Assembly: GCA_002070605.1 (NCBI GenBank)
Contig: MWDO01000017.1
Location: 1-53,044, forward strand
Length of the DNA stretch: 53,044 nucleotides
Direction of reading: 5' to 3'
Origin: Spirochaetes bacterium ADurb.Bin133
GTDB lineage: Bacteria; Spirochaetota; GWE2-31-10; MWDO01
The translations under genes were made by a program, and so were the position numbers. How positions within the stretch are numbered: the stretch's first letter is position 1; every line of letters begins with the position of its first letter. The notes under the pieces were generated by a model, which was not told the DNA's origin, ran no database searches, and was given only the letters and a program-made list of their open reading frames with translations. Positions 1 to 53,044 of the stretch are shown piece after piece.

Positions 1-61
1 ATTTTTGTATAACGTTTTCTACTTTTAGTTGTTATATATATAAAAAAAAGGAGAAAATTTT

Positions 62-577
62 ATGAAAAACAAAAAACATCTATTTCATTTTATAGTATCC
101 GAATCTATGAATAACAACGTCATAGATTTTTTACTAAAAGAGTTCAAAATCAATACGTTTAGCGAGTTATTTGAAACTATGTTTCGCCTTATTGATAAAA
201 AAATGCCAAAAATGAAGAGTATAATCGGGAATCACAGATCCGAATACGCCGTTATAGACAATACAGACGATAAAAGACTGGATAAATATCTTAGAATCAG
301 CGAAGCGGATTATCTTCGAATAAAAAGATGGCATTCTTTGTATAACGAATTCGGTATGGCTTCGACGGTTCGCGACATCATACTGTTTTTCTATAACGGC
401 GTTATGAAATACGGGTTGGAGCAATTTCTTGAGATTGTTGGTAAGAAATTAAGGATTGATAAGTTGAAAAACGACTTTTTGAATAAAATGACACAACTGT
501 TAAATATAACCGCTCGAAAACAGCTATTATACGAGCTCGTAATCGAAAATTATCCCAAATACGTCTACTCTATGTAA
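62..577 (+). CDS. Duplicated 171-residue protein, possible ribbon-helix-helix regulator (copy A)
   Basis: I do not recognise a named family. The 171-residue soluble protein has no signal peptide. Residues about 75-118 read as a strand (KYLRIS), a helix, a short turn (GMAS) and a second helix (TVRDIILFFYNGV), which fits a ribbon-helix-helix DNA-binding fold and loosely recalls the leptospiral DUF1564 proteins; this is a weak pattern match. The start is set by AAAAGGAGA a few bases upstream. A second copy lies at 48928-49443, with about 17 differences (~90% identity), concentrated outside residues 59-113. The sequence 5' of the ATG is also conserved between copies (TTTTCTACTTTTAG, then a TATATATA stretch and the ribosome-binding site), so a promoter-plus-gene unit was duplicated. 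Function unknown. Confidence 0.75.
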   Translation: MKNKKHLFHFIVSESMNNNVIDFLLKEFKINTFSELFETMFRLIDKKMPKMKSIIGNHRSEYAVIDNTDDKRLDKYLRISEADYLRIKRWHSLYNEFGMASTVRDIILFFYNGVMKYGLEQFLEIVGKKLRIDKLKNDFLNKMTQLLNITARKQLLYELVIENYPKYVYSM

Positions 578-693
578 AAAGAGACGGGGGCATAGTATAA
601 TTTTTTACCGACGATATGAAACATCTTTAAATAAATAAAATAATATGTTATATAGGGAATAATGGAATAATTTGAAAATTGTAGAGGTAAAAT

Positions 694-1494
694 ATGAATG
701 ATAATAGCGTTTTATATGAATTAGAAGAATACGTGGCTTGGATAACTTTAAATAATCCTTTAAAGGGTAATGTTGTTAATAACGACAATCTACCGCTTAT
801 AAGCGATTTTATAGAATCCGCTAATAACGGCGATAATTGCAGAGTTATTGTATTACAGGGAAAAGACGGGATTTTTAGCCGCGGAATGGATTTTGAAAAT
901 CTTATAAGGAATTCAAAAGCCGGAGAGATTAAAAATCATTTTACCGACCCCTATAAAAAAGCCGTATTGGCTATAAGAAATTCTACTAAACCTGTTATAG
1001 CGGCTATAGACGGCGACGTACTAGCCGGCGGGATGGGACTTGCGCTTGCTTCGGATATAGTAATCTCTACAAAAAGGTCTGTTTTTGGACTATCCGAAGC
1101 GTTATTTGGCATAATACCGGCTTTTGTATTTCCTTTTTTACTGGAGAGAACGTCTTACAAAAAAGCGCGATATATGGTATTGTCTACGAAGAAATTTAGC
1201 GCAGAAGATGCGTTGAAATTCGGAATTGTCGACGAGATTACCGACGACGATCGATTAAATAAATCGGTTAAAGATATGATTAAGAGATTATTATATAGTT
1301 CTCCGGCGGCTTTAGCGTTAACTAAGAAATATTCGGACGAATTAACGGATAACAAAATATCCGAGGCTGTTGATTTCGCTCAAAATCAGCTGACTGAACT
1401 TCTCAACGTCGAGGAAAACGTTAATAATATTAAGGCGTTTATCGAAGGCGAGAAATCCGGTTGGGCTATTAGTTATAAAGGGAAAAAAAGTTAA
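694..1494 (+). CDS. Enoyl-CoA hydratase/isomerase family protein, PksH (ECH1)-like
   Basis: A 266-residue crotonase-fold protein, the normal family length. The oxyanion-hole segments are visible as FSRGMDFENL (about residues 68-77) and DGDVLAGGMGLALASDI (about 107-123). The following region, FGLSEALFGIIPAFVFPFLL, then KARYMVLSTKKFSAEDA and KKYSDEL, follows from memory the pattern of PksH-type dehydratases, which remove water from HMG-ACP in polyketide beta-branching, more closely than fatty-acid oxidation hydratases. No ketosynthase, HMG-synthase or carrier protein gene is nearby, so substrate and pathway are open. It is preceded by AGAGG and is convergent with trmB, leaving only 4 bp between stops. 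An ordinary crotonase acting on a CoA thioester remains the alternative. Confidence 0.8.
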   Translation: MNDNSVLYELEEYVAWITLNNPLKGNVVNNDNLPLISDFIESANNGDNCRVIVLQGKDGIFSRGMDFENLIRNSKAGEIKNHFTDPYKKAVLAIRNSTKPVIAAIDGDVLAGGMGLALASDIVISTKRSVFGLSEALFGIIPAFVFPFLLERTSYKKARYMVLSTKKFSAEDALKFGIVDEITDDDRLNKSVKDMIKRLLYSSPAALALTKKYSDELTDNKISEAVDFAQNQLTELLNVEENVNNIKAFIEGEKSGWAISYKGKKS

Positions 1495-1498
1495 AAAA

Positions 1499-2113
1499 TT
1501 ATCTCTTTTTAAATTCCATTGTATAAAATTTTCTGTTTTCTTTTTTCCATTTTTCGCCAAATAGGGAGTTTGATAGCTCCGCATTTGACGAAATACGCTC
1601 GATTTTTTCAAATCTTATATCTTTAATGAGAATATCGCTAGAGTACTTGAAATATTCTTCATGATCTGTAATAAAAACGAACAATCCGCCGTATTTCATC
1701 TTTTTAAATACAGAATCAAGGAATTTTTCAGAAAACAGTCTGTTTTTATGATGTCTCCTTTTTGGCCAAGGATCCGGAAAAGTCATATATATCAAATCGA
1801 TTGAGTCGTCTTCAAACATAAAATCAAGCGCAAAATTAGCCTCATTATTTATATATTTTATGTTTTTAAGGTTATTTTTAACTTTTTTTTCAATACAACG
1901 GACTATCCGTCCAATTTTAATTTCTATTCCGATATAATTTTTTTCAGGGTTATTTAAAGCTTTGTCGGTCAAAAAATGTCCGTTTCCGCAACCTATTTCA
2001 ACGCATAATTCAGAGTTTTGATTATCAAAAATATTTGACGTTATCTTACTATTTGTATTGTAGACGATAAGATCTTCTAGCAAAGTCCAATCGTAAGGTT
2101 TGTATTTTTTCAT
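1499..2113 (-). CDS. trmB: tRNA (guanine-N7)-methyltransferase
   Basis: A 204-residue class I SAM methyltransferase that forms m7G46 in the tRNA variable loop. The SAM-binding motif I is VEIGCGNGHFL (about residues 37-47), followed by the acidic end of the next strand in NYIGIEIK. The TrmB signature is YMTFPDPWPKRRHHKNRLF (about 109-127), which contains the family-specific PDPWPK and the basic stretch that contacts tRNA. Length matches bacterial TrmB. It is transcribed divergently from the lipoprotein at 2399, with a repeat element between them. A CG-flanked ACAATTGT palindrome (2115-2122) lies immediately upstream of the start codon. Confidence 0.95.
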   Translation of the reverse strand: MKKYKPYDWTLLEDLIVYNTNSKITSNIFDNQNSELCVEIGCGNGHFLTDKALNNPEKNYIGIEIKIGRIVRCIEKKVKNNLKNIKYINNEANFALDFMFEDDSIDLIYMTFPDPWPKRRHHKNRLFSEKFLDSVFKKMKYGGLFVFITDHEEYFKYSSDILIKDIRFEKIERISSNAELSNSLFGEKWKKENRKFYTMEFKKR

Positions 2114-2215
2114 AACAATTGTCGCGCCGGTTTTTAAAATTTGGAGACGATAGTATTTTAATATTCATCTAATGTCAATATATTAGGCTGATTTTTTTCT
2201 ATTTGTTCAAAGTAG

Positions 2216-2344
2216 CGCCCGTCGGTTTTTTGGAAATTGACACATATGGAGCATAGAATTCTTGGGAGAGAAATGGACGCATATGGAGTAAATATTTTTA
2301 ATTAGCAAATTAATTTTTATTCTCCCCAAAAAAACCAACGGGCG
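2216..2344 (+). repeat. Polarised CATATG element 1 (inverted arms, leader on the right)
   Basis: Left arm CGCCCGTCGGTTTTTTGG (2216-2233) is complementary to the right arm ending CCAACGGGCG at 2344. Inside are two direct repeats, GACACATATGGAG and GACGCATATGGAG, with CATATG cores at 2243 and 2280, then the AT-rich leader (AATATTTTTAATTAGC and onwards) next to the right arm. The leader is nearly identical to that of the element at 2901-3020. It lies between divergent trmB and the lipoprotein gene. Confidence 0.85.
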
Positions 2345-2398
2345 TATAAATTGACTTTGTTTTGAAAATATTATATATTGCGAATAAAGGGGGAGTTA

Positions 2399-2878
2399 AT
2401 GAAAAAACTATTCGTTCTTATTATTATTACGCTTATTTCTTGCGTTAAAAACGACGTTATCAAAGAAATTAAACATAATGAAGACGATATTTTAAGGGTT
2501 TACAACATTTTAGTAGATGGAATATCGAAGAAAGATGTAGGAAAAATAATTTCATTATATATCGACGACGCTAATTTTAGATACAGCGACTTAACGCGTT
2601 CAAAATTTGCTTGTTTCAATGGAACAAAGAGCGTTAACGGGAAGCAGGATATAAAGAAAAACTACGAATATTTGATAAAAAATAAGGCGTTTGATAGGAT
2701 AGAATATGAGATAGCGTCTTTAAACAGACAAACCGAATATCCGGAGATTGTTTTTTTTAACGCTTGGGATTATTCAGATTACGGTCATTATGAAAAGTTA
2801 GTTTTAACGTTAATAGACGGTAGTTTCTATATTAAGGAACATGCGATAGGATTAAAAACAGAATTTTTACCGTATTAA
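2399..2878 (+). CDS. Small lipoprotein, possible SnoaL/NTF2-like domain
   Basis: About 159 residues, starting at the ATG at 2399, which follows the strong ribosome-binding site AAAGGGGG; an in-frame TTG at 2378 is less likely. The N-terminus MKKLFVLIIITLISC is a lipoprotein signal with its lipobox cysteine at residue 15, so the mature protein is probably anchored on the outer face of the inner membrane or on the outer membrane. The body (ILRVYNILVDGISKKDVGKI, then SLYIDDANF) resembles the start of NTF2/SnoaL-like domains, where an N-terminal helix is followed by a Y-x-D-D strand. That assignment is tentative and no active site can be named. It is flanked on both sides by CATATG elements. Confidence 0.75.
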   Translation: MKKLFVLIIITLISCVKNDVIKEIKHNEDDILRVYNILVDGISKKDVGKIISLYIDDANFRYSDLTRSKFACFNGTKSVNGKQDIKKNYEYLIKNKAFDRIEYEIASLNRQTEYPEIVFFNAWDYSDYGHYEKLVLTLIDGSFYIKEHAIGLKTEFLPY

Positions 2879-2900
2879 ATTGTATAGAAAATAAATATCA

Positions 2901-3020
2901 ATCCGCCGGTTTTTTATGAAATAAAAATTCGACGCATATGGAACGGCGCATGCGAATTGACACATATGGAATATTTTTAATTAGCAAATTAATTTTTATT
3001 CTCCCTAAAAAATCGACGGG
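2901..3020 (+). repeat. Polarised CATATG element 2 (upstream of rnfC)
   Basis: Arms are ATCCGCCGGTTTTTT at 2901 and AAAAAATCGACGGG ending at 3020. Two repeat cores (GACGCATATGGA and TTGACACATATGGA) are followed by the leader, which shares about 37 nearly identical bases with element 1. The rnfC promoter begins 26 bp beyond the right arm. Confidence 0.82.
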
Positions 3021-3045
3021 ATACAAATAAATATTTAAAAAAATA

Positions 3046-3074
3046 TTGACACTTTTTATTAAACTTTATAGAAT
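3046..3074 (+). promoter_or_regulatory. Sigma-70 promoter of the rnf operon
   Basis: TTGACA (3046-3051), a 17-bp spacer, then TAGAAT (3069-3074). It lies about 40 bp upstream of the rnfC start and just after repeat element 2. Confidence 0.75.
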
Positions 3075-3115
3075 GTACTTCCAGTTTATTTATCATTTTT
3101 GAAAAAAGGTAGAAA

Positions 3116-4462
3116 ATGAGTTTTAAAAAATCATTTGGTTATCGCGGAGCTCATCCCGACGATTATAAATATATCACTAATAAGAATTCTATCTCGTTTA
3201 CGGACGTTCCGGATAGAGTGTATATTCCGGTTATTCAGCACATCGGAGCTCCTGCGAAGATCGTCGTTAGCGTTGGTCAGGTGGTTGAAGAGGGGCAATT
3301 AATTGCCGAAGCCGACGGGTTTGTTTCTGCAAATATTCATTCGTCTATACCCGGAACTGTCGCGGCTATTGAAGAGAGGTATATCAGCGTTGGTAAAAAA
3401 TCAAAAACAATTGTTATAGAATTAAACGGCGAGTTTAGAAAGTCGGGTAAGAATATTCATCTTACCGACTGGAAATCGATGACCAAAGATCAGTTATTAA
3501 AGAAGATAAAAGATTACGGGATAGTAGGCATGGGGGGGGCTACGTTTCCCACTCATGTGAAATTAACTATTCCAAACGGAAAAAATGTAGATACTTTGAT
3601 TATTAATGGAGCCGAATGCGAGCCGTATATAACCGGCGATCATAGATTGATGATAGATAGAAGCGAAGATTTGCTTGAAGGGATAAACATAATCAATAAG
3701 ATATTAGACGTCCGTAATATTTATATCGGAATCGAGAGCAATAAAAAAGACGCTATAAAAAGACTAAAAACTTTATGCCTAAACAGATATAATATAAAAG
3801 TCGTACCTCTTAGGGTAAAATATCCTCAAGGCGATGAGAAACAGATTATCAAAGCTATAACAAATCGAGTAGTTCAGGTAGATCAACTTCCGAGCGACGT
3901 TGGCGTTATCGTTCAAAACGTTGCGACCGTAATAGCTATTAAAGAGGCTATTGTAAACGATAAACCTCTTATTGATCGTATAGTTACCGTTTCGGGATCC
4001 GGCGTTAAAGAGCCGAAAAACTTGAAAGTAAAAATCGGAACTTTATTGAAAGAGGTGATTGAAGAGTGCGGCGGGTTGAAAGAGGATGTAAAAAAGGTTG
4101 TGATAGGCGGTCCGATGATGGGCTTTGCTCAGTACGATCTTGAAGTCCCCGTTACGAAAGGATGCTCCGCTGTCGTCGCGTTGTCGGAAGACGATTATAC
4201 AGATTTTATACCAAACGGGATATGTTTAAACTGCGGCAAATGTATTAACGCTTGCGCTTTTGGTTTGGCTCCCACCGTAATTAATAAATATATAAAATAT
4301 AATTTATTTGATAAAGCCGCGGAGTCCGGTCTAATGTATTGTAAAGAGTGCGGCGCTTGCGCTTGGAGTTGTCCGGCTCGAATACCTTTGGTTCAGAATT
4401 TCCGCTTAGGGAAAGATATATATAGGAAATTAACGGAAAAAAAGAAAAAAAATAAGGGATAG
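3116..4462 (+). CDS. rnfC: Rnf complex subunit C (NADH-binding, two 4Fe-4S clusters)
   Basis: A 448-residue peripheral subunit of the Rnf ferredoxin:NAD+ oxidoreductase, which couples electron transfer between ferredoxin and NAD to Na+ or H+ movement across the membrane. The N-terminal barrel-sandwich region is followed by the glycine-rich nucleotide site GMGGATFPTH (about residues 139-148), an NuoF-like Rossmann domain with NGAECEPY, and two C-terminal 4Fe-4S motifs, CLNCGKCINACAFG (about 370) and CKECGACAWSCP (about 408). Length is usual for compact RnfC without the alanine-rich tail of gamma-proteobacteria. It is the first gene of rnfCDGEAB, with 8 bp to rnfD. Confidence 0.96.
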   Translation: MSFKKSFGYRGAHPDDYKYITNKNSISFTDVPDRVYIPVIQHIGAPAKIVVSVGQVVEEGQLIAEADGFVSANIHSSIPGTVAAIEERYISVGKKSKTIVIELNGEFRKSGKNIHLTDWKSMTKDQLLKKIKDYGIVGMGGATFPTHVKLTIPNGKNVDTLIINGAECEPYITGDHRLMIDRSEDLLEGINIINKILDVRNIYIGIESNKKDAIKRLKTLCLNRYNIKVVPLRVKYPQGDEKQIIKAITNRVVQVDQLPSDVGVIVQNVATVIAIKEAIVNDKPLIDRIVTVSGSGVKEPKNLKVKIGTLLKEVIEECGGLKEDVKKVVIGGPMMGFAQYDLEVPVTKGCSAVVALSEDDYTDFIPNGICLNCGKCINACAFGLAPTVINKYIKYNLFDKAAESGLMYCKECGACAWSCPARIPLVQNFRLGKDIYRKLTEKKKKNKG

Positions 4463-4470
4463 TTTAAAAT

Positions 4471-5541
4471 ATGAATAATGGCAAACTTTTGATAGTATCT
4501 TCTTCTCCTCATTTATTAAATAACGAGTCTACAAGATCTATTATGTGGATTGTGTCATTATTTTTATTGCCTTCGATTGCGTTTGGAATATTTGCTTTTG
4601 GAGCGTACGCGGGGTTGGTTGTTCTTTTTTCAATACTTTTTTCAATATTAACCGAAGCGGCCGTTCAACTGATTAGAAAACAGAAGGTAACGATATTAGA
4701 CGGCTCGGCTTTTTTAACGGGGGCTTTGATAGGTATGAATATGCCGCCTCAAGTTCCTCTCTACATACCGATAATAACTTCAATTTTTGCGACCGGTTTG
4801 GTGAAACATGCGTTTGGGGGGCTTGGACAAAATTGGGCTAATCCCGCCATTGCCGGAAGAGTTTTTGCGTTGGTCGCATGGTCGAAATACATGACGACGT
4901 GGACCGTTCCGTTTGACGCCGATGCGGTAACTACCGCGACTCCGTTAGGGGCGTTAAAGTCGGCTTTATTAGAGGGCAATATAGATTTATCCTCGACCTT
5001 TGCGGAACAGGTAGGTTTGTCAAAATTCTTTTACGGACCTATTCAAGTTCTTCAATCTTTACCCGGAGAGGTAATTAAGACCGATACCACCTATTTTAAC
5101 CTTTTTTTTGGATTGAAAGGGGGGTGTATCGGGGAAATATCCGTATTTTTGTTGCTTTTAGGCGGAATATATCTGATATACAGGAAAATCGTATCGATAG
5201 ATATACCTTTATCGTTTTTTTTAACGGTCGCCGTAGTCGCATGGATATTTGACGGGACAAGATTTGGTTTGGGGTATTTTCATGGCGATCCTATTTTTCA
5301 TCTTTTGACCGGCGGTTGCGCTCTTGGAGCTCTATTTATGGCTACGGATATGGTAACTACTCCAATAACAATCAAGGGAAGAATAATTTTTGGGATAGGT
5401 TGCGGACTTATAACGATGCTGGTAAGAATGTACGGCGGATTACCCGAAGGCGTTAGTCTTTCAATTTTATTTATGAATATGCTAACTCCGATGATAGACA
5501 GATTTATTAAAGTTAAGCCGTTTGGATTTGTAAAAAAATAA
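4471..5541 (+). CDS. rnfD: Rnf complex subunit D (membrane flavoprotein)
   Basis: A 356-residue polytopic membrane subunit homologous to NqrB. Many hydrophobic spans are visible, including LFLLPSIAFGIFAFGAYAG near the N-terminus and VFLLLLGGIYLIY near residue 227. The FMN-attachment region is TTATPLGALK at about residues 152-161; in this family the FMN is bound covalently through a phosphoester to a Thr here. Other conserved stretches are GQNWANPAIAGR and the C-terminal ATDMVTTPIT. It carries electrons through the membrane between RnfC and RnfG. The next gene follows after 15 bp. Confidence 0.95.
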   Translation: MNNGKLLIVSSSPHLLNNESTRSIMWIVSLFLLPSIAFGIFAFGAYAGLVVLFSILFSILTEAAVQLIRKQKVTILDGSAFLTGALIGMNMPPQVPLYIPIITSIFATGLVKHAFGGLGQNWANPAIAGRVFALVAWSKYMTTWTVPFDADAVTTATPLGALKSALLEGNIDLSSTFAEQVGLSKFFYGPIQVLQSLPGEVIKTDTTYFNLFFGLKGGCIGEISVFLLLLGGIYLIYRKIVSIDIPLSFFLTVAVVAWIFDGTRFGLGYFHGDPIFHLLTGGCALGALFMATDMVTTPITIKGRIIFGIGCGLITMLVRMYGGLPEGVSLSILFMNMLTPMIDRFIKVKPFGFVKK

Positions 5542-5556
5542 TGTTAAGGTAAAAGT

Positions 5557-6126
5557 ATGAAAGACGATTTAATAATTGCTTTAAAGTTAGCGGCGATATG
5601 CTTTGTTTCAGTTTTACTGCTAAGTTTTGTAAATTTGATAACTTACAAAAGAATCAACGAGAGCAACGTTAAAGTTGAAAACGATACCAATAAAGAATTA
5701 ATTTCCGACGGAAAATTTTTCGAAAAAAAACATTTTAAGTCTCCAAATTTTAATTCTACAAATGAATATTATTATATTGTGAAAAACGATAAAATGCGAC
5801 GGATCGGATATACCGTCGTAGTTATATGCTCGGGCTACGGCGGAGAGATGAAAGTTATGTGCGCTACCGATAATAATTATAAAATATTAAATATGAAACT
5901 GCTTAACAATTCGGAAACTCCGGGAATCGGTAAGTCTGCAGAAAAAGATAGTTATATGCAAAAGTTTATCGGGACTAATACGCCGTCTTCTCCATTTCCG
6001 TTTAAAAAGTCTATGTTAAGCAAAGAAGACGGCGACTCCATTACGGGAGCGACTATAACTTTTAACGGGATAGCTTTGGGCGTTCAAAGAGCGTTAACGG
6101 CTTTAGATTTGGAAAATAAGGAATAA
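5557..6126 (+). CDS. rnfG: Rnf complex subunit G (covalent FMN)
   Basis: A 189-residue subunit with a single N-terminal membrane anchor (ALKLAAICFVSVLLLSFVNL) and an extracytoplasmic FMN-binding domain. ETPGIG (about residues 127-132) and DSITGATIT (about 159-167) are the conserved FMN-domain motifs; the terminal Thr of the S/T-GAT-x-T motif is the expected flavinylation site. The flavin transferase ApbE is not encoded in this window. Spacing to rnfE is 2 bp, suggesting translational coupling. Confidence 0.94.
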   Translation: MKDDLIIALKLAAICFVSVLLLSFVNLITYKRINESNVKVENDTNKELISDGKFFEKKHFKSPNFNSTNEYYYIVKNDKMRRIGYTVVVICSGYGGEMKVMCATDNNYKILNMKLLNNSETPGIGKSAEKDSYMQKFIGTNTPSSPFPFKKSMLSKEDGDSITGATITFNGIALGVQRALTALDLENKE

Positions 6127-6128
6127 AA

Positions 6129-6863
6129 ATGAGCGACGATACTAAAACAATTGAAAAATTAGATCGGGAACAATCATTTCGGGATAGTCTGTTATATAAA
6201 GAGTTTATAAAGGGTTTTTTTAAAGAGAATCCTTCTTTAGTTCTTCTTCTTGGGATTTGTCCGACTTTGGCGGTAACGACTAAAGTTTCTAACGCTATCG
6301 GTATGGGATTGTCCGCCACGTTTGTTCTAATTTGTTCCAATATTCTGATTTCTTTGTTAAAAGATTTTATTCCCGATAAGGTAAGAATACCCGGTTATAT
6401 TGTAATAATCGCTAGTTTTGTTACAATAGTAGAATTAATTATCAAAGCGTATCTGCCGGCTTTATCGAAGTCGCTTGGCATTTTTATTCCGCTTATTACC
6501 GTCAACTGTATAATACTTGGACGGGCGGAGGCGTTTGCCAACAAAAATAAAATCGCGCCTTCAATTATGGACGCGATAGGGATGGGAATTGGTTTTACTT
6601 TAGCGCTTTTACTTATCAGTTTTATCAGAGAAAGTATTTCGAGTTTGGGATTTGATTTTTCTGATTACGGCGGAAAGTTTTTATCATTTTTTACAGACGA
6701 TCCGAATAATTCAAGAATTGTAATTAATAATGTTGAAATATACAGCGGAGCGAAAATATTTACTATGCCTGCGGGAGCTCTTTTTATTTTTGGATTGATA
6801 TTGGCGGCAATAAACGCATTTAAACAAAAAATCAATTCTGTTAGGGAGAAAGAAGATGTCTGA
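6129..6863 (+). CDS. rnfE: Rnf complex subunit E (integral membrane)
   Basis: A 244-residue polytopic protein of the RnfA/RnfE (NqrD/E) family. The N-terminal region contains KGFFKENPSLVLLLGICPTLAVTT, the family hallmark including the Cys that helps bind the intramembrane iron-sulfur centre. The second hallmark, IPLITVNCIILGRAEAFA, follows the fourth span. An N-terminal cytoplasmic extension of about 25 residues (TIEKLDREQSFRDSLLYKEF) and a hydrophilic insert near residues 185-205 (FTDDPNNSRIVINN) make it longer than the ~200-residue norm. The last 8 bases overlap the start of rnfA. Confidence 0.94.
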   Translation: MSDDTKTIEKLDREQSFRDSLLYKEFIKGFFKENPSLVLLLGICPTLAVTTKVSNAIGMGLSATFVLICSNILISLLKDFIPDKVRIPGYIVIIASFVTIVELIIKAYLPALSKSLGIFIPLITVNCIILGRAEAFANKNKIAPSIMDAIGMGIGFTLALLLISFIRESISSLGFDFSDYGGKFLSFFTDDPNNSRIVINNVEIYSGAKIFTMPAGALFIFGLILAAINAFKQKINSVREKEDV

Positions 6864-7449
6864 ACTTATAGCGCTTTCTATAGGAACAATATTTATAAAT
6901 AACTTTGTATTATCTCAATTTTTAGGTTTATGTCCGTTTATCGGAGTAAGTAAGAAGCTAGATTCGGTTCTCGGAATGGGATTGGCGGTAATTTTTGTTA
7001 TGACTTTGGCAAGTATGGTAACGTACGCGATGTATACTTTTTTGCTTGTTAGATTTAATATAGAGTATTTAAAAATTATTACGTTTATACTGGTTATCGC
7101 GGCGTTCGTTCAGTTTGTCGAAGTCTTTTTGAAGAAAAATATTCCTGTTTTGTATAACGCTTTGGGGATATATCTGCCTTTGATAACTACAAATTGCGCG
7201 GTGCTCGGAGTCGCCGTATTAAACATAGATAAAAATTACGATTTTATCTCTTCAACCGTACATGGATTTATGGGGGGAGCAAGTTTTTTATTGGCGTTGT
7301 TTCTCATGGCGACCATTAGAGAAAAGTTGGATTTGGCCGACGTCCCCAAGCCTTTTAGAGGAGCGCCTATAGCGTTTATATCCGCCGGACTAATGGCTTT
7401 GGCGTTTATGGCGGCAGACAAGTCTATGTTGGAAATATTCAATAAATAA
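6856..7449 (+). CDS. rnfA: Rnf complex subunit A (integral membrane)
   Basis: A 197-residue polytopic protein, inverted-topology partner of RnfE; together they coordinate an Fe-S centre within the membrane. Hallmarks are NNFVLSQFLGLCPFIGVSKK (about residues 15-34) and LPLITTNCAVLGVAVLN (about 103-119), each with its conserved Cys. The length is standard. The ATG sits inside the end of rnfE, 8 bases overlapping, preceded by GGGAG, so expression is coupled to rnfE. It is 14 bp upstream of rnfB. Confidence 0.95.
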   Translation: MSELIALSIGTIFINNFVLSQFLGLCPFIGVSKKLDSVLGMGLAVIFVMTLASMVTYAMYTFLLVRFNIEYLKIITFILVIAAFVQFVEVFLKKNIPVLYNALGIYLPLITTNCAVLGVAVLNIDKNYDFISSTVHGFMGGASFLLALFLMATIREKLDLADVPKPFRGAPIAFISAGLMALAFMAADKSMLEIFNK

Positions 7450-7463
7450 TTAAGGAATAGACG

Positions 7464-8312
7464 ATGGCGATTTCGTTTTTACTTGGAATTTTGATTATCA
7501 CTATATTGGGGCTTTTTTTAGGATTTGGATTAGCTTTCGCGGCAAAAATATTTCACGTAAAGATTGACGAAAATGTTGAAAAAATTATCGAACTATTGCC
7601 CGGAGTAAATTGCGGCGGTTGCGGTTATCAAGGATGCGCGGTATACGCCGAAGCTATTGTTAAAAAAGAGGAAGAGATAAATTTGTGCGCCCCGGGCGGT
7701 CAAAAAGTAATAGACGAAATAGGTTCAATATTGGGTAAGAAATCCGTCGGAAAAGTCAGATATGTCGCTAAAATTCAGTGCCTCGGGGACGACGCTATCG
7801 CTCTTAAGGATTATAAATTTAACGGAGACGAGGATTGTTACGCGGTTTCAAGTTTTTTTGGAGGAGAAAAGGCTTGTAAATACGGATGCATAGGAAAAGG
7901 CAACTGTATAAGAGTATGTCCGGTTAACGCTATAAAAAGAGATAAACTAAATCGAGTATGGATAGATTCAGACGAGTGTATAGGTTGCGAAAGATGTTTG
8001 ACCGTATGTCCGACAAAGGTTATTAAAATGTTTCCCATCGACGGAGGATATTTTGTAGCTTGTTCCAGTCCGGAAATGGGTAAAAAAGTTAAAGAGGTAT
8101 GCAAAAAGGGGTGTATCGGATGTAAAATTTGCGAAAAGATTACCGGAGACCCCGATCGTATAATAGTCGTCGACAATCTTGCAAAAATTAATTATAATTC
8201 AAAAGTTGATTTGAGATCGGCCGCGTTAAAATGTCCCGCAGATACGATCGTTCCTATAAAAAATCAAAAGTTATATATGAAGAATAATAAAGAGTATAAA
8301 ATTGAAAACTAG
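7464..8312 (+). CDS. rnfB: Rnf complex subunit B (ferredoxin-interacting Fe-S protein)
   Basis: A 282-residue subunit that accepts or donates electrons to soluble ferredoxin. An N-terminal membrane anchor (SFLLGILIITILGLFLGFGL) precedes a 4Fe-4S motif CGGCGYQGC (about residues 50-58) with a later Cys in LCAPGG. Two further ferredoxin motifs follow: CIGKGNCIRVCP (about 143) and CIGCERCLTVCP (about 172). A C-terminal cysteine group, CKKGCIGCKICEK, adds another possible cluster. The stop codon abuts the stop of the convergent gene at 8313 with no spacer. I saw no dedicated terminator between the two genes. Confidence 0.95.
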   Translation: MAISFLLGILIITILGLFLGFGLAFAAKIFHVKIDENVEKIIELLPGVNCGGCGYQGCAVYAEAIVKKEEEINLCAPGGQKVIDEIGSILGKKSVGKVRYVAKIQCLGDDAIALKDYKFNGDEDCYAVSSFFGGEKACKYGCIGKGNCIRVCPVNAIKRDKLNRVWIDSDECIGCERCLTVCPTKVIKMFPIDGGYFVACSSPEMGKKVKEVCKKGCIGCKICEKITGDPDRIIVVDNLAKINYNSKVDLRSAALKCPADTIVPIKNQKLYMKNNKEYKIEN

Positions 8313-9560
8313 TTATCTTTCAAAAGTTGGAAAAACAATAGCGTAAATTGAGTTTATATACGGCGAGACTTCTTTTTTGTAAGTATCGTTAGGAGTAAGC
8401 AAATAAAGCAACGACATATTATACTCGCCGAAGAAATATTTTATAACGCCGATATAGTAGAGAACTCTTATTTTCAGACCGCTTGCAAGTTTTTCGGTTA
8501 AAAGGTTTTCAAAAATACTTAAAGATTCGGAATAATTATTTGATCTAAACAGTTTGATAGCGGTTTGATATTCAGATTTAAATTCTTCCGGTTCAAAATA
8601 TTCTTCATTAGACAATAATTTAATAGGAATTTTCTTAAGATTATTTAGCTCGTTTTTTTTACATTTGTTATAAACGTCCAAAAACTTAAGTTTATCGTTT
8701 TCGATAATACCGGCTGTTATATTATTATATTTTATCTTATAAGGAGTTTTAAAAATTCCCGAACCGGTAAAGTTTTCTCCATTCTTAGGATTGGTTGTGA
8801 ACGATAAAAGAGGAAGAGGAACAAAAAAATCGGAAAAGTAAGAATTGTCGCTTTCATTATTTGATTCAATAAAAATCGGAGATACAGTTACGTTTACGTT
8901 AGGAATATAACTTATGTTTTTTTCATTTTCGATAAAAACGCCGTAATAGTAGTCGACGTTTGAAAGGGGAACGTCCGTATAACTATTTAGCGCGCAATCA
9001 ACCGACGCTATTTTTATGGAAGCGTTTTTATCGTCGTCGTTTAAAATCGGTTTGATGTTTCTATAAATGGACGCTTTTTTTAAAGTCGACTTGACGGAAC
9101 TTTTGTACTCCCATTTTAAAACGACATACGACGCAAAAGAGGTTGCCGTTAAACTAGAAATTTTAATTATCTCTTCTTTAACGACTATTGCTGGGGTGTT
9201 GGTAAAATTCCTAAAGTTGTTAAATACTATATCGATTTTTTCGCCGACTTTATCTTGTAAAAATATTGCATAGTAGTAACTTCCTTCTTCCGGCATATCA
9301 ATATAAGACTCCTCTGAATTTGTAAGTTTGGCTATTTGCAGAGCTTTTTCCAGCGCGTATTTATTGCTTATCGCAGATGTGTGTCTGTAAATCAATATAT
9401 TTTTATCTAAAATTTTAGGAAAAATCCATTTAAGCGCAACTTTGCCATTCTCAAAATCCGCAGATATTTTTGATACGCTTGAAGGAATAATATCTTCCCG
9501 ACCTAAAATAGAAAATGCGCTAATAAATAACAGATTTATAGTTATAAATATATATTTCAT
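8313..9560 (-). CDS. Secreted protein with FN3-like repeats and C-terminal TPR-like region
   Basis: A 415-residue protein with a signal peptide (MKYIFITINLLFISAFSILG). Two segments, about residues 28-120 and 135-230, share a fibronectin type III-like layout (W-x-F or W-x-Y strand, then IYR, then SYIDMP or SYTDVP, then YYYAIF or YYYGVF), which suggests tandem FN3 domains. The C-terminal part (YQTAIKLFRSNNYSESLSIFENLL, then RVLYYIGVIKYFFGEYNMSLLYL) has TPR-like spacing. Such proteins are known in spirochaetes, usually of unknown function, as periplasmic or outer-membrane-associated scaffolds. No enzymatic motif is visible. It converges on rnfB. Confidence 0.75.
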   Translation of the reverse strand: MKYIFITINLLFISAFSILGREDIIPSSVSKISADFENGKVALKWIFPKILDKNILIYRHTSAISNKYALEKALQIAKLTNSEESYIDMPEEGSYYYAIFLQDKVGEKIDIVFNNFRNFTNTPAIVVKEEIIKISSLTATSFASYVVLKWEYKSSVKSTLKKASIYRNIKPILNDDDKNASIKIASVDCALNSYTDVPLSNVDYYYGVFIENEKNISYIPNVNVTVSPIFIESNNESDNSYFSDFFVPLPLLSFTTNPKNGENFTGSGIFKTPYKIKYNNITAGIIENDKLKFLDVYNKCKKNELNNLKKIPIKLLSNEEYFEPEEFKSEYQTAIKLFRSNNYSESLSIFENLLTEKLASGLKIRVLYYIGVIKYFFGEYNMSLLYLLTPNDTYKKEVSPYINSIYAIVFPTFER

Positions 9561-9663
9561 ACAATAAATTTCGGAATAAAATATTATATTCTAAAAAATA
9601 ATCTAATTAAATCCTGATTATATCCGAAAATTTATAATAGTAAAGTTAAATTCGGAGAAAAAT

Positions 9664-9846
9664 ATGAACGCGGTAACAATGTCTACTTATAATAGGGTTG
9701 CGCAGATGAATTCTATGATGAATAGGTTTATTAGGGAGGCTTCCGTAGTAAAATCTCAGATGAATTTATCGCTTATTACAAATGTGTCGAATTCAAATAT
9801 CGGCGTATCTACCGGAATTGGTCAAAATATAGATACATACGCATAA
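9664..9846 (+). CDS. Small 60-residue protein of unknown function
   Basis: A 60-residue product rich in Asn, Ser, Met and Thr, without signal peptide, membrane segment or recognisable domain. Support for its being real is contextual: GGAGAAAAAT lies directly before the ATG, TATAAT occurs at 9633-9638 upstream, and a near-perfect intrinsic terminator starts 11 bp after the stop. The unit is therefore a self-contained short transcript. The composition is reminiscent of small structural or assembly peptides, but no family is recognised. Confidence 0.55.
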   Translation: MNAVTMSTYNRVAQMNSMMNRFIREASVVKSQMNLSLITNVSNSNIGVSTGIGQNIDTYA

Positions 9847-9856
9847 AGAAATTGGT

Positions 9857-9890
9857 AAAAAAAGCGGCGCTAAATAGCGCCGCTTTTTTT
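9857..9890 (+). terminator. Intrinsic terminator after the 60-residue gene
   Basis: AGCGGCGCTA, a 2-base loop, TAGCGCCGCT, then seven T. Preceding A residues make it usable in both directions. It is the clearest terminator in the window. Confidence 0.92.
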
Positions 9891-9914
9891 GTATTGATCC
9901 TAAGCGGGTAAGAA

Positions 9915-10139
9915 AATTGGACGCATATGGAGCTGCATACGCCGCGCCGCTTCTCGATAAAAATTTTGACACATATGGAGCTATATGCGCCGCGCCGCGC
10001 TCCGATATAAATTTGACACATATGGAACGGATATGTAATCCGTCAGTTTTTTGGGGTAAGGAAATGGATAACGCGAGTCTGTCTCAAAAAAAATGACACA
10101 TATGAAACAGATATTTTCTATTCCCCAAAAAACTGCGGG
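9915..10139 (+). repeat. CATATG element 3, with three long units (upstream of split chemoreceptor)
   Basis: CATATG cores at 9924, 9972 and 10019 are spaced 48 and 47 bp apart. Each unit contains TTGACACATATGGAGC-type sequence, and the first two also have a GC-rich insert (GCGCCGCGCCGCGCTCC or similar). A fourth core lies at 10099 inside inverted arms CCGTCAGTTTTTTGGGG (about 10040-10056) and CCCCAAAAAACTGCGGG (10123-10139). Confidence 0.82.
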
Positions 10140-10163
10140 ATACAAAATAGACAATAGAAATAT

Positions 10164-10191
10164 TTGACAAAAACTTTGCGTATGGTAGAAT
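10164..10191 (+). promoter_or_regulatory. Sigma-70 promoter of the split chemoreceptor
   Basis: TTGACA (10164-10169), a 16-bp spacer, then TAGAAT (10186-10191), about 70 bp before the GTG start at 10263 and 24 bp after element 3. Confidence 0.65.
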
Positions 10192-10262
10192 ATCAGGTAT
10201 GGCGGTTTTATAGTAGAAAATTTACTATATGAATTTTTTAATTTTTTCAAGGAGGAGAATGC

Positions 10263-10712
10263 GTGAATAAAGTTGAAAAAAATATTGAAAAGGCGTTTAC
10301 CTATGCAAAACAGCCTGAAAAATTTCCGATTTCTTTGTTGTTTTTGGATTTGTTTGGGCATTTGTTTTGGATACCCGGAGCGATAGCTTTAGCATTAATT
10401 TCTACGATTGGTTCGCCTCCGAACTATCTGGTTGCTGCAACCGTAAAAAGCGCGTCTTTTATTGTGGTTACTTGTATACTGGCAATTCTCCCGGTAATAA
10501 AGTATCGCATTTATAGCAGAGTAATAATGAATTGGAAAGAGGATTGGAAAAAAGCGGGAGATGTTGTTGCAAAAATAAAAAGAATGTTCTTAATTCCAAT
10601 TTTTTTATCAATTCTAGCTGTTGTTGCCTTTGCAATTGAGTTAAAGCTTGGATTTGCTGATGTTTTACTTGTTTCTATAATAGTTATTTCTGCGGAAATA
10701 ATTATAGGATAA
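10263..10712 (+). CDS. Methyl-accepting chemotaxis protein, N-terminal part (broken by in-frame TAA)
   Basis: 149 residues from a GTG start behind a strong AAGGAGGAG site. It carries the first membrane spans of a chemoreceptor: LFGHLFWIPGAIALALISTI, ASFIVVTCILAILPVI, and MFLIPIFLSILAVVAFAIEL. It ends at TAA (10710-10712) inside a fourth hydrophobic stretch (LVSIIVISAEIIIG). The downstream open frame is in exactly the same frame and continues that stretch, so the two pieces are one ancestral gene of about 628 codons (10263-12149) interrupted by a single nonsense codon. As it stands the N-terminal fragment would be a membrane stub without signalling domain. Confidence 0.8.
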   Translation: MNKVEKNIEKAFTYAKQPEKFPISLLFLDLFGHLFWIPGAIALALISTIGSPPNYLVAATVKSASFIVVTCILAILPVIKYRIYSRVIMNWKEDWKKAGDVVAKIKRMFLIPIFLSILAVVAFAIELKLGFADVLLVSIIVISAEIIIG

Positions 10713-10721
10713 CCCTTTTGT

Positions 10722-12149
10722 TTGTTGTTTGTTAAAAAAATGGAACAGTTTTGCGCATTTATACCCATTGATGTCGATGCGTCTTTGGGCTCGGCGCGAC
10801 TTTCCATACGCATTTATGCCATCATTATAATGAGCTTGATTTCGGTCTCTGTCGTATCTGTTATACCGTATATCAGTCCTACAAACACGAACAAGACTCC
10901 ACATCAGATTTTTATGATTAACTCGCTTCCTCTTGCGGTAATTTGTTTGTCGATGACCATATTTGCTATCCTTATTTTTGTGTCCCAGCTTTTTGAACAG
11001 ATTGATATGATGGAAAATCGAATGCAAAAATTACAAAAAGGCGATTATAGAGACTTAAAACTTCCCGTAACAACGCGCGATGAATTTGGTAAACTCATAA
11101 CTAATTTTAATCAATTTGCAGACGAGTCGGTAAATATTTTTACTCTTATGTTTGACGCAATGGGTAAATCTCAGGATGTTTCCGATAACCTCATGAAAGG
11201 GACAGGGGAAACAGCATTGAGTATTTTTCAAATCACTGAGAAAATAAACATGATCCACTCTGACGTCGACAGGCAGACGCAAAGTATTTTGCAAACTCAA
11301 ACCACCTTGGAACAGGTTGTAAACAATATTCAAAATCTTGACAGGGGCATTGATACGCATGCGGTTTCTGTAAATGAGTCGGCAAGTTCGGTTGGAGAAA
11401 TGATTGCAAACATCAAGTCGGTTACGAATGTGTTGGAACAAAACTCGCAAAGTATCGCAAATCTTGAAGAAGAGACTAAAAACGCCGGAGATGCAATTTT
11501 AGCGGCGCTTTCAATGACCGATCAAATTGCAACAGCCTCTGATGGGCTTTTAGAGGCGAGCGATGTTATTCAAAACATTGCGAGTCAAACAAACTTGCTG
11601 GCGATGAATGCCGCTATCGAAGCGGCTCATGCGGGCGAGTATGGAAAGGGGTTTGCCGTTGTTGCCGATGAAATTCGAAAACTTGCAGAAGAAGCCGGCG
11701 CTCAAGGGAAGTCTATTTCTCAAGTGCTTGAGTCCTTAAAGGGACAGATTGATCAAGTGCAAAAAGAAAGCGATCGGGTAAAAACTCGCTTTTCACACAT
11801 GTCGGCAATGACAACAACTGTTCGCGAGCAGGAAGCCGTCATAATGAGCGCGATGCATGAGCAATCGGAAGGCAACGCGCAGGTAATGAAAGCTATAAAA
11901 AACATGACCGACGTAACGCAAAAAATAAAAGTCGGCTCGGACGAAATGCTTGCAGGCAGCGAAGTTATCCAGAAGGAAATGATTGCTCTTGGCGAAGTTT
12001 CCGAGAAAATTTTTAAAAATTTGCAACAGATTAATGAAGGCGCGCGGCAGATCAACATAACGACGCAGTCTCTCTCCGAACTCGGCGCAAAGAACAAAGA
12101 AACCCTCGACAACATGGTTGCCAAGACAGAGAGCAGTATAAAAATCTAA
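10722..12149 (+). CDS. Methyl-accepting chemotaxis protein, C-terminal part
   Basis: Up to 475 residues in the same frame as the upstream stub. TTG at 10722 or ATG at 10740 could serve as a restart, but neither has a convincing ribosome-binding site. It contains two membrane spans ([21 protein letters not shown] and [20 protein letters not shown]), a HAMP-like linker ending in [14 protein letters not shown], and a full cytoplasmic signalling hairpin whose tip, [19 protein letters not shown], contacts CheA/CheW. Codon choice in its second half uses more C- and G-ending codons than neighbouring genes, which hints at a different origin. A terminator follows at 12215. Confidence 0.85.
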
Positions 12150-12214
12150 TCTAAACAATGGCAACGCGAGTTTTATGCGTTCCGGAAAAAACATTGCATA
12201 CGCGCCGCGCGGCG

Positions 12215-12243
12215 CGAGAGGGGCTAGAAATTAGCCCCTCTCG
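12215..12243. terminator. Hairpin between convergent chemoreceptor and OmpA-like gene
   Basis: CGAGAGGGGCTA, loop GAAAT, TAGCCCCTCTCG: a 12-bp perfect stem followed by a T-rich stretch on the + strand. It sits between two convergent genes and may serve both. Confidence 0.8.
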
Positions 12244-12259
12244 ATTTTGCTTATTTTGC

Positions 12260-14758
12260 TTACTTTGAAAGATAAAATTCTACTCTTCTATTAATCGACA
12301 TCTCTTTTCTCTCTTCGTCTGTAATTTTATCTCTTAAAGGAATAATAGGATTTTCAAAGCCTTTACCGATAGTTTCCATTCTGTTTTTTCCTATACCTTT
12401 TGTTACCAGTTTATCTCTTACGGCAACGGCTCGGTTTTTTGACAGTTCATAAGCCCATTTTACGTCCAGACCCTTTTTATATTCGTTAGCGTATCCCTCT
12501 ATTGATATTTTATATTCCGAATATTTTTTCAGAGCCTTTGCTAATAAATCCAGTATTTCAAGATTTTTTTTATCTTCCGTCATTACCGCCTTTTCAGGTT
12601 TGAAATTTATATTGCTAATTCTTATTTTATATCTTCCGTCTTCAAGTTTTATTACAAGAATATCTACCGATACCGGATCGATTATAGTTTCGCCGACGTT
12701 TCCAACCGTATCTTCCGATATAACTTTAACGGGATAATCCTGAACGCTTTCAACTAGCGCGCCTTTTTTTCCTATACCATTCCAAACGATAGTTTTTGAT
12801 TCCGGAGAACCTTCTCCTTCAAAACTAATAAATTCGGAGCCGGTAATAGGATTTATGATTAACAATTTCCACGATTTAAAACCGGATCTATCAAACGCTT
12901 TAGAGAAGGAAAAAGTTATAGTATCGGCTTCTCCGTCTCCGTCGGGGGAGAATATTTTAAGATCCTTATCGACCGCAACCTCCGGAGGAGTTAGATCGAT
13001 ATGGAAAGGTTGCGACTTAGCGCTCGACGTTGTTCCGTAAAAGAAATTGACGCTTACGACCGAGGTATAAGATCCGTCCGGAGCGCCGGTTTCGTCGGTC
13101 GTTTTTCCATTCCATACGTAATTTATCGGAGAATCTGTACTGTTTGTTTCGAAAACAACGTTATCCGACGAATCGTATATAGATAGTTTCCAATCGGTTG
13201 CGGGATTTTCCGGCAAAGTATCGTAATCAAATAAAAAAGTCATATTATCGTATTTACCGTCGCCGTTTGGGCTGAAGGAGAGCTCGAGAGGGGTAATAGA
13301 TAGTTGGTTTTTTGCGGTATATATAGAGATTTTTTTAGGATCGGAAGTAAATTTATTTCCCGCCAAATCTACGCCGGTTACGTAAAAAAAGTAGTCGCCG
13401 TCTTTCTGAATTGTCCCTTCGTTATCGGTTCCGTCCCACTTTATGTTTTCCGGAAATTCTCTACTCCAGGTATAGGTTCTGATTTTATTTGAATTAGCGT
13501 CGGAAATATATCCGCTCCACCTTGCTTTCTCTTCCGAGGTCGTTTTTTGAGATATTATGACAAAATCTTTAATATTGTTACCGTCCGGACTAAAGACGTT
13601 GTATGATAAAATTATTTCCGAATGAGGCGCGATCGTGTCGATATAAAAATTGTCCGATTCCGCGTTGGATATAGAACCGTTAATAAAAACTACTTCTAGT
13701 TTGGCTTTATAAACGCCGTCGTTCATAATATTTCCGGCGACGTTTGTTCCGTCCCATATTAAGTAATCTTCCGTAAAATTCGAGCCTTCAAAAGTCTTTA
13801 TCTGAGCATTTTCTTGAGAAAATATATCAAACTTCCATTTTTCGACGGAATTTTTATCTTTTAAAGAAATGTCGAATTTTATGGTATCTTTTTCGCCGTC
13901 GCCGTTAGGGGAAAAAGCTCTTTCGCGTAAAAATATAGCCAGCGGATTTTTTTCCGTATCTACTTTTATATTCGGGATTATTTTTTCCCAATAATTACCG
14001 GCTTTGTCGGAACAGTAAATTTTTAAAGAGTAAAATCCGTCTCGAACTATATTATTTGAGTTATCCGTTCCGTCCCATTGAACTTTTTTATTCAATTCGT
14101 TTTTATCGTTAAAAGAGAGAGTTTTTAACCGCTCGTTTTGATTGTCTATAACGTCGATTTTCCACTCCTTGCCTCTCATTTCGTCGTAAGTCGTCTCAAG
14201 ATTATCGGGTTTTACTTTAAAATTAATATAAAGAGAGTCTTTGTTGCCGTCGTTATTTGGAGAGAATATATCGTTTTCAACAGATAATTCGGCATCCGGA
14301 TGGATCGTATCTACGAAAACGTACGCGGGCTTTAATTTTTCCGTATTTAAAATATTTTTCTTATTGTCCATTAAAATAAATCTTATATTGTATTTGCCGT
14401 CGCTTACTTTTTTGGAATTATTATCTCTGCCGTCCCATAAAACGCTTTCGGGAAGTTTTACATAATCGTTTTTTCCAAAAAACAACATTTTTTTCTTTTT
14501 CTCTAAATCTCCCCCTTCGGTTTTAACGTAAACTACCGAGCCTTTTTCATCTAATATTTCCATACTCCAAAAAACTAATATATTATCGGTTTTAACGGAA
14601 GATTGGATAATAAGTTCGTCCATTACCCCGTCGTTATTTGGGCTAATAGCTAGCGCGTTTTGAGAAAATATCATCTCCGGAGGTATTTTTTCTTTACATC
14701 CTGAAATTAATAAAATCATAATGATAACCGGAAGCGTTTTTAAAAATAAAGTTTTCAT
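12260..14758 (-). CDS. OmpA-family lipoprotein with tandem FlgD-type Ig repeats
   Basis: An 832-residue protein starting MKTLFLKTLPVIIMILLISGC, a lipoprotein signal with lipobox Cys at residue 21; AAGGAGCT precedes the ATG. About six repeats follow, each beginning with F/ISPNNDG or FSPNGDG, continuing with a W-x-x-x-I strand and WDGTDNxG, and ending DGxYxxxI: the FlgD Ig-like module also found in Treponema outer-envelope proteins. The last ~120 residues form an OmpA/MotB C-terminal peptidoglycan-binding domain (YKISIEGYANEYKKG, LSKNRAVAVRDKL, SINRRVEFYL). It probably bridges the outer membrane and the cell wall. Aspartate-rich turns (NGDGEKD) could bind calcium, which is inference. Confidence 0.88.
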   Translation of the reverse strand: MKTLFLKTLPVIIMILLISGCKEKIPPEMIFSQNALAISPNNDGVMDELIIQSSVKTDNILVFWSMEILDEKGSVVYVKTEGGDLEKKKKMLFFGKNDYVKLPESVLWDGRDNNSKKVSDGKYNIRFILMDNKKNILNTEKLKPAYVFVDTIHPDAELSVENDIFSPNNDGNKDSLYINFKVKPDNLETTYDEMRGKEWKIDVIDNQNERLKTLSFNDKNELNKKVQWDGTDNSNNIVRDGFYSLKIYCSDKAGNYWEKIIPNIKVDTEKNPLAIFLRERAFSPNGDGEKDTIKFDISLKDKNSVEKWKFDIFSQENAQIKTFEGSNFTEDYLIWDGTNVAGNIMNDGVYKAKLEVVFINGSISNAESDNFYIDTIAPHSEIILSYNVFSPDGNNIKDFVIISQKTTSEEKARWSGYISDANSNKIRTYTWSREFPENIKWDGTDNEGTIQKDGDYFFYVTGVDLAGNKFTSDPKKISIYTAKNQLSITPLELSFSPNGDGKYDNMTFLFDYDTLPENPATDWKLSIYDSSDNVVFETNSTDSPINYVWNGKTTDETGAPDGSYTSVVSVNFFYGTTSSAKSQPFHIDLTPPEVAVDKDLKIFSPDGDGEADTITFSFSKAFDRSGFKSWKLLIINPITGSEFISFEGEGSPESKTIVWNGIGKKGALVESVQDYPVKVISEDTVGNVGETIIDPVSVDILVIKLEDGRYKIRISNINFKPEKAVMTEDKKNLEILDLLAKALKKYSEYKISIEGYANEYKKGLDVKWAYELSKNRAVAVRDKLVTKGIGKNRMETIGKGFENPIIPLRDKITDEERKEMSINRRVEFYLSK

Positions 14759-14849
14759 AATTCAGCTCCTTTTATAAAAAACTAGACCAATTATATTAAC
14801 TTTTTTAAAAAAGGTCTATTTTATTTATTATTTTTACAAAAAAATAAAG

Positions 14850-15629
14850 CTATTTTTGTTTTTCGATAATTTTGGCTTCTTCCCAAAATAAATCCAGTTC
14901 TTCTAAACTGAAATTTGAGAATTCCTTTCCGGATTCTTTTACTCGATTTTCAACAAATTGAAATCTGCTTTTAAATCGGTTGTTAGCTTTTGTTAAAGCG
15001 GAATCAGCTCGTATATTGAAGAATTTACCCAGATTAACGACGGAGAATAACAGATCCCCTATTTCGCTCTCTATTTCGTCGATGTTGTTTTTGACTATAG
15101 CTTCTTTTATTTCAGAATATTCTTCAAGTATCTTATTTAGCGGTCCCTCGTAATTTTTCCAGTCAAATCCGACTTTCGACGCTTCTTTCTGATATTTATA
15201 CGAGGTTAGAAGCGGAGGAAAACTCTTTGGAATTTTATTAAGAATCGAATCTAAATTATTCTTTTTTTCCTTTTGCTTATTTTTATCCCAAATTAATAAA
15301 ACTTCCTCAGCCGAGCCGGCTTTATCGGCGCCAAATACATGAGTATGACGCCTTATTAACTTATCAGATATTCCGTTTAGTACGTCTTCTATTTTGAAAT
15401 TGCCGTTTTCCTCTTCAATTTCAGAATGAAGAAGAACTTGTAAAATAAGATCTCCAAGTTCTTCTTTAAGCTGGTTCGTATCTTCATTTTGTATAGCGTC
15501 GAATACCTCGTAAGACTCTTCGAGCAGATAAGGTAAAAGCGATTTGTGAGTCTGTTCTCTATCCCAAGGACACCCCTCTTTTGATCTAAGTTTGGTTACA
15601 ATATTTTTCAATCTGTCAAATTCTTTCAT
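14850..15629 (-). CDS. mazG: Nucleoside triphosphate pyrophosphohydrolase
   Basis: About 259 residues, starting at the ATG whose complement is at 15627-15629; GAGG precedes it. A longer in-frame start at 15695 would run back towards the tRNA gene and is less likely. Two MazG domains are visible: the first has CPWDREQTHKSLLPYLLEE, the metal-binding EExxE of EESYEVFDA, and EELGDLILQVLLHSE; the second has KILEEYSEIKEAI and EIESEIGDLLFSVVNL. MazG hydrolyses NTPs to NMP and pyrophosphate, cleaning nucleotide pools and modulating (p)ppGpp. It is downstream of tRNA-Val on the same strand but separated by a terminator. Confidence 0.93.
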   Translation of the reverse strand: MKEFDRLKNIVTKLRSKEGCPWDREQTHKSLLPYLLEESYEVFDAIQNEDTNQLKEELGDLILQVLLHSEIEEENGNFKIEDVLNGISDKLIRRHTHVFGADKAGSAEEVLLIWDKNKQKEKKNNLDSILNKIPKSFPPLLTSYKYQKEASKVGFDWKNYEGPLNKILEEYSEIKEAIVKNNIDEIESEIGDLLFSVVNLGKFFNIRADSALTKANNRFKSRFQFVENRVKESGKEFSNFSLEELDLFWEEAKIIEKQK

Positions 15630-15668
15630 TTTTTTTGCCTCGCGTTCGTATAAAAATTTATAAATAAT

Positions 15669-15701
15669 AAAAAAAAGCCATTTTGATCGAGTCAAAATGG
15701 C
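15669..15701 (-). terminator. Intrinsic terminator of tRNA-Val
   Basis: On the minus strand, GCCATTTTGA, loop CTCGA, TCAAAATGGC, then eight T: a perfect 10-bp stem immediately downstream of the tRNA gene and upstream of mazG. Confidence 0.88.
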
Positions 15702-15709
15702 TGATACGT

Positions 15710-15782
15710 TGGGCAGTGCCAGGATCGAACTGACGACATCCTGCTTGTAAGGCAGGCGCTCTCCCAGCTGAGCTAACCGCCC
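15710..15782 (-). tRNA. tRNA-Val (anticodon UAC)
   Basis: 73 nt on the minus strand. Acceptor GGGCGGT pairs with ACTGCCC (one G-U), discriminator A at 15710; CCA is not encoded. The D arm begins TAGCTCAGCTGGGAGAGC, the anticodon stem-loop is CCTGC-CTTACAA-GCAGG with anticodon TAC, and the T arm contains GTTCGATCC. It has its own promoter and terminator and is therefore a single-gene transcription unit. Confidence 0.97.
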
Positions 15783-15791
15783 GATGTTCGG

Positions 15792-15820
15792 TTTATATCA
15801 AAATAGACTTAAAAAGTCAA
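15792..15820 (-). promoter_or_regulatory. Promoter of tRNA-Val
   Basis: On the minus strand TTGACT (15820-15815), a 17-bp spacer, then TATAAA (15797-15792), about 10 bp before the mature tRNA 5' end. Confidence 0.7.
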
Positions 15821-15840
15821 TAAAAAAATATTATTTTTTT

Positions 15841-16111
15841 AGTTTTTTGGGGAGCGGCAACTTTTGAGACAAATGATGCATATGTGTCAAATTTTATCGA
15901 GGAGCGACGCGGCGCGTATAGCTCCATATGCGTCAATTTATTATCAGGAAGCAGCGCGGCGCATACAGCTACAGCTCCATATGTGTCATTTCCTTCCTTG
16001 AACGTTATATGCGTCGATTTTTTTTTGACACATATGGAGCTTTTTTTTCATCGGGGAGCGTCGCGGCGGCGCATATGCGTCGAATTTTCCTTTTTCCCTA
16101 AAAACCGACGG
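15841..16111 (-). repeat. CATATG element 4, largest copy (upstream of glgB)
   Basis: CATATG cores at 15879, 15925, 15978, 16031 and 16072, plus a degenerate one near 16007, lie between a partial left arm AGTTTTTTGGGG (15841) and right arm CCCTAAAAACCGACGG (16096-16111). Most units read as the minus-strand form (CTCCATATGYGTC). Long units (46-53 bp) contain GC-rich stretches such as GGAGCGACGCGGCGCG. TGAGAC at 15865 precedes the first core, as it does at the transposon end near 52295. Confidence 0.82.
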
Positions 16112-16177
16112 CGCTAATTCGTATATTTCATACTTTGTTTGAAAAAAATATTCTTTTTTTAATAAAAAATATTTTTT

Positions 16178-16207
16178 TTTACATTTAATAATTTTTTATG
16201 ATATAAT
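16178..16207 (+). promoter_or_regulatory. Probable promoter of glgB
   Basis: TTTACA (16178-16183), an 18-bp spacer, then TATAAT (16202-16207), 35 bp before the ATG. Confidence 0.6.
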
Positions 16208-16241
16208 GCTTCTATTCAAATTATTATTATGGAGGCAATAG

Positions 16242-18605
16242 ATGTTAACGTCAATATACGCGTCGGACATTTTGGGGATAGTTCAGTCGAACCATCAGAG
16301 TCCGCACTGGATATTAGGAATTCATCCTATTGAGGTTATCGATCAGAACGGAGTTAAGAGAAACGTTCAGTCGGTCAGGGCTTTTTTACCCGAGGCAAAA
16401 CAGGCGTTTGTCGTTGAGAAGGACTCAAAAAAAGAGTGGGAGATGGGCAAGGTTCATAACGACGGACTTTTTGAAGGGGTCATCTGGGATAAGAAAGATA
16501 AGTTTAAGTATGTGATAAAGGTCCGCGATTATTACGGAAACGAATGGACGATGGAAGACCCGTACGAAGAGTGGGTGGAAGGGGTGTCCCAATTCGACAG
16601 GTATTTATTCAACAGATCGCAGCACTATAAGATTTATGAAAAGATGGGCGCGCATATTATAACCCGCGACGGTAAGAAAGGGGTTTACTTTTCAGTTTGG
16701 GCTCCAAACGCCGCGAGAGTCAGCGTTATCGGAAATTTTAACGGCTGGGACGGCAGAAAAAATCCGATGGAGTTGTTGAAAGATTCGGGAGTTTGGGTGT
16801 TGTTTATTCCGGGATTGAAAGAGGGCGAGGTTTATAAATTTGAAATCAAGACTCCAAGCGGCGAACTGATCGAGAAAGCCGATCCGTACGCTTCTTACGC
16901 CGAACTAAGACCAAAAACGGCGTCGGTTGTTTATACGTTGGAAGAGTATAAATGGAAAGACGACAAATGGCTCGAGGAGAGGGCAAAAAGAGACCTTATC
17001 AATCAACCGATATCGACTTACGAAGTCCATCTCGGCTCGTGGATGAGAGTTCCCGACGAGGGCAACAGAATGTTGACTTACGTTGAGTTTGCCGATAAAC
17101 TTGTAAATTACGTTAAGGATATGGGATTTACTCATATAGAGTTGCTTCCTATAGAAGAGCATCCTTTCGACGGAAGTTGGGGCTATCAGGTAACCGGATA
17201 TTACGCGCCTACTAGCAGATTCGGCAAACCGGACGAATTGCAGTATTTTATCGATAAGTGCCACGAGGCGGGAATCGGCGTAATATTGGATTGGGTGCCG
17301 GGACATTTTCCAAAGGACAAACACGGGCTCATCAATTTTGACGGAACGGCTCTTTACGAACACGCCGATCCGAGGTTGGGCGAGCACATGGATTGGGGAA
17401 CGAAGATTTTCAATTACGGCCGCCTTGAGGTCAAAAACTTTTTGATTTCAAACGCGCTCTATTGGGTGGACAAATTCCATTTTGACGGATTGAGAGTCGA
17501 CGCCGTAGCTTCGATGCTCTATCTCGATTACAGTAGAAAAGAGGGAGAATGGATACCGAATATGTTTGGCGGTAGAGAAAATCTCGAAGCGATAGAATTT
17601 TTTAAACACTTGAATTCTATTATCGCTCAATATTTCCCGGGAGTTTTGATGATCGCCGAAGAGTCTACTTCGTTTGCCGGAGTTACAAAGCCGGCTTACG
17701 CCAACGGTTTGGGATTTGGATTTAAGTGGAATATGGGATGGATGAACGATACGTTAAGATATATTCAGAAGGATCCCGTTCATAGAAAATACCATCATGG
17801 AGACTTGACTTTTAGCTTCCTGTACGCATGGTCTGAAAATTTTATTCTGCCTATATCTCACGACGAAGTTGTGCATGGGAAAGGTTCGATGATTAGTAAG
17901 ATGCCCGGAGACTACTGGCAGAAATTTGCAAACCTCAGAGCGTTCTATTCTTATATGTGGACGCATCCGGGTAAACAACTTCTATTTATGGGACAAGAGT
18001 TTGGTCAATTTGAAGAGTGGCGAGAGGATAAAAGTTTAGATTGGCATCTGCTTGATTTCGACTTTCATAGAGGTTTGAAAGAGTGCGTGAAGGATCTCAA
18101 TTTGCTTTATAAAAAAGAGAAGGCGTTGTGGGAAAAAGACGCGACTCCGGAAGGATTTATCGGCATTAATTGCGACGATTCGGATAACAGCACTATATCG
18201 TTTATCAGAAGGTCGAACGATCCTTTTGACTTCCTGGTAGTTGCAGTCAACTTTACGCCGGTGCCGAGAGAAGGTTATACGTTGGGCGTCCCTGAAAATT
18301 GTTTCTACGAAGAGGTGTTTAACAGCGATGCCGGCAAATATTGCGGTAGCAATATCGGCAACTTCGGCGGAGTTATGGCGAGAGAGCCCGGGTCTTTCTG
18401 GATGCCGTATTCAATCGACGTTATCGTTCCTCCTTTAGGTTGCGTTATATTCAAACCGAGATACGATAAAAAACCTGAGAAACCGAAGGTCGTCGAGGAA
18501 AAGAAAAAAGAAGAAAAGAAATCAGGAGTTAAAGTGGAAGTCAAGTCGACCGAACAGCCGGCAAAGCCAAAAACGACGAAAAAAACTACTTCAAAGGTAA
18601 AATAA
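16242..18605 (+). CDS. glgB: 1,4-alpha-glucan branching enzyme
   Basis: A 787-residue glycogen branching enzyme (GH13). It has an N-terminal N1-like region, a CBM48 domain ([20 protein letters not shown], about residues 147-166) and the catalytic barrel. The nucleophile is in [10 protein letters not shown] (Asp near 418), the acid/base in MIAEEST (Glu near 472) and the third carboxylate in SHDEVVHGK (Asp near 540). The last ~45 residues are an unusual Lys/Glu/Pro/Thr-rich tail ([26 protein letters not shown]) beyond the normal C-terminal beta domain. It starts at ATG behind GGAGG. No other glycogen gene is in the window. Confidence 0.96.
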
Positions 18606-18616
18606 AATTTAATAAT

Positions 18617-18655
18617 AGCCGGCGACTTCGCTCTCCGGCTGTTTTATTATTTTTT
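18617..18655 (+). terminator. Probable terminator after glgB
   Basis: AGCCGG and CCGGCT enclose a 12-base loop, followed by GTTTTATTATTTTTT. The stem is only 6 bp, so it may be partial. Confidence 0.55.
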
Positions 18656-18665
18656 CGAGGGATAG

Positions 18666-19559
18666 ATGCAGGAATCTATATTATATTTTTTTAGGGATAT
18701 ATCCAATCCCGTTTTGGATAAGATATTTACCATAATTACTATGTTGGGCGAGGAGTATTTTATTATCGCCGTTATATCTCTTGTTTATTGGAATATATCA
18801 AAACGATACGGCTTTATTCTAACTCTTAGTTTTTTGGTATCGGCCGCGAGTTCGGAGATTCTTAAATTATTGTTTCACACAAAAAGACCGTTCGAGGTTC
18901 TTGAAAATTTGCGTCCCGTAAGAGTCGAGACCGCTTTGGGCTATTCGTTTCCAAGCGGACATACGCAAGCCGCGACAAGTTTTTTTGTAACGGGATCGCT
19001 GTTTTATAAAAAGATCAATCTTGTTATATTGGCGCTTGTAATATCGGCGCTTGTCGCGCTCTCAAGGTTGTATCTGAGAGTCCATTGGCTGATAGACGTA
19101 ATAGGCGGATTGGCGATTGGATTTGTCATCTCGATAATAATGTACTTTATACTCGACGAAATTAGTAAAAATGTGAAAAGACGCTCTATGTTCGTTTTGG
19201 CATCTTTTATCGTAACGTCGATAGCGCTTGTCGTTTTAAATATCTTCGAATTAGCGGCGGGGTTTGGAGATATAAAAATAAAGTCGGTATTTAAAGTTTT
19301 GAGCGTATTGGGAGGTTGTTCTTTGGGTTTTTTTCTTGAAGATAAGATAATAAAATTTTCAAATAAAAACTCTTTTGTCAAAAAAACGATCGTCTTTGTT
19401 TTAGGAATCGCAACTACGCTGTTTTTTATGATTGCTTTAAAAAAAGTTTTTCCTGAAAAATATCTGTTTGACTCAATCAGATACTTTTTTATAGGATTTT
19501 GGATCGCTTTTTTATACCCTTTGCTCTGTTTAAATTTCAAGTTATTTTCGAGAGGGTAA
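18666..19559 (+). CDS. PAP2-superfamily membrane phosphatase
   Basis: A 297-residue polytopic protein with a type 2 phosphatidic-acid-phosphatase active site in three parts: KLLFHTKRPF (about residue 65), PSGHTQAA (about 97) and SRLYLRVHWLIDVIGG (about 132). In this superfamily the two His residues and the RP and SR arginines hydrolyse lipid phosphates such as undecaprenyl pyrophosphate or phosphatidate outside the cytoplasmic membrane. Several further spans follow in the C-terminal half (FVLASFIVTSIALVVLNIF, KTIVFVLGIATTLFFMI). The next gene begins 4 bp later, so the pair is an operon. The precise lipid substrate cannot be told from sequence. Confidence 0.85.
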   Translation: MQESILYFFRDISNPVLDKIFTIITMLGEEYFIIAVISLVYWNISKRYGFILTLSFLVSAASSEILKLLFHTKRPFEVLENLRPVRVETALGYSFPSGHTQAATSFFVTGSLFYKKINLVILALVISALVALSRLYLRVHWLIDVIGGLAIGFVISIIMYFILDEISKNVKRRSMFVLASFIVTSIALVVLNIFELAAGFGDIKIKSVFKVLSVLGGCSLGFFLEDKIIKFSNKNSFVKKTIVFVLGIATTLFFMIALKKVFPEKYLFDSIRYFFIGFWIAFLYPLLCLNFKLFSRG

Positions 19560-19563
19560 AACT

Positions 19564-20397
19564 TTGAAAAAAATTGCAGTTTTAATTTTTGCTTTGACTG
19601 TTTCTCTACTTAACTCTTTCGACGGACTAACCGATAAACCCGGTTCTCATATTGAAATTACAAAAGATGTTTTGAGAAATTTGTTTAACGCAGATTTCGG
19701 CGAAGTCGTTAAAATAAACAAGAACATAATCTACGGTATCGAATATTATGAAGTTAAGGATAAAAGATATTCAGACGTCTTGGCTTACGCCTCAAGAGAC
19801 ATCGATTTGTATTATTTCAGCGGAGTAGTTCAACACGCTCAGACGGCTCCATACGATATAAACAAGGAGTATTCTAAAGAAAAACTCATAAAAATGAAGA
19901 ACGAGAGTATTTCCAATTATGTAGCCTATATTCAGACTGAGATGAAGAAAGTCGACGATTTGTTTGAAAAAGGGGAGTTATATTGGGGATATTATTCGTT
20001 AGGTTTTGTACTTCACTCGTTTCAAGATCTTTTTGCGCATCATGGAATGACTAACGAGATGCACTCGTATTTTTCTAAAAACGGCGCTAATCCCGATTAC
20101 GATAAAACTTCTATAGACAATTGTCGCGCTAATACTAAATATTTTTTTAATAGATTAGATCGCTTTTTATCCGCCAAAAATATCGATAAATTCAGATCGA
20201 ATTTAAACAGTCCCGTTTCAGAAAATTATGGAGAAAAAGAGGTGAAAAAATTTTTGAAAAGAGGTAAGGATATCTATTTATACGGACCGATCTTTTTATT
20301 TTTTACAAATAGTAGCAAAAAAGCAATAAAGTATTACGACGAGATCAAATGGAACGTAGAGGAAGTCGTTAGCGCCATATACGAACAATCTGAATAA
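19564..20397 (+). CDS. Exported phospholipase C / P1-nuclease-like protein
   Basis: A 277-residue protein beginning at TTG (19564), which gives MKKIAVLIFALTVSLLNSF, a signal peptide. The core GYYSLGFVLHSFQDLFAHHG (about residues 140-159) matches the helix with H-x-x-x-D and a trailing His used to bind zinc in the phospholipase C/P1 nuclease fold; an upstream SHIEITKDVL supplies a further candidate His. The family assignment is moderate. Pairing with a PAP2 phosphatase four bases upstream suggests lipid turnover in the envelope, since phospholipase C releases headgroups and PAP2 enzymes act on lipid phosphates; that link is inference. Confidence 0.65.
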   Translation: MKKIAVLIFALTVSLLNSFDGLTDKPGSHIEITKDVLRNLFNADFGEVVKINKNIIYGIEYYEVKDKRYSDVLAYASRDIDLYYFSGVVQHAQTAPYDINKEYSKEKLIKMKNESISNYVAYIQTEMKKVDDLFEKGELYWGYYSLGFVLHSFQDLFAHHGMTNEMHSYFSKNGANPDYDKTSIDNCRANTKYFFNRLDRFLSAKNIDKFRSNLNSPVSENYGEKEVKKFLKRGKDIYLYGPIFLFFTNSSKKAIKYYDEIKWNVEEVVSAIYEQSE

Positions 20398-20571
20398 AAC
20401 GAAAGTTATCCTAAACTGTGAAAATATTTCGCGCTTTCGCGCATACGCGTAATTTTTTCGCGCTGAAAACGTAGTTTTTTTAATGATTTTGACTTCTATG
20501 AGAGTTTTAAACTTAAATAAATGGCGCGATTGTTGCTTTATCATTAGAAAATATTATTATAGGAGATTAAA

Positions 20572-20997
20572 ATGAAAAAGAGAGTAACAATTGTCGCGCT
20601 GCTAACGCTGGCGCTAACGTTTGGGTTATTTGCGCAGGAAGAGACCGTTAAATTGAAGGGCAAAGTAACGGTAAGCAACAGAATTAATCCCGAATTGTCC
20701 GCTAACGGAAAAACTTCGTTATTGATTATGCCGAGATTTATATCGGAAGATTTAAAAGACGGCGAAGAGATAGCGATCGAAGGGACAAAAGGGGAAATTA
20801 ATAGGGGGAAAGGATTCAGAAACGTAGAGAAGATTGAAGTTATTTTTGTAAAGAAATTAACTGTCGATGGAAAAACGGTCGATATCGAAAAAGAATTCTG
20901 CGGCGATAGAAACGGAATGAGAGGTCCCCGCGTAAAAAAAGACTTTCGCAATGGATTTAAAATGGATATAGATAAACGCAATAAAAATATCAAATAA
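20572..20997 (+). CDS. Small exported protein, possible OB-fold
   Basis: A 141-residue protein with a signal peptide ending near LTFGLFAQ. The mature part begins VKLKGKVTVSNRINPEL and continues with alternating strands (TSLLIMPRF, DGEEIAIEGTKG, NVEKIEVIFVKKLTVDGKTV), a layout like small periplasmic OB-fold proteins. The C-terminus is strongly basic (RGPRVKKDFRNGFKMDIDKR), which might bind acidic polymers. I recognise no specific family. AGGAG precedes the ATG. A CG-flanked ACAATTGT palindrome lies inside the signal-peptide coding sequence (20587-20594). Confidence 0.65.
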   Translation: MKKRVTIVALLTLALTFGLFAQEETVKLKGKVTVSNRINPELSANGKTSLLIMPRFISEDLKDGEEIAIEGTKGEINRGKGFRNVEKIEVIFVKKLTVDGKTVDIEKEFCGDRNGMRGPRVKKDFRNGFKMDIDKRNKNIK

Positions 20998-21036
20998 TAC
21001 CATTCGATTGTTTAATTAAAACCGGATCAGGGTAAT

Positions 21037-21134
21037 CCGTCAGTTTTTTTGGGAATAAAAAATATTTGTTTCATATGTGTCATTTTTATCTTTAACATCA
21101 TATGCGTTATTTTCCCGCTCAAAAAACTGACGGG
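21037..21134 (-). repeat. CATATG element 5 (upstream of the histidine kinase)
   Basis: Arms CCGTCAGTTTTTTTGGG (21037) and CAAAAAACTGACGGG (ending 21134). Read on the minus strand, two units (cores 21072 and 21099, 27 bp apart) are followed by a leader ending in the left arm (AAATATTTTTTATTCCC). It is one of the cleanest short copies. Confidence 0.85.
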
Positions 21135-21143
21135 CGCGGATCA

Positions 21144-21225
21144 GGCGGAGATAAAGATTGCTAAAAAAACCGAAAATTGTTAGAATACAAAAATCGGAAC
21201 AGCGATTATCTCCGCCAATTTTTTT
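21144..21225 (+). promoter_or_regulatory. Promoter of the histidine kinase flanked by an 11-bp inverted repeat
   Basis: GGCGGAGATAA (21144-21154) and TTATCTCCGCC (21206-21216) are perfect inverted copies 51 bp apart. Between them lies TTGCTA (21158-21163), a 17-bp spacer and TAGAAT (21181-21186). The downstream arm would be in the 5' leader and is followed by AATTTTTTT, so the pair could also form a terminator-like hairpin in a read-through transcript. The kinase ATG is 22 bp after the second arm and has no clear ribosome-binding site. Confidence 0.55.
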
Positions 21226-21237
21226 GACTATGCCGTT

Positions 21238-22491
21238 ATGAAAAAGAATATATTAAAAGGATTACTATTAGGATTTTCAATAACCGTTTATTTTTCTTTT
21301 AATATAATTTTTTTCCTATTAATAACGGGGCATATCAAGAAAGAAAAGATATATATTAATTATAATATTGAAAAATTGGCGTTTCGTATATTGGAAGCGA
21401 ATCGCGAAGGGGTATTAGAGGATATATTTGATTATTATAGAGAAATAAAGGGATTTGCCATATACGATTCGCGGTTTGAAATAGAGCTTGGATACGGCGA
21501 TTATTTTACGGAAGAGGAGATATACGATTTTTTTTTAGGAAATGTGGAGATAATATTCGATAAAAAATCAAACTCTTTTATATTTCTTAGACAAATAGGC
21601 GGAATGGGGAATATTCGGAGCGTTACCGGCATTAATGGAAATATTTTGAGGTATTCGGATAAAATATTATTTCTAAAGATCGACGCGTATAATTATCAAA
21701 AAAATAGAATTTTATATTTTATGATGTTATCTCTGTTTCCTATAATTTTATTACTATTGATTATCGTTTTAGCGCTATTGTATAGAAAAAACGAGTCGTA
21801 TAAAATAAAAATTGAGGAGCATCAAACGCTCGCTAAACTTGGGGAGGCGTCTAGAACCCTCGCGCACGAGATAAAGAATCCGCTTGGAGCGATAAATATA
21901 CAGCTTGGGTATCTTAAAAAGATTGCTCCGGAAAATATCGTTAAAGAATTCGGCGTTTTTGAATACGAATTGGATAGAATAAAAAGTATAACGGACAGGA
22001 TTGGCGATTTTTTAAGAGACCCTTTAGGTTTTCCTCAAGAATTTAACGTTATAAATTATATCAATGAGATAATAAAGAATAAAAAGTATCGATTCATTAT
22101 TGAAGATAATACAATTGACGCTGATATTTTTTTTGATAAAAGACGGTTTGAAAGTATTATAGAAAACGCCCTTAATAATGCGATGGAAAGTCAGGACGAA
22201 GCTGAGAATATTGATCCTATTAAAATTATTGCGGACAATAGTAAAGATTTTGTTATTATCAGCATAGTAGACAAAGGAATAGGCTTGAGAGATAAGGGAA
22301 AAGATATATTTCAGCCGTATTACACGACGAAAACAAAAGGTTCGGGTATCGGGCTTTCGATAGTTAAAAGATTTATCGAGGCAAACGGCGGAAAAATTGA
22401 AATTTATAATAACGACGACAGAGGGGCGACCGCTAAATTATATATAAAAAAAGGAAAAACCAAAGATGAAAATACTGATTGTAGACGATGA
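21238..22491 (+). CDS. Sensor histidine kinase (NtrB/AtoS-like)
   Basis: A 417-residue membrane kinase. A first span (about residues 9-30) and a second (about 160-182, YFMMLSLFPIILLLLIIVLA) enclose an extracytoplasmic sensor domain of about 130 residues. The cytoplasmic part has the phospho-acceptor helix LGEASRTLAHEIKNPLGAI with His near 210, an N-box NALNNAMES (about 312), and ATP-lid glycines DKGIGL and GSGIGLSIVKRF (about 345-375). It should phosphorylate the NtrC-type regulator encoded next, with which it overlaps by 26 bp. The signal is unknown. Confidence 0.93.
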   Translation: MKKNILKGLLLGFSITVYFSFNIIFFLLITGHIKKEKIYINYNIEKLAFRILEANREGVLEDIFDYYREIKGFAIYDSRFEIELGYGDYFTEEEIYDFFLGNVEIIFDKKSNSFIFLRQIGGMGNIRSVTGINGNILRYSDKILFLKIDAYNYQKNRILYFMMLSLFPIILLLLIIVLALLYRKNESYKIKIEEHQTLAKLGEASRTLAHEIKNPLGAINIQLGYLKKIAPENIVKEFGVFEYELDRIKSITDRIGDFLRDPLGFPQEFNVINYINEIIKNKKYRFIIEDNTIDADIFFDKRRFESIIENALNNAMESQDEAENIDPIKIIADNSKDFVIISIVDKGIGLRDKGKDIFQPYYTTKTKGSGIGLSIVKRFIEANGGKIEIYNNDDRGATAKLYIKKGKTKDENTDCRR

Positions 22492-23809
22492 ACAGAATAT
22501 TCGCGAATCGATATCTAAATTTCTAAAACTTGAAAATTATGAAATATCCCAAGCGGCTAACGGATTATCGGCAAAAAGGGCTTTGGAGGAGGAACTGTTT
22601 GATCTGGTAATTTTAGATCTCAAAATTCCGGGGATAACCGGTCTGGAACTGCTCGAGTGGATGCAAAAAGAGGGGCAGACCCCGCCGACGATTATGATTT
22701 CGGCTTACGGAGAGATTAAGGACGCCGTAAACGCTATGAAATTAGGCGCAAAAGACTACCTTGTGAAGCCTTTTGATCCGGAAGAGTTGTTGATAAAAAT
22801 TAAAAGAGTAGCGTCCGAAAGAAAGGCGATTGAAAAATATTCCGATCCGACTTCGAGCTCCTCGATTGAAATGATTGGGAATTCAATAGAAATTATGAGA
22901 ATTAAAGAGAATATTAAAAAGATAGCGAATACCTCTTCTAACGTTTTGATTACCGGAGCAAGCGGAACGGGCAAAGAGATTGCCGCTCGATTAATTCACG
23001 ATCTATCTTTGAGGAGGGATAAAACTTTTTATCCGATAAATATAGGCGGAATCCCGGAAAATTTGCTGGAAAGCGAGCTCTTTGGCTATGAAAAGGGGGC
23101 TTTTACCGGCGCTAACTCTCTAAAAAAAGGAATATTTGAAGTCGCAAACGGCGGAACGTTATTTTTAGACGAAATAGGGGATATGCCGCTATTTTTACAG
23201 GTAAAAATTTTAAGAACGTTGCAAGATAGAAAAATTCAAAGATTGGGCGCGACTCAATTAATACCGCTTGATTTGAGAATTATTTCGGCTACAAATAAAG
23301 AGATAGAAACTGAAGTAAAGGAAGGAAAATTTAGAGAAGATTTATATTACCGTCTGAATGTCGCTAAAATTCATCTTCCGCCGCTAAAAGATAGGATTGA
23401 AGACGTAGCTCCTTTGGTAAGATATTTTATAGAAAAATTCAATAAAAGTATGAACAAAAATATTGAAGGCATAACGGAAGACGCTCTTGAAGCTTTAAAA
23501 CGGTATGATTTTCCCGGTAATATTAGGGAACTGGAGAATATAATCGAGCGCGTCTTTATTTTTTGCGAAGGTAACAAAATACTTTTAAAAGATATTGAGT
23601 CTAATATTAATTTACCCGATAGGACGAAGCCGTCAAAACAATTGTCGCATGAAATATCCGGAAGTATAAAAGACGCTGAAAAACGTCAGATAATTTTAGC
23701 TCTGCAAAGATGGGACGGCAACAGGACTAAAGCGGCTGAAGAACTTGGAATTTCAAGGAGAACTTTGATTAATAAAATAAAATATTATGATATAACGACA
23801 AATTTATAA
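22466..23809 (+). CDS. Sigma-54-dependent response regulator (NtrC family)
   Basis: A 447-residue three-domain activator. The receiver begins [14 protein letters not shown] with phospho-acceptor Asp near 51 in VILDLKIPG. The AAA+ domain has Walker [14 protein letters not shown] (about 164), the sigma-54 contact loop GAFTGA (about 211) and Walker [14 protein letters not shown] (about 229), with an arginine-finger region in [11 protein letters not shown] Fis-type helix-turn-helix closes the protein ([20 protein letters not shown]). An intact GAFTGA predicts that the organism uses sigma-54. It is translationally coupled to the kinase. Targets are not evident here. Confidence 0.95.
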
Positions 23810-23904
23810 AATATTAAAAATATTTGTCAATTATTTGATTTTCCCTTTAAAAATAAAAAAAATAGTATATAATGTATATATATATTATGTTTGGGGGCGA
23901 GATT

Positions 23905-25056
23905 ATGAAAAACAGATTTTTATTAAGCGCATTATTTGTGTTAATAGTTGCAGCGGTCGTTAATCCAAAAACGTTGAAAATATCAAGAGACAAAACTATT
24001 TTAAAGGACGGTCCCGGTAATTACTACGATAATATAACGGTTTTGAGAAAAAATTCTGAAGTTGATTTGATTAAAGAGGCGGAGGAAGACGCCGGTTGGT
24101 ATTACGTATCGTATAATTCTAAGAAAGGCTACATTTCAAAATTAGCTCTGTCTGAAAGAAAAAAATCGGCGGATCCTTTCGATTCTTTTGGCGGAGAATT
24201 TAACTCCGGTTCGGCTCTGAAAAACGAGCTTTCTCCGGCTTCTTATACGGCGGCAATTAAAGGATTCGCATTGGAATATTCAAAAAAACGAAATATGAAA
24301 AAAGTAGACCTTGATAGTTTTTTTAAATTACTAAGTTTTAAAGCTTTGGATGTAATAAAAGTAATGAATGAAACAAAACTTGCTTATTTTCCCAAAAAAG
24401 GGGAGATGATCGGAGTTCAGAACGCGTACGTTAATCAATGGATGGAAGGGGTAGGGTTGGCCGTATCTATGAATGTTTTACAAAACGGTATAGTTTACGA
24501 CGCCGCTATGACCAAGAGACTAAACATTATCGCTAATATTTTGATTAGACAAACTTACGACTACGATAGAATGTATTACGTAGTTATTATAAAAGACCCC
24601 GAGCCGGTAGCCTATTCGGGACCCGGAGGATACATATTTATAAGCGATACTCTTATAACTATGCTTACCGATTATAGAGAAATCGTTGCGATATTAGCGC
24701 ACGAGATCGGGCATATCGCTATGAGACACGGTTATAGAGATTTGGCGATAGATACGGCGAGGGAAAATATGAAAGAATCTTTCGACGAACTTGATTCTGA
24801 AACGCTGACTGAAGAAGAGATGGAACTGTCGGACGAACTGCAATCTATAATTGATAGCGCCGTCGAGGCTCTCAAATTGGTAAGAGACGATATTGAAGAG
24901 TACGAAGCGGACGACGTCGCCTTAGAGTTACTAAGAAGATATAAAATCAATAGAAGTTATCTGAAAAATACTCTTGCCAAAGTATATTTAAAACTTGGCT
25001 CGTCGTATCCTGAATATAAAACTCAGTTTGAAAGAAGAATATCGCGAATTAAGTAG
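23905..25056 (+). CDS. Exported M48-type zinc metalloprotease with SH3 domain
   Basis: About 383 residues from the ATG at 23905, which follows GGGGGCGAG; an upstream in-frame ATG at 23872 has no such site. A signal peptide (MKNRFLLSALFVLIVAAVVN) precedes a bacterial SH3 domain (DGPGNYYDNITVLRKNSEV, then WYYVSYNSKKGYISK). The protease core has the zinc motif HEIGH (about residue 266) in EIVAILAHEIGHIAMRHG, with the third ligand Glu in YEADDVALELL (about 333). Proteins of this type (BepA/LoiP-like) degrade or help assemble envelope proteins; the SH3 domain suggests binding to cell wall. The next gene follows after 7 bp. Confidence 0.9.
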   Translation: MKNRFLLSALFVLIVAAVVNPKTLKISRDKTILKDGPGNYYDNITVLRKNSEVDLIKEAEEDAGWYYVSYNSKKGYISKLALSERKKSADPFDSFGGEFNSGSALKNELSPASYTAAIKGFALEYSKKRNMKKVDLDSFFKLLSFKALDVIKVMNETKLAYFPKKGEMIGVQNAYVNQWMEGVGLAVSMNVLQNGIVYDAAMTKRLNIIANILIRQTYDYDRMYYVVIIKDPEPVAYSGPGGYIFISDTLITMLTDYREIVAILAHEIGHIAMRHGYRDLAIDTARENMKESFDELDSETLTEEEMELSDELQSIIDSAVEALKLVRDDIEEYEADDVALELLRRYKINRSYLKNTLAKVYLKLGSSYPEYKTQFERRISRIK

Positions 25057-25063
25057 AAACCGG

Positions 25064-25765
25064 ATGAGATGTTGCAAAATATTTTTTTTCCTCCTGCTTA
25101 TTGCGACGATATTGTCGTGTAAGACGTCTCCTGAAAACAGAGCTGAAGTCAAATATGACGCGGAAGAGAAGAAAATATTAGATTTACAAAAACGCCTTGA
25201 AGAAGCCGCTCAGACCTTTATCGGAAAAAAAGTAAACTCAAAAGTTTCAGTAAATAATAAGGATTTTTCGCTTGATTGTATTGGAACCGTCGCGGCTTTG
25301 TATTATAGCATAGGATACGATATACAAAAAGACAGCTGGAATTATAGCGGAAACGGCGTATCGAGACTATACGAAAGTCTTAAAGACAAGGGGTTGTTGA
25401 TTTCGGATAAAACGCCGGAAGTGGGAGATATAATATTTTGGGATCACACCTGGGATAGAAACGGCGACGGAATTATCGGCAACGATCCTTTGACGCACTC
25501 GGGAATTGTCTTAAAAACGGAAGAGGACGGGACGATACATTATCTTCACGCCAATTATTACTACGGTATCGTTATCGAATATATGAATCTACTTCGTCCC
25601 GACGTATATAGAGACGAGAATGGAAAAACGCTGAATTCTCCGCTATTCGACGGCTCAAATTCGCGCAAACACCCTCCTAAGTGGCTTGCGGGCGATTTGT
25701 GGAGGGATTACGGGCGAATTCTCAAGCCCGGAGAATATTTGGATTATTTTAGGATAGAACAATGA
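25064..25765 (+). CDS. NlpC/P60-like lipoprotein, putative peptidoglycan hydrolase
   Basis: About 233 residues from the ATG at 25064, which yields a lipoprotein signal ([13 protein letters not shown]). An earlier in-frame start at 24995 lies inside the protease gene and would bury the signal, so I reject it. The catalytic Cys is probably that of [16 protein letters not shown] (about residue 72), and the His that of THSGIVLK (about 144), the order used by NlpC/P60 and CHAP amidases. An acidic EF-hand-like loop, [11 protein letters not shown], precedes the His. It is placed between a wall-binding protease and nfo, with a 4-base ATGA overlap to nfo. Confidence 0.78.
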
Positions 25766-26607
25766 AGTATCTTGGAGCTCACGTAAGTTCAAGCGGCGGA
25801 GTTGAAAACGCCCCGATAAACGCCGCAAATATAGGAGCAAAAGCGTTCGCTCTTTTTGTAAAAAACCAGATGCAGTGGAGCGCTCCGCCGTTAACAAAAA
25901 AAAATATTGACGAATTTAAAACAAATATGGAAAAATACGGTTTTGATTACAAATACGTTCTTCCGCACGATAGTTATCTGATAAATCTTGGCAGTCCCGA
26001 ATCCGAAAAACATAAAAAGTCGCTATCGTCCTTTATAGAAGAGGCGCGAAGATGCGAACAATTGTCGCTTAAATATCTAAACTTCCATCCCGGAAGTCAT
26101 CTCAAACTCATTAGCGAGGAGGAGTGCCTGCAAAAAATCGCCGACTCGATAAATACCGCTATATCGCAAACCGACTCCCTAATTTTTTTGATAGAAAATA
26201 CGGCGGGGCAAGGGTCTAATCTTGGTTATAAATTTGAACAGATAAAAACTATAATTGACGAAGTAAAAGATAAATCTAGAGTCGGCGTATGTCTCGACAC
26301 TTGTCATACGTTTGCCGCAGGATACGATCTGAGAGATAAAAAATCGTTTGATGCGACAATTGTCGCGTTTGATCAAATCATAGGAATTCAATACCTCAAA
26401 GCGGCTCATATCAATGATTCAAAAAAAGGGCTTGGCAGTAGAGTCGATAGACACGAGAGCATCGGTAAAGGAGAACTTGGCGTCGAAACCTTTAAGATAC
26501 TGATGAACGACGAAAGATTTGACGATATGCCGCTTATATTAGAAACAATCGACGAAACGCTCTGGGCGGAAGAGATTAAAACGCTCTATTCTTTTGTTGA
26601 AAAATAG
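25762..26607 (+). CDS. nfo: Endonuclease IV (AP endonuclease)
   Basis: A 281-residue TIM-barrel enzyme that cleaves 5' to abasic sites in base excision repair using three zinc ions. Ligand-bearing motifs are present in order: [44 protein letters not shown], and [20 protein letters not shown], with the last ligand in LILETI. Length is standard. It ends the protease-NlpC-nfo operon and is followed by two ACAATTGT palindromes in the short convergent spacer. It also contains two such palindromes in its coding sequence (26058 and 26356). Confidence 0.96.
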
Positions 26608-26637
26608 CGCGACAATTGTTTGGAATACGACAATTGT
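26606..26637. repeat. Two copies of the ACAATTGT palindrome
   Basis: GCGCGACAATTGTTT at 26608 and CGACAATTGTTTT at 26628 occupy the 37-bp convergent spacer after nfo. They are representatives of an octamer that recurs at least sixteen times across the window. Confidence 0.7.
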
Positions 26638-26644
26638 TTTAGGT

Positions 26645-26890
26645 TTATACTCTTCTAATCTTCGTAATTTTAGAGTAGACGTCCTCTTGAAGCATAATTT
26701 CCATTCCAAATTTCTCGTTGTTTCGAGGACAGACTACGTTGATTTTTACTTTTCTGAATTCCGGAACTCTAACGTCTTTATTAATGTCGTTTGGAATGTG
26801 GTCGCGGTAAACGTCTACAGTTAGGAGATGTTTACGACCGCATATCGGGCATTTATTGATTTTAAAATCTTCCAATCCGTTTTGTATCAT
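26645..26890 (-). CDS. Small zinc-ribbon-like protein
   Basis: 81 residues. KCPICGRKH near residue 13 is a zinc-knuckle half-site, and VVCPRNNEKF near 52 supplies at least one more Cys, so a partial or non-standard zinc ribbon is likely. The remainder is charged (DVYRDHIPNDINKDVRVPEF). GGAGGGGA lies at ideal distance before the ATG, the strongest ribosome-binding site in this part of the window. It follows leuS by 19 bp on the same strand and is probably co-transcribed with it. Function unknown. Confidence 0.65.
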   Translation of the reverse strand: MIQNGLEDFKINKCPICGRKHLLTVDVYRDHIPNDINKDVRVPEFRKVKINVVCPRNNEKFGMEIMLQEDVYSKITKIRRV

Positions 26891-26909
26891 AATTATTCCC
26901 CTCCAAAAT

Positions 26910-29327
26910 TTATTTTACCACTATATTAACGAGCTTATCCGGCACCGCTATTTTATTAATTATCTCTTTACCGGCGGTAAACTCTTTTACTCTGTCATTT
27001 TCTAGGGCAATATCGATTAATTGCTCTTTCGACAGACCTTTTTGAACTTCGCATTTTGCTCTCAATTTACCGTTAACTTGAAAAACAACCGTAATCGCAT
27101 CGTCTATTGTTTTGGTTATATCGTAGGAAGGCCATTGAGAGTTTAGAATTGAGGGTTTTTCGCCTAACATAGACCACATCTCTTCCGTAACAAAAGGGGC
27201 GAATGGGTGTAGAATTTGGACAAAGTTTTTAATAAGAGTTTTATTTAATTTTTCCTCTTTAGATAGCGAATTTAATAATATCATCATTTGACTGATAGCG
27301 GTATTAAATTCAAGCGCTTCAAGTTTTTCCGTAACGATCTTGATAGTTTTATGAAGTATTTTGTCGATCTCTATCGGGGTTTGAACGTCGTTGCTTATCG
27401 GTTTCTCAAGAAGGCGGTAAACTCTCTCGAGAAATCTTCTAATGCCGTATATGCTTTGAGTATTCCAAGGTTTATCGACGTTTAGAGGACCTATAAACAT
27501 AAGATACATTCTCAACGTATCGGCGCCGTGTTCCGCGATGACGTCGTCGGGATTTATTACGTTTCCTCTGGATTTTGACATTTTTTCGCCGTTTTCGCCG
27601 AGAATCATACCTTGATTTCTAAGCGCATGAAACGGCTCTTTCGTATGAACGACGCCTATATCGTATAAAAACTTATGCCAAAATCTGGCGTATAAAAGAT
27701 GCAATACCGCATGTTCGGCTCCGCCAATATATAAATTTACCGGCTCCCAATATTTTATCGATTCTTGCGACGCTAAAGCTTCATCGTTTTTTGGATCCAT
27801 AAATCTAAGATAATACCAGCAACTTCCAGCCCATTGAGGCATTGTGTTTGTTTCTCTCTTTGCCTTACCTCCGCATTTTGGACAAGTTGCGTTGACCCAA
27901 GAGTCGATTCCGACTAACGGAGACTCTCCGTCGCCCGTCGGTTTATAAGACTCAACTTCGGGAAGTTTAAGAGGAAGTTCTGATTCGGGTAAGGGAACAA
28001 TTCCGCACTTATCGCAATGAACTATCGGGAAAGGTTCGCCCCAGTATCTTTGTCTGGAAAATACCCAATCTCGAAGTTTATAATTGATCGCTTTTTTGCC
28101 GACCCCTTTTTTTTCTAGCCATTCTGTTATTTTATTTTTAAAAACAATTGTCGTAAGTCCGTCAAATTCTCCGGAATTTACGGCGATTCCCTCCTCAGTT
28201 TCAGCTTCGGATAGTTCGTATTTTTCTCCGGTTTTACTAACGACTTGAACGATAGGAAGATCAAATTTCTTAGCAAATTCGAAGTCCCTCGTATCATGAG
28301 CCGGCACCGCCATTATAGCTCCGGTTCCATAGTCTATAAGAACGTAGTCGGATATCCAGATAGGTATTTTTTTATTATTTACGGGATTAATTGCATATCG
28401 TCCTGTGAAAACCCCGGTTTTTTCTTTGTTTAGGTCTGTCCGCTGTAAATCCGATTTTTTCGACGCTTCATTAATGTAATCTTCTATTTGGGTTTTATAT
28501 TCCGGCGCGACAATTGTTTTCAAAACAGGATGTTCCGGAGATAAAACCATATACGTTGCGCCGAATAGCGTATCCGGACGCGTTGTGTATATTTTAAGTT
28601 TTTCTTTAAATCCGTCGATTTGAAAATCGACTTCGGCGCCTTCGCTTTTACCGATCCAATTTTTTTGCATCAATTTTATAGAGTCGTTCCAGTCAAGTTC
28701 GTCAAGATCTTCTAGTAACCTGTCGGCGTATGCGGTAATTTTTAACATCCATTGCCTTATTCTTCTCCTAACAATTGTCGTATCGCACCTGTCGCACTTA
28801 CCGTCTTTGACCTCTTCGTTTGCTAAACCGGTAAGACAGCTCGGACACCAATTAATTGGAACGTTATCTTCGTACGCAAGACCTTTTTTAAAAAGTTGCA
28901 AGAATATCCATTGAGTCCATTTGTAATAATCCGGATCGCACGTTGCTATTTCTCTATCCCAATCGTAACAGAAACCGAAAGATTTGATTTGCTCTCTGAA
29001 TTTATCAATATTTTTATACGTGGTCGCCGCGGGATGAGTTCCTGTTTGTATAGCGTAATTTTCAGCCGGAAGCCCAAATGCGTCAAACCCCATAGGGTGA
29101 AGAACATTATAACCGTTCATTTTCTTAAATCTGGAAAATATATCCGTTGCGGTATAGCCTTCGGGATGACCAACGTGCAAGCCTGAACCGGAAGGGTAAG
29201 GAAACATATCCAAAACGTAGTATCTTTTTTCTTTAGAAAAAGAATCGTCCTCGGTAACTTTAAAGGTTTTATGTCTATCCCAGTATTCTCGCCATTTTTT
29301 TTCTATGTTAGTAAAGTCGTATTCCAT
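26910..29327 (-). CDS. leuS: Leucyl-tRNA synthetase
   Basis: About 805 residues from the ATG complementary to 29325-29327, preceded by GGAG; an in-frame start at 29366 would add 13 untypical residues. Class Ia signatures are [17 protein letters not shown] (HIGH motif, about residues 35-51) and KMSKSRGNV (KMSKS motif). The CP1 editing domain contains [20 protein letters not shown] and [19 protein letters not shown], and zinc-knuckle cysteines occur in CPSC and CDRC, and CPKCGG. It is complete, with the anticodon-binding and C-terminal domains. Two ACAATTGT palindromes with one-sided CG and one other lie inside the gene. Confidence 0.97.
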
Positions 29328-29519
29328 AAAAATAACTCCGATATGTTTTATATAGTTTAAGTCCAATTAATATTAAATATCTAATTATTTAACTAAAGTC
29401 AATATTTTAAAGACAAAGAATTTAACTGCTAAACAATTGTCGCGCAGAAAAAAAATATTTCTTAACAAATAACAAAAACGTCCGAAATTTAAATTAGATA
29501 TTAAAACCGAAAATTGGGT

Positions 29520-29861
29520 ATGATTATGCAAAAAACAATTTTAATAGTCGACGACGATCCGGGATTTGTTGCCGATATGTTGAATGGAATAATTGATAAA
29601 AATTATTCTATATCCGTAGCGGATTCGTTAAATAGGGCTATAAATATGATACAATGCGACGCTTACGATTATATTATTGCAAACGTTAAAATTCCGGGGG
29701 GAAACAGCATAGTTTTAAAGGATAAATTAAGAGGAGATACTAAATTACTGTTTATGTCGAATTTAGAATCCGATTCAGAATTTATAAAAAAATCCGGCGA
29801 TAAATTTTATTATAAATTAGATATGCCGAATTTAATGGATTTAGCTCTAGAAAATGCGTAA
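29520..29861 (+). CDS. Stand-alone receiver domain lacking the phospho-acceptor Asp
   Basis: About 113 residues (start at 29520 or 29526; neither has a strong ribosome-binding site). KTILIVDDDPGF supplies the acidic metal pocket of CheY-like receivers, and YYKLDMP near the end supplies the conserved Lys. At the position where V-I-x-D-x-K-I-P-G is expected, the sequence is YIIANVKIPGG, so the phospho-acceptor is Asn. The protein is therefore probably a pseudo-receiver that signals without aspartyl phosphorylation. It overlaps the next gene by 8 bp, implying a joint function with that exported protein. Confidence 0.78.
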   Translation: MIMQKTILIVDDDPGFVADMLNGIIDKNYSISVADSLNRAINMIQCDAYDYIIANVKIPGGNSIVLKDKLRGDTKLLFMSNLESDSEFIKKSGDKFYYKLDMPNLMDLALENA

Positions 29862-30378
29862 AAATTTATTTTTAATTTTATTTTTATTAGTTATCGCGGG
29901 CTTTATAGGTCCTAAAGAGTTAAGTTTGGGTTTTAAAGATTTCAAGTTAAATCAGACGCAGAGCGAAGTAAAGGAACTTATCAAAAAAAGCTTTGATTTT
30001 GCAAATCGAAGGGACGAAGCTATTTCTATACGATTGGAGCCGGATACGGACATAATTACCGCGGAGGGGCTTGGTTTTATCAAAATCGGATATTTTCATT
30101 TTAATAAGGATAAATTATTTCAGATATTTCTTAAACTTGACGAAAAAAGATTGGGATATTACTTGATTTTAAAAAGATTTACTGAGAAATTCGGTAATCC
30201 TACTTCTTTAGAACCCAAAAGCGCTTTTTGGGAGAACGAAGAGGTAAAAATTATTATTGAAAAACCATGCTCATTAAAGTATATATATAAACCTATATGG
30301 AATGAAATTACCGCCGCCGATCAGACTACCGATAGCGTCTTTTTTAATATTAGAGAGAAATTTATCGACGATTTATAA
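29854..30378 (+). CDS. Exported protein of unknown function
   Basis: 174 residues with a signal peptide (MRKNLFLILFLLVIAGFIG). The mature domain contains LGFKDFKLNQTQSEVKELI near residue 25, IKIGYFHFNKDKLFQIFLKL near 90, and LKRFTEKFGNPTSLEPKSAFWENEEVK-type sequence near 125. The pattern of a short motif before an amphipathic helix, then strands and K-F-G-x-P, resembles small envelope proteins annotated as conserved hypotheticals in spirochaetes. No catalytic residues are evident. It is translationally coupled to the degenerate receiver upstream. Confidence 0.65.
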   Translation: MRKNLFLILFLLVIAGFIGPKELSLGFKDFKLNQTQSEVKELIKKSFDFANRRDEAISIRLEPDTDIITAEGLGFIKIGYFHFNKDKLFQIFLKLDEKRLGYYLILKRFTEKFGNPTSLEPKSAFWENEEVKIIIEKPCSLKYIYKPIWNEITAADQTTDSVFFNIREKFIDDL

Positions 30379-30559
30379 TAAATCTTTTATATATTCTAAA
30401 TAATATTTTAAAAATTGACGTAATAAGAAAATAAAATTTAAAAAAAATGAAATTCCGGTTGAAATAATTATTTTTTTATGGTTATTATAGCAAATATATA
30501 AAAAATATGCTATAAATTGTATGTTTATATAGAGTTTAAAGGTAAAAACAAGTTTATCT

Positions 30560-30588
30560 TTGACAAAAAGGACTTTATTTGTTATATT
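30560..30588 (+). promoter_or_regulatory. Promoter of the yicC-remA-gmk-rpoZ operon
   Basis: TTGACA (30560-30565), a 17-bp spacer, then TATATT (30583-30588), in a 276-bp spacer that otherwise shows only AT-rich sequence. Confidence 0.7.
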
Positions 30589-30654
30589 GTCGTCTCTTGT
30601 AAATTGATATTTTTACTATTGGCTTTACAAAAGTATTTATTATAACGAGTTTAT

Positions 30655-31521
30655 ATGCTTGGAATGACGGGGTATTCTTTTAAGGAAAATTATCTATCCG
30701 AAGTTTATTTTTCTACGGAGGTAAAAAGCGTAAACCACAGGTTTTTGGATATAAATGTGGCTATGCCGTATTTTTTAAATTCCTTGGAGTTAAAAGTTCG
30801 AGATTATATAAAAAAAAGATTATGCAGAGGTAAAGTAGAAGTTTCTATACATATTAAAGTAAAAGAGGGCGGTTGCGCGGTAAACGTAGATCTAAACGCG
30901 GCAAAGCAGTATTACGATGCGCTGACTTCCGTTATATCGACGCTTAATATCAAAGACGAAGTGAAATTGTTTCATCTTACTAAGTTTGACGATATTTTTA
31001 TCGTAGATAAAAAGAGGGACTATAGCGAATATTGGGACGATATTGAGCGCTCTTTAGATTATAATATAGCGCAAATTCTCGAGATGAAGAGGGCGGAGGG
31101 GGATCGGACTAAAAAAGACCTGTTTAATATCATTGACTCAATAAGGGACGATATTAAAACAATTAAAGAGAAAACTCCTGAATTGGAGAAATATTTGTAC
31201 GATACCATTAAGAATAAAATTCAAGAGATGTTAGGAGATAAAGTCGACGAAGTAAGGATCTTAAACGAAGTTGGGGCGTTAGTAAGCAGAAGTTGTATTA
31301 ATGAAGAGATAGAGCGTCTTCAAATTCATATAGACCAGTTTATATCGATTTCTAACGAAGATTTTGAAGTCGGAAAGCGTCTCGATTTTATTTGTCAAGA
31401 GATGCACAGGGAGATAAACACTATTGGTAGTAAAATATTTGACGCGGTTTTAACTGGAAATGTTATTTCCATTAAAAATAGTATAGAGAAAATCAGAGAA
31501 CAAATAAGAAATATTGAATGA
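30655..31521 (+). CDS. yicC: YicC family protein (putative endoribonuclease)
   Basis: A 288-residue YicC/YloC family protein. The N-terminal domain opens with MTGYSFKE and KSVNHRFLDINVAMP, the family signature, and the C-terminal DUF1732 region contains EIERLQIHIDQF, VGKRLDFICQEMHREINTIGSK and VISIKNSIEKIREQIRNIE, the standard ending. E. coli YicC is an endoribonuclease that affects sRNA turnover, which is family knowledge. It heads a cluster with remA-like, gmk and rpoZ, a conserved order in many bacteria. Length is typical (~290). Confidence 0.93.
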   Translation: MLGMTGYSFKENYLSEVYFSTEVKSVNHRFLDINVAMPYFLNSLELKVRDYIKKRLCRGKVEVSIHIKVKEGGCAVNVDLNAAKQYYDALTSVISTLNIKDEVKLFHLTKFDDIFIVDKKRDYSEYWDDIERSLDYNIAQILEMKRAEGDRTKKDLFNIIDSIRDDIKTIKEKTPELEKYLYDTIKNKIQEMLGDKVDEVRILNEVGALVSRSCINEEIERLQIHIDQFISISNEDFEVGKRLDFICQEMHREINTIGSKIFDAVLTGNVISIKNSIEKIREQIRNIE

Positions 31522-31534
31522 TGGAGGTATTTTT

Positions 31535-31789
31535 ATGGCAGGCGTAAAATTGATTAACATTGGCTATGGCAACGTGGTTCAAGCTAACAGGATTATTAGT
31601 ATAATTAATCCCGATTCCGCTTCTTCTAAAAGATTAAGAAACGAGGCGAAGCAAAACCAAATGCTAATCGACGCTACTCAAGGAAGAAAAACCAGAGGGA
31701 TTATAGTAACGGACTCTAATCATGTGGTTTTAACGGCTATGCAACCTGAGACTTTAAGTCAGAGACTCTCTTTTTCTGATAAGGAGTAA
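31535..31789 (+). CDS. RemA/DUF370 family DNA-binding protein
   Basis: 84 residues from the ATG at 31535, preceded by GGAGG; an in-frame start at 31514 overlaps yicC and adds seven untypical residues. KLINIGYGNVV, IISIINPDSA, GRKTRGIIVTDSNHVVLTAMQPETL match the RemA/DUF370 family. In Bacillus, RemA is an oligomeric DNA-binding regulator of matrix and osmoprotection genes. In other phyla it is usually found, as here, between yicC and gmk, and its role is less clear. Confidence 0.9.
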   Translation: MAGVKLINIGYGNVVQANRIISIINPDSASSKRLRNEAKQNQMLIDATQGRKTRGIIVTDSNHVVLTAMQPETLSQRLSFSDKE

Positions 31790-31798
31790 CTTTTTTTG

Positions 31799-32365
31799 AT
31801 GGCAAAAAAGGGGAGAATAATTGTTATTTCCGGTCCTTCGGGCGTAGGAAAGAGCAGTCTTCTAAAAAGATTACTGGAAAAACATTTCGGTAAATTGAAA
31901 TTTTCCGTCTCATTTACTTCAAGGGTAAAAAGGAAGGGAGAAGAAGACGGCGTTGATTATTTTTTTATAACTCACGAAGAATTTCAAAAAAATATCGACG
32001 ACGGCGTTTTTTTGGAATGGGCAAAAGTTCACGATAACTATTATGGAACTTCGAGAAGATTTATAGAAGAGATTATTAACGACGGCGTTGATTGTATTTT
32101 AGATATCGACGTACAGGGCGCTATGTTTTTAATGAATAAAAACTTAAGCGCTTTGTACATTTTTATCGCTCCTCCGAGTATCGAAGTTTTAAGAGAGAGG
32201 CTTTTTTCTCGCTCGACGGATTCGAAAGAAGCGATATTAAAAAGAGTTAAAAACGCTGAAAAAGAGTTGCTTTTTAAGGATAAATATGAATATATAGTGG
32301 TTAACGACGTTTTTGATAACGCTTTTAACGACTTGGAGAATATAATTTTTAATACGAATAAGTAG
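31799..32365 (+). CDS. gmk: Guanylate kinase
   Basis: About 188 residues; ATG at 31799 or the adjacent in-frame TTG at 31796, with AAGGAG 9-12 bp upstream. The P-loop is SGPSGVGKSSLLKRLL (about residues 11-26). The GMP-binding segment contains FTSRVKRKGEEDGVDYFF and the later LEWAKVHDNYYGT, with LDIDVQGA as the Walker B-like strand. It phosphorylates GMP to GDP. Its place between remA and rpoZ matches the usual gene order. Confidence 0.96.
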   Translation: MAKKGRIIVISGPSGVGKSSLLKRLLEKHFGKLKFSVSFTSRVKRKGEEDGVDYFFITHEEFQKNIDDGVFLEWAKVHDNYYGTSRRFIEEIINDGVDCILDIDVQGAMFLMNKNLSALYIFIAPPSIEVLRERLFSRSTDSKEAILKRVKNAEKELLFKDKYEYIVVNDVFDNAFNDLENIIFNTNK

Positions 32366-32382
32366 TAAATTGGAGGTAAATA

Positions 32383-32577
32383 ATGATTATTCCTTTAGAC
32401 GAATTGATCGGATTTAGAGGCAATAGATACGAGCTCTCCTGCGCGGTTATTAAAAGAGCTATTCAGTTAAACCTTACGGGTCACGAGGATTTGAAGAAAA
32501 ATAAAAACAAGATTGTTCCTACCGCTTTAAATCACGTTTTGTTGGGTAAAGTTAAATATAAGATAGAGGAAGAATAG
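32383..32577 (+). CDS. rpoZ: RNA polymerase omega subunit
   Basis: 64 residues. IPLDELIGFRGNRYELSCAV followed by IKRAIQLN matches the omega pattern in which the N-terminal helix segment carries N-R-Y/F-E-L, followed by A-R/KRA. The C-terminal part ends with LNHVLLGKVKY, like the conserved A-L-x-E-I-x-x-G-K-I of omega. It is short but within the family range. GGAGG precedes the ATG. It lies directly after gmk, the canonical order. Confidence 0.85.
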   Translation: MIIPLDELIGFRGNRYELSCAVIKRAIQLNLTGHEDLKKNKNKIVPTALNHVLLGKVKYKIEEE

Positions 32578-32581
32578 CGCG

Positions 32582-33507
32582 GTGAATCCTATAGCGGTTG
32601 CGATTATGGGACCTACGGGCGTAGGCAAAACCTCCTTGTCGCTGGAACTTGCTCGGAACGACGGCGAGATTATTTCTGCGGATTCGATGCAGGTTTATAA
32701 ATATTTAGACGTTGGGACGGCTAAACCCGACGCTAAGGATAGAGATAAGGTTGTTCATCGCTTGATTGATATTATAACTCCGGACAAAAGATTTTCCGCG
32801 GCAGACTTTAAAAACTTAGCGGAAAGTTTTATATTTGAAATATCCAAAAAAAAAAGATTCCTTTTTTAGTCGGCGGAACCGGTTTGTATTTCAAATCTCT
32901 AATTAACGGTATGGTAGATATACCGCCGATACGTCCGGAAGTAAGAGAGAGCGTCTTACAATTATTCCAAGAAAACGGGCAGGAGTATATTTTTGATATT
33001 CTAAAAAATGTAGACGCCCAATATTCGGAGCGTATACATAAAAACGATAAACAGAGAACGATTAGGGCGCTTGAAGTTTATTATGGAACGGGGAAAAAAT
33101 ATTCCGATTATCTTAGCCTATCTAATAATAAGAATTCAATCAATTATGTTATAATCGTTTTGAATATTGAAAGAAAAATCTTATACGATAGAATTAATCA
33201 AAGAGTTCTAAATATGATTGATAACGGTTTAGTCGAAGAGGTTAAAAAAGTTTTATCGTTGGGATATAAGAAAACAGATCCGGGTATGAAAGGGATTGGC
33301 TACAAAGAAATAATAGAATATTTGGAAGGATCGCGCTCGTTAGACGACGCAATTAGCGAAATATGTAAAAATTCAAGAAGATATGCAAAAAGACAATTGA
33401 CTTGGTTTAGAAGCGTTTCGGAAGCGTTATGGGTTGATAATTTGGATCAATCAAAGGCTGTTCGACAAATAAAAGAGTTGTTGTCCGGCTATTTTAGGGA
33501 GAAATAA
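32582..33507 (+). pseudogene. miaA: tRNA dimethylallyltransferase, frameshifted at an A10 tract
   Basis: The protein is encoded in two frames: 32582 (GTG) to about 32855, and from there to 33507. The first part has the P-loop GPTGVGKTSLSLEL and ISADSMQVYKYLDVGTAKP, the second resumes with IPFLVGGTGLYFKSLINGMV and continues to a normal end with KRQLTWFR. Joining needs one extra A (or two fewer) in the ten-A run at 32846-32855, giving about 308 residues, the normal MiaA length. Both halves are otherwise intact, with no other disruption, so assembly error or transcriptional slippage that restores the frame is as likely as true loss. MiaA makes i6A37 in tRNAs reading UNN codons. Confidence 0.85.
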
Positions 33508-33508
33508 T

Positions 33509-34498
33509 TTGAGAGCGGTAATAATTCTTGATTCTCCTTCCGATAAATTTGAACCGTTGGCGCCAAAAAATAAATCCATTTCGCTTTTACCGACAAATTT
33601 GAAATCAAATTTATTATCAATGATGTTTTCTTCAGTAAATTCGTATTTTTCTAAAGATAAAATTTATGTGGTTTGTCAAAAAGAGGAATATAGCGAAGTA
33701 AAAGATTCTTTAGAAGGAGTTAGCGAAGAAAATATTTTAGTAGAGCCAAAGAGGTTGAGTTTTTCGATATCGTTAATTTTCGCTAATAGGATTATTGGCA
33801 AGCTATTTCCTAAATCTACGGTTTTTTATTTTAGGGCAAATTTTATATTTCCGGTAGAATTTAAAATGAGCAAATGGATCATATCCGTATCGGAAATGAC
33901 AAATAAAGGTTGGATTGTAGAACCTTCGATTTTGCTGGATAAAGGGGTTATTGAAAAAAGGTGTTTTGACGCCGGAAGAATTGTATCAATAAACAAAGGG
34001 GTGGAATATTACGAAGTAAACGAGATTTTAGATGAAAATCAAACAAAAAAGCGTAAAATATTTGGAAAACAGAGTAAGACTATCGGAATATTGTGCGGAA
34101 AAACAGATTTGTTTGAACAATATCTCAGCGCCTCGTATAAATCCAACGTTTTATCTACGATGTTTAAGGACGAAAACGCTAATTGGGAAGAAATTGTCGA
34201 GGCGTATAAAAAGCTGGAAATCGCGGCGGACTATTCGGAGATTGGACTTAGCGTCAAAAATATTTTAACGATTTTTCTTGACATTAAGCCTTATTATTTA
34301 GATAATTGGAACGCTTATTTTGAAAGGTTTTCAGTAGACAATAGGAAGAACGTTATTTTTGGGAACGTAAAGGAGAGTCTCTGTAAAAGGACGATTTGTT
34401 ATAATTACGATCGGGAAGAGATGACTTTGGACTCTGTCGAGAATTTAGTAATAGTTAAAAAAGATGGCAAGGCTGCCATTAAATATATTTATCAGTAA
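33509..34498 (+). CDS. ManC-like nucleotidyltransferase homologue with altered active site
   Basis: 329 residues from a TTG 2 bp after miaA. The arrangement resembles mannose-1-phosphate guanylyltransferases: an opening strand (RAVIILDSPSDKFEPLAPKN), IYVVCQKEEYSEV, NILVEPKRLS, a late LDIKPYYLDNWNAYFE in the place of W-S-D-V-G-S-W, and a final DSVENLVIVKKDGKAAI like the G-V-E-N-L-V-V-V motif. However, the signature G-G-x-G-T-R-L-x-P-L is replaced by DSPSDKFEPLA, and the R-N-T-A-P and L-W-N-S-G motifs are absent. It may be inactive, or bind a different ligand. The assignment is tentative. Confidence 0.55.
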   Translation: MRAVIILDSPSDKFEPLAPKNKSISLLPTNLKSNLLSMMFSSVNSYFSKDKIYVVCQKEEYSEVKDSLEGVSEENILVEPKRLSFSISLIFANRIIGKLFPKSTVFYFRANFIFPVEFKMSKWIISVSEMTNKGWIVEPSILLDKGVIEKRCFDAGRIVSINKGVEYYEVNEILDENQTKKRKIFGKQSKTIGILCGKTDLFEQYLSASYKSNVLSTMFKDENANWEEIVEAYKKLEIAADYSEIGLSVKNILTIFLDIKPYYLDNWNAYFERFSVDNRKNVIFGNVKESLCKRTICYNYDREEMTLDSVENLVIVKKDGKAAIKYIYQ

Positions 34499-34511
34499 TA
34501 AGGATATAAAG

Positions 34512-34607
34512 ATGCCCTCTGTAAAAAAGAAAAGAAGAGCAAAAATTGCTAAGCACAAAAGAAAGAAAAAGCTTAGAAGAAATCGACACAAGAATAAGAA
34601 GAAGTAG
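34512..34607 (+). CDS. AURKAIP1/COX24-domain small basic ribosomal-type protein
   Basis: A 31-residue peptide, MPSVKKKRRAKIAKHKRKK followed by KLRRNRHKNKKK, more than half Lys and Arg. From memory it matches the AURKAIP1/COX24 domain proteins of Bacteroidetes and spirochaetes (M-P-S-x-K-K-x-K...K-H-K-R-K-K-x-L-R-x-N-R-H-K), which are thought to be ribosome-associated. It is preceded by AAGGA and lies 13 bp after the ManC-like gene, so it ends the yicC operon. A 17-bp AT-rich hairpin follows at 34626. Confidence 0.85.
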   Translation: MPSVKKKRRAKIAKHKRKKKLRRNRHKNKKK

Positions 34608-34625
34608 TTTTATTCAGAAGTAAAT

Positions 34626-34663
34626 ATTTATACAGAGAATTCAAACGAATTTTCTGTATAAAT
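34626..34663 (+). terminator. Long AT-rich hairpin after the COX24-like gene
   Basis: ATTTATACAGAGAATTC and GAATTTTCTGTATAAAT pair over 17 positions (one G-U) around loop AAAC. There is no T tract behind it, so it may protect a 3' end or terminate weakly rather than act as a classical terminator. Confidence 0.5.
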
Positions 34664-34782
34664 AATCTAAAAGAGAGCTTTGCCGCGGTTTAATTTCTAC
34701 CCCTCAATATCTCTTCAATAGATTCGCAAGCTTGTTTTTGTTAAAAAATTTGTAAAAAATATTCGCTAAAAGTCTAAAATAT

Positions 34783-34811
34783 TTGACTTTTATGGATATT
34801 TTTATTATAAT
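34783..34811 (+). promoter_or_regulatory. Consensus promoter of a candidate small RNA
   Basis: TTGACT (34783-34788), a 17-bp spacer, then TATAAT (34806-34811). No open reading frame follows; the nearest + strand gene is 1.4 kb away. Confidence 0.8.
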
Positions 34812-34817
34812 ACAGAC

Positions 34818-34893
34818 GATAGGAATCTGATTCTTTCAGATTAGCGGATGAACCGAGTTTATTCCCCTCCCCAAATGGTTCGTCCGTTTTTTA
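34818..34893 (+). ncRNA. Candidate small regulatory RNA with C-rich loop
   Basis: A predicted transcript of about 75 nt. Hairpin 1: AATCTGA (34824-34830) with TCAGATT (34836-34842). Hairpin 2: CGGATGAACC (34845-34854) with GGTTCGTCCG (34877-34886), 10 bp with one G-U, followed by TTTTTT: an intrinsic terminator. Its 22-base loop contains TTCCCCTCCCC, complementary to GGAGG/GGGGA ribosome-binding sites. No protein is encoded. Promoter, structure and terminator support an RNA gene; function is inference. It ends head-on against the parvulin gene's stop. Confidence 0.68.
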
Positions 34894-35895
34894 TTAGTAC
34901 AGCGTTACGTCAAACTTTTCTTTCAATTCCTTAATAAGGCGTTCTCTTGTATTTTCTCTAGCGTTGTTTTTATATTCGGATCTTAGAAAGTAATCAGCTT
35001 TGATCTTTATTTCTTCGCGCGACAATTGTTTGGGAGCAATTTTTTGAATTATCTTAAAAATATAAATTCCGTTTAAAGTCTCGAACGTTCTTTTAACTAA
35101 ACCTTCCGGAGAAATTTTTAAAGTTTCAATAATTTCTTCGGATAAGCTTTTTTGAGTTCTGGGGTCGTCGAAAGCGATAGCCCCGACAAATCCTTTTTCA
35201 TCGTTATTCGCGGTTATCATATCGTCGGAATATTTTTTTACCATTTCCTCAAAAATCCCGCCGTTTAAAAGCGAGTCCAAGCATTTGACGGAAGCCTTGA
35301 TTTTTATCTCTTTTTCATTTTGTTTTAAAAGTTTTCCGTTAGCGTCGTAAAATGAAAAATATATCATCGATATAACCGCGCCCTCTTTTTCTTCAAATAA
35401 ATCGGGGCGTTTATCGACGAGTTCGGCTATCTCTTTATCCGTAGGGACGTAAAACTGCGTATTTAGTTTTTCTACTTCGTTATTAATATACTTGGATATC
35501 CACAATTGTTTCTTTACGTATTCTTTGTAAGTTTTCATCGACACGTTGTTAGATAATAAGGCTTGTAAAAATTCTTGATCGCTTACGTCCTTAGCGTCTT
35601 TATTTGTTTTGGCGGCGTAATACGCTTTATCGTCTCTAATTTGATTAACAATTTCGAGTTCCGTCGGCTCTTCTATATAAATTTTAGCTCCAAGATAGAG
35701 AAGCGAATCTTCGATTAGTATATTTCGCGCCGCGTCAAAGGATATTTTATATAAATTTGCCGTTTTTTTTACTTCCGGTTCAAGAATAACTTCGTTCCCA
35801 ACCTTGGCGCTAATTTTAGTTTTTATAATTATCTCTGCGGAAAGAGCGCCGGTTATTGTTAAGATAAAGGATAAAATAATCAGTCTTTTCTTCAT
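34894..35895 (-). CDS. Exported parvulin-type peptidyl-prolyl isomerase (SurA/PrsA-like)
   Basis: 333 residues with a signal peptide (MKKRLIILSFILTITGALSA). The N-terminal chaperone-like region is followed by a parvulin domain at about residues 170-290: EEKEGAVISMIYFSF, then FEEMVKKYSDDMITANNDEKGF, VGAIAF, and TFETLNGIYIFKIIQ, the usual order of strands and helices. It probably assists folding of outer-membrane and periplasmic proteins. Two ACAATTGT palindromes lie inside it (35022 and 35502). It is divergent from tig with repeat element 6 between them, so two folding-factor genes share this intergenic region. Confidence 0.88.
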   Translation of the reverse strand: MKKRLIILSFILTITGALSAEIIIKTKISAKVGNEVILEPEVKKTANLYKISFDAARNILIEDSLLYLGAKIYIEEPTELEIVNQIRDDKAYYAAKTNKDAKDVSDQEFLQALLSNNVSMKTYKEYVKKQLWISKYINNEVEKLNTQFYVPTDKEIAELVDKRPDLFEEKEGAVISMIYFSFYDANGKLLKQNEKEIKIKASVKCLDSLLNGGIFEEMVKKYSDDMITANNDEKGFVGAIAFDDPRTQKSLSEEIIETLKISPEGLVKRTFETLNGIYIFKIIQKIAPKQLSREEIKIKADYFLRSEYKNNARENTRERLIKELKEKFDVTLY

Positions 35896-36010
35896 TAGTT
35901 ATTCCTTGAGTTAAGATGTTTATTAATATTTAACATAAATAAATACTAAATTCATATTATTTCCTTTTATTTACATTAAATTTATAAAGTGAAAGACGTC
36001 AAAAAAAATA

Positions 36011-36172
36011 CCCGTCGGTATTTTGGGGAATTGCCGGTTAAAAACATCTGTTCCATATGTGTCATTTTTTTTATCGAGGAGAGCTGCGGCGCATACAGCT
36101 CCATATGTGTCAATTTTTCATCGGGGAGCGACGCGGCGCATATGCGCCGTTTTCTCGCCCCAAAAAACTGAC
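36011..36172 (-). repeat. CATATG element 6 (between the parvulin gene and tig)
   Basis: Arms CCCGTCGGTATTTTGGGG (36011-36028) and GCCCCAAAAAACTGAC (36157-36172). Cores at 36054, 36102 (48 bp apart) and 36139, the last being the 16-bp palindrome CGGCGCATATGCGCCG. Units read on the minus strand. The leader lies beside the left arm. Confidence 0.84.
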
Positions 36173-36198
36173 AATTTACATATAAACAATTTGACTTT

Positions 36199-36228
36199 TT
36201 TACAAAAAATTGTTAATTATTATATAAT
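36199..36228 (+). promoter_or_regulatory. Possible promoter of the tig-clpP-clpX-lon operon
   Basis: TTTACA (36199-36204), an 18-bp spacer, TATAAT (36223-36228), 24 bp before the ATG. A TTGACT at 36191 is a competing -35 box. Confidence 0.5.
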
Positions 36229-36252
36229 TTTTTAGTTATATAGGGACATTGT

Positions 36253-37590
36253 ATGGAAGTTGATTTCAAAACGGAAAAAAAAGATAACTCTCAGATTTTA
36301 TTAACGGTAACTATACCGAATATTGAAATAAAAAAAGAGTATGAGTCAAGGTTAAAAGAAATTCAAAAAGAGGTTCTTTTTAACGGTTTTAGAAAGGGTA
36401 AGACCCCTTTTTCTGTAATAGAGGCGCGCTTTAAGAAAGCTATCGTATCTGAAATGGCCGGAAAGTTGGTAGACGACTCTTTTAAGGAAATTGTCGATAA
36501 ACTGGAAAAAAAGCCGTTATTATTTGATTCGCCGGTTTTAGACGGGTTGGATAAATTATCTCTCGACTCTGATTTTACTTATACCATGCTTTACGACGCT
36601 TATCCCGATATAAAATATAAAGATTTTAGGGGGATGGAAGTTGAGAAAGATGAAGTTACCGTTAGCGACGCGGATATAGACGATCAGATCAATTTATATC
36701 TCAAGGAGTCCGCTACTTTTGAGCCGAAAGAGGGCAAAATTGAAAAAAAAGATATTGTTTACGTTAATTATAAAGTTATGGAGAACGGTAATCTGATATA
36801 TAGTAATGAAAACGAATGCATTAATACCGAGCTCGATTTTGATACCTATAAAATCGGCGGCGAACTAATCGGGCTAAAAAAGGGCGATAATAAGAAGTTT
36901 ACAAAGAAATATGGCGAAGACGCTTTAGAAAGTTTAGCGAATAAATCGTTTGATTTCGACGTTACGATAAATGAAGTAAAAAAAGAGGTAATACCAAAGT
37001 TAACGGACGAAATTTGCCCGGAGATAGACCCGGAATGTAAAACTATAGCGGAATTAAAAGATAAAATGATTAATGAGCATAAAAAATCCGGCGAGGATTA
37101 CGTTAAGAATAAAGTCGTCGAAAAGGTTATGGATTCCTTGGTAGAAACCTTTGAAGGAGAGATTCCTGAATCAATGATAACCGAACATTTGAGATCGTCT
37201 TTGGAGCAAATTTCAAATCTTGCGAAGGGCAATAAAGAGGAAATTGAGGCTATACTGGCTAAAGACGGCGCTAATTTAGAAAATTATTCTGAAAAAATGA
37301 GAGAAAAAGCGGCGTTAGCTATAAAAAAGGCATTAATTATGCAAGATATAGTTAAAAACCAAAATTACGATACTAAAACGGAAGAAATTCTTGCCCATCT
37401 TGAGAAAATATCCGGAGCTTACAAAGTTAGCGCCGAACAGTTATACAATTTTTACGAGAGTCAAGGGAGAATTTCCTCCGTAATCGACGAAATAGAGAAT
37501 AAAAAAACAATCGACGTTATTTATAATAGTTTAAAGCTAAAAAAAGGTAAAACTATAAAATTTAGCGATATCGGAAAAGAGGAGAAATAG
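36253..37590 (+). CDS. tig: Trigger factor
   Basis: A 445-residue ribosome-associated chaperone. The N-terminal ribosome-binding domain contains the signature FNGFRKGKTPFSVIEARF (about residues 38-55; normally G-F-R-x-G-K-x-P). The FKBP-type PPIase domain spans about 150-245 (KKDIVYVNYKVMENG, KIGGELIGLKKGDNK) and the long helical C-terminal arms follow (EIPESMITEHLRSSLEQI). PPIase residues are only partly conserved. Length is standard. The stop codon is immediately followed by the clpP ATG, the first link in a four-gene coupled operon for folding and degradation. Confidence 0.95.
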   Translation: MEVDFKTEKKDNSQILLTVTIPNIEIKKEYESRLKEIQKEVLFNGFRKGKTPFSVIEARFKKAIVSEMAGKLVDDSFKEIVDKLEKKPLLFDSPVLDGLDKLSLDSDFTYTMLYDAYPDIKYKDFRGMEVEKDEVTVSDADIDDQINLYLKESATFEPKEGKIEKKDIVYVNYKVMENGNLIYSNENECINTELDFDTYKIGGELIGLKKGDNKKFTKKYGEDALESLANKSFDFDVTINEVKKEVIPKLTDEICPEIDPECKTIAELKDKMINEHKKSGEDYVKNKVVEKVMDSLVETFEGEIPESMITEHLRSSLEQISNLAKGNKEEIEAILAKDGANLENYSEKMREKAALAIKKALIMQDIVKNQNYDTKTEEILAHLEKISGAYKVSAEQLYNFYESQGRISSVIDEIENKKTIDVIYNSLKLKKGKTIKFSDIGKEEK

Positions 37591-38208
37591 ATGATTAAAT
37601 ATCCGCCGAGCCTTAGCCATGGATATATGCCTAAGATTGTAGAACGAACAAGTAGAGGCGAGGAGGTTTGGGACGTATTTTCCCGTCTGGTTAAGGATCA
37701 CATTATTTTTATTGGAGGGGTTATCGACGATTTACAAGCCGATATTGTTATGGCGACCCTTTTATTTTTGGAGAGCCAGGATCCTGAAAAAGATATAAAT
37801 TTATATATCAACTCTCCCGGGGGGTCGGTAACCGCCGGATTGGCTATTTACGACACTCTCAAATATGTTAAGCCGGATATTTGCACAATTTGCGTCGGTC
37901 AAGCGGCAAGTTCCGCCGCCCTTATATTATCAAGCGGTTCGAAAGGTAAAAGATTTGCTCTGCCGCACAGCAGAATTATGATACACCAGCCGTGGGGCGG
38001 CGCCGGCGGTCAGGCGACGGATATTCAGATACAGGCAAAAGAGATAAATAGAATTAAGAAGCAAATTAATCAAATCTTTGCCGATAATACTCAAAAAAAC
38101 GTGGAACAGATTGAGAAAGACGTGCAGAGGGATTTTTATCTCTCTCCCACCGAAGCTATAGAATACGGTCTTATTGATAAAATTCTTGTTAGGAGCGACG
38201 TTAAATGA
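37591..38208 (+). CDS. clpP: ATP-dependent Clp protease proteolytic subunit
   Basis: A 205-residue serine peptidase forming the 14-mer chamber used by ClpX. The oxyanion region is [17 protein letters not shown] (about residues 73-89), the catalytic Ser lies in [11 protein letters not shown] (about 106), the His in [15 protein letters not shown] (about 131) and the Asp in [12 protein letters not shown] (about 180). All three catalytic residues are present. It abuts tig and overlaps clpX by 4 bp, so stoichiometry may be set by translational coupling. Confidence 0.97.
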
Positions 38209-39479
38209 GCTGGTATAAAGAATTACAAACTAGAGAGATTTGTTCTTTCTGCGGTAGAAATGCGGAAGAGTTTAATCTAAAATTTATTCGAGGACATAGT
38301 TCAAATATTTGTAACGAATGCGTAAAAAAGGCTTACGAGACGCTTAATACGATAGAGAAGGCAAAAACTGTCGATCCTCTGCCGGGAGCGCTTCCGACTC
38401 CTAAGGAGATAAAAGACTTTTTAGATCAATACGTCGTGGGACAGGAGAACGCCAAAAAAATATTATCGGTGGCGGTTTACAATCATTATAAAAGAATAAA
38501 GCTCGGCGATAAGAAAAATAAAAGGCGAAAAGAGTTTAAGGATTTGGAAATTGATAAATCTAATATACTAATTTTTGGTCCTACGGGATCGGGTAAAACT
38601 TTGCTTGCCAGAACTTTAGCTAGAAAATTAAACGTGCCTTTTGCTATAGCGGACGCTACGACTCTTACCGAGGCTGGATACGTCGGCGAGGACGTAGAGA
38701 ATATTCTTCTTAAATTAATACAAGCGGCTAACAACGACATATCTTTGGCTGAAAAAGGTATTATATATATTGACGAAATTGACAAAATTGCGAAAAAGAA
38801 TGAAAACGTATCTATCACCAGAGACGTATCCGGCGAAGGGGTTCAACAGGCGCTATTAAAAATCATCGAAGGTACGATAGCTAACGTGCCGCCTCAAGGC
38901 GGGAGGAAGCATCCCAATCAAGAACTCATTCAGATCAATACTGAAAATATATTATTTATATGCGGCGGAGCTTTTGTAGGTCTCGAAAAGATTGTCGAAT
39001 CTCGTATTAATATAAAGCCGATTGGATTTGGTTCGGAACAAAAGAGTAGCAAAAATAAAGATTTTGCGTCGTTATTTAAAAACCTTCATCCGGAAGATTT
39101 GATAAGATACGGTCTGATACCGGAATTTGTCGGAAGACTTCCCGTCGTATGTTATTTGAATCCGTTGACCGAAGAAGATTTGGTAAGGATAATTGAAGAA
39201 CCCAAGAATTCTATAACAAAACAGTATCGATGGGCTATGTCTGTGGAAGGGGTCGAACTTGATTTTGAGGAGTCCGCTATAAGAGCCATCGCAAGAAGCG
39301 CGATTAAACAGAATACCGGAGCCAGAGGCATAAGATCTATTATAGAAAAAGTAATGCTTGACGTTATGTACGATATACCGTCGAGTAAAAGCGTAGAGCG
39401 AATTGTTATTAATGACAGCGTTATTGAAAAAGGAACGCCGCCCATTATTTACAAAAAAGGCGTTGAAAAACTTGCATGA
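38205..39479 (+). CDS. clpX: ATP-dependent Clp protease ATP-binding subunit
   Basis: A 424-residue AAA+ unfoldase. The N-terminal zinc-binding domain has [10 protein letters not shown] and ICNECV (four Cys, about residues 13-41). Walker A is [15 protein letters not shown] (about 124), the pore loop is GYVGEDVE (about 163) and Walker B is [12 protein letters not shown] (about 183). The IGF-type loop that docks into ClpP reads IKPIGFGSE (about 272-280). It overlaps clpP and lon by 4 bp each. Confidence 0.97.
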
Positions 39480-41932
39480 AAATTTTAAAAAATCATTTTT
39501 CCGAAGATAACGCCGTAGAGAATCATTATCCGTTTATTCCTTTGAGGGAGATGGTCATATTTCCCGGACTTAAAAAGAGCTTTTACGTCGGCAGGGTAGA
39601 CTCGGTTGAAGCGGTTAATCTTTCGGTTGAAAAATACGATAAAATCATTGTAATGGCGACTCAAAAAGATCCGGCCATGGAAACTCCAAAAAAGGAAGAT
39701 ATATATAGGATTGGGGTAATTGCGAAAATTCTTGAGGTTCGTCCGGGACCGGAAAAGAATATAATAAAACTTACGGTAAAAGGAATTCGACGGGTAGAGA
39801 TTGAAGATTACGTAGAAAATAATTCGATAAAAAAAGTAAAAATAAACGAAATTGAGTTCAGGAAAGATATTTCGGATCCTCAAACCTCTATTCAACTCGA
39901 CTTAATTGTCAGAGAGTTTAAGAAATTTAGCGCTTTAGCAAAGATTCCTTTTGAAACTCTTAAAAGCATCAGCGAGATAGATAATTTAGAACTATTGATA
40001 AACACATTAATGTCGTTTTTAAAAGTATCTATAGATAAACAGATAGAGACTCTGCAGGAACTTGATATTAATAAAAGACTATTTCATATTAGCGAATATA
40101 TTGCCGCAAATATTGAAATTTATCAACTGGATAAAAAGATAAATCTCGAAGTTAAAAAGAAAATGGAAAAGAGCCAGAAAGAATACTACTTAAATGAGCA
40201 AATCAAAGAAATTCAAAAAGAATTAGGGACTTTTAGCGACGATAGCGATTTTTTTGCGAATATTGAAGAATTTAAAAAGAAACTTAACGAATTAGGGCTT
40301 CCCGAATACGCTGTAGATAAAGCGCTTAAGGAGTATAAAAGGTTGCAAAAGACTCAACCGATGTCTCCGGAAGCCGGTATAATCAGAACTTATATAGAGT
40401 GGATATTAGATTTGCCTTGGCAAGCTAAAACTGAAGATTCGCGCGATTTTCAAAAATCAAAAGAGATATTAAACAGAGATCATTACTCGCTTAATAAGGT
40501 AAAAAACAGAATATTGGAATTTCTCGCCGTTAGGCAGTTAAATAATAAAACTAAAGGACCTATATTATGTTTTGTAGGACCTCCAGGGACGGGTAAAACT
40601 TCTCTGGGCAAATCGGTAGCCATGTCTTTGGGGAGAGAATTTGTAAGAATATCGCTTGGAGGAGTGCGGGACGAAGCGGAGATTAGAGGTCATAGAAGAA
40701 CTTATTTGGGAGCCCTGCCGGGAAAAATAATCCAGTCGATGAAAAAAGTGAAAACTATTAATCCCGTATTTTTACTCGACGAAATTGACAAAATGAGTTC
40801 TGATTTTAGAGGCGATCCGGCTTCTGCCCTTCTTGAAGTTCTCGACCCGGAACAAAATTTTCAATTTTCGGATCACTATCTCGAAATTCCGTATAATTTG
40901 TCGGAAACGATGTTTATAGCGACGGCTAACTCTATACAGGGGATACCTTATCCTTTACTGGATAGAATGGAGATAATAAATATAAGCGGTTATACGGAAG
41001 CGGAAAAGATGCATATAGCGAGAAACTTTTTGCTAAAAAAAGAGATGGAAGAAAACGGAATAACCGGTATTGATTTTCAAGTAACGGATAGGGCGTTATT
41101 GGATATTATACGATATTATACGATGGAAGCCGGGGTTAGGTCTTTACAGAGACAGATCGCTTCTCTTTGTAGAAAAACGGCAAAATTAATAGTGCTAAAA
41201 GAGATGAAAATTACTAAAATTCAAATAAATAGAAAAAATTTAAGCAAATTTCTTGGCAAAAAAAAGTATGTCAGAGCTAAAATAGACGAGGTATTAGACG
41301 TAGGTATTTCTCACGGTTTGGCGTGGACTGAAATAGGCGGAACTTTACTGCCTATAGAGGCAGTTTTATACCCCGGAAGCGGAAAGATTGTTTTAACCGG
41401 TAAATTAGGCGAAGTTATGAAAGAGTCCGCTCAAACGGCGTTTTCGTATCTTAGAGCTAACGCGTATCTTTTTGATATTAAATACGAAAAATTTTATAAA
41501 GATTACGACGTTCACATACATTTTCCGGAAGGGGCGACGCCGAAAGACGGACCGTCGGGCGGTATAGCGATTTGTTGCGCCATACTTTCGGCGCTAACCA
41601 AAATTCCTATGAATTCAAACGTAGCGATGACAGGAGAGATAACTTTGACCGGTAAAGTCCTGCCGATCGGCGGGCTAAAAGAGAAGTCGCTCGCCGCGGC
41701 TAGACACAAAAAAGATATAGTAATAATTCCTAATGAGAATGAAAAAGATCTGGTCGAGATACCTCGAACTGTTAGAAAAAGAATAAAATTTATGGCCGTT
41801 GAAAAAATACTTCAAGTCTTTGATATAGTTTTTGATAAGTCGATTTACGCAGACGCCGTAGATGAAAAAGAGAAAAAGAAACCTTTTAACAATATCAGCG
41901 ACGATAATTTTGATGCGGTTATAACTCAGTAA
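39476..41932 (+). CDS. lon: Lon protease
   Basis: An 818-residue single-chain AAA+ protease. The N-terminal substrate-binding domain starts [13 protein letters not shown] (about residue 21). Walker A is [17 protein letters not shown] (about 364) and Walker B is FLLDEIDKM (about 430). The catalytic Ser is in [10 protein letters not shown] (about 694) and the Lys in GLKEKSLAA (about 735). All hallmark residues are intact. The start overlaps clpX, and its stop shares a base with the next ATG, so the operon continues into the dehydrogenase. Confidence 0.97.
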
Positions 41933-42897
41933 TGAACGTTAAAATATTAATAATTGATTTTATTTGCGACGCTATTTTGAAAGAGCTTCAAGATAGATAT
42001 GAGGCGGATTATTTTCCTGAAATTACTTTTGACGAACTAATCGGCGTCGTCGAGAAATATGATATTTTAATAATTTCTACAAGAATTCCTATTAATGCTA
42101 AATTGTTGGAGAGAGCTCGTAATCTTAAATTTATAATTCGCATGGGGGTCGGGATAGATCATATAGATTTATCTTACTGCAAATCAAAAGGGGTCAAATT
42201 AGCTAACACCCCGAATTCTAATATATCGCCGGTCGCCGAGCTTGTTTTTGGACAAATAATAAGAGCTTATAGGTATTTGGAAGAAGCTCAAAGCGCCGTC
42301 GCGAATAATAAATTTAGAGAGGGGCTAAGACGCGGATCGGAATTAAAGAACAAAACAATTGGAATTATAGGAGTCGGAAGAATTGGCGGTAGAATCGCTA
42401 AAATAGCGAAAGCGTTTGGGGCGACAACTTTGGGATACGATCCGTATTTATCCGACGGCGATAAAAAAAATAGAGAGATAGACGTTTGGAAAGATAATCT
42501 ACCTGAATTATTAGTTAATTCGGATATAGCAACTCTGCATGTTCCGCTAACCGGCGAGACTATCAATATGGTCGATACGAAATTTTTAGACGCTATGAAG
42601 GAGCGTTCTATATTGATAAATTCTTCAAGAGGAAAAGCGGTTAATTTTCAAGAACTAATCAATTATCAGAATATAGATAAATTTAAAAAAATAATCTTGG
42701 ACGTTTATGATAAAGAACCGTATAGAATTCAAAATATTCCCAAAAAAATCCGCGATATTTTCTACTTTTCTCCGCATATCGGAGCTTACACCGACGAATC
42801 TCTTTACGACAGGGGCGAAGAGACGCTTAAACTAATCGAAGAGTATTTATCCGGAGATATTATTCACGGATTGATAGATTTAGATAGAGGTTATTGA
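41932..42897 (+). CDS. D-isomer-specific 2-hydroxyacid dehydrogenase
   Basis: 321 residues, NAD-dependent, two-domain. The Rossmann motif is IGIIGVGRIGGRIAKIAKAFG (about residues 140-160), with a following acidic residue in GYDPYLSDGD suggesting NAD preference. The catalytic Arg is in LINSSRGKAV (about 230), the Glu in DVYDKEP (about 262) and the His in SPHIGAYTDES (about 283). There is no C-terminal ACT domain, so it may be a short phosphoglycerate dehydrogenase or another hydroxyacid enzyme. Coupling to lon through a TAATG overlap is unusual and unexplained. Confidence 0.88.
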   Translation: MNVKILIIDFICDAILKELQDRYEADYFPEITFDELIGVVEKYDILIISTRIPINAKLLERARNLKFIIRMGVGIDHIDLSYCKSKGVKLANTPNSNISPVAELVFGQIIRAYRYLEEAQSAVANNKFREGLRRGSELKNKTIGIIGVGRIGGRIAKIAKAFGATTLGYDPYLSDGDKKNREIDVWKDNLPELLVNSDIATLHVPLTGETINMVDTKFLDAMKERSILINSSRGKAVNFQELINYQNIDKFKKIILDVYDKEPYRIQNIPKKIRDIFYFSPHIGAYTDESLYDRGEETLKLIEEYLSGDIIHGLIDLDRGY

Positions 42898-42918
42898 TAT
42901 TCTTAAAAAGAAGCGCCG

Positions 42919-43050
42919 CGTCGGTTTTTTGGGGATTTACTGATTAAAAAAATTGACACATATGCGTCGATTTCTTCTTAACGTCATATGCGTCAATTTC
43001 TTCTTAACGTCATATGTGTCAATTTCTTTCCCGCCGCAAAAAAACCGACG
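42919..43050 (-). repeat. CATATG element 7, with three 26-bp units (upstream of ligA)
   Basis: Arms CGTCGGTTTTTTGGGG (42919-42934) and AAAAAAACCGACG (ending 43050). Cores at 42959, 42985 and 43011 are exactly 26 bp apart; the last two units share TTTCTTCTTAACGTCATATG. No GC-rich hairpin insert is present, so this shows the short unit in its purest form. Confidence 0.87.
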
Positions 43051-43079
43051 AAGTACCACCGCTATACTACCTATTTTTT

Positions 43080-43108
43080 TTGACAAATTCTCTCTATATT
43101 GCTATTAT
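43080..43108 (+). promoter_or_regulatory. Promoter of ligA
   Basis: TTGACA (43080-43085), a 17-bp spacer, TATTAT (43103-43108), 33 bp before the ATG and 30 bp after element 7. Confidence 0.7.
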
Positions 43109-43140
43109 ATTTGTTTTAAATCACCGGTTAGGAATTAATT

Positions 43141-45243
43141 ATGAGCGACGAAGTAAGAAATAAAATAGAAGAGCTGAGAGAAAAAATTAATCTGGCTAAC
43201 AAAGCGTATTACATGGAATCAAAACCTATAATTTCAGATATTGAATACGACAGATTATTTGATACGCTTTTACAATTGGAAACCGAACATCCCCAATATA
43301 AAACTCCCGATTCCCCTACCGCTCGCGTAGGCTCGGATATCGTAAACGAATTACCTGAAAAGGAACACTCTATCCCCGTTTTATCTCTGGATAAATGTTA
43401 CTCCATCGATTCGTTAGAGAACTGGATCTTTAAAAACGGTCAAAAGACTACAAATATTTTTGAATTAATTGTTGAACCAAAAATCGACGGCGCGGGGATA
43501 GTATTATATTATGAAAATGGTATTTTAACCGGAGCGTTAACGAGAGGAAACGGATATTTTGGCAACGATATTACAAATAACGTCAAAACAATTAAAACCG
43601 TTCCGCTTAAAATAGATTTTAAAGAAAAAATCGCGATCAGAGGCGAAATATTCATAAAAAAAGGGGACTTTACGATTTATAACTCCAAATATGCCGACGG
43701 AATATATTCTAATCCTCGAAATCTTGCAAGCGGATGCGTAAGAAGGTTAAGGTCAAGCGAAACGGCTTTATTTCCTTTGAATATTTTTTGTTATGAAGCT
43801 TTTTTAGAACAATTAAAAATTGAATCTCATCTTGAAAATCTGCTTTTACTAAAAAAGTTAGGATTTCCTCTAAACGATGAAATCGGTTTTTTTTCGGATT
43901 CGCGCGTAGATACGACGACTCTGCCTTTTAAAAATCATTTTATTGGTAAAATTAGCGAAATGAGCGGTTATATAAAAGATTTTGAAAAAAAAAGGGAAAG
44001 TTTGCCTTATGAAATCGACGGTATTGTTATAAAAATAAACGATCTCGCTACCCGAGCCGAACTTGGATACACGCAACATCACCCAAGATGGGCTATAGCT
44101 TATAAATTTGACGCGCCGTTAGCGGAGACTAAGCTTGAATCGATAGACGTTCAGGTTGGACGCGGAGGTCGGATAACTCCTGTCGCCAATCTGACTCCCG
44201 TCGAGCTTAGCGGTTCGGTAATTTCGAGAGCGACTTTGCATAATCAAGATTATATCGATTCGCTGACGGTAAACGTCGGCGATTTGGTTAATATATCAAA
44301 AAGGGGAGACGTTATCCCGGCTGTTGAAAAAGTTATTGAAAAAGGTTCGTCCCCGTCTCCGTATAAAATCGCCGACGCCTGCCCTTCGTGCAAATCAAAA
44401 TTAGTTAAAGAGGGGGCTCATCTATTCTGCTTAAACGAAGAATGTCCCGCCCGTTTGTTGGGAACGTTGCAATTTTTTGTGGGAAGAGATCAGATGGATA
44501 TAGAGACTTTAGGAGATAAAACGCTCGAGTTTTTATTTAATAAGGGATTTGTCAGATACATATACGATTTATATTCGTTTGATTATCGTAAATTATTGGA
44601 TTTTGAAGGTTTTAAAGACAAAAAAATTGATAATATTATTTTTTCTATTGAAAAATCTAAGCAAAAAGATTTTAAAACCGTAATATCCTCTTTAGGCTTG
44701 AAAGATATAGGATCGAAAGTAGCCGAAATACTTACAAAAAAATTTAAAAATATCGACGAAATCGTCAATATTTGTTCGTCGAACGCCGGATCTGATCTTT
44801 TTGCTCCTTCGCCCGAAGATTTTTTTGCGAATATCGACGGAATCGGTCCGATTACCGCCTCTCTTATTGTTAAACATTTTACAAACGCTAAAACTCTAAA
44901 ATTAATTCAAAAATTAAAAGAAGCGGGTTTAAATTTCGAAACTAAAATTAATGAACAAGACCAAAATATTAATAGATTTTTATCCGGAACAAAATGGGTA
45001 ATAACCGGATCGTTTGAGAATTTTAATCCCAGAGAAAAAGCGGCCGAATTAATAAAAAAATACGGAGGCGAAACGGTCGACGCCGTATCAAGCAAAACTA
45101 CTCATCTATTAAAGGGGAAATCGCCGGGATCCAAACTGGAAAAAGCGATAAAATTGAAAATAAATATTGTAGAAGAAGCCGAGTTTCTCTTAATAATTGA
45201 AAGAGAAAAAGCGCCCCGCCAATTTTTTGGGACGGAGAAATGA
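43141..45243 (+). CDS. ligA: NAD+-dependent DNA ligase
   Basis: A 700-residue ligase. The NAD-binding Ia domain is followed by the adenylation Lys in VEPKIDGAGI (about residue 115; usually K-L-D-G-V/L-A) and GEIFI (about 170). The OB domain contains VQVGRGGRITPVANLTPV, the zinc finger has CPSCKSKL and CLNEECPARL (about 412-435), then helix-hairpin-helix repeats and a C-terminal BRCT domain (WVITGSFENFNPREKAAELI). The last ~9 residues (APRQFFGTEK) are encoded by the left arm and first bases of repeat element 8, so the native C-terminus has been replaced or extended. Confidence 0.96.
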   Translation: MSDEVRNKIEELREKINLANKAYYMESKPIISDIEYDRLFDTLLQLETEHPQYKTPDSPTARVGSDIVNELPEKEHSIPVLSLDKCYSIDSLENWIFKNGQKTTNIFELIVEPKIDGAGIVLYYENGILTGALTRGNGYFGNDITNNVKTIKTVPLKIDFKEKIAIRGEIFIKKGDFTIYNSKYADGIYSNPRNLASGCVRRLRSSETALFPLNIFCYEAFLEQLKIESHLENLLLLKKLGFPLNDEIGFFSDSRVDTTTLPFKNHFIGKISEMSGYIKDFEKKRESLPYEIDGIVIKINDLATRAELGYTQHHPRWAIAYKFDAPLAETKLESIDVQVGRGGRITPVANLTPVELSGSVISRATLHNQDYIDSLTVNVGDLVNISKRGDVIPAVEKVIEKGSSPSPYKIADACPSCKSKLVKEGAHLFCLNEECPARLLGTLQFFVGRDQMDIETLGDKTLEFLFNKGFVRYIYDLYSFDYRKLLDFEGFKDKKIDNIIFSIEKSKQKDFKTVISSLGLKDIGSKVAEILTKKFKNIDEIVNICSSNAGSDLFAPSPEDFFANIDGIGPITASLIVKHFTNAKTLKLIQKLKEAGLNFETKINEQDQNINRFLSGTKWVITGSFENFNPREKAAELIKKYGGETVDAVSSKTTHLLKGKSPGSKLEKAIKLKINIVEEAEFLLIIEREKAPRQFFGTEK

Positions 45244-45311
45244 CGCGCATGATGTTGAAGATAAAATTGACACATATGGAGCAAATATTTTTTATTACCC
45301 AAAAAATTGGC
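45218..45311 (+). repeat. CATATG element 8, overlapping the end of ligA
   Basis: GCCAATTTTTTGGG (45218-45231) and CCCAAAAAATTGGC (45298-45311) are perfect 14-bp inverted arms. One unit, TTGACACATATGGAGC, and a short leader lie between. The left arm is inside the ligA coding sequence and the ligA stop (45241-45243) is inside the element. Confidence 0.87.
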
Positions 45312-45382
45312 TAGATACGGAGAAAAATTATAAAACTATTGACATTAAATTATAATAAATGATAATTATTCGGGAGTTAATC

Positions 45383-47326
45383 ATGAACAAAAACGCTTTA
45401 AGCGCCAAATTATTTATTGTAAATACTTTTGTTATAATCCTCATTTTAATACCATATTTGATACTTTCTTTTTGGTTTCTCGACTACTCAACGGTAAAAA
45501 ACTCTTTGATTTTGGCGATTTCTTTATCGCTATTTCTGACATTTGCAATTAACTTTGTTTTAATACTAATCCTTCGTCCTCTTGAAAATTTTATAAATTT
45601 GAGCAAAGAGAGAAAAAAAGCTTCTAACGAGCTCTATCCCAAATCCAGAAGAGCTAGTATTTTATATTCTAAAGTTCTTCTCGCAGGCGACATTATAGTT
45701 TTAGGAATAGGTCCGACAATCTCTAACGTTTTTTATATTATCCAAGGAAACGTAAGAACAGATATTTTTGTAACCGTTTTAATGATTATTTCCGGATGCG
45801 CTTCCGGTTTTTTTGCGGGACTTATCTCTCTTTTTATATCCAACGCGCTATTAAGAAAACCCAAATTAATGTTAAATATGCAAAAAGTGAGAGAAAATAA
45901 TAAAGAAAAAGACTTTAGTATTAAACAAAAAACTTTTATGGCTATTTTAGGCGCTTTTTTTATCTGTTTTTGTTATTTATCGCTATTTATCAAACTTTAC
46001 GAGGTCAGAGCGGTCGACGTTAAATATTCGCAAACAACTAATTTTAGCGTCGAAAAATCTGATTCGGCTAGCGAGCCGATAAAAAAAACAAACGGCGGTA
46101 TTTTTTATATATTTATTATTCTTTTTTCATATTCAACGCTTCTTTGGTACTTTTATTCGAAAGACGCCGCTTCTCAATTGGATATTATAAGAGATCGATT
46201 TGTAGATATACTTCAAGGGGAAAAAGATCTGACAAAACGTATGAGTATTGTTAATTTTGACGAAAGCGGCAACATAGCCGTTATGGTTAATGATTTTTTA
46301 TACGCTTTTAAAGATATCATTGCCGACATTACAACTTTATCGGAAAACATAATAGTATCCGGTCAAAATATATCTAAGAATGTTGAAGATAGCGTAAAAA
46401 TTTTGAATAATATAGATAATATTTCAAATAGCGCAAATGAAAAATTGGAGATTCAACAAAAGATATTAATGGATTCGGATAATATACTTAAAAATACTAT
46501 TAATTCGTTCGAAAAAGTCGTTAAGAGTATCGACGAACAAGCGTACAACATCAGTTCTACTTCTGCGGTTATTGAAGAGGTAGCGGCAAACATAAACTCC
46601 GTAACAAATATGACTAAAAAAGCCGACGACGTCTCAAATAATTTGATATTATCCGCCGAAAAAGGAAATATTGCCGTTAAGGATTCTTTAGACGCCATTA
46701 AGAAAATTGAAGAATATTCGCAGAGAGTGTCTGATTCTATACAAATAATACAGACGGTAGCCGATCAGACTAATATTTTAGCGATGAACGCCGCAATCGA
46801 AGCGGCTCACGCCGGCGAATACGGAAAAGGATTTTCAGTCGTTGCAGACGAAATAAGAACTCTAGCGGAAAGCGCTTCTATCGGAGCAAAAGAGATAATT
46901 AGCAGCATAAAAGAGATGAATGAGAGTATAATAACCGGAGTTAAACTGTCTGAAAACGCCGGCGTATCGCTTGACGATATAGTTCGAGGAATTTCTATAA
47001 CGACTAATCTGGTATCTGAAATAAAAAACGCTATGAACGAGCAAAATATCGCTATATCCGGAATTCTTGAGACCACAAATTCGCTCGTTGATATAACCGA
47101 AGAAATAAAAAAGCAAACCGATATTGAAAAAAAAGATAACGAAAAGGTAAAATTATCGATGAACCGTCTGATAGAAGCCAGCGATAACGTATCTCTCCTT
47201 GTGAAAAATCAAACTGAACAAAATGCGATCATAATTGATTCAATCAAAAAAATTAACGACACCACTTTAACAAACAACGCAAACGTCGCAAAACTTCAAG
47301 AAAAACTGACGCAATTTATCATTTAA
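45383..47326 (+). CDS. Methyl-accepting chemotaxis protein
   Basis: About 647 residues from the ATG at 45383, preceded by GGGAG; an in-frame ATG at 45359 lacks such a site. Spans are visible at about 11-33 and 44-66 ([22 protein letters not shown]), 97-117 and 129-155 with a long juxtamembrane region, and near 185 and 245. A HAMP-like stretch ([17 protein letters not shown]-type sequence near 275) leads to the signalling hairpin, whose tip [20 protein letters not shown] is near residue 462. Unlike classical receptors it has no large periplasmic ligand domain, so it may sense through its membrane region. It is intact, in contrast to the receptor at 10263. Confidence 0.93.
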
Positions 47327-47350
47327 CGCGCCTGCGTCGCATTGATAACG

Positions 47351-47390
47351 CGCGACAATTGTCGCATAATAAAATGACACATATGATGTT
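47351..47390 (+). repeat. Solo CATATG unit and ACAATTGT palindrome
   Basis: CGCGACAATTGTCGC (47351-47365) is followed by ATGACACATATGATG with its core at 47380, in the spacer between two convergent genes. No arms are visible. Confidence 0.65.
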
Positions 47391-47404
47391 TATTTATATG
47401 TTAT

Positions 47405-48670
47405 TTAATCGAAATAACCTTTCTCAACAATAGGGATTTCGCTTAGTTTTTTAATATCCGAGCTCAGATCGGAGTAGTCGTACTGCGCTACTCCAATATC
47501 CGTCGTTATTATCAAAATATTATTATAAGGTATAACGTCGTTTGCCGTCTCAATATCTATCTGTTTCAAAAATTTCGGATTGGTTGGAGTATCTCTTACG
47601 TCGAATATCTTAACTCCGGCTTTTCCGTCGCAAATAAACAAAATTCCGTTTTTTACTCCAAGCCCCGAAGGGCTATACATCGATTGGCGAGCTTTCAATT
47701 TTGGTTGAGTCAAATTACTTATATCTATTATTTGTAATTCGTTTATATCGGAATTACCGCAAGTATTTCCGGATCTTAGCGTAACGTAAGCGTAATTACC
47801 TTCCGCGACGACCGGATCGCAACTGGTAAAATGAGTTATGCTAGACATTTTTCTGGGATTTAACGCGTCTGTAGAAACGTCGTATACGTACATAGCGGAG
47901 GTAGAACCGATCAACAAATTACCGTCAAACGGAAAGATTGTTTCGATATTCCATCCTACATATTCTTTTAACCAAACCGAAGGGGCGCCGCTGTCTTGTA
48001 TTCTAAAAAGATAAAGATAACTTGAATCAACGGTATACAAACAATCTCCAATTATAGTAAAACGCGCCGTAGACCCTCCGACTCCGGTAGATTCCGAGCT
48101 TCCCGATCCGGAGTAATCAGCTCGAGGAAATATAGACGGATATTCATATCTTGTCTCTTCTTTAACATCCCAGCCCGTTACGACTCCTTTTGTCGAGTCT
48201 ATCGGCTCCCAAATTTCATTATAATAATAGTAATTCCATCTATTAAGTCCTAATGAGATATAAGGATCGTATGTAAAAACATTCTCCAGTCTTTTTGTTA
48301 CGGATATTTCGCTCAAATCCGACGATAATTCTATAGCGACCAGATCGGTATAACTGTCGGCGTATAAAGTATCTCCTTTAATCGATATATCAAAATTTCC
48401 GGGTATGGAGATAAAACCTTTTTTAACGGGAGCCGAAGGAGTCGAGTTGTCTATAATGTGCATCCCTTTATTTTTTTCATTTATATATAAATAATTTCCC
48501 TTTACGTAAATTTTTCCGGGATTTTTTAAATCTTTGGAGGCGTTAAGTTTTACAGAACTTCTCAACTCTGCAAAACTCATATAAATGGGAGTATAACGTT
48601 TGTAAGTAACGGGATATCCGCATCCAAAAAAAATTAAAGCAAGAAATAATATAGCCGAATATTTTTTCAT
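47405..48670 (-). CDS. LVIVD-repeat (beta-propeller) lipoprotein
   Basis: 421 residues with lipoprotein signal MKKYSAILFLALIFFGC (lipobox Cys at 17). The body consists of repeats with the layout ...GNYLYINEKNKGMHIIDNSTP, ...FDGNLLIGSTSAMYVYDVST, ...EGNYAYV, ELQIIDISNLTQP, ...NGILFICDGKAGVKIFDVRDT and NILIITTDIGVAQYD. This G-x-x-x-Y-V/L...G-L-x-I-I-D-V-S pattern is the LVIVD repeat, expected to fold as a beta propeller. Such lipoproteins occur at the surface or periplasm of spirochaetes and other bacteria. No enzymatic function can be assigned. A good AAGGAGG-like site precedes the ATG. Confidence 0.82.
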   Translation of the reverse strand: MKKYSAILFLALIFFGCGYPVTYKRYTPIYMSFAELRSSVKLNASKDLKNPGKIYVKGNYLYINEKNKGMHIIDNSTPSAPVKKGFISIPGNFDISIKGDTLYADSYTDLVAIELSSDLSEISVTKRLENVFTYDPYISLGLNRWNYYYYNEIWEPIDSTKGVVTGWDVKEETRYEYPSIFPRADYSGSGSSESTGVGGSTARFTIIGDCLYTVDSSYLYLFRIQDSGAPSVWLKEYVGWNIETIFPFDGNLLIGSTSAMYVYDVSTDALNPRKMSSITHFTSCDPVVAEGNYAYVTLRSGNTCGNSDINELQIIDISNLTQPKLKARQSMYSPSGLGVKNGILFICDGKAGVKIFDVRDTPTNPKFLKQIDIETANDVIPYNNILIITTDIGVAQYDYSDLSSDIKKLSEIPIVEKGYFD

Positions 48671-48749
48671 AAGCCGTCCTCCTTATATCCGTTAAAGATA
48701 TTACTACAATTATTATGAAATTCAACAATTATCCTCTTCTTTTTGCGCC

Positions 48750-48860
48750 GCGCGACAATTGTCGTATAAAATTGACACATATGACGTTAAGAAGAAATTG
48801 ACACATATGAGACAGATATTTTTAATCAGTAAAATATTTATCATTTTCTAAAAATTTATC
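48750..48860 (+). repeat. Degenerate CATATG element 9 (upstream of the 171-residue gene, copy B)
   Basis: GCGCGACAATTGTCG is followed by two units (cores at 48778 and 48804, exactly 26 bp apart) and a leader-like stretch (AGATATTTTTAATCAGT) that decays into a poor right arm. It directly precedes the conserved upstream region of copy B. Confidence 0.7.
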
Positions 48861-48927
48861 CAAATTTTTGTAAAGAGTTTTCTACTTTTAGGTGTTATAT
48901 ATATACAAAGAAAAAGGAGAAAATTTT

Positions 48928-49443
48928 ATGAAAAACAAAAAGCATTTATTCCATTTTATAGTGTCGGAATCTATGAATAGAAACGTCATAGATTTTTTAC
49001 TAAAAGAGTTCAAAGTCAATACGTTCAGTAAACTGTTTGAAACTATGTTTCGCCTCGTTAGCAAAAAAATCCCAAAAATGAAAAGGATAATAGGAAATTA
49101 CCGCTCTGAATACGCCGTTATAGACAATACCGACGATAAAAGGTTGGATAAATACCTTAGAATCAGCGAAGCGGACTATCTTCAAATAAAAAGATGGCAT
49201 TCCTTGTATAACGAATTCGGTATGGCTTCGACAGTCCGCGATATTATCTTGTTTTTTTATAACGGCGTTGTAAAATATGGGTTGGAAGGATTTCTTGAGA
49301 TTGTTGGAAAGGAATTAAGGATTGATAAATTAAAAAACGACTTTTTGAGTAAAATGACACAACTGTTAAATATCGTCGCTCGAAAACAGCTATTATACGC
49401 GCTTCTAATCGAAAATTATCCCAAATACGTCTACTCTACGTAA
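48928..49443 (+). CDS. Duplicated 171-residue protein, possible ribbon-helix-helix regulator (copy B)
   Basis: 171 residues from the ATG at 48928, preceded by AAAAAGGAGA, matching copy A at 62-577 in length and in the sequence upstream of the start; an in-frame start at 48892 lies in the upstream conserved stretch and is not used in copy A. The core segment RSEYAVIDNTDDKRLDKYL and the predicted helix pair are almost unchanged between copies (one substitution, R86Q, in residues 59-113). Changes cluster in the N-terminal 58 and C-terminal 58 residues. Purifying selection on the core suggests both copies have functioned. No family is firmly recognised. Confidence 0.78.
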   Translation: MKNKKHLFHFIVSESMNRNVIDFLLKEFKVNTFSKLFETMFRLVSKKIPKMKRIIGNYRSEYAVIDNTDDKRLDKYLRISEADYLQIKRWHSLYNEFGMASTVRDIILFFYNGVVKYGLEGFLEIVGKELRIDKLKNDFLSKMTQLLNIVARKQLLYALLIENYPKYVYST

Positions 49444-49456
49444 AATTAATTTTAAA

Positions 49457-49475
49457 GTCGGTTCAAAAAACCGAC
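49457..49475. repeat. Short hairpin resembling element arms
   Basis: GTCGGTT, loop CAAAA, AACCGAC: a 7-bp stem whose sequence equals the inner arms of the CATATG elements (GTCGGTTTTTT/AAAAAACCGAC) joined with nothing between. It may be a collapsed element; it is followed by GGAGCGTCATTTTTT, so weak termination is also possible. Confidence 0.5.
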
Positions 49476-49570
49476 GGAGCGTCATTTTTTATATAAATCA
49501 ATAGAATATTTAAAAAAAATATTATATAATTTGGAAGAACATAGAGATTAAAAAAGATACGGAGAAATTA

Positions 49571-51043
49571 ATGGATAAAATAAGAGTCAGATACGCGCCG
49601 TCGCCGACGGGGTATCAGCATATAGGGGGATTGAGGACGGCGTTGTTCAATTATCTTTTTGCGCGAGCGAACGGGGGAGATTTTATATTAAGAATAGAGG
49701 ATACCGATCAGACCAGATATTTCGACGGCGCTCTGCAGGATATATTTGACACTTTTAACTGGCTCGGAATAGGTTACGACGAAGGACCGGTTAAAGAGGG
49801 CGCTCATAAACCGTATTTTCAATCGCAGAGACTTGAGCTTTACAAAAAATATGCCGAGTTGTTAGTTGAAAGGGGCGCCGCTTATTACTGTTATTGCGAC
49901 GGCGAGCGGCTTGAACAGATGAAAAAGTATCAAGAGGAGAATAAACTTCAACAAGGTTACGATAGGAGATGCAGGGATTTATCTGAATCTGAAAAGGCGG
50001 ATATGATAAAAAAAGGGGTTACTCCCGTTATAAGATTTAAAGCTCCGCTTGAGGGTAAGACCAAGTTTGAAGATAAAATTCTTGGAACTATTGAGGTTGA
50101 TAACTCAACTTTGCAGGATTTTGTATTGTTGAAATCGGACGGATTCCCGACGTATCATCTGGCAAATATTGTCGACGACCATCTTATGGGGATTACTCAC
50201 GTATTAAGGGCTCAGGAGTGGGTGTCATCGACGCCAAATCATGTTCTTCTTTATAAAGCGTTTGGTTGGGAACATCCGCAGTTTTGTCATCTTCCGATGG
50301 TTATGGGAGAAGACGGGCAAAAGTTGTCCAAAAGGCACGGCGCGACTCAGGTTATGGAGTTTCGTAAAAACGGTTATTTACCGGAAGCGATAATCAATTT
50401 TATATCGTTGCTTGGTTGGTCGTATAACGACGCCGACGAGGTTTTTTCGCTTAGCGAGTTGGAAAAAATATTTAATATCGATAGAATAAATAAGTCGCCG
50501 GCGGTATTTAACTACGCCAAGCTCAAGTGGTTTAATGGGCTTTATATAAGAAAAAAAACGATTGACGAGCTTATAGATATTACGTTGCCGTATTTTAAAG
50601 AGAAAAAACTTGTTTCAGACAGTCCGACGGACGAGGAGATGAGATTTCTAACCAAAATTGCTCCGTTAATGCAAGATAGGATGGAGCTTTTAGGGGATTG
50701 TACCGAGATAGTCGGATTTATGTTTGGAGAATATCCCGAATATAAAACTTGGGAAGCGATAATTCCTAAAAAAGTCGAGCCAAAAACTGTTATAGATATT
50801 TTGACAGATTCTAAGGAAATTTTAAAAAATCTTGGAAAGGAAAAAGACGAAGATTTGCAGCATAAATTATACTCGCTTACCGAAAAATATGGGGTGAAAG
50901 CGGGGGCAATTTTTATGCCTATAAGAATAGCTATTACCGGAACTAACAAAAGCCCCGAACTTTTTCCCGTCATGAATATTCTCGGCGTTGAAAGGACTTT
51001 AAAGAGAATGGATAGGGCGATTGAAACGTTGAAAAGGTCTTAA
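49571..51043 (+). CDS. gltX: Glutamyl-tRNA synthetase
   Basis: 490 residues, class Ib. The HIGH motif is APSPTGYQHIGGLRTAL (about residues 9-25), followed by RIEDTDQTR, the tRNA-acceptor region CYCDGERLEQM, and the Glu-site segment FPTYHLANIVDDHLMGITH. The KMSKS motif is GQKLSKRHGA (about 249). The C-terminal anticodon-binding domain is complete. Whether it is discriminating or also charges tRNA-Gln cannot be decided here; no gatCAB or glnS is present in the window. It begins an otherwise decayed end of the window. Confidence 0.97.
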   Translation: MDKIRVRYAPSPTGYQHIGGLRTALFNYLFARANGGDFILRIEDTDQTRYFDGALQDIFDTFNWLGIGYDEGPVKEGAHKPYFQSQRLELYKKYAELLVERGAAYYCYCDGERLEQMKKYQEENKLQQGYDRRCRDLSESEKADMIKKGVTPVIRFKAPLEGKTKFEDKILGTIEVDNSTLQDFVLLKSDGFPTYHLANIVDDHLMGITHVLRAQEWVSSTPNHVLLYKAFGWEHPQFCHLPMVMGEDGQKLSKRHGATQVMEFRKNGYLPEAIINFISLLGWSYNDADEVFSLSELEKIFNIDRINKSPAVFNYAKLKWFNGLYIRKKTIDELIDITLPYFKEKKLVSDSPTDEEMRFLTKIAPLMQDRMELLGDCTEIVGFMFGEYPEYKTWEAIIPKKVEPKTVIDILTDSKEILKNLGKEKDEDLQHKLYSLTEKYGVKAGAIFMPIRIAITGTNKSPELFPVMNILGVERTLKRMDRAIETLKRS

Positions 51044-51117
51044 ACTTGCGGGCGGCGAGATAGAATTAAAATCGCGTTATTTTAATTAGTTCATTTGTAA
51101 AAAATCGTTAATAATTC

Positions 51118-51470
51118 ATAATAGATCAGAACGAAGTTTACGCCTATATCGAGGCGCCGCAAGATAAAGAGATACGGAAGCTGAACGACGAACTAAATGA
51201 CACATATGTAACATACGGCGTCGAAGGGAGGCAAAAAAAAAGAGATGCAAACCAGACAGGATTCCAACGCTATGAAAATGAGCGTCGAGTCTTACATTTA
51301 AAGGTCTGTAACTAAGTCTTCGAAAAATTACAACGCATCTTCATGGGATATAGTGGACACTGTTAACAACGATAATTTGAAAGTAGAAGATATAGATGAA
51401 AAACATCTCCCCGACGAGATGAAAAAAATGTCGTTAAAGAAGAGAGAAAAAAAATATATTGACGATATGA
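51118..51470 (+). pseudogene. Remnant of a vWA-domain protein (C-terminal part)
   Basis: Two reading frames give FIIDQNEVYAYIEAPQDK, then RKLNDELNDTYVTYGVEGRQ, then after a shift in the A9 run at 51233-51241 (eight A restores it) EMQTRQDSNAMKMSVESYI, a TAA stop (51299-51301), and RSVTKSSKNYNASSWDIVD followed by LKVEDIDEKHLPDEMKKM. From memory this is the C-terminal part of a bacterial vWA protein family (Y-I-E-A-P-Q-D...S-S-W-D-L-V-D...L-P-x-E-M). The N-terminal vWA domain is missing, and the frameshift plus nonsense codon mark it as dead. Confidence 0.72.
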
Positions 51471-51480
51471 GTAAATATGG

Positions 51481-52083
51481 GTGGCGAGAAGAGTAGGGTA
51501 TCTATTGGATCAAATCCGGCTTTTAGGTAAGGAAGAGAAGGAGCTTAAGGACGAGATAGTAGAACTTGCAAGAAAATACGGGATTATTACTCCCTATACG
51601 AGTTATCTTATAGTAGAGGATGAGACGAAAAGAGTATCAAGGAACCGACTTGACGCCAAATATCAAACGTCCGATAACGCGTCGGTTAGATCATACGCTC
51701 AAAATAATGAAAATAAGAGAAGATACAATGTTATTAAAGAAAAATCCGGCAAAGATAGCGTAGAAGCAAGCAGGGATTTCCAAACTCTCACCGATACGGA
51801 AAATATTAATAAAATTCAAAAAATAGAGGATAAAAATTTTACTGTTTCTAACCAATTTCAAATAAAAAACGTTATGGAAAAAAGTTTTTATCAAAGCGGA
51901 GACTTTTGGAACGATTCTATAATTCAAGAAATTAGCGGAAATATTAAAATTGTTAAAATAAAATTTGCGAGCGACGAGTATTTTTCTCTGATGAAAAAGA
52001 ATCCGGAAATATCTAAGTTTCTCTCGATTGGCAAAAACATCCGATTTGTATTTGAAAAACGACTATATGAGATATCGGAATAG
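51481..52083 (+). pseudogene. C-terminal remnant of a VIT/vWA-domain protein
   Basis: An open stretch of about 200 codons starts directly after a TAA at 51472-51474 (frame reads IWVARRVGYLLDQIRLLG). The GTG at 51481 has no ribosome-binding site. ARRVGYLLDQIRL, then KDEIVELARKYGIITPYTSYL and IVEDE match the region just after the vWA domain of VIT/vWA (inter-alpha-trypsin inhibitor-like) proteins, and VVKIKFASDEYF-like sequence near the end matches their C-terminus. The signal peptide, VIT and vWA domains, normally ~450 residues, are absent. It is joined out of frame to the preceding, different vWA remnant, so a deletion fused two genes. Confidence 0.7.
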
Positions 52084-52137
52084 CGCGATGTAACTCAGTT
52101 TTCGGCGATTATAAATTTTTCTCGTTTATTTTGTAAT

Positions 52138-52256
52138 CCGTCAATTTTTGGGGAATAAAAATAATTTGCCAGTTAAAAATACTTGTTCTATGGTGCGTCG
52201 ATTTTTATTCTTAACATCATATGTGTCAATTTTTCTTTCCCACAAAAAACAGACAA
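52138..52256 (-). repeat. CATATG element 10 (beside the transposon)
   Basis: Arms CCGTCAATTTTTGGGG (from 52138) and CACAAAAAACAGACAAG (to about 52256). On the minus strand the leader reads TATTTTTAACTGGCAAATTA, close to elements 1 and 2. One good core (52218) and one degenerate unit (about 52188) are present. Confidence 0.82.
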
Positions 52257-52294
52257 GTTACGTTTATTTTTTACAAATCTATGTCGTTCAACTT

Positions 52295-52345
52295 TGAGAC
52301 TTGACGCATATTTCAAAAAATGAGACTTTACGCTTTGAAACAATT
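52295..52345 (-). repeat. Transposon-end direct repeats, 26-bp period
   Basis: TGAGACTTGACGCATAT (from 52295) and TGAGACTTTACGCTTTG (from 52321) are offset by exactly 26 bp, just beyond the transposase stop. They look like transposase-binding sites at the element's end. TTGACGCATAT is also the core of the CATATG arrays. Confidence 0.65.
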
Positions 52346-52351
52346 CTTTTA

Positions 52352-53044
52352 TCATACTATATCTCCAATATCATATTTAGTCAATATATTATCTTTATAG
52401 AAAATCTTGATCCATTTATTTGGATTTTCTCTAACTTCAACTTCGTAATTTGAAAGAGAACAATTTTTATATTTTGGAATTAGAAAACATTTATTCTTAT
52501 AACTAATTTCATTTACTTTACTTACTTTACGAATGGCTCTTTTTGTAAATGCATTTTCGATGCTTTCGATATCTTTTTTGTTAAGATCTTCAAAAACATC
52601 ATTATTTTCCTTAAAAACTTTTTCAGGCGTCGAATTTATAGCTCTGGAATATGTATTATTATGCTTCTCGACATATTTTTCTAGAACGGCATTTGCATCG
52701 TCTATATTTTTTGCATTTTCGAAAATCATATAATGCGGTATTTGACCTTGAAATGTTAAAAACTTTCTTTCCACTTTACCTTTACCTTGCGGTTGAAAGG
52801 GTTTTGAATTTATTAAATTCACTCCGACTTCTTCTAAAGCCTTAGGTATTACTAGTTCCGGATTTTCAGTTCGTTGATCAAAATGAACGCCGCCATGTCG
52901 TATATAACTGTATTTTGAATCGTTATCGTAATAAATAGACATGGGTAATCCAAAAGTTAAAAACATCTCTTTTAAAGCCGTTATGTGATTTTCAAGATTA
53001 TCGCTAGTTACAAACTTTGCATATAGAATGTATCGCGATTTATC
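52352..53044 (-). mobile_element. Transposase with rve catalytic core and Mu-type C-terminal domain (partial)
   Basis: The frame is open to the window edge, giving at least 230 residues; a start at 52966 is internal and not the true one. KSRYILYAKFVTSDNLE is the part after the first catalytic Asp (outside the window). The second Asp is in PMSIYYDNDSKYSY, and the third acidic residue, Glu, in QPQGKGKVERKFLTF, the signature of rve/DDE integrases of the IS481, IS1202 and IstA type. YSRAINSTPEKVF and the beta-rich C-terminus (NKCFLIPKYKNCSLSNYEVEV) match a Mu-transposase C-terminal domain. No frameshift is seen in this part. The exact IS family is not determined. Confidence 0.85.

Follow-up and report, generated by a model that had tools for sequence, protein, structure and literature searches.

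In Helicobacter pylori, the small RNA (sRNA) RepG uses the C/U-rich loop of its terminator as a seed on G-rich stretches of mRNA leaders (PMC8295292). The alpha-r14 or 'cuckoo' sRNAs of alphaproteobacteria, NfeR1 among them, fold into three hairpins, each of which presents CCUCCUCCC unpaired (PMC10746234). DinR, an Hfq-dependent sRNA of enterobacteria, arises by processing of the dinI mRNA at its 3' end (PMC10907235), and in Campylobacter jejuni the sRNAs CJnc230 and CJnc170 control flagellar gene expression, CJnc230 having an anti-Shine-Dalgarno (anti-SD) stretch (PMC11187230). In the papers that we searched, no sRNA was described as acting on flagellar assembly genes and cell-division genes together. 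Here we describe a locus in a 53,044-nucleotide contig of Spirochaetes bacterium ADurb.Bin133 (the window, meaning the whole stretch of DNA that was analyzed) that probably encodes such an RNA, a stand-alone trans-acting sRNA that would block translation of flagellar and division mRNAs and lower both together.

Architecture and conservation of the locus

The unit opens with a promoter, TTGACT-17-TATAAT, at 34783..34811 on the + strand (TTGACT at 34783-34788, a 17-nt spacer, TATAAT at 34806-34811), which matches the consensus at 11 of 12 positions. By itself such a promoter is unremarkable in AT-rich DNA, with 35 promoter-like sites in 10 kb against 32.7 expected. It is of the housekeeping type, unlike a flagellar sigma-28 promoter. 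From the -10 box and the T-run, which set its 5' and 3' ends, we infer transcription of an RNA of ~75 nt (34818..34892, + strand). The predicted fold begins with a 7-bp hairpin, AATCTGA-TTCTT-TCAGATT (34824..34842, +), and continues with a terminator hairpin (34845-34886, +) whose 10-bp stem, CGGATGAACC/GGTTCGTCCG, encloses the 22-nt loop GAGTTTATTCCCCTCCCCAAAT; a T6 tail, TTTTTT (34887-34892, +), completes this element (34845..34892). Within the terminator hairpin lies a conserved 17-nt loop seed, TTATTCCCCTCCCCAAA (34859..34875, +), which is predicted to pair with flagellar and division SD regions. The fold has an energy of -24.4 kcal/mol, compared with -13.3 +/- 2.5 in dinucleotide shuffles (z = -4.45; matched by 0 of 200). 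An initial annotation made from the letters of the window had described the promoter, both hairpins, the loop and the T-tract, and each is present as it claimed. With its own promoter, a short non-coding unit and an intrinsic terminator, the locus thus has the predicted features of a trans-acting sRNA gene, and its U6-7 tail is compatible with Hfq dependence. A conserved peptide is unlikely, because the reading frame from an ATG in the terminator stem ends within a few codons in four of the six homologues described below.

On the 3' side, the sRNA adjoins a convergent gene for a PPIC-type peptidyl-prolyl isomerase (34894..35895, - strand; Pfam Rotamase_2, 1.8e-6), as it does in all six genomes. 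The other flank holds a small COX24_C-like gene (34512-34607) with a Pfam match slightly under the cut-off. Directly 3' of that gene is a long AT-rich inverted repeat, ATTTATACAGAGAATTC...GAATTTTCTGTATAAAT (34626-34663, +), which could be the terminator of its operon. Elsewhere in the window, what is apparently a dispersed palindromic repeat, GGGGAGCG...GCATATGCGTC, occupies intergenic positions at ~15849, 16053 and 36123, and also occurs at loci L458 and L459. The miaA gene (32582-33507, +) is split into two open frames of 95 and 207 aa; these match positions 1-57 and 66-242 of the IPP transferase model, consecutive parts that point to a frameshift or an assembly error near 32869-32884.

Homologous units are present in five further genomes of the same order (G002, G003, G004, G005 and G008), for three families in all. 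Two of them (G005 and G008) came from a DNA search, and the rest were recognized by inspecting the 3' side of the isomerase gene; all five lie 3' of that convergent gene, which is constant among the loci read while the gene upstream of the sRNA varies. A TTGACT-like -35 element recurs upstream of four of them, as TTGACT in G003, G005 and G008 and as TTGACA in G004. In an alignment of the six, both sides have changed in 4 of the 10 pairs of the terminator stem and 98.3% of cells remain paired, whereas pairing falls to 19-55% when the arms are slid as a control. The sequence CCCCTCCCC is identical in all six, window included, and ATTCCCCTCCCCAAA in five, G004 having AACCCCTCCCCAAT. Five of the six, all but G004, have a predicted 5' hairpin, whose sequence differs considerably among them. 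The initial annotation had staked its proposal on conservation of the stems and C-rich loop in relatives, and across six genera the terminator stem covaries around an invariant CCCCTCCCC.

The constant position raises the question of whether the unit merely terminates transcription, as a conserved 3' element that belongs to the convergent isomerase gene or to the operon upstream and regulates nothing in trans. We consider this quite improbable. In each of the six genomes the unit does adjoin the isomerase gene directly on its 3' side, and it does end in a good terminator, but its T-run is on the strand opposite that gene, a promoter and a second hairpin stand upstream, and a plain terminator with a changing stem does not retain a 9-17-nt loop. 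A loop that stays fixed on a changing stem is the pattern that a base-pairing seed produces. The combination of promoter and structure, conserved in five other genomes, is far beyond chance.

Beyond these six, no relatives emerged from the searches that we ran. Rfam 15 gave no family match for the unit at the gathering score, the whole window yielding only a tRNA, and a relaxed Rfam search of 34600-34950 returned only chance matches. A covariance model applied to 393 Spirochaetota genomes placed the six known loci at 60-79 bits (E <= 5.2e-11), scores that are high by construction, since the same six loci went into the model; all other matches had E >= 4e-5, and none of the 393 genomes contained a further convincing member. 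Among the matches outside the order (G342, G269, G234, G214, G012 and others), the nine strongest proved on inspection to be plain terminators or coding sequence with the C-rich loop absent, and three from outside the Spirochaetes in a scan of named genomes (two archaeal, one Rhizobium) do not form the hairpin and fit chance. Comparing the 151-bp region with the DNA of 60 relatives produced mostly promoter-like AT-rich matches, the only full-length homologues being those of G005 and G008. No further sRNA appeared when CCCTCCCC followed by T6 was sought in the 393 spirochaetes and 50 loci were folded, and a dedicated search in G006 and G007 yielded no convincing candidate. These two of the order's nine genomes are missing a recognizable copy and carry the isomerase gene in another setting; G001, a fragmented assembly from the window's genus, lacks both the sRNA and the neighbor gene. 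On the strength of the sequence comparisons, we conclude that the sRNA is real and forms a new family in one order of Spirochaetota.

Pairing of the terminator loop with ribosome-binding sites

In the mechanism that we propose, the terminator loop UUAUUCCCCUCCCCAAA would act as a seed, with UUUGGGGAGGGGAAUAA as its ideal partner, on the G-rich SD regions of a defined set of mRNAs. The complement of the loop is TTTGGGGAGGGGAATAA, and the loop is complementary to the SD regions of ftsZ, rsmH, mraY, fliE, fliF, fliI, fliQ, flhA, flhF and flgJ. A pattern search for the core of the loop complement before start codons returned fliE, fliQ, fliF, fliI, fliL, flgD, flgJ and flhA, along with a flbD-like gene, rsmH, mraY and ftsZ; various further genes matched as well, among them a coiled-coil gene and gyrase-type subunits. 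Most of these names come from reading the sequences, and ten key flagellar and division genes of the window's genome (G000) were checked by Pfam. Consecutive Watson-Crick pairs number 14 at rsmH in G003, 13 at ftsZ in G005 and G008, and 12 at fliI and rsmH in G000, and the complementarity reaches past the SD into non-SD flanks.

As background we used ~430 kb of G000 with 388 called genes and smaller samples from other genomes, and computed for each start region the energy of a duplex with the 17-nt loop. A simple script called the genes and picked their starts by SD strength, the same rule applying to all. Pairing at or below -16 kcal/mol is found for 9 of 24 flagellar and division genes and for 11 of 364 others (p = 3e-7); leaving out the four genes behind the choice of contigs, the counts are 5 of 20 and 11 of 364 (Mann-Whitney p = 0.0013). 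The advantage persists when SD strength is corrected for (p = 0.001) and when strong-SD genes alone are compared (p = 6e-5). G003, G004, G005 and G008 point in the same direction, their contigs having been picked for containing matches. With five genomes taken together, none of 200 shuffled loops separates the two gene classes as well as the real one, and of nine placements of the U in the C tract the real one performs best. The best eight pairings among the 388 genes are at fliI, ftsZ, rsmH, fliE, fliF, flhF, a zinc-ribbon gene and fliQ. The RNA is thus predicted to have a conserved seed complementary to the translation initiation regions of several mRNAs.

Any SD that contains GGAGG could in principle pair with a C-rich loop, which raises the prospect of a global action, with the RNA mimicking the 16S tail and dampening translation at ribosomes or SDs generally rather than governing a regulon. 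We regard this as highly improbable, since the ordinary genes of G000 have AAGGAG, AGGAGA or GGAGAA sites that pair poorly with the loop and the pairing preference is for one functional group. With ordinary genes using such sites, GGGAGG does not serve as the general SD in G000. We also considered an altered anti-SD for this organism and rejected it, ordinary genes having canonical AAGGAG/GGAGG sites.

The initial annotation had proposed an anti-SD loop and named two partners. Specific pairing at flagellar and division genes supports the first idea as an interpretation, with a predicted target set much wider than those two. One partner, a site placed at 26891-26909, is real and among the best candidates: the 81-aa zinc-ribbon-like gene (26645-26890, -) is preceded on the - strand by TTTTGGAGGGGAATAATTATG, and at its ribosome-binding site is the predicted target GGAGGGGAATAA (26893..26904, -), with 12 consecutive Watson-Crick pairs, an energy of -21.1 kcal/mol and seventh place among the 388 sampled genes. 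The other, AAAGGGGG at 2387, exists but pairs only weakly with the loop (-13.0 kcal/mol, about 45th of 388 sampled genes), and we rejected it as a main target.

Two uncharacterized protein families have comparable sites. GGGAGGG- or GGGGGGG-type SD sites precede a ~235-aa family with no Pfam match (L300:11841-12548 in G000; L182 in G005) and a ~190-aa secreted-looking family (L155, L267, L292), in two and three genomes, respectively, and both families may belong to the same regulon. In the sampled parts of the window's genome, a gene for a 171-aa protein (MKNKKHLFHFIVSES...) occurs in three near-identical copies (L294:14626-15141, L296:4779-5294 and L299:7957-8472) with the same upstream AAAAGGAGAAAA; these make up a multi-copy family that is perhaps mobile.

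The preferred reading is therefore one of a trans-acting repressor. Its flagellar assembly targets would be fliE, fliF, fliI, fliQ, flhA, flhF and flgJ, and its division-cluster targets rsmH, mraY and ftsZ; a few additional targets would include the window's zinc-ribbon gene. Because the predicted sites cover the SD, pairing in the cell should block initiation, and we infer repression from the position of the sites, as with DinR on ftsZ (PMC10907235) and NfeR1 (PMC10746234). With these ribosome-binding sites covered and translation repressed, one RNA would lower motility and cell division together.

G-rich sites in genomes without a detected copy

G007 and three genomes from outside the order (G010, G012 and G017) likewise have G-rich sites at ftsZ or fli genes; in these four, covariance, pattern and folding searches, with a dedicated search for G007, detected no such sRNA. 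Several spirochaete families beyond the order, again with no C-rich-loop sRNA detected, have a G ribbon of the GGGGAGGGG type where ribosomes would bind ftsZ, fliF, fliE or fliI (L360-L389 at ftsZ starts, L390-L419 at fliI starts, L437/L436 in G012, L432/L433 in G017 and L420 in G010). G013 and G025 have no excess of G-rich sites at flagellar and division genes, so such sites are not a fixed habit of the phylum. The sites may predate the sRNA or may also serve another regulator. Either counterpart sRNAs were missed in G007, G010, G012 and G017, or the sites serve a further reader and the sRNA joined later. Sites without a detected sRNA lower our confidence that the sRNA explains them; its existence is unaffected.

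These genomes bear most directly on an explanation in which the sRNA is real and pairs with ribosome-binding sites, and the G-rich flagellar and division sites exist for another reason, such as an RNA-binding protein (CsrA reading GGA, for example) or a lineage habit of SD use; the sRNA would then act on few sites or have exploited them later. Besides the GGGGAGGGG-type sites at ftsZ, fliF, fliE or fliI in G007, G010, G012 and G017, there is a precedent in Bacillus, where CsrA-FliW controls flagellin (cited in PMC11607428). We judge this explanation rather unlikely, given that the fit of the loop beats 200 of 200 shuffles with the U in the exact place, that complementarity continues into the non-SD flanks and that G013 and G025 lack the excess.

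Spirochaete flagella are located inside the cell body, and flagellar assembly and division therefore plausibly need coordination. Because one RNA has a fixed seed and both gene sets have ribosome-binding sites that match it, a motility-division link can be tested directly. That ftsZ and fli genes in other spirochaetes also have G-rich sites suggests a code of wider reach, perhaps one to be sought in cultivable species. We offer more tentatively, as something we doubt more than we believe, that much of Spirochaetota shares one post-transcriptional regulon, in which flagellar and division mRNAs have a common GGGGAGGGG ribosome-binding site and a C-rich-loop sRNA, in this order the family described here, couples motility to division, other spirochaetes having an unrecognized counterpart or a protein reader. 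Control of spirochaete flagella is incompletely understood, and Borrelia is without the usual sigma-28 (PMC11607428).

Comparison with described small RNAs

Repression by an anti-SD loop is a known kind of mechanism, and what appears new is the predicted regulon of flagella and division. RepG, from a different phylum and with no sequence relation to the spirochaete sRNA, also has a C/U-rich terminator loop as its seed, a likeness of mechanism only. It reads a variable homopolymeric G-repeat far upstream of the ribosome-binding site in one operon, tlpB-hp0102 (PMC8295292), whereas the sites predicted here are the SD regions themselves, at many flagellar and division genes. Like the alpha-r14 RNAs, the spirochaete family combines an ultraconserved anti-SD loop motif with variable stems, and RNAs of the NfeR1 type silence at the translation initiation region (PMC10746234). 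Unlike them, it has two hairpins rather than three, a single CCCCUCCCC motif, displayed by the loop of the terminator, and a different set of predicted targets. CJnc230 carries its motif, CCUU, on the single-stranded linker that joins two stem-loops, and the sequences are unrelated; the available portion of that report does not mention division genes as targets of CJnc230 or CJnc170 (PMC11187230). The predicted action on ftsZ resembles that of DinR and DicF, where the sRNA covers the ribosome-binding site of ftsZ and prevents division (PMC10907235). Unlike DinR, the RNA described here would be transcribed as an independent gene from a promoter of its own, and its predicted targets include the flagellar genes as well.
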